A stretch of 55,247 nt of DNA from Deltaproteobacteria bacterium (GTDB lineage: Bacteria; Desulfobacterota; DSM-4660; Desulfatiglandales; B25-G16). The stretch is from positions 1-55,247 of the forward strand of contig JAFDDT010000005.1 in NCBI GenBank assembly GCA_019310725.1. The letters run 5' to 3'. This document shows, piece by piece, positions 1 through 55,247 of the stretch (positions are counted from its first letter, which is position 1; each line of letters starts with the position of its first letter). The notes below the pieces were generated by a model. That model saw only the letters and a list, made by a program, of their open reading frames with translations, did no database searches and was not told the DNA's origin. The position numbers were made by a program, and so were the translations under genes.

Positions 1-1265
1 ATAATATCTTCAACCTTTAGAGTAAGCAAACTTCTATCCTCCATAACAATGTTCCCGTCTATAATCGAATGCTTCACATCATGGGCACCAGCAGCATATA
101 CGAGGTGAGAATAGGGATTATACATGGGAATAAGGTGAGGCTTCTTGGTATCGATTATTATCAAATCAGCCCTCTTGCCAACCTCTAACGATCCGGTTAT
201 CTTCTCAAGCCCAAGTGCCCTGGCGCCATCTATAGTTGCCATCCTGAAAACTGTTTGGGCATCCATTACCGTGGGGTCCAGTCTGTTTACCTTATGGAGT
301 TTTGCCGCCATGTCCATCTCAGCGAAAAGATCCAGGTTGTTATTGGAGGCACATCCGTCAGTGCCCAAACCGACCGTTACCCCTTTTGCTATCATTTCAG
401 GCACAGGGGCAAAGCCTGATGCAAGTTTCATGTTGCTCTCTGGATTATGAACCACACTAACCTTATGCTGCGCAAGCACCTCTATTTCCGATTCGTTTAT
501 ATACACACAGTGATCAGCGATCAGATGAGGGCCCAGAAGCCCCAGATCCTTTAGATGCTGAACAGGGCGTTTGCCATATCGTTTTTCAATCTGCTCTATC
601 TCAGCTTTTGTTTCTGCTACATGCAGAATAAGGGGAACATCACTTTTAAGGGCCAGTTTGTTTGCCTTATTCAGTAGATCCACACCACAGGTAAACAGAG
701 AATGCGGCTCAACTGCTATATCTACCAGGGGGTCTTCCTTCCATCTTTCGATCAACTCCTTGGTATAAGTAAATCCTTTTTCCACTGATCCATAGTTTGG
801 CGAGGGAAAATCGTAGAGGACCTCTCCAACAACGCACCTCATTCCAGACTCTTTTGCAGCCCTAGCTACCTCCTCCTCAAAAAGATACATATCACAAAAG
901 GTCGTCGTTCCTGACAGTATCATCTCCGCACATGCCAGAAGGCTACCCACCCTCACAAAATCAGCATCCATATTCCTTTCCACAGGAAAAACATAATTAT
1001 TCAACCACTCCATAAGGGGAAGATCGTCTGCTAGACCCCTGAAAAGAGTCATAGCTGCATGGGTATGACTATTGATAAGACCAGGAAGTATCAGGCCGCC
1101 CTCAGCATCAATCTCTTTGTGTGCCTTTATTGAGCCTTTTCCATTTTTCCTGATAGAACCTATCCGATCCCCTTCTATGGTTAAAAGGCCATCAGGGATT
1201 ACCCTGTTCTGACCATCCATGGTAAGGATAGTTCCATTAAAAACCAGGATATCTGCTGCGTTCAT
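1..1265 (-). CDS. mtaD: 5'-methylthioadenosine/S-adenosylhomocysteine deaminase family amidohydrolase (C-terminus beyond left edge)
   Basis: Reverse-strand reading from ATG at 1265 stays open to the edge: MNAADILVFNGTILTMDGQNRVIPDG...GLINSHTHAAMTLFRGLADDLPLMEWL...HVAET...VVHNPESNMKLASGFAPV...GLGTDGCASNNNLD. Not in ORF track because it lacks a stop in the window. ATGA overlap with the upstream PNP gene. Confidence 0.9.
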   Translation of the reverse strand, partial: MNAADILVFNGTILTMDGQNRVIPDGLLTIEGDRIGSIRKNGKGSIKAHKEIDAEGGLILPGLINSHTHAAMTLFRGLADDLPLMEWLNNYVFPVERNMDADFVRVGSLLACAEMILSGTTTFCDMYLFEEEVARAAKESGMRCVVGEVLYDFPSPNYGSVEKGFTYTKELIERWKEDPLVDIAVEPHSLFTCGVDLLNKANKLALKSDVPLILHVAETKAEIEQIEKRYGKRPVQHLKDLGLLGPHLIADHCVYINESEIEVLAQHKVSVVHNPESNMKLASGFAPVPEMIAKGVTVGLGTDGCASNNNLDLFAEMDMAAKLHKVNRLDPTVMDAQTVFRMATIDGARALGLEKITGSLEVGKRADLIIIDTKKPHLIPMYNPYSHLVYAAGAHDVKHSIIDGNIVMEDRSLLTLKVEDI

Positions 1266-2089
1266 TTTTCCAAACTGCCAAGGATTAGCGCGAATAGCCG
1301 AGCTAATGAGGGAGATGCCTTCTCTGCATTAGCGATCACCTCTTCAATGGAGGTGCTAGTCATGCAATCAGGAAGATTAATGTTGGTGATAGCTACAATT
1401 GCTAATACCCTGAGCCCAGAATGAACAGCTGCGATCACCTCATTAACCGTTGACATCCCCACTGCATCACTGCCGATCCCTCTTAAAAATCTTGTCTCAG
1501 CAGGTGTTTCAAGGCTTGGCCCTGTGGTACCCACATAGATACCCTGATTCAAGGTAATCTCTGCGTCCACTGCTTTTTGCCGAGCCAGGGAGATCAGATC
1601 TTTGTCATAGGCGGATGTCATATCTGGAAAGCTAGGTCCGAATTCCTCCAGATCTCTTCCGACGAGGGGGTTAGTGCCTGTAAGATTTATGTGGTCGGTA
1701 ATCAGCATTAATTCTCCGGGTTTATAACAAGGATCTAATCCACCAGCTGCACTCGAAATAAAGAGATACTTTGCCCCCAAGACTGCCATGACCCTTACCG
1801 GAAAGGTGATCTCTTTAACCGTGTATCCCTCGTAGAGGTGAAATCTACCCTGCATGGCAAGAATTTGTTTTCCCGCCATGCTGCCAAAAACGAGGATGCC
1901 AGCGTGGCCAGGAACCGTTGCTTTGGGGAAATGAGGGATCTCTGCATAGGGGATACTATGATCGATTCTAATGGCATCAGTAAGAGAGGCAAGCCCGGTG
2001 CCAGTAATCATCCCAACGAGTGGCTCTCTGGTGATCTTTTTCCGAATAAAATCGGCTGCTTCGGCTATTTTCGAGTATGCTGAGTTCAT
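1262..2089 (-). CDS. purine nucleoside phosphorylase (PNP/MTAP family)
   Basis: ORF 275 aa with GMITGTGLASL, VPGHAG, QGRFHLYEGY, SSAAGGL, MSTVNEVIAAVHSGLRVLAI motifs typical of trimeric PNP. Confidence 0.92.
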   Translation of the reverse strand: MNSAYSKIAEAADFIRKKITREPLVGMITGTGLASLTDAIRIDHSIPYAEIPHFPKATVPGHAGILVFGSMAGKQILAMQGRFHLYEGYTVKEITFPVRVMAVLGAKYLFISSAAGGLDPCYKPGELMLITDHINLTGTNPLVGRDLEEFGPSFPDMTSAYDKDLISLARQKAVDAEITLNQGIYVGTTGPSLETPAETRFLRGIGSDAVGMSTVNEVIAAVHSGLRVLAIVAITNINLPDCMTSTSIEEVIANAEKASPSLARLFALILGSLEK

Positions 2090-2111
2090 TGCGCCTTATC
2101 CTATATCTTGG

Positions 2112-2256
2112 TAACTTCTCAAAAAGTTCGGGTGATTCGTTGCCGTTGACATTTACGGTCATTGCGAGGAGCGAAGCGACGTGGCAATCTCATTGCGATA
2201 TGAGAGATTGCTTCGCCTTGCTCGCAATGACAGAAGCCAAACTTATTGAGAAGCTA
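2112..2256. repeat. MITE-like imperfect palindromic intergenic element
   Basis: Inner arms GTCATTGCGAGGAGCGAAGCGACGTGGCAATCTC (2158-2191) / GAGATTGCTTCGCCTTGCTCGCAATGAC (2204-2231); outer arms aacttctcaaaaagttcggg (2113-) / gccaaacttattgagaagct (to ~2256). Confidence 0.85.
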
Positions 2257-2509
2257 CATATCTTGCAGGTAAAACCTTGACAGGCTCTTGTCAAAATCCT
2301 TTTTCACTTCAAAAAGATCACTGTCTGCCCAAGGGCTCCATCACGACTAACACCTGACAAATTACATAAATGAGATCAAAAACAAAGTCAACCTGGTTTA
2401 CCAATTTTATCCTTGACCCATGTTTAACAGATCTTTAGTATGCTCCCAGCAAAGAGAAACGCTGTGTGAGACAGAAACAGCGGCTGATACTGCATTTAAG
2501 GAGACAAAA

Positions 2510-3505
2510 ATGCCTTCCATGGTTGATGATCTTTCAAATCCCGCGTCTCTTCCGGATAGAACAGAAAAGGTTTCTGTTATTCAAACCCATATCTCTCTGG
2601 TTTTTTTGGCAGACAAATTCGTTTATAAGGTAAAGAAGCCAGTAAATTTTGGGTTCCTAGACTTTTCAACTCTTGAGAAGAGACGTTATTACTGTGAGCA
2701 GGAAATCATTCTCAACAGACGCTTATCAGAGGATGTGTATATCGGTGTTTTACCAATCCTGTATGATGGTAAAATCTATAGAATCGCGAAACAAGGTACA
2801 GGCGTTGTAGACTATGCTGTCAAGATGAGGAGACTCCCTGAACAAATGCTCATGAAATCTCTGTTTCTTCAGGGAAAACTGGAGACTCACCACTTGGAAA
2901 AGCTTGCCAATGTGCTTGCAGAATTTCATTTAACTTCTCGCAATTCCTCAGATATTGATAAATATGGTGAGCCAGAAATGTTTGCCATCAACACTGATGA
3001 GAATTTTAAACAGACCGAAAAATTTATTGGAATGGCAATTCAAAAAAAAGACTTTCAAGCCCTCAAGAGATGGACTGCGGACTTCTACCGTGGACACAGC
3101 GAGCTTTTCTGGAAAAGGATCAAGGCAAAAAGGATTAGGGACTGTCATGGTGATCTTCATATGGAACATATCTGCTTCACCCAAGATCTCCCCATATTTG
3201 ATTGCATTGAATTTAATGACCGGTTTAGGTATACTGATACCCTTGGTGATATTGCCTTCCTTCTGATGGATCTGGAATATCACGGGGGCAATGCGTTTTC
3301 TAGAGAACTGTGGGATTTCTACAAAAAAGACGCAGGTGAAAGAGAGGTGGATTGCCTGCTTACCTTTTATAAGGTTTACCGAGCTTATGTAAGGGGCAAG
3401 GTGACCAGCTTCCAGGTTGATGATGAAAACATCAGTGAAGAAAAAAAAGAGGAAGCGCTACAAACAGCGAAAAGATACTTCCAGCTTGCAAGCTCCTATA
3501 TATAG
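2510..3505 (+). CDS. aminoglycoside phosphotransferase-fold protein (COG2187-like)
   Basis: FVYKVKKPVNFGFLDFSTLEKRRYYCEQEIILNRRL and CHGDLHMEHICF...FDCIEFNDRFRYTDTLGDIAFLLMDLEYHG. Start moved from 2420 to ATG 2510 because of aaggagacaaaaATG. Confidence 0.82.
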   Translation: MPSMVDDLSNPASLPDRTEKVSVIQTHISLVFLADKFVYKVKKPVNFGFLDFSTLEKRRYYCEQEIILNRRLSEDVYIGVLPILYDGKIYRIAKQGTGVVDYAVKMRRLPEQMLMKSLFLQGKLETHHLEKLANVLAEFHLTSRNSSDIDKYGEPEMFAINTDENFKQTEKFIGMAIQKKDFQALKRWTADFYRGHSELFWKRIKAKRIRDCHGDLHMEHICFTQDLPIFDCIEFNDRFRYTDTLGDIAFLLMDLEYHGGNAFSRELWDFYKKDAGEREVDCLLTFYKVYRAYVRGKVTSFQVDDENISEEKKEEALQTAKRYFQLASSYI

Positions 3506-3544
3506 GGGCTGTTGATCAAAGGAATTTCGGCAACAGCCTATATA
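3499..3544. repeat. inverted repeat overlapping the stop codon of the COG2187 gene
   Basis: TATATAGG(GG)CTGTTG...16 nt...CAACAGCCTATATA; stop TAG at 3503-3505 lies in left arm. Confidence 0.75.
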
Positions 3545-3590
3545 GCGCAGGCAGTAAGGAGTATACAGTTGGGACAGGATTAAGGTGCTT

Positions 3591-4193
3591 ATGAAAGAAG
3601 ATTTTGTAGGTTTCATAAAAAGAGAATTAGTGCCTCAAACAGTCCTTATAGCATGCGGCCTCCCGGCTTCCTACAAAACAGAAACAACCGAGGTAATAGC
3701 TGAACTTAAGGGCTATCAAATACTAAGGACAGACCTTATCAGGCTTGAGGTGCTAGAAGGTGAAGACATCTTTGATGAGAAGATCGCATCAAACATGGGA
3801 AAAAGGGAGCTTGTCTACAAGAAAATGTTTTCGTGTGCAGATGAGCTTGCAGATAAAGGTAAAGGGATAATCTTGGATGCCACCTTTATCACGCAGGCAC
3901 TCAGAAAGAGGGCTGCACAGATAGCTGCAAACCATAATAAGGTTTTTGTTATTCAACAAACACAGTGCCCCCAGGAGATCTCTCTCAGAAGGATATCAGA
4001 GAGAACCAGGGAGAATTATGAATCAAATGCCTTGACTGAACAGGCCTATCTCAATAATAGAAAGAAGTTCCAGCCAGTAGACCTAGATGACTTGAAAAGT
4101 TCGTACCCAACTCTTAACATTATCCATCTTCTGGTCGATACAACCTCAGATCTGGTTGATGAATGGAGGGTAATAAAGTGCCTAAAGGTATAG
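3591..4193 (+). CDS. P-loop kinase-like protein (COG0645-like) with variant Walker A
   Basis: VLIACGLPASYKTETTEVI then GKGIILDATFITQALRKRA; directly downstream of COG2187 gene. Confidence 0.75.
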   Translation: MKEDFVGFIKRELVPQTVLIACGLPASYKTETTEVIAELKGYQILRTDLIRLEVLEGEDIFDEKIASNMGKRELVYKKMFSCADELADKGKGIILDATFITQALRKRAAQIAANHNKVFVIQQTQCPQEISLRRISERTRENYESNALTEQAYLNNRKKFQPVDLDDLKSSYPTLNIIHLLVDTTSDLVDEWRVIKCLKV

Positions 4194-4266
4194 GTGCCTA
4201 ATGTGCCTAAAGTTATTGGCTTTAGATGATTTATTACTGATTGTGGAACATGTTTTAGGCACTCAT
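4174..4266. repeat. clustered GTGCCTAA(AG) repeats
   Basis: taaagtgcctaaaggtataggtgcctaatgtgcctaaag with inverted copy ttttaggcact (4254-4264). Confidence 0.7.
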
Positions 4267-4292
4267 AACTCGAGGCACTCGAGGTACTTCTG

Positions 4293-5180
4293 ATGGCAAA
4301 GATACCAAAATCGGTCGGGATAATATTTAAGCACAATTTCCAGCCTGCAAAGAAGGAGTGCAAGCGCTTAAGGGATTGGTTTACACAGAGAGGAATGACC
4401 GTGTATACAGAGGAAATGGCATCTCGTGCTCATCTATCACAGTGCCTCGAAGAAGGAACAACTATACCGGATACCGTCGATTTGGTTGTAGTTTTGGGTG
4501 GGGATGGGACATTGCTGGGAGCTGCCCGGAAGGTTGGGCGATATGGCCTCCCTATTTTGGGTGTTAATCTCGGAGGCTTAGGCTTTTTAACAGAGATCCC
4601 CTTAGAAATGCTTTATAAGGACATCGAAAAGGTTATCACTGGCCAAGTGACTGTTGAACCGAGACTCATGTTACAAGCCAGCGTTTTAAGAAACGCTGAA
4701 GAAAAATGTCGTTTCTCAGTGTTAAATGATGTTGTTATCAACAAAGGGGCATTGGCCAGGATTATTGATCTGAGAGTATCCATCGATGGTCATTTTCTCA
4801 CCACCTTTCGTGCAGACGGGCTCATAATATCCACCCCGACAGGCTCAACCGGTTATAACCTTTCTGCAGGGGGCCCGATATTGTACCCAGATCTAGAGGC
4901 GTTGATCTTGACCCCGATATGTCCCTTTACGCTGACGCAACGGCCTATTATTTTACCCGATACATCGGTTATAGAAATTCAGATAGGGAAACAAAATGAG
5001 GAAGTTATCCTCACCTTTGATGGTCAGGTCGGCTTTGATCTTATGGCTCATGACAGGGTTATCATTTCCAAGTCAGAGAAAAAATTGAAGCTCATCAAAT
5101 CACCCGATCAGGACTATTATGATATCCTCCGGACAAAACTCAAATGGGGTGAGCCCACTTACAACACAACAGACGAGTAA
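4293..5180 (+). CDS. nadK: NAD kinase
   Basis: VVVLGGDGTLLGAAR, LGVNLGGLGFLTEI, FRADGLIISTPTGSTGYNLSAGGPI. Confidence 0.96.
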   Translation: MAKIPKSVGIIFKHNFQPAKKECKRLRDWFTQRGMTVYTEEMASRAHLSQCLEEGTTIPDTVDLVVVLGGDGTLLGAARKVGRYGLPILGVNLGGLGFLTEIPLEMLYKDIEKVITGQVTVEPRLMLQASVLRNAEEKCRFSVLNDVVINKGALARIIDLRVSIDGHFLTTFRADGLIISTPTGSTGYNLSAGGPILYPDLEALILTPICPFTLTQRPIILPDTSVIEIQIGKQNEEVILTFDGQVGFDLMAHDRVIISKSEKKLKLIKSPDQDYYDILRTKLKWGEPTYNTTDE

Positions 5181-5391
5181 GTGTCGATTTTCAATAAATA
5201 GAAAGGAAATATGCTATTTGCAATGGGTAATAGAAGCCTATGATGGGATGGCCTCGATGAGAACCGTTAATCCCAAAACTGGTAAGATTGAAATTTCTAT
5301 AGCTCCCGGATGCAGAGAGGAGATTCTTTCACTTATTAAGCATTTAAAGGAAGAGGGAATTATTCATGTTAGGGACAAGAAAACTGATTGA
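5119..5391 (+). CDS. DUF4911-like small protein
   Basis: RFSINRKEICYLQWVIEAYDGMASMRTVNPKTGKIEISIAPGCREEILSLIKHLKEEG; overlaps nadK end. A GTG start at 5149 is also possible. Confidence 0.6.
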   Translation: MISSGQNSNGVSPLTTQQTSKCRFSINRKEICYLQWVIEAYDGMASMRTVNPKTGKIEISIAPGCREEILSLIKHLKEEGIIHVRDKKTD

Positions 5392-5815
5392 TGGCGTTGT
5401 GAAAACAACTGTTATGGTAATGATTGGATTCTGTACTGTCGGAATGGGCGGGGTAGGGGAGGAAAAACTTAAAAAAATTCCGGAACCTGACGACAATTTC
5501 TCGGCAACGGTAATTGACCAACGTGATGTTGCTTCACCTATTACCCTTTTCAGTCTCGAGGGACAAACGTTTCTCTCAGGCAAGCGTGGGGGTGCCATGG
5601 TTTCCATACCATTTGAAAACATTAAGGAGATAAATTTCTATGCCCGTGGCAAAGATATCTTTGCCACGGTTACTATGAAAAAGGAAGCCCAAGTTGAATT
5701 AGAAATGGAGAAAGATCGCATTTTTTATGGCCAGCTTTCTTATGGGCTTTTATCTATCAAGGTAGAATATGTAAAAAAAATTGCCATTCATGGCTTGGCC
5801 GAGCAGGAGAAATAG
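5366..5815 (+). CDS. conserved hypothetical protein, possible N-terminal hydrophobic segment
   Basis: 149-aa ORF in an overlapping run with genes on both sides; no recognised domain. Confidence 0.6.
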   Translation: MLGTRKLIDGVVKTTVMVMIGFCTVGMGGVGEEKLKKIPEPDDNFSATVIDQRDVASPITLFSLEGQTFLSGKRGGAMVSIPFENIKEINFYARGKDIFATVTMKKEAQVELEMEKDRIFYGQLSYGLLSIKVEYVKKIAIHGLAEQEK

Positions 5816-5816
5816 G

Positions 5817-7139
5817 TTGCCCCAATTATTTCACATAAAAACCTTTGGCTGCCAGATGAATAAGCATGATTCTGATTCTATCAGCCAGATTCTTATGAAT
5901 GAAGGGTATCAGCAATCGGAAAGCATTGACGATGCTGATATTGTCTTGGTTAATACCTGCGCGGTCAGGGAAAAGGCTGAAGAAAAGGCACTAAGCGTGC
6001 TTGGTCGGTTGGCTCCCTTAAAGCAAAAGAAACGAAACCTGCTTGTCGGTGTTGTTGGATGCGTGGCTCAGAAGCAAGGGGTGGCTCTCATGAAACGATT
6101 CCCACATCTCGATCTCATCCTGGGCCCAAGGAATATTCACCACATAGATAAAGCCATTGCTCAGATCAAGAAAAAAAGAGAACGGATTTCCTCGCTTGAT
6201 TTGTCCGGTCAAATCACCTCATTTTCCAAATATAACGGCTACTTAAAAGGACGGGTTACCTGTTTCTTGAAGATTATGGAGGGATGCGACAACTTCTGCT
6301 CATACTGCATTGTTCCTTTTGTTAGGGGCAGAGAGGCAAGCCTCTCAGCCCAAAATATTATTGACGAAGCGAATTGTTTAGTTCGACAGGGAATAAAGGA
6401 GATCACCCTTATTGGGCAGAATGTGAATTCTTACAATGCCAAGAATGGGTCTGTAACGACATTTCCCGGTTTACTCAAGGCGCTAGATAGTATTTCAGGC
6501 TTGAAAAGGCTTCGTTTTACAACTTCTCACCCCAAGGATTTATCTGATGAGCTCATCAGTCTTTTCGAGGAATTAAAAACCCTGTGCCCACACATTCATC
6601 TCCCGGTTCAATCAGGATCCGATGCAGTACTTGGGTTTATGAATAGGGGGTATACAAGGGATACATATCTTAGTCTCATAGAGCGCCTCAGGAAAGTTAG
6701 GCCTGATATAGCTATTACAACCGACCTGATTGTTGGGTTCCCCGGAGAAAGGGAACAAGACTTTCAAGACAGTTTAAGGTTGATCGAAGAGGTGAAATTT
6801 GATAGTATATTTGCCTTTAAATATTCCGAACGATCAAGAACAAGGGCAGTGCACTTGCCAGGAAAAATAGGGGATACTGAAAAGCAAAGGCGTCTGTTTC
6901 TATTGCAGCAAAGGCAAAGAGAGATCACCCTGGCCAAAAATAAGTCCCTTGAGGGAACCATTCAAGAAGTTTTGGTAGAAGGCCCTGGCAAAAGAGGGAA
7001 TCGCCAACTCAGTGGAAGAACCCCGGGAAATAAGGTTGTCAATTTTTATACCCCAACCGATCTCAGGGGAGAATTGGTAAACCTAAAAATTATCCAAGGG
7101 TTCCAGAATTCACTACTTGGCGAAATCGTTGGTGCATAA
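5817..7139 (+). CDS. miaB: tRNA-2-methylthio-N6-dimethylallyladenosine synthase
   Basis: FHIKTFGCQMNKHDSD, EGCDNFCSYCIVPFVRGRE, HLPVQSGSDAVLGFMNRGYTRDTYL; TTG start at 5817 after gcaggagaaatagg. Confidence 0.96.
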   Translation: MPQLFHIKTFGCQMNKHDSDSISQILMNEGYQQSESIDDADIVLVNTCAVREKAEEKALSVLGRLAPLKQKKRNLLVGVVGCVAQKQGVALMKRFPHLDLILGPRNIHHIDKAIAQIKKKRERISSLDLSGQITSFSKYNGYLKGRVTCFLKIMEGCDNFCSYCIVPFVRGREASLSAQNIIDEANCLVRQGIKEITLIGQNVNSYNAKNGSVTTFPGLLKALDSISGLKRLRFTTSHPKDLSDELISLFEELKTLCPHIHLPVQSGSDAVLGFMNRGYTRDTYLSLIERLRKVRPDIAITTDLIVGFPGEREQDFQDSLRLIEEVKFDSIFAFKYSERSRTRAVHLPGKIGDTEKQRRLFLLQQRQREITLAKNKSLEGTIQEVLVEGPGKRGNRQLSGRTPGNKVVNFYTPTDLRGELVNLKIIQGFQNSLLGEIVGA

Positions 7140-7168
7140 GGTCAAAAAATCTCTTAGGCTATAAAGAA

Positions 7169-8029
7169 ATGGAGCAACAATTCGACTACCATAAAGAAAA
7201 TCTCTTGATAGTTGACGACGAGATAGAAATAGGGAAAATAGTACAGGATCTACTTGCAAAACTGGGATTCAATACTGGATTCGCCGGTAACGGGAAGAAT
7301 GCGTTAGAGAAGCTTCGCAACGAAGACTACACCTTTTTGATTACTGATATAAATATTCCGAAACTCAACGGCATTGAATTGATAAAAATAGTCAAGAAAG
7401 AAATACCCAGGATCAATATTATTGCCATGACCGGCTACGATAAAGACTACACCTATATGGACGTTATTAACGCTGGAGCAACTGATTTTATCAGTAAACC
7501 CTTCAAAATTGACGAGATGGAGGCCAAAATAAAGAGGATCCTTATTGAGACAGAGAATCTCAATGAATTGGCCAGGCTCTCAATAACCGATAATCTTACC
7601 GGTCTTTATAACCAGCGGCATTTTTACAACAGGCTGAAAGAGGAGATTGAGCGTGCAAATCGCCAGAAGCATCCTCTGTCTCTAATTCTTTTGGACCTAG
7701 ACAATTTCAAATATTTTAACGATAAATATGGTCATCTTGCTGGCGATCAGATGCTTGCGGGAGCAGGGAAGGTCATTCTTTCAAACATCCGCGACAGTGT
7801 AGATACTGCTTTCAGATACGGAGGCGATGAGTTCGCTGTTATTCTGGTTGAGGCTGATACCGCGATCGCACAAACCATAAGCGAGAGGCTGAGGAAAGGA
7901 TTTCAGCAAGACAGTGCGGTTACTGCAAGTATAGGTTTTGCAACATATAAGAAGGGAATGAAGCTCAATGAGCTGATTGGTTTGGCTGACAAGGATCTCT
8001 ATTCTACAAAGAATAACAAGCGCTACTGA
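7169..8029 (+). CDS. response regulator with GGDEF diguanylate cyclase domain
   Basis: REC domain LLIVDDEIEIG...ITDINIPKLNGIEL...ISKPFKIDEM and FRYGGDEFAVIL. Confidence 0.93.
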   Translation: MEQQFDYHKENLLIVDDEIEIGKIVQDLLAKLGFNTGFAGNGKNALEKLRNEDYTFLITDINIPKLNGIELIKIVKKEIPRINIIAMTGYDKDYTYMDVINAGATDFISKPFKIDEMEAKIKRILIETENLNELARLSITDNLTGLYNQRHFYNRLKEEIERANRQKHPLSLILLDLDNFKYFNDKYGHLAGDQMLAGAGKVILSNIRDSVDTAFRYGGDEFAVILVEADTAIAQTISERLRKGFQQDSAVTASIGFATYKKGMKLNELIGLADKDLYSTKNNKRY

Positions 8030-8154
8030 TAGTATTTGTGGTTTATCTTGAGTCTGATAATATATATTATGTAAACTAAGAAATATATTGACTTTTTTCC
8101 TCTCTTATATCATCATCGCGCTACCGTATTAAATAATCGGAGGTTATCAGTTTA

Positions 8155-8244
8155 ATGAGCAGTGTCGTAAAAAAAAGAAAGAAAAAAATAACAAAACACA
8201 AGCATCGGAAATTAAAAAAATCAATGCGCCACAAGAACAAGTAA
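8155..8244 (+). CDS. bS22/AURKAIP1-COX24 family small basic ribosome-associated protein (29 aa)
   Basis: Manual translation MSSVVKKRKKKITKHKHRKLKKSMRHKNK*; RBS-like cggaggt ~10 nt upstream; matches the xSVxKKRKKKxxKHKHRKLxKxxRHKxK pattern of the family. Below the length cutoff of the ORF track. Confidence 0.82.
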   Translation: MSSVVKKRKKKITKHKHRKLKKSMRHKNK

Positions 8245-8263
8245 TAGAAAAATCTTCTTTCCC

Positions 8264-9112
8264 CTAGTACCAACCCCTACCGGTCTTTTTTCCCAAGTTA
8301 CCTGCCCTCACCATCGTCTTTAACAGACCGGGAGAAACCCATTTGTTTTCCTTGTTGAGTTCCTTGTAAAGGTATTCACTTACAAAATATGCGATATCAA
8401 TACCGGTCAAATCCATCAATTCAAAGGGTCCCATGGGATAATTGAGCCCGTTTTTCACGGCCACATCCACATCCTCGATGGATGCAATACCTTCCTCCAC
8501 AATCCTTATCGCCTCTAGCATGTGAGGAATCATTATCCTATTAACGATAAAGCCCGGCGAATCCTTTTTTACTTCCACGGTTATCTTGCCCAGTTTTTGG
8601 GCAAATTCGGTGGTCGTTTTGATTGTTTCATCGCTGGTTGAATAACCCCTAATTATCTCAACAAGTCTCATTAATGGAACTGGATTAAAAAAATGCATTC
8701 CACAGACCTTATCAGGCCTCTTCGTGCTCGCTGCTATTTCTGTTATAGACATAGATGAGGTATTGGTCGCCAAGATCACCTCAGGTCTACACAGTTCATC
8801 TAGCTCCTTGAAAACCGCCTTTTTGAGATCTAAGTCTTCAATAACAGCCTCTATGATGAGGTCAGCACCCTTGAGGTCTGCCATGTCTACGCTACCTTTT
8901 ATTCGCCCGAGGATTGCATCTTTCTCATTGGCATCCATCTTTCCTTTTTCCACACTCCTGGCAAGAAAAGCTTGTATCTTTTTCATGCCCCCTTCCACAA
9001 ATCTCATCTCAATATCTCTCATGATAACATCGCACCCTATCTGGGCTGCGATCTGAGCAATGCCATTACCCATGGTGCCTGCTCCAACTACACCTATCTT
9101 TTTGATTGCCAT
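8264..9112 (-). CDS. 3-hydroxybutyryl-CoA dehydrogenase
   Basis: IGVVGAGTMGNGIAQIAA, ATNTSSMSITEIA, GMHFFNPVPLMRLVEII, DSPGFIVNRI. Confidence 0.93.
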   Translation of the reverse strand: MAIKKIGVVGAGTMGNGIAQIAAQIGCDVIMRDIEMRFVEGGMKKIQAFLARSVEKGKMDANEKDAILGRIKGSVDMADLKGADLIIEAVIEDLDLKKAVFKELDELCRPEVILATNTSSMSITEIAASTKRPDKVCGMHFFNPVPLMRLVEIIRGYSTSDETIKTTTEFAQKLGKITVEVKKDSPGFIVNRIMIPHMLEAIRIVEEGIASIEDVDVAVKNGLNYPMGPFELMDLTGIDIAYFVSEYLYKELNKENKWVSPGLLKTMVRAGNLGKKTGRGWY

Positions 9113-9301
9113 AATCCCTCCTCTCTTAATACGTTGAATACAATTGAATTAATGTATCACATTACCTTTATTCAATAACTATTACAAATTTTAGATGTAT
9201 ATCAGCAGTGGTATTGAACACACAAAACACACCCCATTTTGAAACTGACGTCCTTCTAACACATTCAGGGGTCGATAACAAGACATTCGTAACATTCACG
9301 T

Positions 9302-10396
9302 TCACCCAACCATCAGCTTTCTTACCCTATTATCAAGGTATCTGGAAAGGTTAATAGAGGTTTTTGGCGACCACCCAAAAGACTGTTTCCAAACATCGCC
9401 ACTTTCCATGCAGAGATAGATCCCTAAATCCTCATGCCATTTTTTTAATCTTTCCGCTAACTTAGAATACATTTCAATTCTAATTGGCTTAAAATATCTG
9501 AGTTTTCTGTCCAAACCAGTAACAAATTCGCCATCAAAAATCTTTGTTTTCGGAAATCTTCTCTTAATGGCCCATTTAAGGGCTGGCATGTATCTAAAAG
9601 AACCAAGGCTTATCCAGATTATTGATTCCGGATCAATATATTTCTCTAAAAGCCTGACTGGCTCTTCCAGGTCCTCATCCCACCTCGGATAGTAAAACAA
9701 AGGATCAAAATGAAAAGCCAGCACAAAGCCGGCTTTTTGGCAGTCATGGGCGGCGAGAATCCTCTCTCTCAGGCTCGCTGTCTTACGTTCTTCACCAGTT
9801 ACGACACGAGGGCTATTAAGAGACCATGCGACAACGATCCTTTCTCGATGTATGCTTTTGAGTAGCGATTGCACCGAAGAGGTCTTTGTCTTTAGCTCTA
9901 GGATACAGTTTTTCCTATGAGAAAAGACAGGAAGCAGATAATCAGTCCATCCGGTAAGGTAATTGAGCGCGAGGCTGTCAGTAAACTCCCCGGTCCCGAT
10001 CCTGAATATCCTCCCAGGAAAGCTATCGATATATTCGCCTATTTCATCGAGTTTCTCTGGCAGGTTAGTATAAACCCTCAGTGATGGTTGATTAATATAG
10101 GATTGAAGAAAGCAATAACTGCAGTCCATGGGACAGTTAATACCGATATTTAGTATCTGGTAGCCGCAGCAAATATATCTTTTTGTCCCCGGACAAGGTT
10201 TGAGAAACTCCCCTTTGTGATGGATGATCCGGAGGGATTCCTTGTCCATCTCTTCGGTACCCTCAGGTAAAGCCAAATCGTGTGAATCAACAAGTTCTTT
10301 CGGTATATCCGGTAACCTCTTAGGTATCACTTTAGCAAGGGAGTCGCTCTCAGCTCCCCTTTCAATCAAAATCCGCCTGATTGTAAATTGTTTCAT
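9302..10396 (-). CDS. spore photoproduct lyase-like radical SAM protein
   Basis: CCGYQILNIGINCPMDCSYCFLQSYINQP (CxxxCxxC), LELKTKT, VVAWSLNSP, FDPLFYYPRWDED, ISLGSFRY. Confidence 0.85.
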   Translation of the reverse strand: MKQFTIRRILIERGAESDSLAKVIPKRLPDIPKELVDSHDLALPEGTEEMDKESLRIIHHKGEFLKPCPGTKRYICCGYQILNIGINCPMDCSYCFLQSYINQPSLRVYTNLPEKLDEIGEYIDSFPGRIFRIGTGEFTDSLALNYLTGWTDYLLPVFSHRKNCILELKTKTSSVQSLLKSIHRERIVVAWSLNSPRVVTGEERKTASLRERILAAHDCQKAGFVLAFHFDPLFYYPRWDEDLEEPVRLLEKYIDPESIIWISLGSFRYMPALKWAIKRRFPKTKIFDGEFVTGLDRKLRYFKPIRIEMYSKLAERLKKWHEDLGIYLCMESGDVWKQSFGWSPKTSINLSRYLDNRVRKLMVG

Positions 10397-10563
10397 CGTC
10401 TAAATAGTGTCAGTAGTCTGTTGTCAGTCGTTAGTCGCTTTTTAATATTTTCTAACCCCGGTACCTTTTCTTCAACGCCACATGCATTCTTAACTAGAGT
10501 GTTTAATGATGGTTTAAGTTTTCAATAAAACTGGGACCTTCTGCTACGGACAACTAACAACTT

Positions 10564-11556
10564 TCAATGGACATTACCATTGCTAGTTTTCCAAAAATCT
10601 GTAACCCTTTCTAATCCAGATAAGCTATATAAATCAGCTAACTTCTCTTTGAGCTCTTTTCCTTTTGTAAAAACTATTTCAAGCCTATAATTAATACCCT
10701 CAAAAGATGGCGGGGGGATTATTTTCACCCTTTCAGGAAGAGGGAGCGCAGAAACGCCCTTGATAAATTCACTTTCTGCCTTCATAAGAGATGGAAATCG
10801 TCTTGTTTTGAGTACTTTCACTATGGTCTTCAATTTTTGGGGGTTGCTCATCCTATTACTGTGCAAAATCTCTGTGACTTCTCTTTCATTTATAACCTCC
10901 TCTATTGACCGCCCTTCCCTGCTGGCAATTTCCATTATCCACTGAATGGCTTCCCATTGTTGATTGAAACTCCATTTGAAGGCCATGAATAACTCATTGA
11001 TCTTTAGGCGATCCTTTGTATCAAGGCTCATCATTGGGCCCGCTACTCTTAGTGACAGCCTCTCCGCGGAAATAGAGTGCCTTATTGGCTCCTCAAGCCC
11101 CTCCAAACCCAGGAATAGCTTTAGTGTTTGTCTGTTGGCGGGGATATCTAGCATGGGCATGAATTGTGTTATTATTTGTTCATGCTCAACGAAACGGGTA
11201 AGCCTCTGCAAAACCATTGCCTTTTCAATCGCATTCATTTTTCGTTGAAGGAGATTGTCATATAGGTTGAGCAAAAATGCCTTAAAGGGAGGATAACCAT
11301 GGGGCAACACCTGGCAGACTATATCGGACCATCCTAACTCCTTTGCCGCCAGTAATCTGCGATATCCTGCGACCACTGTGTAGTGGCTCTCTGAATCTTC
11401 CATCAAGTAAGGCGGGTTTAGCACACCAAATTCCTCAATGGAGGCCTTAAGTTGCTCCAGCCTGAAATCAAAGCTCATACAAAACCTACCTGGATCCAGA
11501 TCAATTTCCCATAGAGCTATCTTTACAGGGGTGCTTTCTAATGAATTTTTTTCCAT
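10564..11556 (-). CDS. ParB-like N-terminal domain protein (orphan)
   Basis: FDFRLEQLKASIEEFGVLNPPYLMEDSESHYTVVAGYRRLLAAKELGW...YDNLLQRKMNAIEKAMVLQRL; start at ATG 11556 preceded by ggaggtgattaga. Confidence 0.8.
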   Translation of the reverse strand: MEKNSLESTPVKIALWEIDLDPGRFCMSFDFRLEQLKASIEEFGVLNPPYLMEDSESHYTVVAGYRRLLAAKELGWSDIVCQVLPHGYPPFKAFLLNLYDNLLQRKMNAIEKAMVLQRLTRFVEHEQIITQFMPMLDIPANRQTLKLFLGLEGLEEPIRHSISAERLSLRVAGPMMSLDTKDRLKINELFMAFKWSFNQQWEAIQWIMEIASREGRSIEEVINEREVTEILHSNRMSNPQKLKTIVKVLKTRRFPSLMKAESEFIKGVSALPLPERVKIIPPPSFEGINYRLEIVFTKGKELKEKLADLYSLSGLERVTDFWKTSNGNVH

Positions 11557-12060
11557 TCTAATCACCTCCAACAAGGGTCTCTGTCTAATACTATGAGCCC
11601 CTTACCAGTTGGCAAAATCGTTTACAAGGAGCAAAGGTCTTGGCGTTTCAATAACAACCTCTTCTCAAGAACCTTATAACCTACCTGGGGAATGATTTCT
11701 CAAAAGGAGGCAGTGAGATAGGAACTACTTAACAAATATCTTGTAACTATTCGTAATAACATAGATATTCTTTGGTATTCAAAAAAGCGTTGACAAACGA
11801 TTCACAACAAAGTAAACAGGACATTAGAAACGGCAAGTAGGAGTTTAAAATTTCTTTGCCCGGCAGAAATGCTTTTTTCAACCTGTTTTCTCCAGAGATC
11901 TCTACTTGCCTTTTTTTTCAAAGGTTTCAGGGAATCTCAAAAGGCCTGCCATGTGAACTTCACATACGGGCTTTTCTTGTATTTATTGCTATGGTTTATT
12001 TCCTAAATAAACCACTAACCACATTTTTCCAACGAAAAACTCAAAAAGGGAGGAAGAATC

Positions 12061-13341
12061 ATGAAAAGAAACTATTTAAAAACTGCTATGATTTTTTTTG
12101 CATGCTTTGGTTTTCTTTTGGCAACGAATGCGTTAGCAGCACCAAAAAAAATAGTCATTGGGCACCCGGCATGCCTCTCAGGAAAGTATGCAAAGGCAGG
12201 TGAACAGGCCATTGGAGGAGTAAAGGCGTGTATTGATTGGGTGAACAATGTCTATGGTGGCGTTCAAGTAGCAGGGAAAAAGCTCCCACTTGCATACAAA
12301 TACTACGATTGTGAGTCCAAAAAAGAGGCTGTCACAAGCCTTATTGCGCGGTTGATAACTGTCAACAAAGTGAACGTTGTTTTCTCCGCATATAGCTCGG
12401 GGCTCACGCTTAGGGGAGCTCCTGTGGCCGAAAGCCATGGAATGCTCTACATGGATCATGGGGGCGCGAACAACAAAATATTCCGGCAGGGTTTCAAATA
12501 CATAGTCCAAACCATTGGACCTGCCACCAACTATCACCAGGGAACACTCAATATGATTCAAAAGGTTGACCCCAAGGCCAAGAAGGTTGCACTGGCCTAT
12601 GAGGATTCAGAGTTTGCAAAAATGGTGATGCATGGGGCAGAAGGACATGCCAAAAAACTCGGTTTTAATGTTGTTTTTAAGCGGACGTATCCAAAGGGTG
12701 TAACAGATCTGACCCCCTTGCTCTCAGCTTTGAAAGCGAGCAAACCAGACTTCATTATCGGCGGGGGTCACTTTGAGGATGGCCAGCTTTTTAACAGACA
12801 GATGGCTGATCTGGATATAGATGTTAAAGCCCTATCTTTGATAGCAGCAGCAACACTGCCTGCCTTCTATAAAGCATTAACAAGTATGGCAGAAGGTGTT
12901 ATGGGACCTTCACATTGGGAATACGGCGTAAAATACTCGGTTGAGGAGGCTAAGAAAGTGGGATTGAATTGGATTGGACCAGACCAGGATGAATTTGTAG
13001 CCCTTTTTAAAAAGGCCTTGGGCAAAGAGATTATCCCGGATTATCATGCTGCAGAAGCAGGCGCCCAAGTGTTAGCCTATGTATTAGCTGTGGAGAAGGC
13101 AGATTCCCTTGATACGCGAAAAGTGAGGGCGGCCCTTGGCGATCTCACCTTTATGTCGTTTTATGGTGGCTGGGATGTTGACGACACAGGACTTCAGGTT
13201 GGGCATTCAATGGTGGACGTGCAATGGCAGATGGGCAAACGAATTATAGTCTGGCCTAAAGAAGCCCAAACCGGGGACGTAGCTTACCCCATGCCTACTT
13301 TCGCCGAAAAAGCAAGGGGGAAGGTAGCACTTCCAAGATAA
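12061..13341 (+). CDS. branched-chain amino acid-type ABC transporter substrate-binding protein
   Basis: Signal peptide; PKKIVIGHPACLSGKYAKAGEQAIGGVKACIDWVN; preceded by agggaggaagaatcATG; followed by permease and ATPase genes. Confidence 0.92.
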   Translation: MKRNYLKTAMIFFACFGFLLATNALAAPKKIVIGHPACLSGKYAKAGEQAIGGVKACIDWVNNVYGGVQVAGKKLPLAYKYYDCESKKEAVTSLIARLITVNKVNVVFSAYSSGLTLRGAPVAESHGMLYMDHGGANNKIFRQGFKYIVQTIGPATNYHQGTLNMIQKVDPKAKKVALAYEDSEFAKMVMHGAEGHAKKLGFNVVFKRTYPKGVTDLTPLLSALKASKPDFIIGGGHFEDGQLFNRQMADLDIDVKALSLIAAATLPAFYKALTSMAEGVMGPSHWEYGVKYSVEEAKKVGLNWIGPDQDEFVALFKKALGKEIIPDYHAAEAGAQVLAYVLAVEKADSLDTRKVRAALGDLTFMSFYGGWDVDDTGLQVGHSMVDVQWQMGKRIIVWPKEAQTGDVAYPMPTFAEKARGKVALPR

Positions 13342-13443
13342 AAAACATAATCGCCCTCTATCAAAAAAGATCTCTTGGTGGGGGGCAATTTTTATCTCAT
13401 GAAAAGAACGCTCTAAAAGCAATAATTATGAGGGAATGATAGA

Positions 13444-14331
13444 ATGCTCTTAGAACAGCTAAGCGGCAATCTCATCCAGGGCATTATACTGGGTGCGGTT
13501 TATGGTATGGCTACCATGGGCCTCAGCCTTATCTTTGGCGTCCTTAAGGTTGTTAATGTGGGGCACGGGGCCTTTATTATGGTTGGGGCATTTGTTACCC
13601 TCTGGCTATTCAATGCCCTTGGAATCAATCCAATAATTGCTCTCCCTGGTGCCTTTGTCATAGGTATGGGACTGGGCCTTATATTTTACTATACAACCAT
13701 GCAGCGGTTAATCAAGGCCCCAGAGCTTGCCACTCTGTTGGCCACTTTTTCCATCGGGATATTACTTGAAGAGCTTGTGAAGCTTATCTTCGGATCGGAA
13801 TTTCGCGGCTATAATTGGGTTGTAGGCAAAATAGACATTGGTGTAACAGTTTTGCCCCTGTCAAAATTGTATGCCTGCATTGGCAGTGTAATTATCGCCC
13901 TTCTTCTCTACTTGTGGTTCAAGAAGACTCGAGCAGGATCAGCCATACGAAGTGTTGTCGAGGATAGCGAAGGAGCGAGAGTGTGCGGTGTAAATGTGGG
14001 AGGGGCCTATGCCTTGAGCTTTGCATTGGGAATTGGGCTAACTGTTTCAAGTGGTGTGCTTCTCACCATGTTTATCCCGGTTGGCATCAATCCTTATATG
14101 GGAGGAGGATATACGCTGAAGGCATTTGTTATTGCTGTCTTGGGCGGTCTTTCATCTCCCTATGGGGCGTTTTTCGGGGGACTGGTCTTTGGGTTAATTG
14201 AGAATGGATCCTACACGCTATTTGCCTTAATCCCTGGGGTGGAACCGTTTGCCCTGACGCGGTTTTTGTCTTTTGTGATATTATTGGCCATACTTCTTAT
14301 TAAACCGACTGGACTTCTGAGTACAAAATGA
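13444..14331 (+). CDS. livH: branched-chain amino acid ABC transporter permease (LivH-like)
   Basis: GIILGAVYGMATMGLSLIFGVLKVVNVGHGAFIMVGAF; AVLGGLSSPYGAFFGGL. Confidence 0.93.
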   Translation: MLLEQLSGNLIQGIILGAVYGMATMGLSLIFGVLKVVNVGHGAFIMVGAFVTLWLFNALGINPIIALPGAFVIGMGLGLIFYYTTMQRLIKAPELATLLATFSIGILLEELVKLIFGSEFRGYNWVVGKIDIGVTVLPLSKLYACIGSVIIALLLYLWFKKTRAGSAIRSVVEDSEGARVCGVNVGGAYALSFALGIGLTVSSGVLLTMFIPVGINPYMGGGYTLKAFVIAVLGGLSSPYGAFFGGLVFGLIENGSYTLFALIPGVEPFALTRFLSFVILLAILLIKPTGLLSTK

Positions 14332-15329
14332 AAAAAGAAATCACTAAGTACTATCCTTTGATACCTGTATTTGCAGCATACCTTTTGCTTTTTTTAATCG
14401 GTAGAAACATTTCTGGGATGTGGCAATTGGTGGCTATGCTCTTATTCTACTGTGCCCTTGGACAGGCGTTTAATATTTTCCTCGGCATGACCGGGTACGT
14501 AGATTTTGGTTATGTTGCTTTTATGGGTATTGGAACCTACGGGATGGCACTGGCAATTACAAAACTTGCCCATATTGAAGGGCTGGGAATAGGAATTATC
14601 ATAATCGGTTTTATCCTGGCATTATTAATGTCCACCCTGTTGTCTGTGGCTGTGGGGGCAGTCGCGCTGAGACTTCGAGGGGCTTACTTTGCCATTGCCA
14701 CAATCGGTGTGAATGAAGGGTTCCGGTTTCTTATTGAAGGGGCAAGAATATGGAATGGTTCTGAGGGTCTAATATTTACTGCCCAACTCAACGAGATCCT
14801 TGGAAGAGAAGCCGCCAGTAGTCTAATGACCTATTGGGCTGACATCATGGTGCTTATCATTGCGGCATTGGCTGCTTTTGTAACCCTATATTACATGAGA
14901 AGCAAGATCGGCTATGCACTAACCGCCTTAAGAGAAGATGAAGATGCTGCCAAGGTGATGGGCATCAATGTTACCAAATACAAGATTATAGCTTTCATCA
15001 CAAGCGCCTGTTTTGCGGGTCTGGTAGGAGCCACTTCATGGGCGTTAAAAACCCCTTATGTATTTCCGCCCGAGGTTTTTGAGATCCATTATACAATAGA
15101 GGCTATTATTATTGTTCTCCTTGGCGGTGCCGGCACCCTTTTAGGGCCTGTCGCAGGCGGGCTTATCTATGGCATTTCAAAATATTATCTCGCGATATTC
15201 ATGCCGGGATTTCAGCTACTGATTTTTGCGCCAATTATCATCATCATTATTGTGTTATTCCCAGAGGGGGTGGTCGGGATGTTAAAATACAGGTTGAAGG
15301 ATTCAGCTCTAGCCAGGTTTATTATTTAG
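14328..15329 (+). CDS. livM: branched-chain amino acid ABC transporter permease (LivM-like)
   Basis: GQAFNIFLGMTGYVDFGYVAFMGIGTYG; LREDEDAAKVMGINVTKYK; 4-bp overlap with livH. Confidence 0.93.
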   Translation: MKKEITKYYPLIPVFAAYLLLFLIGRNISGMWQLVAMLLFYCALGQAFNIFLGMTGYVDFGYVAFMGIGTYGMALAITKLAHIEGLGIGIIIIGFILALLMSTLLSVAVGAVALRLRGAYFAIATIGVNEGFRFLIEGARIWNGSEGLIFTAQLNEILGREAASSLMTYWADIMVLIIAALAAFVTLYYMRSKIGYALTALREDEDAAKVMGINVTKYKIIAFITSACFAGLVGATSWALKTPYVFPPEVFEIHYTIEAIIIVLLGGAGTLLGPVAGGLIYGISKYYLAIFMPGFQLLIFAPIIIIIIVLFPEGVVGMLKYRLKDSALARFII

Positions 15330-15337
15330 GTGACGAT

Positions 15338-16078
15338 ATGCCTTTATTAAAACTTGAAAATGTAACAAAACGCTTTGGTGGCTTGACAGCAGTGAATCAT
15401 GTGAGTTTGGAGATTGACCACGGTGAGTTTATTGGAATAGTTGGTCCAAACGGTAGCGGAAAAACCACTCTTTTCAATGTTATCAGCGGGGTTTATTTTC
15501 CAGAAGAAGGGAGTGTTATTTTCGATGATCTGGATATTACGCTTCTCCCACCCTATAAAAGAGCACCCCTTGGGATCGGGAGAACATTTCAGATTCCCAG
15601 GCCATTTGGCTCGGCCAGTGTAAGAGAAAACATAGCTGTTGGGGCAATGTTCGGTACCCTCAGTGGAAAGGTTAGCGTAGACGAGTCCTTGCAGATAGCA
15701 GATCAAACGATTGAGCGGGTTCGCCTTCAAGAACACAGGGATAAGCCAGCAGGCACACTAACACCTGTGGAAAAGAAACTGATGGAGATTGCCAGGGCCT
15801 TGGCAATGAAGCCAAAGCTCCTCCTCATGGATGAAGCAATGGCAGGAATGCACCCGAACGACATCGATCAAATGGTTGCGTTTATCAAACAAATTGCAGT
15901 TGAAGAGAAAATAGCCATCGTTTCCATGGTTGAGCATATCATGCGGGCGGTAGTCGGGATGGCAGAAAAGGTGATCGTATTGCATCAAGGCTCCAAAATA
16001 GTTGATGCCCCTACCAAGGAAGCCCTGGAAGACCCAAAAGTTGTGGAGGTATACTTAGGTCATCCACCGGAGGAATAA
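15338..16078 (+). CDS. livG: ABC transporter ATP-binding protein (LivG-like)
   Basis: GIVGPNGSGKTTLFNVISG; LLLMDEAMAGMHPNDI. Confidence 0.92.
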   Translation: MPLLKLENVTKRFGGLTAVNHVSLEIDHGEFIGIVGPNGSGKTTLFNVISGVYFPEEGSVIFDDLDITLLPPYKRAPLGIGRTFQIPRPFGSASVRENIAVGAMFGTLSGKVSVDESLQIADQTIERVRLQEHRDKPAGTLTPVEKKLMEIARALAMKPKLLLMDEAMAGMHPNDIDQMVAFIKQIAVEEKIAIVSMVEHIMRAVVGMAEKVIVLHQGSKIVDAPTKEALEDPKVVEVYLGHPPEE

Positions 16079-16080
16079 AG

Positions 16081-16788
16081 ATGTTAACTGTTCAAGAACT
16101 CGAATCAGGTTATGGTCCTATGCAAGTGTTGTGGAAGCCGAGCCTTCAAGTTAAAAAAGGAACAGTAACCGCACTCCTTGGACCGAATGGGGTTGGTAAA
16201 AGCACTTTTCTTTCTACTGTTTTTGGTTCTGTTGAGCCCTGGGGGGGCATAATTCAGTATGAGGAAAAAGATGTCACTGCCTTGCCAACACATAAAAAGG
16301 TAGAAATGGGAATGGCATTAGTGCCTGAGGGAAAGCACCTGTTTCCTAACATGAATGTGCACGAAAATCTTGCCATGGGCGCATACGTGAAGAAAGCCCT
16401 TGAACATAAAGAGGAATCCATGGACCTTGTGTATAACTTGTTTCCCCGCCTGAAAGAAAGACATAAGCAGATGGCTGGATCTCTGAGCGGCGGTGAACAA
16501 CAGATGGTAACAATCGCTCGAGCCCTAATGACAAAACCCCAATTAATAATGCTTGATGAACCAAGTCAAGGCCTGGCTCCTGTACTTGTGCAGTCTGTTT
16601 TTGAAACGATACAAAAAATGCGGGATGAGATAGGTTTAACTATCCTGCTTGTAGAGCAAAACGCAGATGCTGCCTTAAATGCAGCCAGCTATGTTTATAT
16701 TATGCATGAAGGCCTGATCAAAGCAGAAGGAAATCCGGAAGAGATAAAGGGCTCTTCGGATATAAGAGAAGCCTATCTGGGAATATAG
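16081..16788 (+). CDS. livF: ABC transporter ATP-binding protein (LivF-like)
   Basis: ALLGPNGVGKSTFLS; GSLSGGEQQMVTIARALM; LIMLDEPSQGLAPVLV. Confidence 0.93.
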   Translation: MLTVQELESGYGPMQVLWKPSLQVKKGTVTALLGPNGVGKSTFLSTVFGSVEPWGGIIQYEEKDVTALPTHKKVEMGMALVPEGKHLFPNMNVHENLAMGAYVKKALEHKEESMDLVYNLFPRLKERHKQMAGSLSGGEQQMVTIARALMTKPQLIMLDEPSQGLAPVLVQSVFETIQKMRDEIGLTILLVEQNADAALNAASYVYIMHEGLIKAEGNPEEIKGSSDIREAYLGI

Positions 16789-16806
16789 GTATTCTCCCTT
16801 TTACTC

Positions 16807-17256
16807 TTACTTATGCACCAACTCTTGATACGCCTCCTGAATTTCTTTGAATTTCTTCTCGGCCAAAATCTTGAATTCATCTCCGAGATGATTTACCTTG
16901 TCTGGATGGTATTTCAAGGCCAGTTTTCTGTAGGCTGCCTTGACTTCATTGAGTGGGGCACCTTTTTCTACCCCTAAAATTTGATATGGATCACGTTTTG
17001 AGAATCTTGGATCCGTTTGGGCCTTCTGTTGCTGCTCCTCTTGGTAGTATTCCCGTTTGGTGCCCTTCCCTTCCTGGTGGTAAGCCTCCTCATACCTGGG
17101 TCTCATCTTGGCTCGGCGGTAAATAAAATGATACCAGTACAGGACCCCCAATATTATCAAGTCATCAATCCATCCCAAGCCTGGAAAAAAATCAGGCAGG
17201 ATATCGTAAGGGGAAATTACATACAGTATTAAAATCAGATAGATCAGGTATTTCAT
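16807..17256 (-). CDS. J-domain protein with N-terminal DUF1232-like membrane segment
   Basis: N-term [33 protein letters not shown]-term [33 protein letters not shown] (HPD). Confidence 0.85.
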
Positions 17257-17271
17257 TTGGCAAGAATTTTT

Positions 17272-18228
17272 TCAAAGGCTTATCTTTGTGCCAACGCTAT
17301 TAAGGATGAAGGATGCAGGAAATTCCTGAGAGAATCTCTTAATAGCCTCCCAGCCCGTGCAATGCATGGGGATGATGACTTCCGGTTTAATCTTCTTAAA
17401 TTCTGTAATCGTTTTCTCTATTATAGGCTCAAAAACGGGGCCTGAAAGATGAAAACCACCCAAGACGGCATGTATTGTATTGATCCCTGTTATCTTTTTG
17501 GCATAAAAAACAGTATTGATAATGCCAGAATGAGCGCATCCAGAGATCACTACCAGGCCCTTTTCTTTTAGATTTATTGCAAGGGCCTGATCATCGCGTA
17601 TGGGGTCAGGCTCTATCTTTCCATCCCTTTCCAAAGAGGCATTCGGTAACCCCTTTTCGAATTCCGTTACCCTTTCCACCTCGCCCGTCACCAGTATCAT
17701 GCCATCTGCCAGCAGAGATGGGGAGCTCTTTTCAGCAATCTGAATGCCCGCACTCTCCATATCCTCCCTTATAAGGGTTTGGGGGAACCTCAGTTTCCTC
17801 CCATCATCCAGTCCAAAGAAGCGGGGGGAAATAAAGGCATCAGGGTGGACCGTTAACGGGATAGATTTCCCCAGACTCTTAACTATAGGATACAATGCAC
17901 CAGTATGATCCATATGACCATGGCTAATGACTATCGCCTCTATCTGCCCTAGATCTAACCCTAGAATCTCCACGTTATGGAGAACGCCAACCTTGGTATA
18001 GCCGCAATCAAAAAGAATAGTGTGAGATTCCTCACCGCTCTTTACCGTGACCAGAAGAGAGAGGCCATGCTCGGCCAACAGGGCATCATCGGGAATCTCT
18101 CCGCCCATTGCCAATGGAGGTCTCGTAGCGACAGGAGAGTTCCTGAGAAGAACATCTACATAGTTGTCCATCAGGGTAACAACCTCAACGGCCTCTACCT
18201 CTTTCAATCTATTTGCCAGCTCATTCAT
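17272..18228 (-). CDS. MBL-fold metallo-hydrolase
   Basis: TILFDCGYTK...VISHGHMDHTGAL...SGCAHSGIINT...GGFHLSG; start taken at ATG 18228 after gaaggaggcagcggta. Confidence 0.85.
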   Translation of the reverse strand: MNELANRLKEVEAVEVVTLMDNYVDVLLRNSPVATRPPLAMGGEIPDDALLAEHGLSLLVTVKSGEESHTILFDCGYTKVGVLHNVEILGLDLGQIEAIVISHGHMDHTGALYPIVKSLGKSIPLTVHPDAFISPRFFGLDDGRKLRFPQTLIREDMESAGIQIAEKSSPSLLADGMILVTGEVERVTEFEKGLPNASLERDGKIEPDPIRDDQALAINLKEKGLVVISGCAHSGIINTVFYAKKITGINTIHAVLGGFHLSGPVFEPIIEKTITEFKKIKPEVIIPMHCTGWEAIKRFSQEFPASFILNSVGTKISL

Positions 18229-18277
18229 TACCGCTGCCTCCTTCCCCCTCAAGAAAACAATCCTAACTGTTCAGGTA

Positions 18278-18377
18278 GCCACAAAGGCTAGATATGAGTT
18301 TTTCACCTTATTTGAAAAGCCTGCCAGCCATCGCGAGCCGCTCATGCGAGGCGGGCGGGTCTTGGTGCCTTTGTGGC
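18278..18377. repeat. inverted repeat, perfect 11-bp arms
   Basis: gccacaaaggc (18278-18288) / gcctttgtggc (18367-18377). Confidence 0.65.
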
Positions 18378-18439
18378 AAGATAGCTGTGTTAATCTAACT
18401 ATACAACAAAACCTGTTTTCACTACAACAATTCTTGAAT

Positions 18440-18905
18440 TTATCTCTTTTTATTGCCTCTCATCCCAACAGAATGCATTCTCGCTAATCGCCTCAGCAGC
18501 TCTCTCGGCATAGTCTGATGTCTTTGAACCCAGATCTTGCAGTGGCCATCTACTGCGGCTTTAGAACCTTGCTGCAACGCTTGTCTCGCAAAGGTTTCTT
18601 GTGCCTCGCTACTATGCCTCCTGAGCTGACGTTGAAAGCCTCTGTGCGGTATCATTTTTGATATATTTGAAATCAGGCAGGTAAATGTCAACGATTCCGG
18701 CAGGCTTTCGGGTCGTTTCAAAGAGATCATACGCACCGGTATTGTACACGATGGGGATCTTCAGGCCTTGAGCAAAAACTGTGGGCAATGCCTCTTTTTT
18801 CGTACCTTTTTTGCATTGACACAGAGGAATCAATTTCGTAATGTCACATGAATTTACCAAGATTACTGTACGATTGAGTGTGGCTTTGGGGAAAAACCAT
18901 ATCAA
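18440..18905 (-). pseudogene. decayed PflX-like (COG1313-type) radical SAM protein fragment, interrupted by ~111 bp insertion
   Basis: GLKIPIVYNTGAYDLFETTRKPAGIVDIYLPDFKYIKNDTAQRLSTS (minus strand) resembles the PflX core; the expected continuation TSDYAERAAEAISE occurs in the same frame about 111 bp further on; then a frame change to MHSVGMRG. Confidence 0.6.
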
Positions 18906-18961
18906 TCGTAAGTGAAATCCCTGAATATCTTCCAGCCTTTTTGACGGCCAAGGGCAAATAG

Positions 18962-19798
18962 ATGAGAATTAAGTTTTGGGGTACCAGGGGATCAACCCCT
19001 GTGCCAGGAAAAGAAACGATTATCTACGGAGGAAATACCACCTGCCTGGAAATAGACCTCAGGGGTGGAAAAAAGGTAGTTATAGATGCCGGCACAGGGA
19101 TCCGATCTCTCGGCAATCATTTTGAATCACGCAGAGAAGTTGTAGACATCCACCTTCTTATGACCCATATTCACTGGGATCACATTCTTGGTTTTCCATT
19201 TTTTTTCCCAATTTATAGATCCTCAACGAAAATCCTGGTTGATGGTTATAGCTTAGGCATGAAAGGCGTTCGATACAGCTTTGACAATAAGATGGGAGAT
19301 GGTTTCTTCCCAATCAGGTTTGAGGAACTCAAGTCCGACATACAATTTGACAGCAAAGTAACCCAAAGCTCCCTGGAAATCGATGGCACTCTTATAGACA
19401 GCATTCCTCTCCGTCATCCACAGGGGGGGTTGGGATTTAGATTTCGGGAAGAACATAAGACCCTTGTTTTTTTGACCGACAATGAACTTGATGTAACGGG
19501 AAACTCTTTCGGCGATTATGTTGAATTTTGCAAGGGAGCGGATATCCTTATCCATGATAGCCAGTTCACACCTGAAGAGATACCAAGGCACAGGGGCTGG
19601 GGACACTCTGATTATCAATCAGCATTAGACCTTGCTTTTGAGGCTCACGCGAAAAAACTGGTCCTCTTCCACCACGCACCGGAGAGAAAGGACAGCGATA
19701 TAGTAAAAATTGCAATGCTCTGCCAAGACTCGGTTAGCAAAAGGGATTCGAGCCTGGAGGTAGAGCCCGCCAAAGAAAATTCTGTTCTTGTGCTGTAG
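18962..19798 (+). CDS. MBL-fold metallo-hydrolase (PhnP/cyclic-nucleotide phosphodiesterase-like)
   Basis: MRIKFWGTRGSTPVPGKETIIYGGNTTCLEI; LLMTHIHWDHILGFPFF; GHSDYQSALDLA; LFHHAPERKD. Confidence 0.88.
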   Translation: MRIKFWGTRGSTPVPGKETIIYGGNTTCLEIDLRGGKKVVIDAGTGIRSLGNHFESRREVVDIHLLMTHIHWDHILGFPFFFPIYRSSTKILVDGYSLGMKGVRYSFDNKMGDGFFPIRFEELKSDIQFDSKVTQSSLEIDGTLIDSIPLRHPQGGLGFRFREEHKTLVFLTDNELDVTGNSFGDYVEFCKGADILIHDSQFTPEEIPRHRGWGHSDYQSALDLAFEAHAKKLVLFHHAPERKDSDIVKIAMLCQDSVSKRDSSLEVEPAKENSVLVL

Positions 19799-19808
19799 GG
19801 AATACAGA

Positions 19809-20864
19809 TTACCGTGGAGGTTCAGACATAATATCTGACAGGCTGGACAACAACTCCATGATCCTTTCCGCCTTATCCGGTTCTAATGTCCCCAAACCGC
19901 AGGCTGGGGTGATCAATGACCTTTCCGCCACAAAACCCTTCTTGATTCCCCATTCATACAATCTATTGAGTCCTTTTTCCAACTGGATCTTGAGATCGTT
20001 CAGGGTCTCTTTTCCGCTAAAAGAGGTAGTAGGAACCGCTCCCCATGCAATTGTTCCCCCCCCCTCCAGAAATCTCACGATCTCGTCCCGGTACAGCAAG
20101 AAATAATCCATATAATCAAATGCGTCAAAATTTACTATATCAACTCCTGTTTCGATTATCATCGACCAATCCGTGTTTCCACAGCAGTGGATCCCAATCA
20201 ATGCAGGACTTCTGGAGTGCAGGTACTCTACAACCTCTCCTATAAGCTTAATGACTATTTCTCTCCGAATGGGCGTAAAGGCTGAACCGAAACCGGACAG
20301 ATATGGCTCATCCATAAACAAAATGGGCCTCTTGCCGGATATAGACATCTTCTTGATGAGCCAAAGGGCCTTGATGGCCAAGCCTTTGACTATGGTGTCC
20401 GTAATCTCGCCATTATAGAGAGCAGACCTTCCACTAGAGTCCTTCAGACTTCCTGCGAAGGTGATGGGACCTACTATCTGCCCCTTAATAAAAGACCCGT
20501 AGCTTTGCGGGCTTTCTTCAATCAGTTCCACAAGTCTGTAGAGACCAGTTGCATAGTCAACACCAATGGCAAAATAATCCATATCAGCCGCCAAAAAGTG
20601 CTCATAAAAGGCAACAAGCTCAGTCTCCGAATTTTCGACAGCGTGGACTGTAATGGCGTTTTTTTCATGATTCAGCCTGAGCAAAGGGAGCCCTTGACTT
20701 GCCTGGATAGACATATCCTCTAGAGAGCTTCGCTTCACAAACTGAGGCCAGAAAGGAATATCATGAAAAATCTCAAGGATGCGCTGGCAGGTATTATCCA
20801 CATCCAAAAAAGGTACGCTCCCGACACCAGTAGCCTTAAAATTGAAAGAGAGGCTTTTTCTCAA
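19809..20864 (-). CDS. MetE C-terminal-domain/URO-D-like protein (candidate core methionine synthase-like methyltransferase)
   Basis: FKATGVGSVPFLDVDNTC; ILFMDEPYLSGFG; IGIHCCGNTDWSMIIETGVDIVNFDAF; SLITPACGLGTLEPDKAERIM. Confidence 0.72.
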   Translation of the reverse strand: MRKSLSFNFKATGVGSVPFLDVDNTCQRILEIFHDIPFWPQFVKRSSLEDMSIQASQGLPLLRLNHEKNAITVHAVENSETELVAFYEHFLAADMDYFAIGVDYATGLYRLVELIEESPQSYGSFIKGQIVGPITFAGSLKDSSGRSALYNGEITDTIVKGLAIKALWLIKKMSISGKRPILFMDEPYLSGFGSAFTPIRREIVIKLIGEVVEYLHSRSPALIGIHCCGNTDWSMIIETGVDIVNFDAFDYMDYFLLYRDEIVRFLEGGGTIAWGAVPTTSFSGKETLNDLKIQLEKGLNRLYEWGIKKGFVAERSLITPACGLGTLEPDKAERIMELLSSLSDIMSEPPR

Positions 20865-21433
20865 TTGATTCTTTGCTCCACCCTCTCGATATATTCTTTT
20901 GAGCGCGTGTCCACTTTCACTCTGTCCCCAACGTTTAAGAAGAGTGGAACCTGAATTACCCCCCCTGATTCCAAAGTGGCTGGTTTACTGCCTCCGGTCA
21001 CTGTGTTACCTTTAACCCCTGGTTCCGTTTGGGTAATCTCTAAATCAACGAAATTGGGGAGCTCTACATCTACTATGCGCTCATTGTATATCAGCACCTT
21101 GACATTGGTATTTTCTTTCAAGAATAATCTATTGTCCTTCAACTGTTCAGCTTTCAAAAAGACCTGATCGTAGGTTTCGATATCCATAAAACAGAATTCA
21201 TCTCTATCCTGGTAAAGATATTGCATTTCCTTCTCCTCGATATTAGGAGGGGTAACCTTTTCTCCAGCCCTGAATGTCTTTTCCAATACCTGGCCGGTGA
21301 TAATATTCTTCAGCTTTGTCCTGACAAATGCTCCGCCCTTTCCTGGCTTTACATGCAAGAATTCCATAATCATTAATGGCTTTCCATCAAATTCGATCTT
21401 TAGCCCAGTTCTAAAGTCTGCCGTTGTATACAT
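20861..21433 (-). CDS. efp: elongation factor P
   Basis: MYTTADFRTGLKIEFDGKPLMIMEFLHVKPGKGGAFVRTKLKN; VKVDTRSKEYIERV. Confidence 0.97.
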   Translation of the reverse strand: MYTTADFRTGLKIEFDGKPLMIMEFLHVKPGKGGAFVRTKLKNIITGQVLEKTFRAGEKVTPPNIEEKEMQYLYQDRDEFCFMDIETYDQVFLKAEQLKDNRLFLKENTNVKVLIYNERIVDVELPNFVDLEITQTEPGVKGNTVTGGSKPATLESGGVIQVPLFLNVGDRVKVDTRSKEYIERVEQRIN

Positions 21434-21488
21434 CGAAAGTTTCTCTCCTTTGGCAAGTTATTCTCCAGTACAATGCAAAGACACAGGT

Positions 21489-22184
21489 TCAGGGTTGCTG
21501 TACAAGATTCACACGCTTCCTTGACTCTATGGCAGAAAGCCACCTTTCTAAGATGCCAATGAACTTTATTTTCTGTTCTCTCACTATGCCCTCTGTGCCT
21601 TTTCCCTGGTCTCCTGTTTCCTTTATCTCCATCAATGCTTTGAGCCTTTTCTTCGATTTCGCATCATCTGGAGAGTCTCTAAGTACCTGTTGATATGTTC
21701 TTATTGCCTCATCTAACGCTCCTTGGTTATAGTAGATCTCTGCTAAGGTAGGGGTTGGAAGAACGGGTTTTTCTTCCTGACTAAGAGAGTTCAGTTCAGA
21801 GAGCAGTTGAGACGCCTCCTTATCACTCTTATGGTGTGCCAAATAAAGCTCTAACGCCTTAATAGCCTCTCTAAGCCTATCTTCTTTTCTGAAAACTTTA
21901 GCTTGAAGTTTAAAAATGGAAGATAACTCCCCAATTTTATAAGCTAATCTGTCTAGTTCTATTTCTGCAAGGTCCAGATGGCCCTGGCTAAAATACGTTT
22001 CTGCCAAAAGCCTTCTGATATTTATATCATCTGGGAATATTTCCAGCGCCTTAAGGCATGCCTTTACGGCTATCTCCGTTCTTCCTTCTTCTATAAGTAG
22101 TTTGATAAGGAGAACACTTGCACTTGGTGTTTCTATCTTGTCTATTATTTCTTTATCGAGTAAATCTGAAGCACTCACTGCCAA
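21489..22184 (-). CDS. tetratricopeptide repeat protein
   Basis: TPTLAEIYYNQGALDEAIRTYQQVLRDSPDDAKSKKRL and preceding TPR-like helices. Confidence 0.8.
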   Translation of the reverse strand: MAVSASDLLDKEIIDKIETPSASVLLIKLLIEEGRTEIAVKACLKALEIFPDDINIRRLLAETYFSQGHLDLAEIELDRLAYKIGELSSIFKLQAKVFRKEDRLREAIKALELYLAHHKSDKEASQLLSELNSLSQEEKPVLPTPTLAEIYYNQGALDEAIRTYQQVLRDSPDDAKSKKRLKALMEIKETGDQGKGTEGIVREQKIKFIGILERWLSAIESRKRVNLVQQP

Positions 22185-22192
22185 CTCCTGCT

Positions 22193-22534
22193 TTATTGTT
22201 GCCTCCCGTTTTTATTCTCAGATCCCTGACCGCTGCCATTCCATTCTCTTTTGAAACGGTAAATAATCTCATTGTCTTTTACCAGTCCCAGTTCCTTGCG
22301 AGCCACCGACTCCAGGTATTGACGATCCTCCCTTAGTCTCCTGATCTCAGCGGCGAGCAGTTTATTCTTTTCTTCTAGTTCCTTTATTACAGCCAGAGAT
22401 CTCTCATTTTCTTTTTGCATCTTATAAAGGTCTAGTAGCCCGTCCTGTCCAAAGATTAACCAAACAGCTAAAAGCAGTGCAACAAAAGAAAAGGCAAATA
22501 TATAGATTAAATGATTCTTTTTAAGATACCGCAA
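22193..22534 (-). CDS. septum formation initiator (FtsB/DivIC-like) protein
   Basis: Short N-terminal TM, coiled coil, YLESVARKELGLVKDNEIIYRF motif. Confidence 0.82.
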   Translation of the reverse strand: MRYLKKNHLIYIFAFSFVALLLAVWLIFGQDGLLDLYKMQKENERSLAVIKELEEKNKLLAAEIRRLREDRQYLESVARKELGLVKDNEIIYRFKREWNGSGQGSENKNGRQQ

Positions 22535-22536
22535 AT

Positions 22537-22974
22537 CTAGTACACCTTTTCAGGTTCCCACTGGGCAGCTATAATAATGGAGCTAACCCCTGCATCCTTA
22601 GCTAGATCCATTATGCTTACCACCAGTCCATGTCTGACATCCTTGTCGGCCTGAAGCAGGAGGCCAATTCTTTTTTCTTTGCTCATCTCTTTGAGCCTGA
22701 GGTGGAGATTCTTTAAGGTAACTTTTTCTCCTTGTAGGTAACAATTTCCCGTTCTATCGAGGGCCAGAACTATATTATCGGCTGATCGATCCGATCCTTT
22801 TTCCAAAATATCAGGTAACGAAATATCGATCCCTGAAATTATTTCAAAATGAGATGTTAGCATAAAGAAAATAAGAAGCAAGAATACGATGTCAATGAGA
22901 GGCGCAATGCTTATGCCAAGGCTGATTTCCTCTCGCTTCGGCTGGCTAAACCGCATCTTCTCCACTCCCTTCAA
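22537..22974 (-). CDS. ExbD/TolR biopolymer transport protein
   Basis: ISIAPLIDIVFLLLIFFMLTSHF; ADKDVRHGLVVSIMDLAKDAGV. Confidence 0.9.
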   Translation of the reverse strand: MKGVEKMRFSQPKREEISLGISIAPLIDIVFLLLIFFMLTSHFEIISGIDISLPDILEKGSDRSADNIVLALDRTGNCYLQGEKVTLKNLHLRLKEMSKEKRIGLLLQADKDVRHGLVVSIMDLAKDAGVSSIIIAAQWEPEKVY

Positions 22975-23563
22975 TGGTGTCTACAAGCCGAATAGAGTTC
23001 TCTTCCATTTCAAAAACAAGGACCTGTGCCTTGTCTGTGAGAAAACGATAGGCAACCAGCGTAGGTATGGCTACTATTAGGCCTGCTGCTGTTGTGATCA
23101 GTGCCTCAGCAATACCTCCTGCAAGCGGTGCAGAACCACTAATACCATGTACAGAGATAGCGTTAAAGGTCTTTATCATGCCTGAAACAGTACCAAGCAA
23201 GCCAAGCAACGGAGAGAGATTGGCTATGGTTAGCAGGATACCAATATTTCTTTCCAATATAACACCTTCTCTCCTTCCCTTGTCTTCAATGGCCTCTTTA
23301 ACCAGCCACATCCCTCTGCCGACATTTCTTAAACCTGCCAGAAAAATTCTCGCGATGGAAGAGCTGTGTCCTTGGCAGAGAAAAATCGCTTCTTCTATCT
23401 TATCTCGTTTTACCAACTCTTCGACCTTATCAATAAAATCCTTTGGTATGATTAGTTTTCGCCTCAGCACCCAGATCCTCTCCAAGAATATGGCCAAACA
23501 GGCCACAGAACAAAAAAGGATAGGATACATAAAAGGTCCACCTTTGATAACCAATTTAATCAA
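22946..23563 (-). CDS. MotA/TolQ/ExbB proton channel family protein
   Basis: LLTIANLSPLLGLLGTVSGMIKTFNAI; GGIAEALITTAAGLIVAIPTLVAYRF. Confidence 0.92.
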   Translation of the reverse strand: MIKLVIKGGPFMYPILFCSVACLAIFLERIWVLRRKLIIPKDFIDKVEELVKRDKIEEAIFLCQGHSSSIARIFLAGLRNVGRGMWLVKEAIEDKGRREGVILERNIGILLTIANLSPLLGLLGTVSGMIKTFNAISVHGISGSAPLAGGIAEALITTAAGLIVAIPTLVAYRFLTDKAQVLVFEMEENSIRLVDTIEGSGEDAV

Positions 23564-23732
23564 TGTTCTCCTCCAACGAAATTTGAGGACTACTCAGCCA
23601 CCGGGTAGTAGGTAAAATACCTTCTAAAAAATTCAAAGTCAAGGATACCCTCACCTACGTCTTCATAGCTCAAGATCCTAAAAGTTGTGTGAAGTTATTT
23701 ATGCTGAAGGAAAATCCCGATTCTTTCGGAAC

Positions 23733-23801
23733 TTCAAAATTCGAAACTCGAAACCCTAAATCCAAAACAATACCAAAATTCAAACATTCAAAATTCGAAA
23801 C
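23733..23801. repeat. AT-rich intergenic repeat with 15-bp direct repeat TTCAAAATTCGAAAC
   Basis: Identical copies at 23733-23747 and 23787-23801, with further degenerate TCGAAAC units between. Confidence 0.75.
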
Positions 23802-23940
23802 GGCCCAAAGCTCAGTTTGTCTAGGCAAACACTTCTTCGTTTTAAGCAAAGGCGCAGGAAAGCAGAGCTTCGCTAGTAGTTGCATTGAAACTGAGCACAC
23901 AGCCCGAATTCACTTGACACATAGTATGTGCAATCCCGTT

Positions 23941-24591
23941 TTACTTGAGTGTGACTGAATAGAATTTTTCCTCTGGAAGCTCGAGGCAGGTCAAACAATT
24001 ACCATAAACAGCCCCGGTATCTATGCCTATCTTATTTTTCAGGATCAAAGGACTATAAAGAGGAGTGTGGCCAAAGATAACCACCTTGCCGAAATCATAG
24101 TCAGAGTAGATAAACTCATCTCTAATCCAGATCATATCAAAAAGATCCTGATCCTGGATCCTTACTTTGGGGCGGAAACCAGCGTGCACAACGTAGTACC
24201 TGTCAAGTTCTACCATTGGTAAAAGTGAAGAGAAAAAATCCAAATGTGAAGGCGGAATAAGAGGATCCTTTCTCCCTCGCCTAACTTCCTTGTAACCTCT
24301 TAGGGTCGAGAGACCTCCATTCAGTATGAAGCTGTTGTAATCAGCACCTGATAAGTAGTCAAGAAACATCTGTTCATGGTTACCAATAAGACACTGCATA
24401 AAGTGAGAATCTTTTTTGAGTTGTAAAATATAGTCTATAACACCTCTACTGTCTTCCCCCCGATCAATGTAGTCGCCAATAAAAATGAGTCGATCATGAA
24501 GGGGATTCCATTCTATCTTGTCAATGAGCCTCTTGAGCATATCGAGACAGCCATGAATATCTCCAATAATAAGTGTCCTTCCTTCAGGCAT
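23941..24591 (-). CDS. serine/threonine phosphatase-type metallophosphoesterase
   Basis: MPEGRTLIIGDIHGCLDMLKRLI; FIGDYIDRGEDS; IGNHEQMFLDYL; FGHTPL; internal ATG at 24591 preferred since upstream sequence is repetitive. Confidence 0.85.
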   Translation of the reverse strand: MPEGRTLIIGDIHGCLDMLKRLIDKIEWNPLHDRLIFIGDYIDRGEDSRGVIDYILQLKKDSHFMQCLIGNHEQMFLDYLSGADYNSFILNGGLSTLRGYKEVRRGRKDPLIPPSHLDFFSSLLPMVELDRYYVVHAGFRPKVRIQDQDLFDMIWIRDEFIYSDYDFGKVVIFGHTPLYSPLILKNKIGIDTGAVYGNCLTCLELPEEKFYSVTLK

Positions 24592-24678
24592 AAGCCAACC
24601 CCTTAGAGAGCTCAAACAAGACAAAAAAGGTTCACCGTTCAGGGTTATCTTTCCTTCGCCGATCTTGCTTGAAGGCCA

Positions 24679-24740
24679 GCCCGCCAGACGTATGGCGGGC
24701 AAGTCTTCAGTGAACCTTGAACCTTTGAACCTTTGAACGG
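24679..24740. repeat. palindrome plus short tandem repeat
   Basis: gcccgccagacgtatggcgggc (24679-24700) and gaaccttgaacctttgaacctttgaacgg (24712-24740). Confidence 0.7.
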
Positions 24741-24841
24741 CTACAAAATATCTAGCCACTATATAAAAACCTTTCAATAAATAATCAAGTGAGATATTTT
24801 TTAAGCTATATTTCATTCGTTACCCGTGGAGGTGAATATCT

Positions 24842-25453
24842 ATGCCGAAAATAGTTTTAGTTGTAGCAACCCACAATCAGGGTAAAATGAGGGAATACAA
24901 TCTTCTGCTGAGGGAGTTTCCCATAGAGATCAAGGGGTTCTCTGATTTTCAGGAGATTCCTGGATTTGAAGAAAAGGGGAGTACCTTTGATGAAATTGCA
25001 ATAAATAAGGCCCAATTTGCATCGAAAATGCTGGATATTCCCGCGCTGGCAGATGACTCGGGGCTCGTGGTGGAAGCCCTGAATGGGGCACCGGGTATAT
25101 TTTCAGCACGCTATGCGGGAAACTCGGCCGATGATTACCAAAATAATCTAAAACTTCTTGAGAATATGAATGGAAAGGAAAAAAGAGATGCCACTTTTGT
25201 TTGCTCTATCGCCATAGCCAGGCCAGATGGCCAGGTTCTGACCTATACTGGAAGATGTTCAGGGAGAATCCTACGCAAGCCTGAAGGGACACACGGATTT
25301 GGATATGATCCTCTTTTTTATTATCCTCCTCTTCGCAAGGCTTTTGCACAGCTTTCGGCTGAAGAGAAAAACAGGGTAAGTCACAGGGGAAATGCCATGA
25401 GAAAATTGGCAGACGATTTTGAAAATATCCTAGCTTGGCTAGAAGACAGGTAG
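24842..25453 (+). CDS. rdgB: XTP/dITP diphosphatase (RdgB/HAM1)
   Basis: VVATHNQGKMREYNLLL; ALADDSGLVVEALNGAPGIFSARYAG; GTHGFGYDPLFYYP. Confidence 0.95.
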   Translation: MPKIVLVVATHNQGKMREYNLLLREFPIEIKGFSDFQEIPGFEEKGSTFDEIAINKAQFASKMLDIPALADDSGLVVEALNGAPGIFSARYAGNSADDYQNNLKLLENMNGKEKRDATFVCSIAIARPDGQVLTYTGRCSGRILRKPEGTHGFGYDPLFYYPPLRKAFAQLSAEEKNRVSHRGNAMRKLADDFENILAWLEDR

Positions 25454-25556
25454 GGAGAAACTGTAACACCCATGCTTTTTGCTTCTTTTTGTGCTTGCCT
25501 CCGGAATTTTTTTCAAATAAATTAAATGGTTAATTTGAAAAAACCAAGAGACCAGG

Positions 25557-26090
25557 ATGAACCTTTCGGCACGGACTGAAGAAAAGGTAATGTTTGATCA
25601 CATAGCCTCGATGCTCAGAACCTATGAAAAAAAAAGAGAAAATCTTATGGCAATCTTGCAAGAGATACAGGGAAAATATGGGTATGTTGCCCCCCCTGCT
25701 CTGCAGATGGTTGCCAAACATCTCGGGTTGTCCAGCTGTGAAGTCTATGGGGTGGCTACCTTTTACAATCAGTTCAGGTTCAATCCACCCGGCAAGCACC
25801 AGATTAGGGTCTGCCTCGGAACAGCCTGCCATGTGAGGGGTGGTGACATAATCCTGGAGAATTTTGAACGTAAGCTTGAGATTAAAGCAGGTGAGACCAC
25901 ACCAGACAGGGAATTCAGCATTGATAGGGTAGCCTGTGTAGGGTGTTGTGCCCTGGCACCGGTGGCCATAGTCGATGACACTGTTTATGGACATATGGCC
26001 CCAAGCAAGGTAGAGGGAGTGATCTTGGGGTTTGAGATAGAAAAAGAACGAAAAGAAAGAGAAAAACAGGACAGTGAATCTCAAGAGTAA
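25557..26090 (+). CDS. NuoE/HoxE-like thioredoxin-fold [2Fe-2S] subunit
   Basis: ENLMAILQEIQGKYGYVAPPALQMVAKHL; VCLGTACHVRGGDIIL; VACVGCCALAPVAIVDD. Confidence 0.92.
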   Translation: MNLSARTEEKVMFDHIASMLRTYEKKRENLMAILQEIQGKYGYVAPPALQMVAKHLGLSSCEVYGVATFYNQFRFNPPGKHQIRVCLGTACHVRGGDIILENFERKLEIKAGETTPDREFSIDRVACVGCCALAPVAIVDDTVYGHMAPSKVEGVILGFEIEKERKEREKQDSESQE

Positions 26091-28002
26091 AGAAACACTA
26101 ATCGATGTGTTTGCATCCATAAAGACGGAAGCAGAGAAACGCTTTGGAAAGATAAAAGGAGATAGTAATCAGAATATTTTCATAGGCATGGCTACCTGTG
26201 GCCTTGCATCAGGTGCGATAGAGGTAAAAAGAGCATTTGAAGAGGCCCTAGCAGAGCAGAAGATTAATGCCCGTGTGATTTCTGTTGGCTGTCTTGGTCA
26301 TTGCTACGCCGAACCCTTAGTTATTATTGATAAACCAGGATTTCCCCCCATCCTTTACCATAATGTAACACCGGGAAAGGCGAATTTGTTGGTTAAGGCC
26401 TTTCTACGAGGCGATGATCCAGTTTTTGAGCACGTATTGGGAGCTATGGAAGAAAATGAGCTCATACCGACAGTCATGGAATTCCCACGATTTAATCAGG
26501 AAAAAAGGGTGGTAATGGGCAAGTGCGGTTTAATTGACCCTGAGGACATCTATCAGTACATTGCACAGGGAGGATACTCAGCTCTTGCAAAAGCGCTCAC
26601 CTTGGACCCTGAACAAATAATTTTTGAGGTCCTCGAATCAGGCCTCAGAGGGAGAGGTGGTGCAGGTTTTTTAACTGGCAAAAAGTGGCAATTCGTAGAA
26701 GATGCCGAGGAAAAAGGCAAGTTTGTTATCTGTAATGCGGACGAAGGAGATCCTGGTGCTTATATGGATAGAGCTATACTTGAGAGCAACCCGCATCAGG
26801 TAATTGAAGGTATAGCCATTTGCGCCTATGCAGTTGGTGCCAAACGTGCAATCGTCTATGTCAGGGCAGAATATCCCCTCGCTGTGAAAATTGTTCAGAA
26901 GGCTATTGAACAGGCAAGAGAGCTGGGGCTATTGGGAAAAGGGATACTGGAAACACAGTTTGATCTGGATGTAACAGTATTTCAGGGTTCAGGGGCCTTT
27001 GTATGTGGAGAAGAGACAGCGTTAATACGGTCAATTCAAGGCCAAAGGGGGATGCCACAACCAAGGCCACCCTATCCTGCCCAGACAGGCTTGTGGGGGA
27101 AACCTACGGTGATAAACAATGTTAAGACCTTGGCATCTATTCCACCTATCATAGAGAAAGGGGGGAAATGGTTGAAAGGAATAGGTACAAAGAAGAGCCC
27201 GGGCACAGCGATATTCTCTGTTGTGGGAAACATAGTACATGCCGGGTTAGTAGAGATTCCCATGGGCGTTACTCTCAGGTCTCTCGTCTTTGACATCTGT
27301 GGAGGTGTTCCAAATCAAAAGAGATTCAAGGCAGTTCAAATCGGCGGCCCTTCTGGAGGGTGCCTGCCCGAGCAATTTCTTGATACCCCCATTGACTTTG
27401 ATTCTTTAACGGAAGCAGGAGCAATGATGGGTTCCGGCGGCATGGTGGTTATGGATGAGAATGCCTGTATGATAGATGTAGCTCGCTATTTTCTTGACTT
27501 TACCCAACATGAATCATGCGGCAAATGTACATTTTGTAGGATAGGCACCAAGCACCTTCTCGATACTCTCGAGAGGATAACCAAAGGAAAAGGCCGGGAT
27601 GGTGATATCGAACTCTTGGAAGATCTCAGTATAGATATAAAGGAGGGCTCCTTGTGTGGTCTTGGAAAAACTGCTCCCAATCCAGTTTTAACAACCATTG
27701 AGTATTTCAGAGATGAATACGAGGCACATATACAGGAAAAACGATGCCCTGCTATGATGTGTAGGGAATTGACAGCATACTATATTGATTTAGACAAATG
27801 TGCCAGGGGCTGCGATGCCTGCGTTGGCAGCTGCCCAACAGAATCAATCTTTACCACCAGGGATAGAAAAAAGGCTATTGACCAAACACTGTGCGTCAAG
27901 TGTGGCGAATGTATGACGGCGTGTCCATCCGAGTATGATGCTGTAAGAAAGGTGTCTCCACCTGAACTAGCACCTAAAATTGCGCGTCCAGAGGAAGGGT
28001 AG
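26074..28002 (+). CDS. NuoF/HoxF-like NADH-binding flavoprotein with N-terminal [2Fe-2S] and C-terminal ferredoxin domains
   Basis: GLRGRGGAGFLTGKKWQFV; CNADEGDPGAYMDR; ESCGKCTFCRIGT; C-term CARGCDACVGSCP and CVKCGECMTACP; GTG start. Confidence 0.93.
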   Translation: MNLKSKETLIDVFASIKTEAEKRFGKIKGDSNQNIFIGMATCGLASGAIEVKRAFEEALAEQKINARVISVGCLGHCYAEPLVIIDKPGFPPILYHNVTPGKANLLVKAFLRGDDPVFEHVLGAMEENELIPTVMEFPRFNQEKRVVMGKCGLIDPEDIYQYIAQGGYSALAKALTLDPEQIIFEVLESGLRGRGGAGFLTGKKWQFVEDAEEKGKFVICNADEGDPGAYMDRAILESNPHQVIEGIAICAYAVGAKRAIVYVRAEYPLAVKIVQKAIEQARELGLLGKGILETQFDLDVTVFQGSGAFVCGEETALIRSIQGQRGMPQPRPPYPAQTGLWGKPTVINNVKTLASIPPIIEKGGKWLKGIGTKKSPGTAIFSVVGNIVHAGLVEIPMGVTLRSLVFDICGGVPNQKRFKAVQIGGPSGGCLPEQFLDTPIDFDSLTEAGAMMGSGGMVVMDENACMIDVARYFLDFTQHESCGKCTFCRIGTKHLLDTLERITKGKGRDGDIELLEDLSIDIKEGSLCGLGKTAPNPVLTTIEYFRDEYEAHIQEKRCPAMMCRELTAYYIDLDKCARGCDACVGSCPTESIFTTRDRKKAIDQTLCVKCGECMTACPSEYDAVRKVSPPELAPKIARPEEG

Positions 28003-28005
28003 CCA

Positions 28006-28713
28006 GTGGTCACCTTGATAGTCGATAATAAGGAAATCGAAACTCAAGAAGGGTCAACCCTTCTCCAGGCATGCTTGGACAATGGAATCTATATCCCTAA
28101 TCTCTGCTACTTAAACGGGATAGAGGATCCACCTGGGTCATGCAGGCTCTGTTTTGTTGAAATTGAAGGATATGATCAACCTAGGACTTCTTGCAGGGTA
28201 AAGGTCCAACAAGGGATGGTGGTCAGGACCAATACGGAACACGTTAGAAGATTACAGAAGACCGCCTTTGAACTGCTTCTGTCTACTCATCATGTGGAAT
28301 GCCGAAACTGCCCTGCTAACAAAAAATGCGAATTACAGCGAATTGCAAAATTTCTACATTTCGGCTTGAAACTCAAACGGCTTGAACCCCTTGAGCGGGA
28401 CATAGAGGTAGAGCACGAGCACCCTTTCCTCGAGTATATTCCCACCAGGTGTGTTTTGTGTGGTAAATGTGTGTTTGTATGCCGGAAAAGGAATGGCCAA
28501 CCTATGTTGAGTTTTGCAAAGAGGGGATTTGATACCGTGATCAGTTTCTTCGGCGAGAACGATAAACCCGTAGATGTATGCAACGAATGCTATGCCTGCG
28601 CAGAAATCTGCCCTGTTGGTGCCTTATTAGTAAAAGATAGCCCTAATACATCAAATCCTTGGAAAAGAGGGTCTTTCAATGATAAAGGAAAATGTCAAAC
28701 GCCTCTTAAGTGA
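28006..28713 (+). CDS. HoxU/NuoG N-terminus-like [2Fe-2S]/[4Fe-4S] protein
   Basis: NLCYLNGIEDPPGSCRLCFVEIEG; STHHVECRNCPANKKCELQ; CVLCGKCVFVCR; CNECYACAEICPVGAL; GTG start at 28006. Confidence 0.9.
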   Translation: MVTLIVDNKEIETQEGSTLLQACLDNGIYIPNLCYLNGIEDPPGSCRLCFVEIEGYDQPRTSCRVKVQQGMVVRTNTEHVRRLQKTAFELLLSTHHVECRNCPANKKCELQRIAKFLHFGLKLKRLEPLERDIEVEHEHPFLEYIPTRCVLCGKCVFVCRKRNGQPMLSFAKRGFDTVISFFGENDKPVDVCNECYACAEICPVGALLVKDSPNTSNPWKRGSFNDKGKCQTPLK

Positions 28714-29338
28714 GCTCCCAAAAGGTGTCGCACTACTCGCAGCTGCCAAAGAAAGAAATGCTGATGAAATATCTGAGGCAATAAGGGCAGGCGTTACCAT
28801 CATAGGGGAAAACTATCTTCAGGATGCCCAGAAGGTGCTGGGTGAGGTAAAGGAAAAAGCTGAATGGCACTTTATCGGGCATCTCCAGACAAAAAAGGCC
28901 AAGAAGATAGTTGACGTATTCGATATGATCGAATCCGTTGATTCACTCAGATTGGCCCAGGAGATAGAGAGGTGTTGTGCAAGGCGAAATAAAGTCATGC
29001 CCGTTTTGATTGAGGTAAACAGCGGAGAGGAAGAGCAAAAATATGGAGTGCTTCCCAAGGATCTGATTGGTCTCATAAAAGAGATCTCTCCTCTCAAACA
29101 CATAAAGATCATGGGCTTGATGACTATGGGACCGAGATTTGGGAATCCAGAGGAATCGCGTCCTTATTTTGTCAGAACCAGAAACCTTTTCGATCAGACC
29201 AAGGATCTTCACCTACCAAATGTGGAGATGAAGCATCTTTCCATGGGTATGACCAATTCCTACCAGATTGCTATTGAGGAGGGGGCTAATCTGGTGAGAA
29301 TAGGAACAAAGATATTTGGAGTAAGGAGGGAGTCATAA
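28679..29338 (+). CDS. YggS/PROSC family PLP homeostasis protein
   Basis: GENYLQDAQKVLGEVKEKAEWHFIGHLQTKKAKKIVDVFDMIESVDSLRLA; LSMGMTNSYQIAIEEGANLVRIGTKIFG. Confidence 0.95.
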   Translation: MIKENVKRLLSELPKGVALLAAAKERNADEISEAIRAGVTIIGENYLQDAQKVLGEVKEKAEWHFIGHLQTKKAKKIVDVFDMIESVDSLRLAQEIERCCARRNKVMPVLIEVNSGEEEQKYGVLPKDLIGLIKEISPLKHIKIMGLMTMGPRFGNPEESRPYFVRTRNLFDQTKDLHLPNVEMKHLSMGMTNSYQIAIEEGANLVRIGTKIFGVRRES

Positions 29339-30073
29339 TTGAGTTATGTTGCCAAAGAGATGAAGCGACTCATGGGCAAGGCTATCCACCAGTGCCACAT
29401 GATACAGGAAGGAGATAGAATCTTGGTTGCAGTTTCAGGCGGTCAGGATAGCATGTCCCTTTTATGGCTGCTCAGAGATCGCTTAAAACGCATACCGATT
29501 ACCTATGATCTTACAGCCATATACGTAGAACTCGGCTTCACGAACAGTACCGAAAAAAAGTTGGAGCACTTTTTCGCTGCAAACGGTTTTAATTTCTGTA
29601 TAATGAGAAGTGGATTTGGTCCCTTCGCCCATAGCAAAGAAAACAGAGAAAACCCATGCTTCTTGTGTTCCCGTCTCAGAAGAAAGGCTATCTTTGAAAA
29701 GGCAGGAGAACTTGGGTGCAACAAAATAGCATTTGGACATCAAAAAGACGATTTCATAGAGACATTCTTTCTAAACCTCCTTTTTGCAGGATCAATGAGC
29801 ATACTCCACCCCTGTCAAGAATTGTTTAATGGAAAGCTTACCATCATCAGACCCTTATGCTTATTAAACAGAGCTACCATCAAGAAATATGCTGAGGAAA
29901 TGGGGTTTCCCACAATAGAAAATGGTTGCCCTACATCGCCATCGTCAAAAAGGGCACAGATCAGGTCCGTGCTTTCAAGTCTCTACAGAACAAACAAAAA
30001 GATAAAAGGCAACATAGTGAACGCATTGCGATACGTAGAGGAAATTGAGGCGCTGAGGGATTGTGAATTGTGA
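29339..30073 (+). CDS. TtcA-like tRNA 2-thiocytidine biosynthesis protein
   Basis: PP-loop VAVSGGQDSMSLLWLL; NPCFLCSRLRRKAIF; KIAFGHQKDDFIETFFLNLLFAG; TTG start. Confidence 0.85.
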   Translation: MSYVAKEMKRLMGKAIHQCHMIQEGDRILVAVSGGQDSMSLLWLLRDRLKRIPITYDLTAIYVELGFTNSTEKKLEHFFAANGFNFCIMRSGFGPFAHSKENRENPCFLCSRLRRKAIFEKAGELGCNKIAFGHQKDDFIETFFLNLLFAGSMSILHPCQELFNGKLTIIRPLCLLNRATIKKYAEEMGFPTIENGCPTSPSSKRAQIRSVLSSLYRTNKKIKGNIVNALRYVEEIEALRDCEL

Positions 30074-30155
30074 ATTACGATGTGGGACTTGTGATGTGCA
30101 ATGTCGAGAGCGTGTATGTCATATCGCAAATAGGACTTAACTTTAGGCGCTTGAA

Positions 30156-31208
30156 ATGAAATTAGGTATCGTTGGACTGCCTCAATCGGGGAAAAAAACC
30201 ATCTTTAGGGCCCTGACTGGCACCCGAGAAGTAAAAGCTACTGAGAGGGCTAAGAGAGCAGATCAGGCTTTGGTAACTGTTGACGTGCCTGATCAGAGGG
30301 TAGACTATCTTTCAAAGACATTTAAACCAGAAAAGACCATATATTCCCAAATAGGTTATCTGCTCCCTGCAAGGACCGGAGATCTCGATTCGCCTTCAAG
30401 AGAAAAGGGAGACCTGTTCCTGAGTGCGGTCAGAACCTGTGATGGGCTCATTCAGGTGGTGAGAAATTTTCAGCTGTTTGGAGGCCCTGCTCCCACGCCT
30501 CAGGAGGATTTCCTCAAGCTCCAGTCAGAGATGCTGTTGAGTGACTTCATAGTGGCTGAAAAAAGGCTCGAACGGATAACCACAGATGCAAAAAAGGGGA
30601 AAGAGGTAGACAGAAAAGAGCTTCCTCTCCTGGAAAGATGCAGGCACCTCCTCACCGAAGAAAAACCGCTCAGAGATGATCCCGAAATCACCACCTCCCC
30701 TGTTCTCAAAGGTTTCACTTTTTTGTCTGCCAAACCGCTGCTCCTGATTTCAAATAACTCAGATGAGGATGAAGATCTGCCAAGCATGCCGCACATCCCA
30801 GATAATATTGAAGTTATGGTGGTTCGGGGAAAACTCGAAATGGAAATAGCAGAGATGGCACCAGAGGAAGCAGAGGAATTTTTATCTGCCTTTCACATTG
30901 AAAGATCTCTCCTGGACAGAGTTATTAAGCGCTCTCTTGCTGTGTCAAATCTTATTTCCTTTTTCACTATCGTAGAAAATGAGATAAGATCATGGACCGT
31001 TGCCAAAGGTACGTCAGCGCTAGAGGCAGCAGATCTTATACATTCAGATATGAGAAAAGGGTTCATTAGGGCCGAGGTCCTTCCGTACGACCAGCTGGTC
31101 AGATACGGAACTTTTTCTGAGGCAAAAAAGGAAGGTCAGCTCAGACTGGAAGGAAAAGATTATATCATTCAGGATGGGGAAATAATCAAGTTTAGGTTTA
31201 GCGTTTAG
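30156..31208 (+). CDS. divergent YchF/Obg-like GTPase family protein with TGS-like C-terminus
   Basis: MKLGIVGLPQSGKKTIFRALTG; C-term SFFTIVENEIRSWTVAKGTSALEAADLIHSDMRKGFIRAEVLPYDQLVRYGTFSEAKKEGQLRLEGKDYIIQDGEIIKFRF. Confidence 0.83.
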   Translation: MKLGIVGLPQSGKKTIFRALTGTREVKATERAKRADQALVTVDVPDQRVDYLSKTFKPEKTIYSQIGYLLPARTGDLDSPSREKGDLFLSAVRTCDGLIQVVRNFQLFGGPAPTPQEDFLKLQSEMLLSDFIVAEKRLERITTDAKKGKEVDRKELPLLERCRHLLTEEKPLRDDPEITTSPVLKGFTFLSAKPLLLISNNSDEDEDLPSMPHIPDNIEVMVVRGKLEMEIAEMAPEEAEEFLSAFHIERSLLDRVIKRSLAVSNLISFFTIVENEIRSWTVAKGTSALEAADLIHSDMRKGFIRAEVLPYDQLVRYGTFSEAKKEGQLRLEGKDYIIQDGEIIKFRFSV

Positions 31209-31211
31209 GAA

Positions 31212-32279
31212 ATGATTAAGAAAGACATACGAGTTGGAGTCATTGGGGCAACAGGGTATGGTGGTGTTGGTTTGATTGAGCTCCTCATTAACCATCCCTC
31301 GGTTTCCATAGGTGCGCTCATGGCAAAGCATGATATCAACAAGCCCATCAGCGAGATTTACCCTCACCTAAAAGGGTTCTGTGATCTGCCGGTCCTTGAT
31401 CCTGCCGACCCCGATTGTGCGGGTGAGTTTGATCTCGTTTTTTTTGCCACCCCTGACGGGGTTGGCCAAAGAGAGGCCCGAAGGTGGCTCAATCAAGGCA
31501 CTAAGGTGATTGACTACAGCGGGGACTTCCGGTTTAGCGACAAAAAGAGCTACGCATCCTATGCTGCCCGAATAGGGAAACCAGAGGACCATGCTGATCC
31601 GGATATTCTTCCCTCTTCTACGTATGGCCTGCCTGAGTTACATAGAAAAGAAATAGCCAATTCAAATCTGGTTGGAAACCCAGGATGTTTTGCGGCAAGC
31701 TGTATCCTTGGGCTTGCGCCTGCTCTCAAGTTACGGCTCATCGATAGTGATGATATCATCATTGATGCAAAAAGTGGTGTGTCTGGGGCTGGAAAAACGC
31801 CAAAACCAAGTTTTCACTTCCCAGCCCGGCATGAGGCTGTGAATGCATATAAGGTAACGGGTCATCAACACGTCTATGAAATTGAAAGGGAATTCGTCTT
31901 GTTAACAGGTAAAGAGACCAAAATTACCTTCACACCTCACGTGGTTCCTCTAACCAGGGGCATCATATCTACTATCTACACGAATCTTCTTCCGCAGGTA
32001 GGTTTGAAAAGGTTGAGAGACGCCTATACAGACATGTATGGCAAAGAGCCATTTATCCGGTTGTATAGCCATGGAGAGACAATAAGCACCACCGATGTGA
32101 GGGGCAGCAACTTCTGCAATATCTCGCTGAATATCGATCCAAGAACCGAGAAACTGATCGTTATTAGCGTAATTGATAATCTGGTTAAAGGTCAGGCAGG
32201 TAACGCCTTGCAGAATATGAATATCATGATGGGCATCGAGGAAACAGCTGGTTTGATGCATCCGGGAAACTTCCCATAA
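31212..32279 (+). CDS. argC: N-acetyl-gamma-glutamyl-phosphate reductase
   Basis: VGVIGATGYGGVGLIELL; FATPDGVGQREA; NPGCFAASCILGLAPAL; KSGVSGAGKTPKPSFHF. Confidence 0.96.
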   Translation: MIKKDIRVGVIGATGYGGVGLIELLINHPSVSIGALMAKHDINKPISEIYPHLKGFCDLPVLDPADPDCAGEFDLVFFATPDGVGQREARRWLNQGTKVIDYSGDFRFSDKKSYASYAARIGKPEDHADPDILPSSTYGLPELHRKEIANSNLVGNPGCFAASCILGLAPALKLRLIDSDDIIIDAKSGVSGAGKTPKPSFHFPARHEAVNAYKVTGHQHVYEIEREFVLLTGKETKITFTPHVVPLTRGIISTIYTNLLPQVGLKRLRDAYTDMYGKEPFIRLYSHGETISTTDVRGSNFCNISLNIDPRTEKLIVISVIDNLVKGQAGNALQNMNIMMGIEETAGLMHPGNFP

Positions 32280-32288
32280 ACCGAAATC

Positions 32289-34616
32289 CTACATACACAC
32301 CCTTCTCACCTGCTTCATGTCGGTTAGGCCAAGAAACACCTTTCTGATCCCGTCTTGCATCAAGGTTGTCATGCCATCGGCTATGGCCTGGTTTCTTATT
32401 TCCACCATGGGGGCCTTGGTCTGAATCAAGGTCTTCATCTCGGGAGTGCCAACCAGCAGTTCATGGATTCCCATTCTTCCTTTATAGCCAATATTTTGAC
32501 AATTTGAACAACCTTTGGCCCTGAAAAAGACTAAATCATCAGTGTAGGAGATATTCAGGGCATCAAAATCACCATTATACGCTCTGACCAGTGCGTCAAA
32601 CTCCTCTCGTGACGGGTGGTATTCCTCTTTGCAATCCTTGCACAGGGTTCTCACCAGCCTCTGGGCAAGGATTCCTAAAAGGGCATCGGCGAAATTGAAG
32701 GGATCCATTCCCATATCCAGCATGCGGGTGATTGTTTCAGGTGCACTGTTGGTGTGAAGGGTAGAGAAGACCAGATGCCCGGTAAGAGAGGCTTCGATTC
32801 CGGTAGATAGGGTCTCGTGATCCCTCATCTCCCCGACCATGATCACGTCCGGATCGGCCCTCAGGAATGCCCTCATTGCAGCTGCAAAATCAAGTCCTAT
32901 CTTTGGATGAATCTGAACCTGTCGCAGGCCTTCCTGTGTGATTTCCACCGGGTCTTCAGCAGTCCATATCTTTGTCTCCGTTTTATTGATATACCGCAGC
33001 GCGGAATGGAGTGTGGTGGTTTTCCCGCTACCGGTTGGACCAACACAGAGGACAACCCCGTAAGGCCTGGTTATAACGTCGATAAAGGCATTGTACGTTT
33101 TCTCGCTCATTCCCATCTGATCCAGCGCCATCGGTTCCCCGGTGGGCAGCAGCCTCATAACAATATCTTCATTTCGTCCTGTGGTAGGTATTGAGGCCAC
33201 CCTCAGTTCAATATCCAGGGGGCCATATTTCTTAAATTTTATCTTTCCGTCTTGCGGCAACCGTCTTTCCGCTATATCCAGATCAGACATGATCTTTATC
33301 CGAGAACAAACTGCATTCTTATAGGTGTAAGGTATAGTCTGGTATACATGGCATGCTCCATCGATCCTGAACCTGATAACCGCATCTGCCTTACCCATCC
33401 TCGGCTCTATATGAATATCAGAGGCCCCCCTGTTATAGGCATCGATGATCGTTTTACTCACAAGCCTGACAATAGCGCCATCTTCTTCAGTAACTCCCCC
33501 GAGTTCCTCATCATACTCTGCTTCCTCATCCCCGGCAGTCTCTAGCTGACCTAAGATCTCCTCGATACTCCCTGAATCGCCTGAAAGGCCTACCTTCTTG
33601 ATATCAAAAAAGTGGTTAATCATCATAATGATATCTTCTCTTAGCGCTACGCAGAATTCGAAGTCCTTGCCAGGAAGAAGCCGTTTTACCGCATCCTGCC
33701 CAGGCAAATACTCTGGGTTTTCCATTGCTATCACGATCTTTGAGTCAGATTGTCCCACCGGTACAAAGAGATTATCCTTTAAATACTTTGGTCTCAGGCC
33801 TTTGAGAAGTTGCCCCGGGATGACCATTTTTTCATCGAACGCTACAAAGCGGGTGTTATAGAAGGCGGCCAAAGACTTCCCTATGTCGTCCTTAGTGACA
33901 TTGAAGCTATTCATGAGAACACTTTCGGCACTGTCCTTTTTGGTCCTTGCAAGGGCCATTGCCCCTTCCAGATTCTTACGGGTAATGATATTATTTCTTA
34001 TGAGATAATCGAATTTTGTTGCTCTGCCACGTTGCAGTAGCTTTCGATGATTGTAGAAGGCAATTCCTAAAACCTGAGCTATCTCTGTCACATTTTTCTG
34101 GTCTTCCAACGAAAAGTATTTGCCGTTGACTTTGTTGACTAGCTGAATCACACCTAAAAGATATTTCTTGAATTTAACAGGGGCTACTAAGACCTGCTTT
34201 GTTTTATACCCCGTTTTTTCGTCCCAACTGCGGTCAAATGTCAATTCAGGATTTATCCTTTCTAATTCGCTGTCATCATAGGCGTTTACAATGTTTGCCA
34301 TTTTTCCGGAGCTAGCACAATATCCCGCTATGCTTGTATTGGTGATTGGCACCCTTATTTCATTTATCTCCGTGCCTGTCTTGAATCTTGATACAATCTC
34401 CTTACTTGTGCCATCCACTACATAGATGGTGAGCCGGTCTGCAGAAAAGATACCCAGAATGCTCTCCCGCAAATTGATCAATATGTCATCAATGTCCCTG
34501 GAAGAATGGATCTTGTTTGTGATAAAATTAAGGCGCTTACTGAATTCAAGCTCTTTTTGAAGGACCTGTATATTATTAATCTTCTTGTTTGCACTGTCTT
34601 TATTGGGAACTGCCAT
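32289..34616 (-). CDS. type IV pilus/T2SS-type ATPase (PilB/GspE family) with N-terminal GAF domain
   Basis: GAF-like region LNFITNKIHSSRDIDDILINLRESILGIFSADRLTIYVVD; Walker A GPTGSGKTTTLHSAL; VGEMRDHETLSTGIEASLTGHLVFSTLHTN; CKDC/CSNC zinc motif. Confidence 0.92.
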   Translation of the reverse strand: MAVPNKDSANKKINNIQVLQKELEFSKRLNFITNKIHSSRDIDDILINLRESILGIFSADRLTIYVVDGTSKEIVSRFKTGTEINEIRVPITNTSIAGYCASSGKMANIVNAYDDSELERINPELTFDRSWDEKTGYKTKQVLVAPVKFKKYLLGVIQLVNKVNGKYFSLEDQKNVTEIAQVLGIAFYNHRKLLQRGRATKFDYLIRNNIITRKNLEGAMALARTKKDSAESVLMNSFNVTKDDIGKSLAAFYNTRFVAFDEKMVIPGQLLKGLRPKYLKDNLFVPVGQSDSKIVIAMENPEYLPGQDAVKRLLPGKDFEFCVALREDIIMMINHFFDIKKVGLSGDSGSIEEILGQLETAGDEEAEYDEELGGVTEEDGAIVRLVSKTIIDAYNRGASDIHIEPRMGKADAVIRFRIDGACHVYQTIPYTYKNAVCSRIKIMSDLDIAERRLPQDGKIKFKKYGPLDIELRVASIPTTGRNEDIVMRLLPTGEPMALDQMGMSEKTYNAFIDVITRPYGVVLCVGPTGSGKTTTLHSALRYINKTETKIWTAEDPVEITQEGLRQVQIHPKIGLDFAAAMRAFLRADPDVIMVGEMRDHETLSTGIEASLTGHLVFSTLHTNSAPETITRMLDMGMDPFNFADALLGILAQRLVRTLCKDCKEEYHPSREEFDALVRAYNGDFDALNISYTDDLVFFRAKGCSNCQNIGYKGRMGIHELLVGTPEMKTLIQTKAPMVEIRNQAIADGMTTLMQDGIRKVFLGLTDMKQVRRVCM

Positions 34617-34712
34617 GGTATTTAACCTCTTGGCCAGATAATGCTTTCATACCCTTTTAGCATATATCGTAAGTTTTTTACAAATTATTTAGTCTTATTT
34701 TCATAATTTTCC

Positions 34713-35339
34713 TTGGGTTACATGATGAGGCACCACCGTATTAGCAAAAACAATCCGCTTGTCCTTGCCTCCATCTCACCGAGACGAAAAGCGATCTTGA
34801 CCCAGATTGGCGTCCCTTTTCAGCCAGTTGGAAGTATGGCTGATGAAACCGTTTGTACCGAGATGAGGGTAGCAGACCTTGCCTGCCAGATGGCAACACG
34901 TAAGGCTGAATCAGTGCAGAGCACCTACAAAAACCGATGGATACTTGGTGCCGATACACTCGTAGCACTCGACAAGCAGGTCTTTGGTAAGCCAAAAGAT
35001 GCTCATGAGTGTCACACGATGCTTCTTTACTTGAGCGGAAGAACTCACAGGGTGATTACTGGATTTTGTGTTATGGATCCGGGAGGCAAGAAAGTACATC
35101 TCGAGGCAATTCTGACAAAAGTAAAGGTAAAGGAACTAAGCAAGTCTGAAATCGAGGGGTACGTAAAAACAGGTGAATCCTTTGGTAAGGCTGCTGCTTA
35201 TGCAATACAAGGGATTGGCTCTTTCATGATAGAGCGACTCAATGGCTCTTACACCAATGTGGTTGGGTTACCTGTGTGTGAAGTAGTACGTGCCCTTATT
35301 AAATGCGGCGCTCTCAAAGGCTTCCCTCTGATAGAATAG
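34713..35339 (+). CDS. Maf-like nucleoside triphosphate pyrophosphatase
   Basis: LVLASISPRRKAILTQIGVPFQ; ILGADTLVALDKQVFGKPKDAHE; GKAAAYAIQGIGSFMIERLNGSYTNVVGLPV. Confidence 0.94.
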   Translation: MGYMMRHHRISKNNPLVLASISPRRKAILTQIGVPFQPVGSMADETVCTEMRVADLACQMATRKAESVQSTYKNRWILGADTLVALDKQVFGKPKDAHECHTMLLYLSGRTHRVITGFCVMDPGGKKVHLEAILTKVKVKELSKSEIEGYVKTGESFGKAAAYAIQGIGSFMIERLNGSYTNVVGLPVCEVVRALIKCGALKGFPLIE

Positions 35340-36069
35340 CCCCTCTTTGTCTCACAATTTCAGAGAGGATAATTCCCGCTGCAACAGAGACATTAAGTGA
35401 ATTAAGGTGGCCAAATCTCGGTATGCACACCAAATGATGGCACTTGTCCCTGGCTATCCTGCTTACTCCTTTGTCCTCGCTCCCCAACACCAAGACGAGA
35501 TCTCTCCTCCAGTCAAACTCATAAATACGTGTTGTGCTTTCTCCTGCAGCACCAACTATCCAGAAACCTTCATCCCCTAACTCCTTCAGGGTTCTGGCCA
35601 TATTGACTACCCTGGCTACAGGGAGATAGGCCGATCCTCCTGCCGATGACTTGTGAACCGCATCCGTTATAGAGGCAGACCTGTCCATTGGTAAGATGAG
35701 ACCATGAACCCCAAAAAATACAGCGGTTCTTATGAGAGAGCCAAGATTTCCGGTGTCAGTAATGTGATCAGCAGCCAAGAGAAGCCCCCCGTCCTTTCTT
35801 TTACGGGAGATCTTAATCAGGTCCTCTAGATGGAAATAACGGTAGGCGCCTAAAATGCCGATTATACCTTGGTGTGGGGAGCCAGGTGCGAGTTTATCCA
35901 GATAGATCCTATCTTTGAATTTGATTGGAACGCTTTTCTCTCGGGCCAGATCGAGTATTTCCTTCAGCCGTTCAATTTTTCTTCCTTTGGCAATAAACAG
36001 CTCAACTATTCCCTTATCTTCTCTAATGTTTTCCCTTACGGCGTTTATACCAGACACAATCTGCTGCAT
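35314..36069 (-). CDS. rlmB: 23S rRNA (guanosine-2'-O-)-methyltransferase RlmB-like (SpoU)
   Basis: LLLAADHITDTGNLGSLIRTAVFFGVHGLILP; VLVLGSEDKGVSRI; LNSLNVSVAAGIIL. Confidence 0.93.
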   Translation of the reverse strand: MQQIVSGINAVRENIREDKGIVELFIAKGRKIERLKEILDLAREKSVPIKFKDRIYLDKLAPGSPHQGIIGILGAYRYFHLEDLIKISRKRKDGGLLLAADHITDTGNLGSLIRTAVFFGVHGLILPMDRSASITDAVHKSSAGGSAYLPVARVVNMARTLKELGDEGFWIVGAAGESTTRIYEFDWRRDLVLVLGSEDKGVSRIARDKCHHLVCIPRFGHLNSLNVSVAAGIILSEIVRQRGAILSEGSL

Positions 36070-36088
36070 TGCTCAATACAAGGATAAA

Positions 36089-36712
36089 TTACCCCATGTG
36101 AAAAACCTCGTGAACGAGCGGAAAACGTCTCTCAGTCCGGGCCCTTTGGGCAACAATAATTCCCTCTACTTCCCTTGCCGCTTGATTGAGATCATCGTTG
36201 ATAATGAGGAAATCATAACCTCTACATTTTCTTATTTCCTCTACAGCCTTTTCCATGCGTAATGCTATATTTGTGTCGTCTTGCGCTGATCTCCTCTGCA
36301 GTCTCTCTTGAAGAATCTTTAGTGAAGGCGGGAGAATGAAAATCAATGTTGCTTCTGGAAATTGTTTTTTTATTTCTTGAGCTCCCTGGATATCAAGATC
36401 TAACAGGAGGTCTTTGCCAGATGATAATGTGCTCTCTACGCCTGACACAGAGGTTCCGTAGAGGTGATCATAGACAATAGCCCACTCAGCAAATTCATGA
36501 GCCTCGATCATCTTTTCAAAATCTTCCCTGGTAACAAAGCAATAATGCACTCCGTTAATTTCCCCTCTGCGGGGTGGTCGCGTAGTATGAGAAACGGAAT
36601 AGCCAATCCCCTCTACCTTTTTCCTTATGATATCTATTATTGTTGTCTTTCCGGTTCCCGAGGGCGCGGTGACTACAAAAAGTTCTCCTTTTTTAGGCAA
36701 TAGCACCTTCAT
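36089..36712 (-). CDS. gmk: guanylate kinase
   Basis: LFVVTAPSGTGKTTIIDII; VSHTTRPPRRGEINGVHYCFV; DLDIQGAQEIKK. Confidence 0.96.
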   Translation of the reverse strand: MKVLLPKKGELFVVTAPSGTGKTTIIDIIRKKVEGIGYSVSHTTRPPRRGEINGVHYCFVTREDFEKMIEAHEFAEWAIVYDHLYGTSVSGVESTLSSGKDLLLDLDIQGAQEIKKQFPEATLIFILPPSLKILQERLQRRSAQDDTNIALRMEKAVEEIRKCRGYDFLIINDDLNQAAREVEGIIVAQRARTERRFPLVHEVFHMG

Positions 36713-36735
36713 AACAGTATTCTCATGGGCCTATG

Positions 36736-37005
36736 CTATACTAAGTCCTCCCTCCGTAATGTCCCGTTTGGAGAAAATCTCTGGGCTATTGTTTCAGATT
36801 GTACTGCGCACAGAATGACATGATTACTATCAGTTATTATCACTGATCTTGTTCTTCTCCCCTGCGTTGCATCAACAAGCCTCTTGTCATCTTTGGCCTC
36901 TTCCCGAAGCCGTCTAACAGGTGCCGAAGATGGCGATATAATGGCTACAACTCTGTTTGATACAAGGAAGTTCCCAAAGCCGATATTGAGTAAACTTGGG
37001 TCCAT
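36736..37005 (-). CDS. remA: DUF370/RemA family protein
   Basis: [73 protein letters not shown]; between gmk and yicC. Confidence 0.93.
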
Positions 37006-37021
37006 AACGCCTCTCTCCCAT

Positions 37022-37044
37022 ATTTAAGTGAGCTAAAGTGCCTA
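37022..37044. repeat. TTTAAGTGAGCTAAAGTGCCT repeat copy abutting yicC stop
   Basis: tttaagtgagctaaagtgcct; yicC stop codon (complement of 37042-37044) is at its edge. Confidence 0.65.
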
Positions 37045-37920
37045 TTCCACGTTTTGAATCTGCTCCCTCAACTTTTCCAACTCAGCCTTAATCTCAACTG
37101 TCCGCTGCGAAATAAAGGAGTCTGCAGCCTTAGATCCAATAGTATTAGCCTCTCGATTTACCTCTTGCAGGAGAAATTCCAGCCTCCTTCCCACAACATC
37201 ATTGTGATTCATGTAATTTCTAAACTGCTCCAGGTGGCTTCGTATCCGAACCAGTTCCTCAGTAATATCAGACCGTTCTGCCATAAACGCTACTTCTTGA
37301 ACCAATCGATCTTCCGTTATCTCAAGATTCTTCACTAATTTCTGGATCTTCTCTATCAGTTTATCTCTGTAACCATCAATTGCTCCTTTACTTTGATTGC
37401 TTATATCATTGATATAGCATTTAATGTTCTTTAGCCTAACCAGCAAATCTTTCTCTATAACCTTTCCTTCATTTAGCCTCATGGCATCTAACGAGAGCAA
37501 GGCCTTATCTATAACCTCTCTCAAATCAGGCCACATTTTCTCGATATCCACATTCTCTTGTTTCATGATAATCGTGTCTTTCAGTTGAGAGAAAACAGCG
37601 AGATCTATAGGTTGATCGCAACCGAGTTCCCTGTTGAGCTCGTTGAAGACAGTAATGTAGGCCCTAACCAACGGCTTGTTAAGCTCGAGCTCTATATTAT
37701 TACCGCTATTGTTTTTCATCTGAATGGATATCTCTATCCTACCTCTTTTTAAGGTGGAAGAAATCATGGGCTTAATCCTGTCTTCCAGTGGTTGAAGAAT
37801 CTGCGGGAGTCTCAGAATAATTTCTCGATACCGACCGTTTACCGACTTCATTTCTGCGACAAACGCGGTGTTTCCTTTCACCGACTCTGCCCTGCCATAC
37901 GCAGTCATACTCCTAAGCAT
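37042..37920 (-). CDS. yicC: YicC family endoribonuclease
   Basis: MLRSMTAYGRAE; EMKSVNGRYREIILRLP; C-terminal HNDVVGRRLEFLLQEVNREANTIGSKAAD. Confidence 0.95.
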   Translation of the reverse strand: MLRSMTAYGRAESVKGNTAFVAEMKSVNGRYREIILRLPQILQPLEDRIKPMISSTLKRGRIEISIQMKNNSGNNIELELNKPLVRAYITVFNELNRELGCDQPIDLAVFSQLKDTIIMKQENVDIEKMWPDLREVIDKALLSLDAMRLNEGKVIEKDLLVRLKNIKCYINDISNQSKGAIDGYRDKLIEKIQKLVKNLEITEDRLVQEVAFMAERSDITEELVRIRSHLEQFRNYMNHNDVVGRRLEFLLQEVNREANTIGSKAADSFISQRTVEIKAELEKLREQIQNVE

Positions 37921-38458
37921 GGTTATCTTTTTCCTCTTGTCTCAAATGGTGCAAATATCCAGCCCTCACCATATTGAAATACCGGATAACCTTTTCATCT
38001 GCATAATCAGGGTATGTCCATACAAGAGGCATAAAGGTGCCGGCATGAAATATCAGGGTGAGGTCTGCATATGTCCCCTTGTCTAAGTAGATCCTGTGGG
38101 TATAGTTTTTGCCAGTAGCAAGCACTAGTCGTTCTAAAGATATATAGCCCGGATCAATGTTAATCCTTCTCTTTTTTCTTGCTAAATGTACATTTTCAAT
38201 GGCATTGGTCAATAGTTTTATATCTACAAGGGAGTCTGGAGAGATCAGTTTCGAAAAAGATACGAATCGCCTAAATAGAGGCCACCCCATCTCTCTTGCA
38301 TAGTATTCTGTTCTGTCAAACACCAATTTCTCGCTCACCCAGTCGACAGAGCCGAAATAGCCCTCCATCTGTTTTATGGCATTTTTTATCAATTGATCTT
38401 CTGCTGAAAAGAGACTGCTTATCAACTTTACCTTTGGTGATTCCTTCGGGATGCTCAT
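37913..38458 (-). CDS. DUF4416 family protein
   Basis: VKLISSLFSAEDQLIKNAIKQMEGYFGSVDWVSEKLVFDRTEYYAREMGWPLFRRFVSF; NIDPGYISLERLVLATGKNYTHRIYLDKGTYADLTLIF. Confidence 0.88.
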   Translation of the reverse strand: MSIPKESPKVKLISSLFSAEDQLIKNAIKQMEGYFGSVDWVSEKLVFDRTEYYAREMGWPLFRRFVSFSKLISPDSLVDIKLLTNAIENVHLARKKRRINIDPGYISLERLVLATGKNYTHRIYLDKGTYADLTLIFHAGTFMPLVWTYPDYADEKVIRYFNMVRAGYLHHLRQEEKDNHA

Positions 38459-38486
38459 GACTCGTTATTGGTCACTCATTTCTCGT

Positions 38487-39518
38487 CTACTCTTTCTGCT
38501 TACCTCCCCCCTGCTCCTTACCACTATCAAGACGAGAAGCAACTAACTCCTTGAGACCATCTAGCCTGACTGCAGATGTGCCTATCTCGGCAACCACTAA
38601 GCCTGCCGCCAGATTAGAGAGATAGGCAGCGGCTCTGAGATCCAACCCCGAAGTAATGCCGAGGGTAAGCATGGCGATGACCGTATCCCCGGCACCAGTC
38701 ACGTCATATACCTTTCTTGCTACTGATTCTATATGTGTTATGCTGCCATCTTCCTCAAAGAGGGTCATTCCATCAGCTCCTCTCGTTATCAAAACTGCCC
38801 TGCAGCTTTCGTTACTGAGGAGTTTTTTTCCACTTTCTAACAAACCCTTCTCGTCTTCTATCTCCATGCCTGCTATTGCTGCTGCCTCATTATGGTTGGG
38901 TGTGATAATCGTTACCTCTTTATAGAGGGGAAAATTCTTCACATTGGGATCTACTGTCACCGGCAAATTACACTCTGAAATGACGCTTCTGAGGCCATCC
39001 ATAAGCTGGGAAGACACGACACCCTTTCCATAATCTGACACAATAATAGCAGAGAGATCCCTCTTTGTTTTATGAATGAAATCAAGGATACGATTAGTTG
39101 TCTCTGGTTTCACCAAACCTATTTTCTCCCGGTCGTACCTCACAACCTGTTGAGCATGAGCAATAATTCTTGTTTTGACGGTTGTAGGTCTACCATGCTC
39201 CACAATAATTCCATCAACATTAACACCTAATTCCTCTAATTTTGCGGTAAGTTCTCTTCCTCTAGAATCATTGCCCACAACGCCGCATAAGAAAACATTT
39301 CCACCTGAAGCAACAATGTTGTTCACAACATTGGCAGCACCTCCCAGCATTGTGGTCTCATGTTCAACCCCAACCACAGGTACCGGCGCCTCAGGGGAAA
39401 TCCTTGAAACCTTTCCCCAGATAAATTGATCTAATATAATATCGCCAACAACCAGTATCCTTGATCTTCCGAAATTATCAATTCCCCTTTTAAGATACTC
39501 CCTATCCATACTTTCCAT
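38487..39518 (-). CDS. rfaE1: D-glycero-beta-D-manno-heptose-7-phosphate kinase (RfaE1 domain only)
   Basis: ILVVGDIILDQFIWGKVSRISPEAPVPVV; MLGGAANVVNNI; VTGAGDTVIAMLTLGI. Confidence 0.93.
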   Translation of the reverse strand: MESMDREYLKRGIDNFGRSRILVVGDIILDQFIWGKVSRISPEAPVPVVGVEHETTMLGGAANVVNNIVASGGNVFLCGVVGNDSRGRELTAKLEELGVNVDGIIVEHGRPTTVKTRIIAHAQQVVRYDREKIGLVKPETTNRILDFIHKTKRDLSAIIVSDYGKGVVSSQLMDGLRSVISECNLPVTVDPNVKNFPLYKEVTIITPNHNEAAAIAGMEIEDEKGLLESGKKLLSNESCRAVLITRGADGMTLFEEDGSITHIESVARKVYDVTGAGDTVIAMLTLGITSGLDLRAAAYLSNLAAGLVVAEIGTSAVRLDGLKELVASRLDSGKEQGGGKQKE

Positions 39519-39898
39519 AGCTAGATACCACTATTTTCCAGTCGCATCAAATGGTACACACTATCCTCGGCAGATGTGCCCCCCGTAGCTGTATAACCCC
39601 ACAAAACAATTCCACATCAACAATCTATCGGAATATAAAATCATATAACATATACTCACTGTTGGATAAAGTGAAAATGAGGGTCTGTCGAAATTCTCAA
39701 ACGCAACCTCAAAACCATATTAGCTTTGGTGCAAGCTCTCAGCCAGGTTTCTTGACTTTATTCCTGTTATGGGGCATCCTAGCAGTGTGCAGGATTTGCT
39801 CTAGATTACTGCCTGTCTTCGGTTCCCTGCTTCGGTATTCCTCAATAATTGATTGCCGGTGGTAATCATCAAGGTAACCAAGGATCTCGTGGATCAAA

Positions 39899-40675
39899 AT
39901 GGCTAAATTACTTAGAAGGAGATTTCCAAAGTCATATAAAATGTATCAAGAGGCAATAGGCGAAGTGTACTATGAGTTTTTGAGTATGGGACCACTCGTA
40001 AGACAGCTCTCAAAGAAACGGCTTCACCAGGTAGAACTGGCCCATGAAGACCCCTGGGAGGTAGTGAAGCGTTTTGCCGGAATAGGTCTATATCACACAA
40101 TCGCGCCTGTTCAGATCGAATCCGAGATTACCGAGCTTTTTCATATTGTGAAAAAGGTGAATCCAAAAGTCATATGTGAAATAGGCACCGATAAGGGCGG
40201 AACGCTGTATCTCTGGTCTAAAGCTATACAACCAGATGGTCTAATAATCAGCATAGATCTACCCAGAACATACAGAAGATCTCTCAACCGTTTCTTTCAC
40301 TCAGCCTTCTTTGAGAGCCAGCACATCTATTTTCTGAGGGAAAACTCTCAATCATTTGCATGTCAAGCAAGGGTTCAGAAAATTCTGGGTGGAAAACAAA
40401 TTGATTTTTTATTTATTGACGCCGATCATTCTTATGAGGGCGTGAAGAAAGATTTTCAATTATACTCCCCATTTGTTAGGAGATCTGGGGTTATAGCATT
40501 TCATGATATTCTGGATGATTGTGGTGTTGATAAGTTTTGGTCTGAAATAAGATCAGACTGCAATCATATTGAAATAGTGGAAGATTATGCGCAACAGTGT
40601 GCTGGCATAGGAATACTATATCATGAACCGGAAAATCGGCCAGAGCAATCTATTGTGGGACTTTCTACTATATAA
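39899..40675 (+). CDS. class I SAM-dependent methyltransferase (CmcI-like)
   Basis: VICEIGTDKGGTLYLWSKAIQPDGLIISIDLP; IDFLFIDADHSYEGVKKDFQLYSPFVRRSGVIAFHDI. Confidence 0.85.
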   Translation: MAKLLRRRFPKSYKMYQEAIGEVYYEFLSMGPLVRQLSKKRLHQVELAHEDPWEVVKRFAGIGLYHTIAPVQIESEITELFHIVKKVNPKVICEIGTDKGGTLYLWSKAIQPDGLIISIDLPRTYRRSLNRFFHSAFFESQHIYFLRENSQSFACQARVQKILGGKQIDFLFIDADHSYEGVKKDFQLYSPFVRRSGVIAFHDILDDCGVDKFWSEIRSDCNHIEIVEDYAQQCAGIGILYHEPENRPEQSIVGLSTI

Positions 40676-40692
40676 AATCTATCATATCTCCT

Positions 40693-41460
40693 ATGACTAT
40701 ATCGGTCTGCATTATTTGTTTTAATGAGGAACACAATATCAGGAGGTGCCTTGACAGCTCAACATGGGCAGACGAGATAGTGGTTGTTGACTCCGTCAGT
40801 CAGGATAAAACAGTAGCGATTGCAAGAGAATATACGGATAAGGTGTATCAACAGGCATGGCCTGGCTATATGGAACAAAAGAACTTTGCCCTGTCAAAGG
40901 CCCATGGGGACTGGGTATTGAGTTTGGATGCCGATGAAGAGGTAAGCCCTGAACTGCGGGAGGAGATTTTAACTGAGATTCGTAGGCATCACACCAATGA
41001 TGGGTACCGAATACCTCGCCGGTCTTTTTACCAGGGGAGGTGGATAGATCACAGCGGTTTCTACCCTGATAGACAGCTTCGCCTTTTCAGATCTGAATGT
41101 GGTCGCTGGACAGGAGGGCGCGTGCATGAAAAAGTGGAGATAAAAGGGAGCGTCGGTGATCTGAAACATGACCTCTTGCACTATCCCTATAAGGGCACCA
41201 TCTCTGGACAGCTTCAAACCGTAAACAGCTTTTCCAGCCTCCTGGCACAAGACATGTACGCGAAAGGAAAGCAGTATCATCTCTGGTTGCTTGTGGCCCG
41301 TCCAGCATTCAAGTTTCTGGAGGTCTATGTGCTTAAGCTGGGTTTTTTGGATGGCCTTGCCGGCTTTATCATAGCGATTACGTCTGCGTATGCCCTGTTT
41401 GTCCGGTATGTCAAGCTGAGGGAGATAGAGAATCGTTTTGGAAACCAGCCCGCCAAGTGA
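40693..41460 (+). CDS. family 2 glycosyltransferase (WaaE/KdtX-like)
   Basis: MTISVCIICFNEEHNIRRCLDSSTWADEIVVVDSVSQDKTVAIAREYTDKVY; WVLSLDADEEVSPEL. Confidence 0.92.
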   Translation: MTISVCIICFNEEHNIRRCLDSSTWADEIVVVDSVSQDKTVAIAREYTDKVYQQAWPGYMEQKNFALSKAHGDWVLSLDADEEVSPELREEILTEIRRHHTNDGYRIPRRSFYQGRWIDHSGFYPDRQLRLFRSECGRWTGGRVHEKVEIKGSVGDLKHDLLHYPYKGTISGQLQTVNSFSSLLAQDMYAKGKQYHLWLLVARPAFKFLEVYVLKLGFLDGLAGFIIAITSAYALFVRYVKLREIENRFGNQPAK

Positions 41461-42322
41461 CCTTTCAGTGATTGTTGTTAACTACAACACCGCCGACTTT
41501 CTTGTCAGGTGTTTGAATTCGATTGCCTCACAAACACAGATCGATTCCGAGGTCATAGTTGTTGATAACGCTTCACAGGACAATAGCCTTGACCTGATAA
41601 GGAATAATTTCCCATGGGTGATAGTGATTGCGAATGAACGCAACCTAGGCTTTGCCCGAGCCAACAATCTAGCTTTGAAGACCTGCAGAGCCGATTACGT
41701 GTACTTTCTCAACCCTGACACAGAGGTCATGGGACGATGTTTTCGAAACATGATCGATTTTATGGATCAGCGCCCTGAGGTAGGCCTTGCCGGAACCCGA
41801 ATTGTCAATCCCGATGGATCGCCCCAATCATCCATTGAAAAGCGCTATCCCGGTGAAAAATATGCAAAACAAGAGTTGAGAGATCTAAAAGGGAATATTG
41901 CTTGGGTAATGGGCGCCAGCATGATAGCCAGGCGCGGAATTGTTGAAGACTTGGGCGGCTTCGATGAAGATTTTTTTCTCTATGGGGAAGAACAAGACCT
42001 ATGTCTGAGAATAAGAAAGGCAGGTTGGACTATCGAGTATATCAACGAGTCAGCAGTGGTCCACTGGGGTGGACAAAGCGAGCGTAAAAATCTGCCTGCA
42101 GAGGTCTGGAAGAAGAAATTTCAGGCAGAACTCGTCTTTTACCGAAAACACTACTCCGAAAGGGCTATCCGTGGAATAAAGCGAGCCAACCTTATCAAAG
42201 CCTTCTGGAGGATTTTGATCTTGAAACTTACCATTCCCTTTTGCTCGGATAAAAATGCCTCCCTTAAAAAATTGGAAAAATACAGGTTGGTTCTGAAGGC
42301 ATTCGGCACGAGGGACATTTGA
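41438..42322 (+). CDS. family 2 glycosyltransferase
   Basis: LSVIVVNYNTADFLVRCLNSI; VVDNASQDNSLDLI; NLGFARANNLAL; FLYGEEQDLCLRIRKAGW. Confidence 0.92.
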   Translation: METSPPSDLSVIVVNYNTADFLVRCLNSIASQTQIDSEVIVVDNASQDNSLDLIRNNFPWVIVIANERNLGFARANNLALKTCRADYVYFLNPDTEVMGRCFRNMIDFMDQRPEVGLAGTRIVNPDGSPQSSIEKRYPGEKYAKQELRDLKGNIAWVMGASMIARRGIVEDLGGFDEDFFLYGEEQDLCLRIRKAGWTIEYINESAVVHWGGQSERKNLPAEVWKKKFQAELVFYRKHYSERAIRGIKRANLIKAFWRILILKLTIPFCSDKNASLKKLEKYRLVLKAFGTRDI

Positions 42323-42347
42323 ACTGGGGGAAGAATAGTTTTTTGCT

Positions 42348-43481
42348 ATGAAGATTGCAGTTGTGATTCCTAAATATGGGCTAGTAGGGGGGGCAGAAGC
42401 CTTTGCATACGAACTCACGGAAAGATTGGCTCAGCGCGATGAGTTTGAGATTCATGTATTCGCCAATAAATGGCGCCAAGGAAGGTCCACTGTTACCTTT
42501 CACAAGGTTCCGCATCTCCCTTTCCCACGCTTTATGAGACCGATTAACTTCGCATATTTTTCAAAAAGACGAATTCATCCTGAATACTACGATTTGATAC
42601 ACAGTCATGACCGAATTTTCACGATGAATATCTTCACCATGCATGGCATTCCCCATAAAACATGGATCAGAGAGGCTCGGGCAAAACCCTTGAGTCTTTT
42701 CGACAGGTCCATGGCCTGGGTAGAGGAAAAAGCCTTGAAAGGATCATCCCTTCCTATGATCCTCCCTGTTTCAACCCTAGTTAAAGAGGAGCTTCTTAGA
42801 ATCTATGATATTCCTGAATCCAAGATTCAGGTTATCCACCCAGGGGTTTCAATAGACCGCTTTAAGGCTCTGGATCACGAAAGTTGCCGATATGAGATTC
42901 GCCAGCGCCATGGCTTGTCGCAAAGCGATATTATCGTCCTGTTCGTGGGAATGAACTTCGAGATCAAACGATTGCAACTGGTCTTGAAGGGAATTGCTCA
43001 CTTGGTTGGTACAGAAATGACCAATTCCACCTTAAAACTGCTTGTTGTGGGCAAAGGTGACGAGAGGCGGTATCTGGCTATGGCGCGGGGTTTAGGCATC
43101 CAGAATCGGATTCTTTTTGCAGGGGTAAGCCGTGAGATAGAAAAATATTACCTGGCGAGCGACATCTTTACCATGCCATCCCAGCTAGATACCTTTGGCT
43201 TGGCCGTTCTGGAGGCAATGACAGCGGGATTACCTGTTATTATTACACAAAAAGTGGGTGCAAGCGATCTGATAGATCCTGATATCCACGGATTCGTGCT
43301 CGGGAAAGACCCCTCCCCTTTGGATTTCAGCGAAAAACTTGCCTTTCTGATGAAGAAAGAAAATCGCATGAGATTGGGCGATAATGCACGAAAGGCTGCA
43401 TTGCAATATACGTGGGATAAGGTGGGCGATCAAGTAGCAGATCTGTATCACAAACTCGTTCGCAGAGGAAACCCGGTTTGA
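42348..43481 (+). CDS. family 4 glycosyltransferase
   Basis: VIPKYGLVGGAEAFAYELTERLAQ; VIHPGVSIDRFK; PSQLDTFGLAVLEAMTAGLPVI. Confidence 0.93.
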   Translation: MKIAVVIPKYGLVGGAEAFAYELTERLAQRDEFEIHVFANKWRQGRSTVTFHKVPHLPFPRFMRPINFAYFSKRRIHPEYYDLIHSHDRIFTMNIFTMHGIPHKTWIREARAKPLSLFDRSMAWVEEKALKGSSLPMILPVSTLVKEELLRIYDIPESKIQVIHPGVSIDRFKALDHESCRYEIRQRHGLSQSDIIVLFVGMNFEIKRLQLVLKGIAHLVGTEMTNSTLKLLVVGKGDERRYLAMARGLGIQNRILFAGVSREIEKYYLASDIFTMPSQLDTFGLAVLEAMTAGLPVIITQKVGASDLIDPDIHGFVLGKDPSPLDFSEKLAFLMKKENRMRLGDNARKAALQYTWDKVGDQVADLYHKLVRRGNPV

Positions 43482-44323
43482 TGGAAAGAGCACCTGAGGT
43501 ATGTATTCTTTGTGGCGCGCAAGAAAGAGAACTTTTGATCAAGAAAGGCTCTTGGAAAATATATCGGTGCCAGAAATGTGGCCTCGGATTCCTTGACCCC
43601 CGTCCATCTCAAGAAGAGATCGAGCATCTTTATCGCAACGAGTATTTCTTTGAACGATACGATGAGGGTCTTGATCCAAATTCTCCGGAATTCCAAAAAA
43701 GGCTCCGTAGTGAGAAGCATCGTGTTCGATTCATAAGAAAGGTAAAACAGGATGGCCGGCTGCTCGATATTGGATGCGGATATGGCTACTTTTTGGCCGC
43801 CTGCCGGAATGAGGGGTTCGAGGTAAGTGGCGTAGATGTCTCAGGCTGGGCAACCCAGTATGCCATTGAAGGGCTTGGGATTCCTGTCAGGCTCGGAAAA
43901 TTTGGTGACCTAACCCTGCCCTCTCACCATTTCGATATAATCACCATGTGGCATTCTCTGGAACACACCCCCAATCCTCATCTCGCTTTACAGGTGGCGA
44001 AATCATGCTTGAAGTCAGATGGAATCCTGGCAATCGACGTACCCAACTATAGAGGAAGCGATGCCCAGAGAATGTGGCAAAAATGGGATGACTGGTCTGT
44101 ACCATACCACTTTTGGCACTTTACCTCTCAGACCTTGATGCAGTTTCTCGGGAAACACGGTTTCAGAGTCATAAAAAGTAAAGATTATCACTCTTCCATT
44201 ATTAAAGAGAAATGGGGCCGGATCCTGATACTCAAACCGTTTGCCCGCCTCATTGCCAAAATGTACTCCGGGCACAGTATTGCTGTCATTGCCCGGTCAG
44301 ATGAAAAGATGAAAGCGCATTGA
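43481..44323 (+). CDS. class I SAM-dependent methyltransferase with N-terminal zinc-ribbon
   Basis: CILCGAQ...YRCQKCGLGFLDPRPS; LLDIGCGYGYFLAACRNEGFEVSGVDVS; TGATG junction with GT4. Confidence 0.9.
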   Translation: MERAPEVCILCGAQERELLIKKGSWKIYRCQKCGLGFLDPRPSQEEIEHLYRNEYFFERYDEGLDPNSPEFQKRLRSEKHRVRFIRKVKQDGRLLDIGCGYGYFLAACRNEGFEVSGVDVSGWATQYAIEGLGIPVRLGKFGDLTLPSHHFDIITMWHSLEHTPNPHLALQVAKSCLKSDGILAIDVPNYRGSDAQRMWQKWDDWSVPYHFWHFTSQTLMQFLGKHGFRVIKSKDYHSSIIKEKWGRILILKPFARLIAKMYSGHSIAVIARSDEKMKAH

Positions 44324-44355
44324 AGTGGTGGGATCTACGTCAGAGAGATGAGTCT

Positions 44356-45444
44356 TTACAAAGGAGATAAGATTTCATTGAGCTGATCCTCAACTAACGG
44401 GATGACCTCTTCTGGCTCTAACTCATCAAGGCACCGGCTTACTTCACTGTTATTACACCCTTTTTGCCTGCACGGGACACATAGCAAATCTTTCTGAATA
44501 ATGCGATGCTTCTTTCCACGGGGAGCCCAGCTCACCGGAGAAGATGGCCCAAATATCGTTATAGTAGGTATACCAACCGCTGCGGCAATATGCATAGCGG
44601 CGCTATCTATCCCAATCAGTAAACTACACTTCTTGAGAACGGCTGGCAGCTCAACAAGAGACGTCTTCCCGGCAAAGTTATATGCATCTGCACTGCTCCC
44701 CGATACTATCTCACTTACCCTATCCCTTTCTTCGGGCGCACCGGTTACTATAATAGCCACCGGGTACCGGGAGCCTATATGGTTGATGAGTCTGATATAA
44801 TTTTCAGTAAGCCATTCCTTGTACCTCCAGCGAGAAAAGGGATGCAGGGCAAGTATTGGTTTGTCAGAAGGCACTTTTTCCCTTCTCAGTATCTCTAATG
44901 CGCTTTTTTCCTTTTCTGGTGTGACCACTAACGCCAGAGATGTATCCTTGACTTCTAATTCCAGCGGGGCCAAAATATTCAGACTATGGAGTGAGGAATA
45001 TTGCTCCAATTCGTTTTCGGGTCGGATCAAATGGGTAAAAAGCCTGTTCCTCCACAATGTTCCATCGTCAGAATATCTTCCTATCCTCACTTTCGCCCCA
45101 CTCAAATATGAGACAATGGCGCCCCTGGTTCCGGCCCGGAGGTCAATGGTTAATTGAAATCTTTTCCTCCGTAGCGCTGCAAGAAAATCTCTCTGATAGG
45201 CGATCTCCTCTCTCAGGTTCCTATTACCCTTGTTCACCGAAATCACACCATCAACCCACGGACAGCCCTCTGCCAATTCCCTTGTATGCTCTCTTACAAA
45301 GACAAAGATCTCACTACGAGGACAATTCTCCCTGAGTGTTTTCATGGTAGGGGTAGTAAGCACCAAATCCCCTACATCTCCCAATTGTATTAACAGGATC
45401 CTGGTAATACCTTCCGGTGAAAATGCCCTACCTTTAACCAACAT
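44356..45444 (-). CDS. family 9 glycosyltransferase (heptosyltransferase-like)
   Basis: ILLIQLGDVGDLVLTTPTMKTLRENCP; LIGIDSAAMHIAAAVGIPTITIFGPSSPVSWAPRGKKH; CVPCRQKGC. Confidence 0.92.
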   Translation of the reverse strand: MLVKGRAFSPEGITRILLIQLGDVGDLVLTTPTMKTLRENCPRSEIFVFVREHTRELAEGCPWVDGVISVNKGNRNLREEIAYQRDFLAALRRKRFQLTIDLRAGTRGAIVSYLSGAKVRIGRYSDDGTLWRNRLFTHLIRPENELEQYSSLHSLNILAPLELEVKDTSLALVVTPEKEKSALEILRREKVPSDKPILALHPFSRWRYKEWLTENYIRLINHIGSRYPVAIIVTGAPEERDRVSEIVSGSSADAYNFAGKTSLVELPAVLKKCSLLIGIDSAAMHIAAAVGIPTITIFGPSSPVSWAPRGKKHRIIQKDLLCVPCRQKGCNNSEVSRCLDELEPEEVIPLVEDQLNEILSPL

Positions 45445-45450
45445 GGGTCT

Positions 45451-46377
45451 TCACTTTCCCCTTTTTTCGGGGCATCCCGTTAGATGCCACGCTATTAACT
45501 GAATGTAAACGACGAATCTTTTTCTTGTCGAGGTCTCAACCCCGAGGGTAAACACCATACCTATAAGAGAGAGAATGACATTGATCAACAACCTAAAAAA
45601 AATAATCAAATAGAACACGGGATAGGAATGGGGATGCCACTTTCTAAAAAAGAGATAGCGAGACCTATAGAACATAATCCTTGAATTTACACCACTCCCC
45701 ACTGTCTTCCCCTGGGCATGAAATATCCGTGCCGAAGGCACGAAATATGTAGCCCACCCGCCCCGTTTCATCCTATAGGCCCAGTCAGTCTCCTCAAAGA
45801 AAAAGAAATACCTCTCATCAAAATACCCCACATCATCTATGGCCGCTTTTCGAACTATTAGACAGGCACCAATACCTGAATCTACCTTTATAGGCGAAAC
45901 ATAGACTCTCCTTTTGCTTGGAAATCGGTTCGGCATTACCATTCTAAGAAGGCTCTCATTGCTCAGAAGAGTGAGAGGGGAAGGAAAATTGGCAATAGAA
46001 TTCTGTTTGGAACCATCCTGGTTCAACAACTGCCCACATGCCATACCTGCCTCAGGGGTAGCTTCCATAAAACCATAGAGCTCCCTTGCAGCCCCATTGG
46101 TCAATACAGTGTCGCTATTGAGCAACAGAGCATACCGTCCATTCATGTGCCTGAAGGCCTGGTTGTTTGCGGCAGCGAAACCTAAGTTTTGCTTGTTTCC
46201 TATGATAGTGACATCAGGATATTCTTTTCCTACGGCCTCCACTGTTCCATCGGTTGAATTATTGTCAACAAGCAATACCTCGAAAGAAACCCCTTTGACG
46301 GTTTTGTTGATGGAGGCCAAACACTCAAGCACGAGTTCTCTTGTATTGAAACTAACAACAATAATAGAGAGATCCAA
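45451..46377 (-). CDS. family 2 glycosyltransferase
   Basis: LSIIVVSFNTRELVLECLASINK; LLVDNNSTDGTVEAV; FFFFEETDWAYRMKRGGW; TTG start abutting Trm112 stop. Confidence 0.91.
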   Translation of the reverse strand: MDLSIIVVSFNTRELVLECLASINKTVKGVSFEVLLVDNNSTDGTVEAVGKEYPDVTIIGNKQNLGFAAANNQAFRHMNGRYALLLNSDTVLTNGAARELYGFMEATPEAGMACGQLLNQDGSKQNSIANFPSPLTLLSNESLLRMVMPNRFPSKRRVYVSPIKVDSGIGACLIVRKAAIDDVGYFDERYFFFFEETDWAYRMKRGGWATYFVPSARIFHAQGKTVGSGVNSRIMFYRSRYLFFRKWHPHSYPVFYLIIFFRLLINVILSLIGMVFTLGVETSTRKRFVVYIQLIAWHLTGCPEKRGK

Positions 46378-46560
46378 TTAACCCTCTTTTAGAGGCCTTG
46401 CCTCATCTATGAGCATGATAGGTATGTCATCTTTAATCTCGTATAAAAGCTTGCAGTTATCACAAATAAGTCCATCTCCTGCTTCAGTAAGGTAGATATC
46501 GCCCTTACACTTGGGGCATACTAAAATGTCCAGCAGTTCCTTGCTGATAGCCATAGTCAA
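46378..46560 (-). CDS. Trm112 family protein
   Basis: LLDILVCPKCKGDIYLTEAGDGLICDNCKLLYEIKDDIPIMLIDEARPL. Confidence 0.94.
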   Translation of the reverse strand: MTMAISKELLDILVCPKCKGDIYLTEAGDGLICDNCKLLYEIKDDIPIMLIDEARPLKEG

Positions 46561-46571
46561 ACCTCCTCACG

Positions 46572-46722
46572 TTTAAGTGACCTAAAGTGCCTAAAGCCCG
46601 CCCTGGCGCTATTTGCTATGATCAGCCTACTAAGTTTATAAGCCACTATGTGCTTGAATTAGCTTACTAAATCTATAGTCCAGGTCTGTACCAGGGTTGA
46701 AAGTGAGCTAAAGTTTGTAGGA
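46572..46722. repeat. GTGACCTAAAGTGCCTAAAG / GTGAGCTAAAG repeat copies
   Basis: tttaagtgacctaaagtgcctaaagcc (46572-46598) and gaaagtgagctaaagtttgtagg (46699-46721). Confidence 0.65.
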
Positions 46723-46843
46723 ATCTATCCCTCACGACCTCTACAAAAGGCAGACTGGGAAAAACGTCACCAATTGCACTCAATTAGATGATTGAGATCT
46801 GCAGTCATTTACCGTTGCGCTGGAGGAAATAGGCCCAGCCCCG

Positions 46844-47422
46844 TCAAAAGCTACTATCCTGTTGTAAAATCCATGTTACAGCCCTTAATAGATCTTCTGC
46901 CACAAAGATGGGTTTTAGCCTTTTATGAGGCACAATGTATTCTAAATCCCCCCTGCCGTAGCCGGTTAAGACCAGAATACCAGGAAGACTTGCGTTATGT
47001 GCGAAGTCTATATCAACCCAGCGGTCACCGACCACAAATGACCTTTGCATATCGATATCTAATTCAGCCCTGGCCCTTTCTATGAGACCTGTTCCTGGTT
47101 TTCTACACCCGCACTCTTTCCTATACTCAGAAACTAAACCATGAGGATGGTGAGGGCAGAAATAGACGCCATCAAGGTACGCGTCATCTTCAGCTAGCTC
47201 CTGCTTCATTAAATCATGGATCTCATGCACCAGTTTTACAGGAAAATAGCCCTGTGCAACACCAGACTGGTTCGATGCCACAACCACAAGGTGGTTATTC
47301 TTGTTCAAAAGTGATATGGCCTCCCCTACCCCGGGCAAAAGCACAAAGCGGCTTATATGATTTACATAACCCCGCTGCTCATTTATGGTTCCATCTCTGT
47401 CTATAAATACTGCTGGTCTCAT
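46844..47422 (-). CDS. gmhB: D-glycero-beta-D-manno-heptose 1,7-bisphosphate 7-phosphatase
   Basis: AVFIDRDGTINEQRGYVNHISRFVLLPG; VASNQSGVAQGYF; CPHHPHG...CGCRKPGTGLI; VGDRWVDIDFA. Confidence 0.94.
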   Translation of the reverse strand: MRPAVFIDRDGTINEQRGYVNHISRFVLLPGVGEAISLLNKNNHLVVVASNQSGVAQGYFPVKLVHEIHDLMKQELAEDDAYLDGVYFCPHHPHGLVSEYRKECGCRKPGTGLIERARAELDIDMQRSFVVGDRWVDIDFAHNASLPGILVLTGYGRGDLEYIVPHKRLKPIFVAEDLLRAVTWILQQDSSF

Positions 47423-47449
47423 TTCAATCTCAAATTTTTATTACATACT

Positions 47450-47613
47450 CAGCCACAGATTTACACCGATTACCACTGATATTTTCTGGTTTTTTGCCAA
47501 AGTTCAATAATAAGCCAATTTCAATATTTGTCGCCGCCAGCCAATTGATTATAAGAGTCTGTGATTTTTTTGTATTTAAACCTATCTGTGTTCATCTGTG
47601 TGAATCGGTGGCT
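47450..47613 (-). pseudogene. GxxExxY protein C-terminal remnant inside inverted repeats
   Basis: Minus-strand frame IGLNTKKSQTLIINWLAATNIEIGLLLNFGKKPENISG; flanks agccacagatttacaccgattaccactgata / tatctgtgttcatctgtgtgaatcggtggct are inverted-repeat-like. Confidence 0.7.
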
Positions 47614-48691
47614 AAACTGTTACAATTTTTAATTCCTTTTTCAGGGCTTCCATTTGATCCCAGACCTCTTCTGGCTCAATGGATAACATACACCTATGAT
47701 CCGATGGACACACCTCTTTCAAACAGGGGCTGCACTCAACGCTATGCCTGACTATTCTTGCGTTTCTGCTAACCGGGCTCGTCCGCATGTGATCAGTAGG
47801 GCCAAATACAGCCACTAGAGGTGTGTCAAAGGCAGCGGCTATGTGCATGAGACCGCTATCATTGGTTACAAAAAAGTTACATCGCTTGATCAATGCCATA
47901 CCCTCACCTAATGTGGTTTTCCCGCAGAGATTGACCGGATCGGTGTGCATTAGTTGTGCTACCTGTGCAGCAACATCTCTCTCCGAAAAAGAACCAAAAA
48001 GCACCACCTTTGCACCCCACCTCTGTGAGGCCCAATCACCGATCACGGCAAACCGCTCCGCTGACCATCTCTTGGCTGATCCGTATGCAGCACCTGGGTT
48101 AATTCCAACTACAAGGTAATTTTCATCAATACCCTCTGTGGCAAGCACTGCATTAGCTGAGGCTACGTCTTTATCATCAAGGTATACGCGCGGCTCTCGG
48201 CGTTCTACCTCCCAACCCATCGCCTCCATGATCCCAAGAAAATATTCAACTTGATGGGCCAAGAGAATGGCCTTATCTCTCTTAACCTTGTGGGTTAAAA
48301 GCAGCCCCCTTCCATCGGTATCATAACCCAATCTATATCTCACTCCTCCCAAAGAGGCCAAGAAAGCAGCCTCAAAGGCATTTTGAAAAAGAACAGCCAG
48401 ATCAAACTTTTCGCGCCTCAGCTCAGATATGATCCTTGCCAACTCTTTGCAGACACTCAGCAAACCCTTACCTTTGTCAATGATCATGATTCTGTCCGCG
48501 GCAGGATGATTCTTTAAGAGCGAAACAACCCATGGATTGGCCAAAACCGTTATCTGGGCATGAGGAAAAGCCCTTCTAACTACTGCCAGGGAGGGAAGCA
48601 TCATCACGGTATCACCTACCCAATTGGTGGATCTTACCAGTATCTTATCAATGTTCTCAGGTGAGATGCTATGCCTTGCTCTAACCCTCAT
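47612..48691 (-). CDS. waaF: lipopolysaccharide heptosyltransferase II
   Basis: ILVRSTNWVGDTVMMLPSLAVVRRAFP; VGINPGAAYGSAKRWSAERFAVIGDW; FVTNDSGLMHIAAAFDTPLVAVFGPTDH. Confidence 0.95.
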   Translation of the reverse strand: MRVRARHSISPENIDKILVRSTNWVGDTVMMLPSLAVVRRAFPHAQITVLANPWVVSLLKNHPAADRIMIIDKGKGLLSVCKELARIISELRREKFDLAVLFQNAFEAAFLASLGGVRYRLGYDTDGRGLLLTHKVKRDKAILLAHQVEYFLGIMEAMGWEVERREPRVYLDDKDVASANAVLATEGIDENYLVVGINPGAAYGSAKRWSAERFAVIGDWASQRWGAKVVLFGSFSERDVAAQVAQLMHTDPVNLCGKTTLGEGMALIKRCNFFVTNDSGLMHIAAAFDTPLVAVFGPTDHMRTSPVSRNARIVRHSVECSPCLKEVCPSDHRCMLSIEPEEVWDQMEALKKELKIVTV

Positions 48692-49794
48692 CTTTTTTTC
48701 ACACCAGAATCAAGGATCCCTTGCTTGATGGTATCAAAAAAGATATCGCTATCTGAAAGAAGCCCCACTTTTATGGTTAATACAGCGATATCTACCCCAA
48801 CATCAATTCTCCCGTCAATCCTGACCCAGTCTTTTTCTGTGGTCAATAAAAAATCGCCTTCCGAGACTTTCTTGCAGGAAGCAAGCTTTCCGATCTCATC
48901 TTGAGTAAAGGAATGATGATCCGAAAAAGCTTTGAAATGAACTACATTAGCTCCCAAGCCCTTCACCATATCCAAAAAATCATCGGGATGAGCCAGCCCT
49001 GCAAAGGCCACTACCTTTTTCCCTGACAAGAAGTCTGGTGGATAGGCTCTACCGTCAAGGGGAAATATAACCTGATCTGGGAGGTGTGCCGATCTAAAGA
49101 TTGGTTTCTCAGGAAAGTTCTTTCGCAAGAAATCTACCATGTCATTGCCGTTACACCCAGCTGCGCATTTGGTCATAACAATGAGATCAGCTCTCTCTAT
49201 CCCCTCAAGTGGCTCCCTCAGGGGACCACAGGGCAGTAACCATTCGTTTCCAAACTGCCTTCTTGCATCTAAAAGGAGAATATCCAGATCCCTGTGTAGT
49301 GATACATGCTGATATCCATCATCCAAGAGCAGAAGTTCTGGATTAAATCGTCGTAGGGCCAGATGCCCTATGAGGTATCTGTTTTTCGATGTCAATACGG
49401 GAATGGATGATACCTTTTTTGCCATAAGCACCGCCTCGTCTCCTGCGTCATCGTAGGTTGCCATAACCTTAGTTCCATCAGAGACAACAAGAAAGTTGTG
49501 ACTTGTTTTCCCTTTGTAGCCCCTCGATAGGATAGCTGCTCCGATGCCATTTTCACTTGCCCACTCAGCCAGCATGGCTACAAATGGTGTTTTCCCAGTA
49601 CCTCCCACTGTAATATTTCCCACACTGACAACACAGGCAGGAAGGAATTCGATCCTGAAAAAACCGGCCTTATAGGCAATGAGTCTGAGCCTGACAGCAA
49701 TGCCATAAAAAAAGGAAATGGTCCTCAGAAAAAAGGTGAGTGCATTCCCCTGTTTCTTTTCTTGAATGGTTAACCAATTAACCCACTTCATCAC
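48688..49794 (-). CDS. lpxK: tetraacyldisaccharide 4'-kinase
   Basis: VVSVGNITVGGTGKTPFVAMLAEW; AILSRGYKGKT; LLLDDGYQHVSLHRDLDILLLDA. Confidence 0.95.
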   Translation of the reverse strand: MMKWVNWLTIQEKKQGNALTFFLRTISFFYGIAVRLRLIAYKAGFFRIEFLPACVVSVGNITVGGTGKTPFVAMLAEWASENGIGAAILSRGYKGKTSHNFLVVSDGTKVMATYDDAGDEAVLMAKKVSSIPVLTSKNRYLIGHLALRRFNPELLLLDDGYQHVSLHRDLDILLLDARRQFGNEWLLPCGPLREPLEGIERADLIVMTKCAAGCNGNDMVDFLRKNFPEKPIFRSAHLPDQVIFPLDGRAYPPDFLSGKKVVAFAGLAHPDDFLDMVKGLGANVVHFKAFSDHHSFTQDEIGKLASCKKVSEGDFLLTTEKDWVRIDGRIDVGVDIAVLTIKVGLLSDSDIFFDTIKQGILDSGVKKR

Positions 49795-50009
49795 TCAGAT
49801 TAAATCCACCTGTGGAGTATAAGGTTGATTGTGTTGCTTGTGAGCTTCTTGAGTTTATTGTGCTCATAGCGCATCAAAGGCGTAACAAAATTGGAAATTC
49901 CAGGCTCCTCCTTGCAACGGTCTGCCTTGCGAAGCAGCCGGGCCCGCATGCAAGGCGGTTAGTCTGTTAAAGGACCTTTATTTCCGTCCTGCCCTCTGGG
50001 TGGCGTTTT

Positions 50010-50240
50010 TCACTCAATAAGCTCCAAAACGAATCGCTTGTGCATTTTCTTTGAGGCCGCATTGAGTATCGTTCTGATAGACTGCGCCGTGCGTCCTTGC
50101 TTGCCAATTATTTTTCCGAGATCTTCCTTGGCCACTTTCAGCTCAATCACTGAGGTCTGCTCTCCCTCTATTACTGTAACCACCACTTCCTCTGGTTTGT
50201 CCACAAGCGCCTTTGCAATGTTTGTAATCAAGTCCTTCAT
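50010..50240 (-). CDS. khpA: KH-domain RNA-binding protein
   Basis: [26 protein letters not shown]...[25 protein letters not shown]. Confidence 0.94.
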
Positions 50241-50436
50241 CTTACCTCACCTCCATGCTTGGTATCGCTACCACATCACTTTGATTTGCTGTTGAAGGAG
50301 ATTTCAGCTGCCAACAGCGCCATATTTTACACTGTACCCCCAGCTTCCCATACTGATCTCTGGCTTAAATGGTCTACCCCGCAGAGTGATTAAGTCATTT
50401 ATCTTTTTCCTTTCCGTCCCTTTCTTTTCAATTATT

Positions 50437-51918
50437 CTACAAATAATTTCCGAAAATCTTTCGGAAATGGAATCCGTAAACGGCAAAAGTAAGTGCTAGA
50501 TGAAAAAGTTGTGGGCGCCTGAATAAAGACCACATAAAGAGCCTCCAGTAATAAAGCCTTTCCCTCTCTATGATACCCAAGAATAATATGGATTTAAAGA
50601 ATGCTCCAAGGTAGCTGAAATGAAAACGAAATACCTTTTTTTGGGATGGCTCATATTCTCTCAAAAACTCCTTGACCCGTCTATAGTATGGTTCAGGGGA
50701 ATAAATTCTGCTGATAATCTTCTTATAACCCTTAATGAGCACTTCGTAATCCATCTTGGGGATGAAGTTGATCGAAAAATCTGTATTGTCACCCGATACA
50801 TCGTTCAACAACCTGCCCTCTTTTACAAGTCGCTGGTAGAGACTGGTACTACGCGGAGCATTCAGTAACCCTACCATGGCGGTGACAATTCCACTTTCCT
50901 GGATAAATACACTAAGTCTTTCGAAAATCGAAGGCGGATCACTATCAAACCCTACGATGAACCCCCCTACCACCTGCAAACCAAATTTCTGGATTTTTTT
51001 TACACAGGCCACCAGGTCGCGATTTCTGTTCTGAACTTTGTTGCATTCTGCCAAGCTTTCCTCGTTTGGTGTCTCAATGCCAACAAATACTGAAGTAAAC
51101 CCAGCCTTGACCATGCATTGCATAAGCTCCTCGTCGTCAGAAAGATCTATAGACGCCTCTGTATAAAAAAAGAAGGGATGTTTTCTTCTTTCCATCCACT
51201 CAATTATGGCGGGCAAAATTTCTTCTTTTAACTTTCTCTTTCTTCCGACGAAGTTATCGTCAACAAAAAACAGATCGCCTCTCCAGCCTTGGGAGTAGAG
51301 ATCTTCTAATTCATCAATTATTTGGGTTTCACTCTTTGTACGCACTTTTCGCCCATAAAGCGCCGAGATGTTGCAAAATTCACAATTATAGGGACAACCC
51401 CGGGAATACTGAATACTCATAACTGCATATTTCTTCATATCGATTAGGTCCCAGAGTGGAAGAGGTGTCTTTTGTATGTCAGGTAATTCTTGAGAGGTAT
51501 AAATATGTTGGGGACATCCATTCTTCAAATCTTCTAAAAAGGGCTGAAGTGTGATTTCAGCCTCATTAAGCACAAAATGATCCACATCCTCGAACTCTTC
51601 GTATTCAAGCGTAAAAAGGGGACCACCAGCCACAACCTTGATATCCATTTTTCTGCACCTGCTAATTACTTCTTTAACCGATTCTTTTTGGATAGACATA
51701 GCGCTAACAAAAACGAAATCAGCCCATTCAAGGTCTTTATCCCTCAGTGCGGTTACATTCATATCTATGAGTTTTTTCTCCCACTCCTTTGGAAGCATTG
51801 CTGCTACAGTCAACAACCCCAACGGCGGGTGAGTTGCCTTTTTAGAGATAAATTTCAAAGCGCCCTTAAAACTCCAGAAGGTATCAAGATATTTTGGATA
51901 AACGAGAAGTATTTTCAT
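50437..51918 (-). CDS. B12-binding-domain radical SAM protein (DUF4070-type)
   Basis: THPPLGLLTVAAMLP; QYSRGCPYNCEFCNISALYGRKVRTKS; VFVGIETPNEESLAECNKVQN; VVGGFIVGFDSDPPSIFERL. Confidence 0.92.
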   Translation of the reverse strand: MKILLVYPKYLDTFWSFKGALKFISKKATHPPLGLLTVAAMLPKEWEKKLIDMNVTALRDKDLEWADFVFVSAMSIQKESVKEVISRCRKMDIKVVAGGPLFTLEYEEFEDVDHFVLNEAEITLQPFLEDLKNGCPQHIYTSQELPDIQKTPLPLWDLIDMKKYAVMSIQYSRGCPYNCEFCNISALYGRKVRTKSETQIIDELEDLYSQGWRGDLFFVDDNFVGRKRKLKEEILPAIIEWMERRKHPFFFYTEASIDLSDDEELMQCMVKAGFTSVFVGIETPNEESLAECNKVQNRNRDLVACVKKIQKFGLQVVGGFIVGFDSDPPSIFERLSVFIQESGIVTAMVGLLNAPRSTSLYQRLVKEGRLLNDVSGDNTDFSINFIPKMDYEVLIKGYKKIISRIYSPEPYYRRVKEFLREYEPSQKKVFRFHFSYLGAFFKSILFLGIIERERLYYWRLFMWSLFRRPQLFHLALTFAVYGFHFRKIFGNYL

Positions 51919-52119
51919 ACAATCTACCTCATTCATGGTTTATGTGAAAAACGACAAGAAGCTTTCGACTAATTTGTTTATATTTAAACCGGTTATCTAT
52001 GCCACCAATACATATCTCCCCACCCGACAGGCTAATATCTATTAATAATGAGAAAATTCCACATCTATCTAAAACTCAAATATCCACAATTAACACTCAA
52101 AAGACCTCCTTTTCTACTT

Positions 52120-54351
52120 CTAAGCCTGTGCAGGGAGTTCGATGGTAAACCTGGTGCCCTTTGGCTTATTATCTTCAACCCTGATAAAACCATTATGATC
52201 GCTGATTATCCTGCTCACAATAGCAAGACCCAAGCCTGTACCAGACTTCTTTGTGGAAAAATACGGCTCAAAGAGCCTTTGCTTGTCCTGCTCGGCAATA
52301 CCAGTACCGGTATCAACCACTTCGATTTTGACAAGCCCTAATAGGTCATCGAAAAGGAGCTTGACCGTAATCTTTCCCTTGCCAGGAATCGCCGCCACAG
52401 CGTTGTCTAATAGATTGATCATGACCCTTTTTATCTGTTCCCTGTCAACCTTAAACGCGGGAACGTTATCATTGTCAACAAAATCGAATCTAATATCTTT
52501 GTACATATCCTTGTACAATAGAATCGCATCTTGAATTATGGGTTTGATATTACCCCTCACTGGATTAGAGGTAGGCATGCGGGCAAAATTGGAGAATTCA
52601 TTGACCAACACCTTCAACTCTTCAACGTTATCTATTATCAGCCTTGTACACTCATCAAAAACGGTTCCGTTCTCCTGTGCCAAACGCTTGCCGTACTTTC
52701 TTCTCAATCTCTGTGCCGAAAGCTGAATTGGGGTCAATGGATTTTTCACCTCGTGTGCAATGCGCCTGGCCACCTCTCTCCATGCTGCCATTCTCTGCGC
52801 CCTCTCCAATTCAGTCAGATCCTCAAATACCGCGACCAATCCGAGATAATTACCACGATCATCCTTCAAGACCTTTAATGAGACCAGCAACTTTAAAGAA
52901 CGCCCCCGTATCGAAATCCCAATCTCCTTTTGCATAAATCCCTTGCTGAAGAGATTTTTGTCTGCTATGAACCGGCTAATAATTGACCAATATTTAGTAC
53001 CGAGCACATCCGAATAATGCCTGCCAATTATATCTTTAGAAGAGATATCGAGCATCTCTTCCGCTGATTTGTTTATTGTCGAAATTACCCCGTCAGAATC
53101 TGCCGATATAACGCCAGCGGCTACATTTTCTAAAACCGTCTCCATATAGAGCCTGCGCTCCTCTGATTCCTTAGTGCTCTTAATCAAATCCCGGTTGACT
53201 GAATTAAGTTTTCTTCTGCCTTCCCTCAGATCTCTTGTCATCTGATTGAATGAATTTACAAGAACGCCTATCTCATCCTTAGGCTCCATATTGATACGAA
53301 AATTATAATCGCCAGATGCAATCCTATTAGTAGCCTTGGCGAGCTCTTCTATAGGCACAGTCACCCCCTTTGACAAGTAAAAACCAAACCAAACCGCCGA
53401 AAATATAACGAGAATAGTCACAATAGACAGCGTGATGAGATGGGTTAATTTAATAGGTTGCTTGAGCATCTTGAGTTGTTTATACCCTTGCAGACCTTTA
53501 TCAATGGTCGCCAGTCTTGTGGAAACCACTCCTGGGACAAATTTCGCAAGAAAAAGCGCCCCTACCTGTGCCTTAGTCTCAGTTCGTGAGAATATGGGAA
53601 CAATCCCCCTGACCAGGTCGCCGTGTGAGGAACTTTGAATGTCCTTTATGTCAGTTGAATCCTTAAAACTCTTGCGCAACAGGTCAACACTTAGCGCTTT
53701 AAAGGGTTTCAAATCAACCCTGCGGTCATTAGAAACGACCTTGGGCTGCAACTTTGATGAAAAGACCTGAATCGTGGCGAGATTGTATTCCCTCCTTTTT
53801 TCCTTTAAAAAAGCTTGCAGTTGGTCTGCACGAGATACCAACATATACCCATTATGGGTAATGACGGAACTCAGGTTATTGCCAAAGGCCAGGACCTCGT
53901 CTCCAATTCTGGCATAGTAGTCCTGACCAGCCTCTAGTGATTTTTGAAGAGACTGTTCAATTTGAAGATTAAACCAGTAATCAATCGAGAGGGAAATAAA
54001 TTGAACTGAAACAAAAAAGATGATGATCGTTGGCAAAAGAGAAAGGATTACGAAGGCAAGAACAAGCTTAGCCCTCAGGCCAGAACCCATTACTTTCTTT
54101 TTTCTCTCAAAAACCAGCTTGACCAGGTTTCTCATAGTCAAATAGAGGAGAAGTAGTACTAGGATCACATTGATATCAATGAGGGCAAAAATCAGGATGC
54201 TGTCGGCGATAGGCAATTCAATACCAAGATCAAGAACTTTGGTACCCAGATAGGTAAGCAACACAATGGTGGGAAGTATGATGCATATGATGAGTATTTC
54301 TCGTCTTCGTCTCTTTAGATCTTCTTTTTTTAGATCCATATGTTTTATCAT
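52120..54351 (-). CDS. NtrY-like sensor histidine kinase (TM-HAMP-PAS-HisKA-HATPase)
   Basis: WREVARRIAHEVKNPLTPIQLSAQRLRRKYGK; INLLDNAVAAIP; VEVVDTGTGIAEQDKQRLFEPYFSTKKSGTGLGLAIVSRII. Confidence 0.95.
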   Translation of the reverse strand: MIKHMDLKKEDLKRRRREILIICIILPTIVLLTYLGTKVLDLGIELPIADSILIFALIDINVILVLLLLYLTMRNLVKLVFERKKKVMGSGLRAKLVLAFVILSLLPTIIIFFVSVQFISLSIDYWFNLQIEQSLQKSLEAGQDYYARIGDEVLAFGNNLSSVITHNGYMLVSRADQLQAFLKEKRREYNLATIQVFSSKLQPKVVSNDRRVDLKPFKALSVDLLRKSFKDSTDIKDIQSSSHGDLVRGIVPIFSRTETKAQVGALFLAKFVPGVVSTRLATIDKGLQGYKQLKMLKQPIKLTHLITLSIVTILVIFSAVWFGFYLSKGVTVPIEELAKATNRIASGDYNFRINMEPKDEIGVLVNSFNQMTRDLREGRRKLNSVNRDLIKSTKESEERRLYMETVLENVAAGVISADSDGVISTINKSAEEMLDISSKDIIGRHYSDVLGTKYWSIISRFIADKNLFSKGFMQKEIGISIRGRSLKLLVSLKVLKDDRGNYLGLVAVFEDLTELERAQRMAAWREVARRIAHEVKNPLTPIQLSAQRLRRKYGKRLAQENGTVFDECTRLIIDNVEELKVLVNEFSNFARMPTSNPVRGNIKPIIQDAILLYKDMYKDIRFDFVDNDNVPAFKVDREQIKRVMINLLDNAVAAIPGKGKITVKLLFDDLLGLVKIEVVDTGTGIAEQDKQRLFEPYFSTKKSGTGLGLAIVSRIISDHNGFIRVEDNKPKGTRFTIELPAQA

Positions 54352-54356
54352 CGTTC

Positions 54357-54929
54357 TTAGTATCTAAAACTCACTGAATACCAGTCGGTCTCAAAATCCC
54401 ACAGGGAGAGAAAAAAGAAGACATAGTTCAAATAAAAGGGCAATTCAATCTTATCAAGCTCTGCCTTCAGCCGGAGCTGGTAGTGGAGCCCTCTTTTGAG
54501 ATTGGCAAGATTAGTCACCGTTAGGGCAACCACCCCTGCCATTAATTTCCTGGCCTCCTCAAAATCTTTGGTTATGATCCTTTTGTTGTTCTGTTCTGGC
54601 AGAAAAAGGGTAAACTCGTTTTTCAAGGTATTGTACGCTATAGTATGCGTCAACCTAATATCCGCAATCTCGGTATCAAATCTCTTTGGCTTGACCTCAT
54701 ACAGTTTGATAATAAAGGTAAATTTGGTCTCAATCCCATTCATGATGGCCTTATTCATTTCCTCGGTAAAGCACTCCTCGACCTTGAAATAAACAAGGAG
54801 ATGATCCAGCGTATTTGTGACAATTATATCTGATAGGTGTGCCTCTTTTTTTGCAGAAGAAGACTCGGGAGAGATACAGACAAGGAAAACGATACCCAGG
54901 GCACAAAAAATACTCTTTTTTACCATCAT
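54357..54929 (-). CDS. DUF4390 family protein
   Basis: Signal peptide; LSDIIVTNTLDHLLVYFKVEECFTEEMNKAIMNGIETKFTFIIKLYEVK; adjacent to NtrY-like kinase. Confidence 0.82.
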   Translation of the reverse strand: MMVKKSIFCALGIVFLVCISPESSSAKKEAHLSDIIVTNTLDHLLVYFKVEECFTEEMNKAIMNGIETKFTFIIKLYEVKPKRFDTEIADIRLTHTIAYNTLKNEFTLFLPEQNNKRIITKDFEEARKLMAGVVALTVTNLANLKRGLHYQLRLKAELDKIELPFYLNYVFFFLSLWDFETDWYSVSFRY

Positions 54930-55179
54930 ATGATATGAAGAAATTCCTTCTGATTACAGGAAAGTCCAGCCATCCCCTCTCTCTGGAAAAGGTTCTAGCT
55001 TGCCGCTCACAAGAAGACTGAACAGAATCTCGGACGCCATGCCGTAACTAAAGTCAGGATATCATAGAAAAAAGGTGGGATTATTGCAAGGGATTTAATT
55101 AGCAGGGTAACGTCAAAGTCCAGGGTATGGGTGTCTTTTTTTTGGTTATGCCCTATGACATGGCCCCTTACTGGGTCGA

Positions 55180-55245
55180 TTCAAAATGGTTTATTGAGCC
55201 ATAAGCCTTAGAATCATAGGCTCCATCTATATAAACCATTTTGAA
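55180..55245. repeat. palindromic element with perfect 15-bp outer arms
   Basis: TTCAAAATGGTTTAT (55180-55194) / ATAAACCATTTTGAA (55231-55245), inner GAGCC/GGCTC. Confidence 0.85.
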
Positions 55246-55247
55246 AC

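Follow-up and report, generated by a model that had tools for sequence, protein, structure and literature searches.

The window, that is, the whole stretch of 55,247 nucleotides analysed from contig JAFDDT010000005.1 of a Deltaproteobacteria bacterium, contains two neighboring genes on the minus strand. The upstream gene encodes a ParB-like protein and the downstream gene a radical SAM enzyme resembling spore photoproduct lyase (SPL). The strand, order and spacing of the two reading frames are as described in the earlier note on this DNA. The host, an anaerobe, is probably related to the sulfate reducers. The features of the locus are as follows:

11556..10564, minus strand: orphan ParB-like partner, 330 aa from ATG
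11299..11523, minus strand: ParB-CTPase/NTP-binding fold of the partner, aa ~12-86 (Pfam ParB_N, Foldseek, hhalign)
11356..11367, minus strand: P motif GYRR (GxxR), aa 64-67, with G64 in 116/116 and R67 in 115/116 of the partner sequences that have the ParB domain
11221..11259, minus strand: Box III-like motif DNLLQRKMNAIEK, aa 100-112, with conserved residues
10957..11289, minus strand: HTH/helical region, aa ~90-200 (weak HTH_ParB match; hhalign to canonical ParB)
10564..11025, minus strand: C-terminal half of the partner, aa ~178-330, the SPL-linked part, encoded alone in some families
10397..10563, no strand: non-coding spacer of 167 bp, unusual, since the genes overlap in relatives
10396..9302, minus strand: SPL-like radical SAM enzyme, 364 aa (matches to PF20903, SPL in the PDB and Foldseek)
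10166..10198, minus strand: PCPGTKRYICC signature, aa 67-77, with the extra cysteines C68, C76 and C77 (residue counts)
10112..10135, minus strand: radical SAM cluster motif CPMDCSYC, aa 88-95, Cys in 100/100
9971..9997, minus strand: GTGEFTDSL, aa 134-142, with E137 at the position of the SPL hydrogen-donor Cys (alignment)
9401..9418, minus strand: YLCMES with C329, aa 327-332, Cys in 98/98 aligned sequences

An alternative TTG start at 11574 would make the ParB-like protein six amino acids longer. The spacer is an exception within its own genus, the closest relatives instead having a 4-bp gene overlap. A search of the genome returned no further full copy of the spacer, and its interpretation as a repeated element was rejected on this basis. 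The gene parA does not adjoin the ParB-like gene, as the earlier note had observed. The canonical parAB pair of the genome is located on another contig (C64), and the protein in the window is thus a second, orphan ParB. The ParA-binding motif LG(K/R)GL is missing from it, whereas the canonical ParB of the same genome carries LGRGL. Its score against the Noc family TIGR04285 is 49 bits, below the cut-off of 315.

The product of the second gene matches PF20903 above the cut-off (1.9e-27) and the Geobacillus SPL in the PDB (4fhg, 2.3e-15). The Foldseek match to SPL 4rh0 (6e-8) was obtained on a low-confidence model, predicted poorly from five sequences (pLDDT 53). Both SPL-type motifs named in the earlier note, CxxxCxxC and FDPLFYYPRWDED, are present: the first is the CX3CX2C arrangement C88-C92-C95, and within the second only FDPL is strongly conserved. 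Against the TIGR04070 equivalog the protein scores 105 bits, under the cut-off of 400. In B. subtilis SPL, C141 gives the hydrogen to the thymine radical, with Y99/Y97 acting as a relay (PMC3742179, PMC5368176). At this donor position (C141 Bs / C140 Gt), all 100 SPL-like members have Glu, versus Cys in the three references (3/3). The first residue of the Tyr pair (Y97/Y99 Bs), here Y94, is retained in 100/100 members, and the second in 2/100, being otherwise I, V or F. The extra cysteines are nearly invariant (C68 99/100, C76 95/100, C77 99/100), and the signature containing them is missing from Bacillus SplB and the TIGR03886 references. The change from Cys to Glu also occurs in a wider paralogous SPL-like subfamily, so that of the two features only the PCPGTxxYICC signature is peculiar to the ParB-linked group. 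A second SPL-like subfamily, with a GE..D.L motif and without PCPGTxxYICC, was noted in some genomes (L203-L206), its proteins in L205 and L206 being 396-436 aa long.

By the features tested, the enzyme does not appear to be a spore photoproduct lyase. SASP genes (PF00269) were found in 0/61 relatives, with a positive B. subtilis control, and together with the replaced donor Cys this led to the rejection of spore photoproduct repair as unlikely. The loss of the donor Cys and the second Tyr counts against the preferred explanation given below and argues for other chemistry. One such possibility is a regular modification, introduced by the pair into a DNA base, tRNA, rRNA or nucleotide, with the ParB-like protein bringing or activating the enzyme. 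This possibility deserves attention but is rather unlikely. The invariant extra cysteines are consistent with it, as they could bind a second Fe-S cluster or provide another hydrogen donor. The SPL of C. acetobutylicum uses C74, located elsewhere in the pocket, as its donor (PMC5368176). A donor may therefore stand at another position, and by this analogy C76 or C77 could act as the substitute here.

The relation between the two genes was followed in an evenly drawn phylum sample of 345 genomes. The profile of the C-terminal half of the partner, A6, matches 196/345 genomes at a threshold of 1e-5. When A6 is compared with the SPL profile, both are found in 193 genomes, neither in 137, SPL only in 11 and the partner only in four (phi 0.91, Fisher odds ratio 601, p 8e-77); the p-value overstates independence, as the genomes are related by descent. 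In all four partner-only genomes (G005, G151, G213, G333) the partner is situated at a contig end, where the SPL-like gene would follow. Apart from these four, the genomes without SPL, which should have a canonical ParB, are not matched by A6, and the profile is thus specific. Five of the 11 SPL-only genomes (G236, G314, G319, G325, G395) have weak SPL matches and probably represent the paralogous subfamily as in G034, G055, G006 and G047. The remaining ones, not each of which was inspected, are mostly incomplete or begin at the edge of a contig. With the full-length partner profile (E<1e-30), 148 genomes are found, and with the SPL profile 204, of which 144 are in common; in many of the apparently SPL-only genomes of this comparison the partner is present in a shorter or more divergent form.

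In the full-length pass, both genes were placed in 122 genomes: adjacent in 73, distant on the same contig in 13 and on different contigs in 36. The 73 adjacent pairs, out of 86 on one contig, are on the same strand, and the other 13 are separated by 5 kb-2.3 Mb. The co-occurrence persists even when the two genes are unlinked. An example of such behavior is the genome G098, a single contig of 99% completeness, which is without both genes, while four genomes of the same genus (G135, G198, G250, G355) carry both on different contigs. This joint absence is direct support for linked loss. Of 60 relatives from the same order, about 50 have the full-length ParB-like protein, and nearly the same number have the SPL-like protein. 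Fetched loci that contain both genes have them side by side, with order and strand unchanged, often with a 4-bp overlap; the exceptions in the order are G021 and G053, with the genes on separate contigs. The distance from the partner stop to the SPL start in 83 pairs has a median of -1 bp and a commonest value of -4. Pairwise protein distances of the two partners are correlated (Mantel r 0.84, N=77), as expected from co-inheritance, although the species history alone would give the same value. A single scan of genome contigs yielded only five close relatives, among which several bear the label Desulfobacteraceae or Deltaproteobacteria.

The two genes might be ordinary neighbors with no functional link, a reading for which the 167-bp gap of the window speaks. 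It is extremely improbable given the co-occurrence of unlinked genes, the phi value and the median spacing, and chance adjacency is refuted by the phylum-wide distribution. The pair is kept or lost together across hundreds of genomes, and hence the ParB-like and SPL-like proteins very probably form one system. That they are functionally linked is near-certain. The two-gene system proposed in the earlier note is thus borne out, with homologues adjacent in most genomes rather than rarely, 73 of the 86 same-contig pairs lying side by side, and with near-perfect co-occurrence even without linkage.

The N-terminal ParB fold recognized in the earlier note was found again by profile and structure searches. 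The ParB_N match of the window protein (1.7e-6) lies above Pfam's cut-off, and the domain is matched in 34/34 relatives. The model of the partner (pLDDT 77, weaker after aa 250 and of low confidence in the C-terminal half) matches ParB-CDP 7bnk in Foldseek with an E of 6e-11, and Noc structures also match. By hhalign, aa 12-199 align with canonical ParB at 98.5%, thereby spanning the HTH region, for which the HTH_ParB match itself (0.0042) is under the cut-off. The earlier note considered the GERRxRA box divergent because it reads GYRRLLAA (aa 64-71). This view was not sustained, as GYRR conforms to the usual GxxR phosphate motif and Box III is kept. In the Box III-like motif, N101, R105, N108 and E111 are invariant among 34 order-level relatives, and E111 is kept in 113/117 of the wider partner set. 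The D/E-N pair of nucleotide-binding motifs is retained as well. With GxxR and Box III both intact, the ParB motif is not degenerate, and the nucleotide pocket looks intact from its residues. According to Kaljevic et al. (2025, PMC12704722), GxxR constitutes the P motif, and the sequence does not allow prediction of the nucleotide specificity; CTP, ATP and GTP are therefore all possible for the partner.

The ParB domain is not the most widely kept part of the partner. This is the C-terminal half, in which P255 and E286 are near-invariant and which in some families stands alone beside SPL. Stand-alone versions of 168-176 aa lie directly upstream of the SPL-like gene in G121, G156 and G188 (family f43), G242 (f75) and G276 (f81), and at these five loci no ParB domain is encoded just before them. 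The obligatory part of the partner is thus the C-terminal ~150 residues, not the ParB domain. One example of the stand-alone half matched no Pfam or NCBIfam family. A profile alignment with the ParB C-terminus, the dimerization domain, is in register and weak (single-comparison P 0.003, probability 10%). The PDB matches of the C-terminal half (5e-4 and 6e-3 over short stretches, with a designed protein among the best) were judged to be due to chance. In family f43, a 160-aa HAD-hydrolase-like gene is located 5′ of the stand-alone partner (L101, L102, L199).

These versions bear on two further explanations. According to the first, the partner is an activator, chaperone or specificity subunit acting through its C-terminal half, and the ParB and HTH parts are a lineage addition unrelated to DNA loading. 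The wide retention of the C-terminal half and its stand-alone occurrence in three families fit this explanation, which deserves attention but is nevertheless unlikely, as G64/R67 and E111 of the nucleotide pocket are clearly constrained in most lineages. According to the second, the ParB-like protein regulates transcription of the SPL gene, in the way that some Noc/KorB/VirB relatives bind to DNA sites, and the enzyme works alone. The HTH region and the upstream position in the operon would suit a regulator. Such a role is still less probable, since the co-occurrence holds with unlinked genes, the versions reduced to the C-terminal half are without the HTH, and inverted repeats in the 180 bp upstream were as frequent in 12 genomes as expected (2 observed vs 2.0). 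A regulator with a palindromic operator was rejected for this absence of an inverted-repeat excess.

The surroundings of the pair vary between lineages. In 26 loci (among them L087, L089, L091, L095, L111, L112 and L158), purC is the immediate upstream neighbor of the ParB-like gene, overlapping or abutting its start, and it is often preceded by a small Rho_N-domain protein. A GT2 glycosyltransferase takes this upstream position in about 20 loci (including L086, L088, L103, L110, L114, L121 and L132); at L103 it is directly upstream of SPL, with no partner adjoining SPL. A short-chain dehydrogenase (SDR) follows SPL in several lineages. In a Fusobacterium record (L120:1852-3723), the SPL-like domain is fused behind a domain that by eye resembles a nucleoside phosphorylase, and an SDR comes next. 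In 12 loci of the window's order (L046, L048, L063 and others), a gene for a 75-aa NifU-domain Fe-S carrier comes after the SPL-like gene; in the window, the pair has no such neighbor. Downstream of the pair in the window (8264-9112, same strand) is a 3-hydroxyacyl-CoA dehydrogenase gene, kept in many order-level relatives and probably an order-specific neighbor. The neighbors differ and none is constant, so that the pair alone is the unit. The purC, GT2, SDR and NifU-domain neighbors do not point to repair and count against it. A glycosyltransferase, purC or SDR beside the pair in several lineages would agree with a regular modification, against which stands the lack of a constant third modifying gene.

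No close relatives of the window's ParB-like protein were found on plasmids, and no A1/A2 relatives on viral contigs, in the collections searched; plasmids and phages gave distant SPL matches only. A mobile or phage element was rejected on these grounds, and a core cellular role is likelier than mobile defence. PADLOC returned no defence system for the SPL-like protein and only a weak MTase_II match for the ParB-like protein. The match is caused by the ParB fold, and an anti-phage defence system was accordingly discarded. Both results also weigh against a modification system. A DNA photolyase was not found in the genome.

Repair or modification of DNA by the pair, as put forward in the earlier note, is plausible. 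The preferred explanation as a whole, an adaptor clamp and a radical SAM enzyme acting together on DNA in light-independent lesion reversal, is the leading one and is put forward tentatively, at somewhat under an even chance. The pair would be an obligate two-protein system, in which the nucleic acid acted on by the SPL-like radical SAM enzyme would most likely be DNA, with the ParB-like protein as the dedicated adaptor of this enzyme. The C-terminal half would be needed with the enzyme and may bind it or dimerize. In most lineages this half is fused to a predicted ParB-type NTP-binding clamp and an HTH; the NTP-switched clamp and the HTH would load onto DNA, thereby guiding the enzyme to its target. 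The families with the C-terminal half alone manage without the clamp, which counts against this explanation. The role would most likely be direct reversal of base lesions in anaerobes, without light and unlike the spore photoproduct reaction. Counted in favor of this explanation are the co-occurrence, the joint absence in G098 and the tight gene spacing, the intact radical SAM motif and SPL homology of the enzyme, the P motif, Box III and ParB-CDP/Noc-like fold of the partner, its stand-alone C-terminal half beside SPL, and the absence of photolyase and SASP noted above. More doubtful is the statement that the radical SAM enzyme is placed on DNA by a ParB-type clamp switched by CTP or another NTP, for light-independent base reversal or programmed modification in non-sporulating anaerobes, which is possible rather than likely. 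If true, DNA maintenance would have one more class, separate from those of photolyase, spore photoproduct lyase and excision repair.

For orphan ParB proteins, few partners have been assigned, and to our knowledge no substrate has been identified for the SPL-like enzymes of non-sporulators. Through the pairing, the two questions can be tested jointly, and interaction studies could use the C-terminal half on its own as a small protein. Here, two well-known folds, the nucleotide clamp of ParB and a radical SAM enzyme of the DNA-repair type, are joined in an obligate unit that occurs in dozens of family-level groups within one phylum. The two-gene system is real and, judged from the open-access literature, apparently undescribed; in the part of that literature covered, "spore photoproduct lyase" and "ParB" occur together only in a Clostridium genome paper, with one mention each.

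Among the known systems, SplB of Bacillus and Geobacillus (TIGR04070/PF20903) shares with the SPL-like protein the radical SAM core, CX3CX2C, the first Tyr and the TK motif, with 24-25% identity in the SPL fold match. It differs from the protein described here, which has Glu for the donor Cys, has lost the second Tyr, and carries extra invariant cysteines, a C-terminal extension and an obligate partner in relatives without SASP. The TIGR03886 proteins of cyanobacteria and Acidobacteriota are likewise SPL homologues in non-sporulators, but they retain the donor Cys (SCYTDP) and are without the PCPGTxxYICC signature. Two further systems were compared by description. GAmH_0507 of Nautilia profundicola, 23% identical to B. 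subtilis SPL, is an SPL homologue of a non-sporulating anaerobe with a short-chain dehydrogenase next to it, an arrangement also seen in some lineages here; no ParB partner is reported for it (PMC2628731). The SPL of C. acetobutylicum has a conserved donor Cys away from C141, as C76/C77 might be. The orphan proteins with the ParB-CTPase fold, including Noc, were surveyed by Kaljevic et al. (PMC12704722), whose main text mentions neither radical SAM nor photolyase. The partner resembles them in its location outside parAB, its intact GxxR and its lack of a ParA-binding motif, and differs from them in being chromosomal, vertically kept, tied to one enzyme and equipped with its own C-terminal half.
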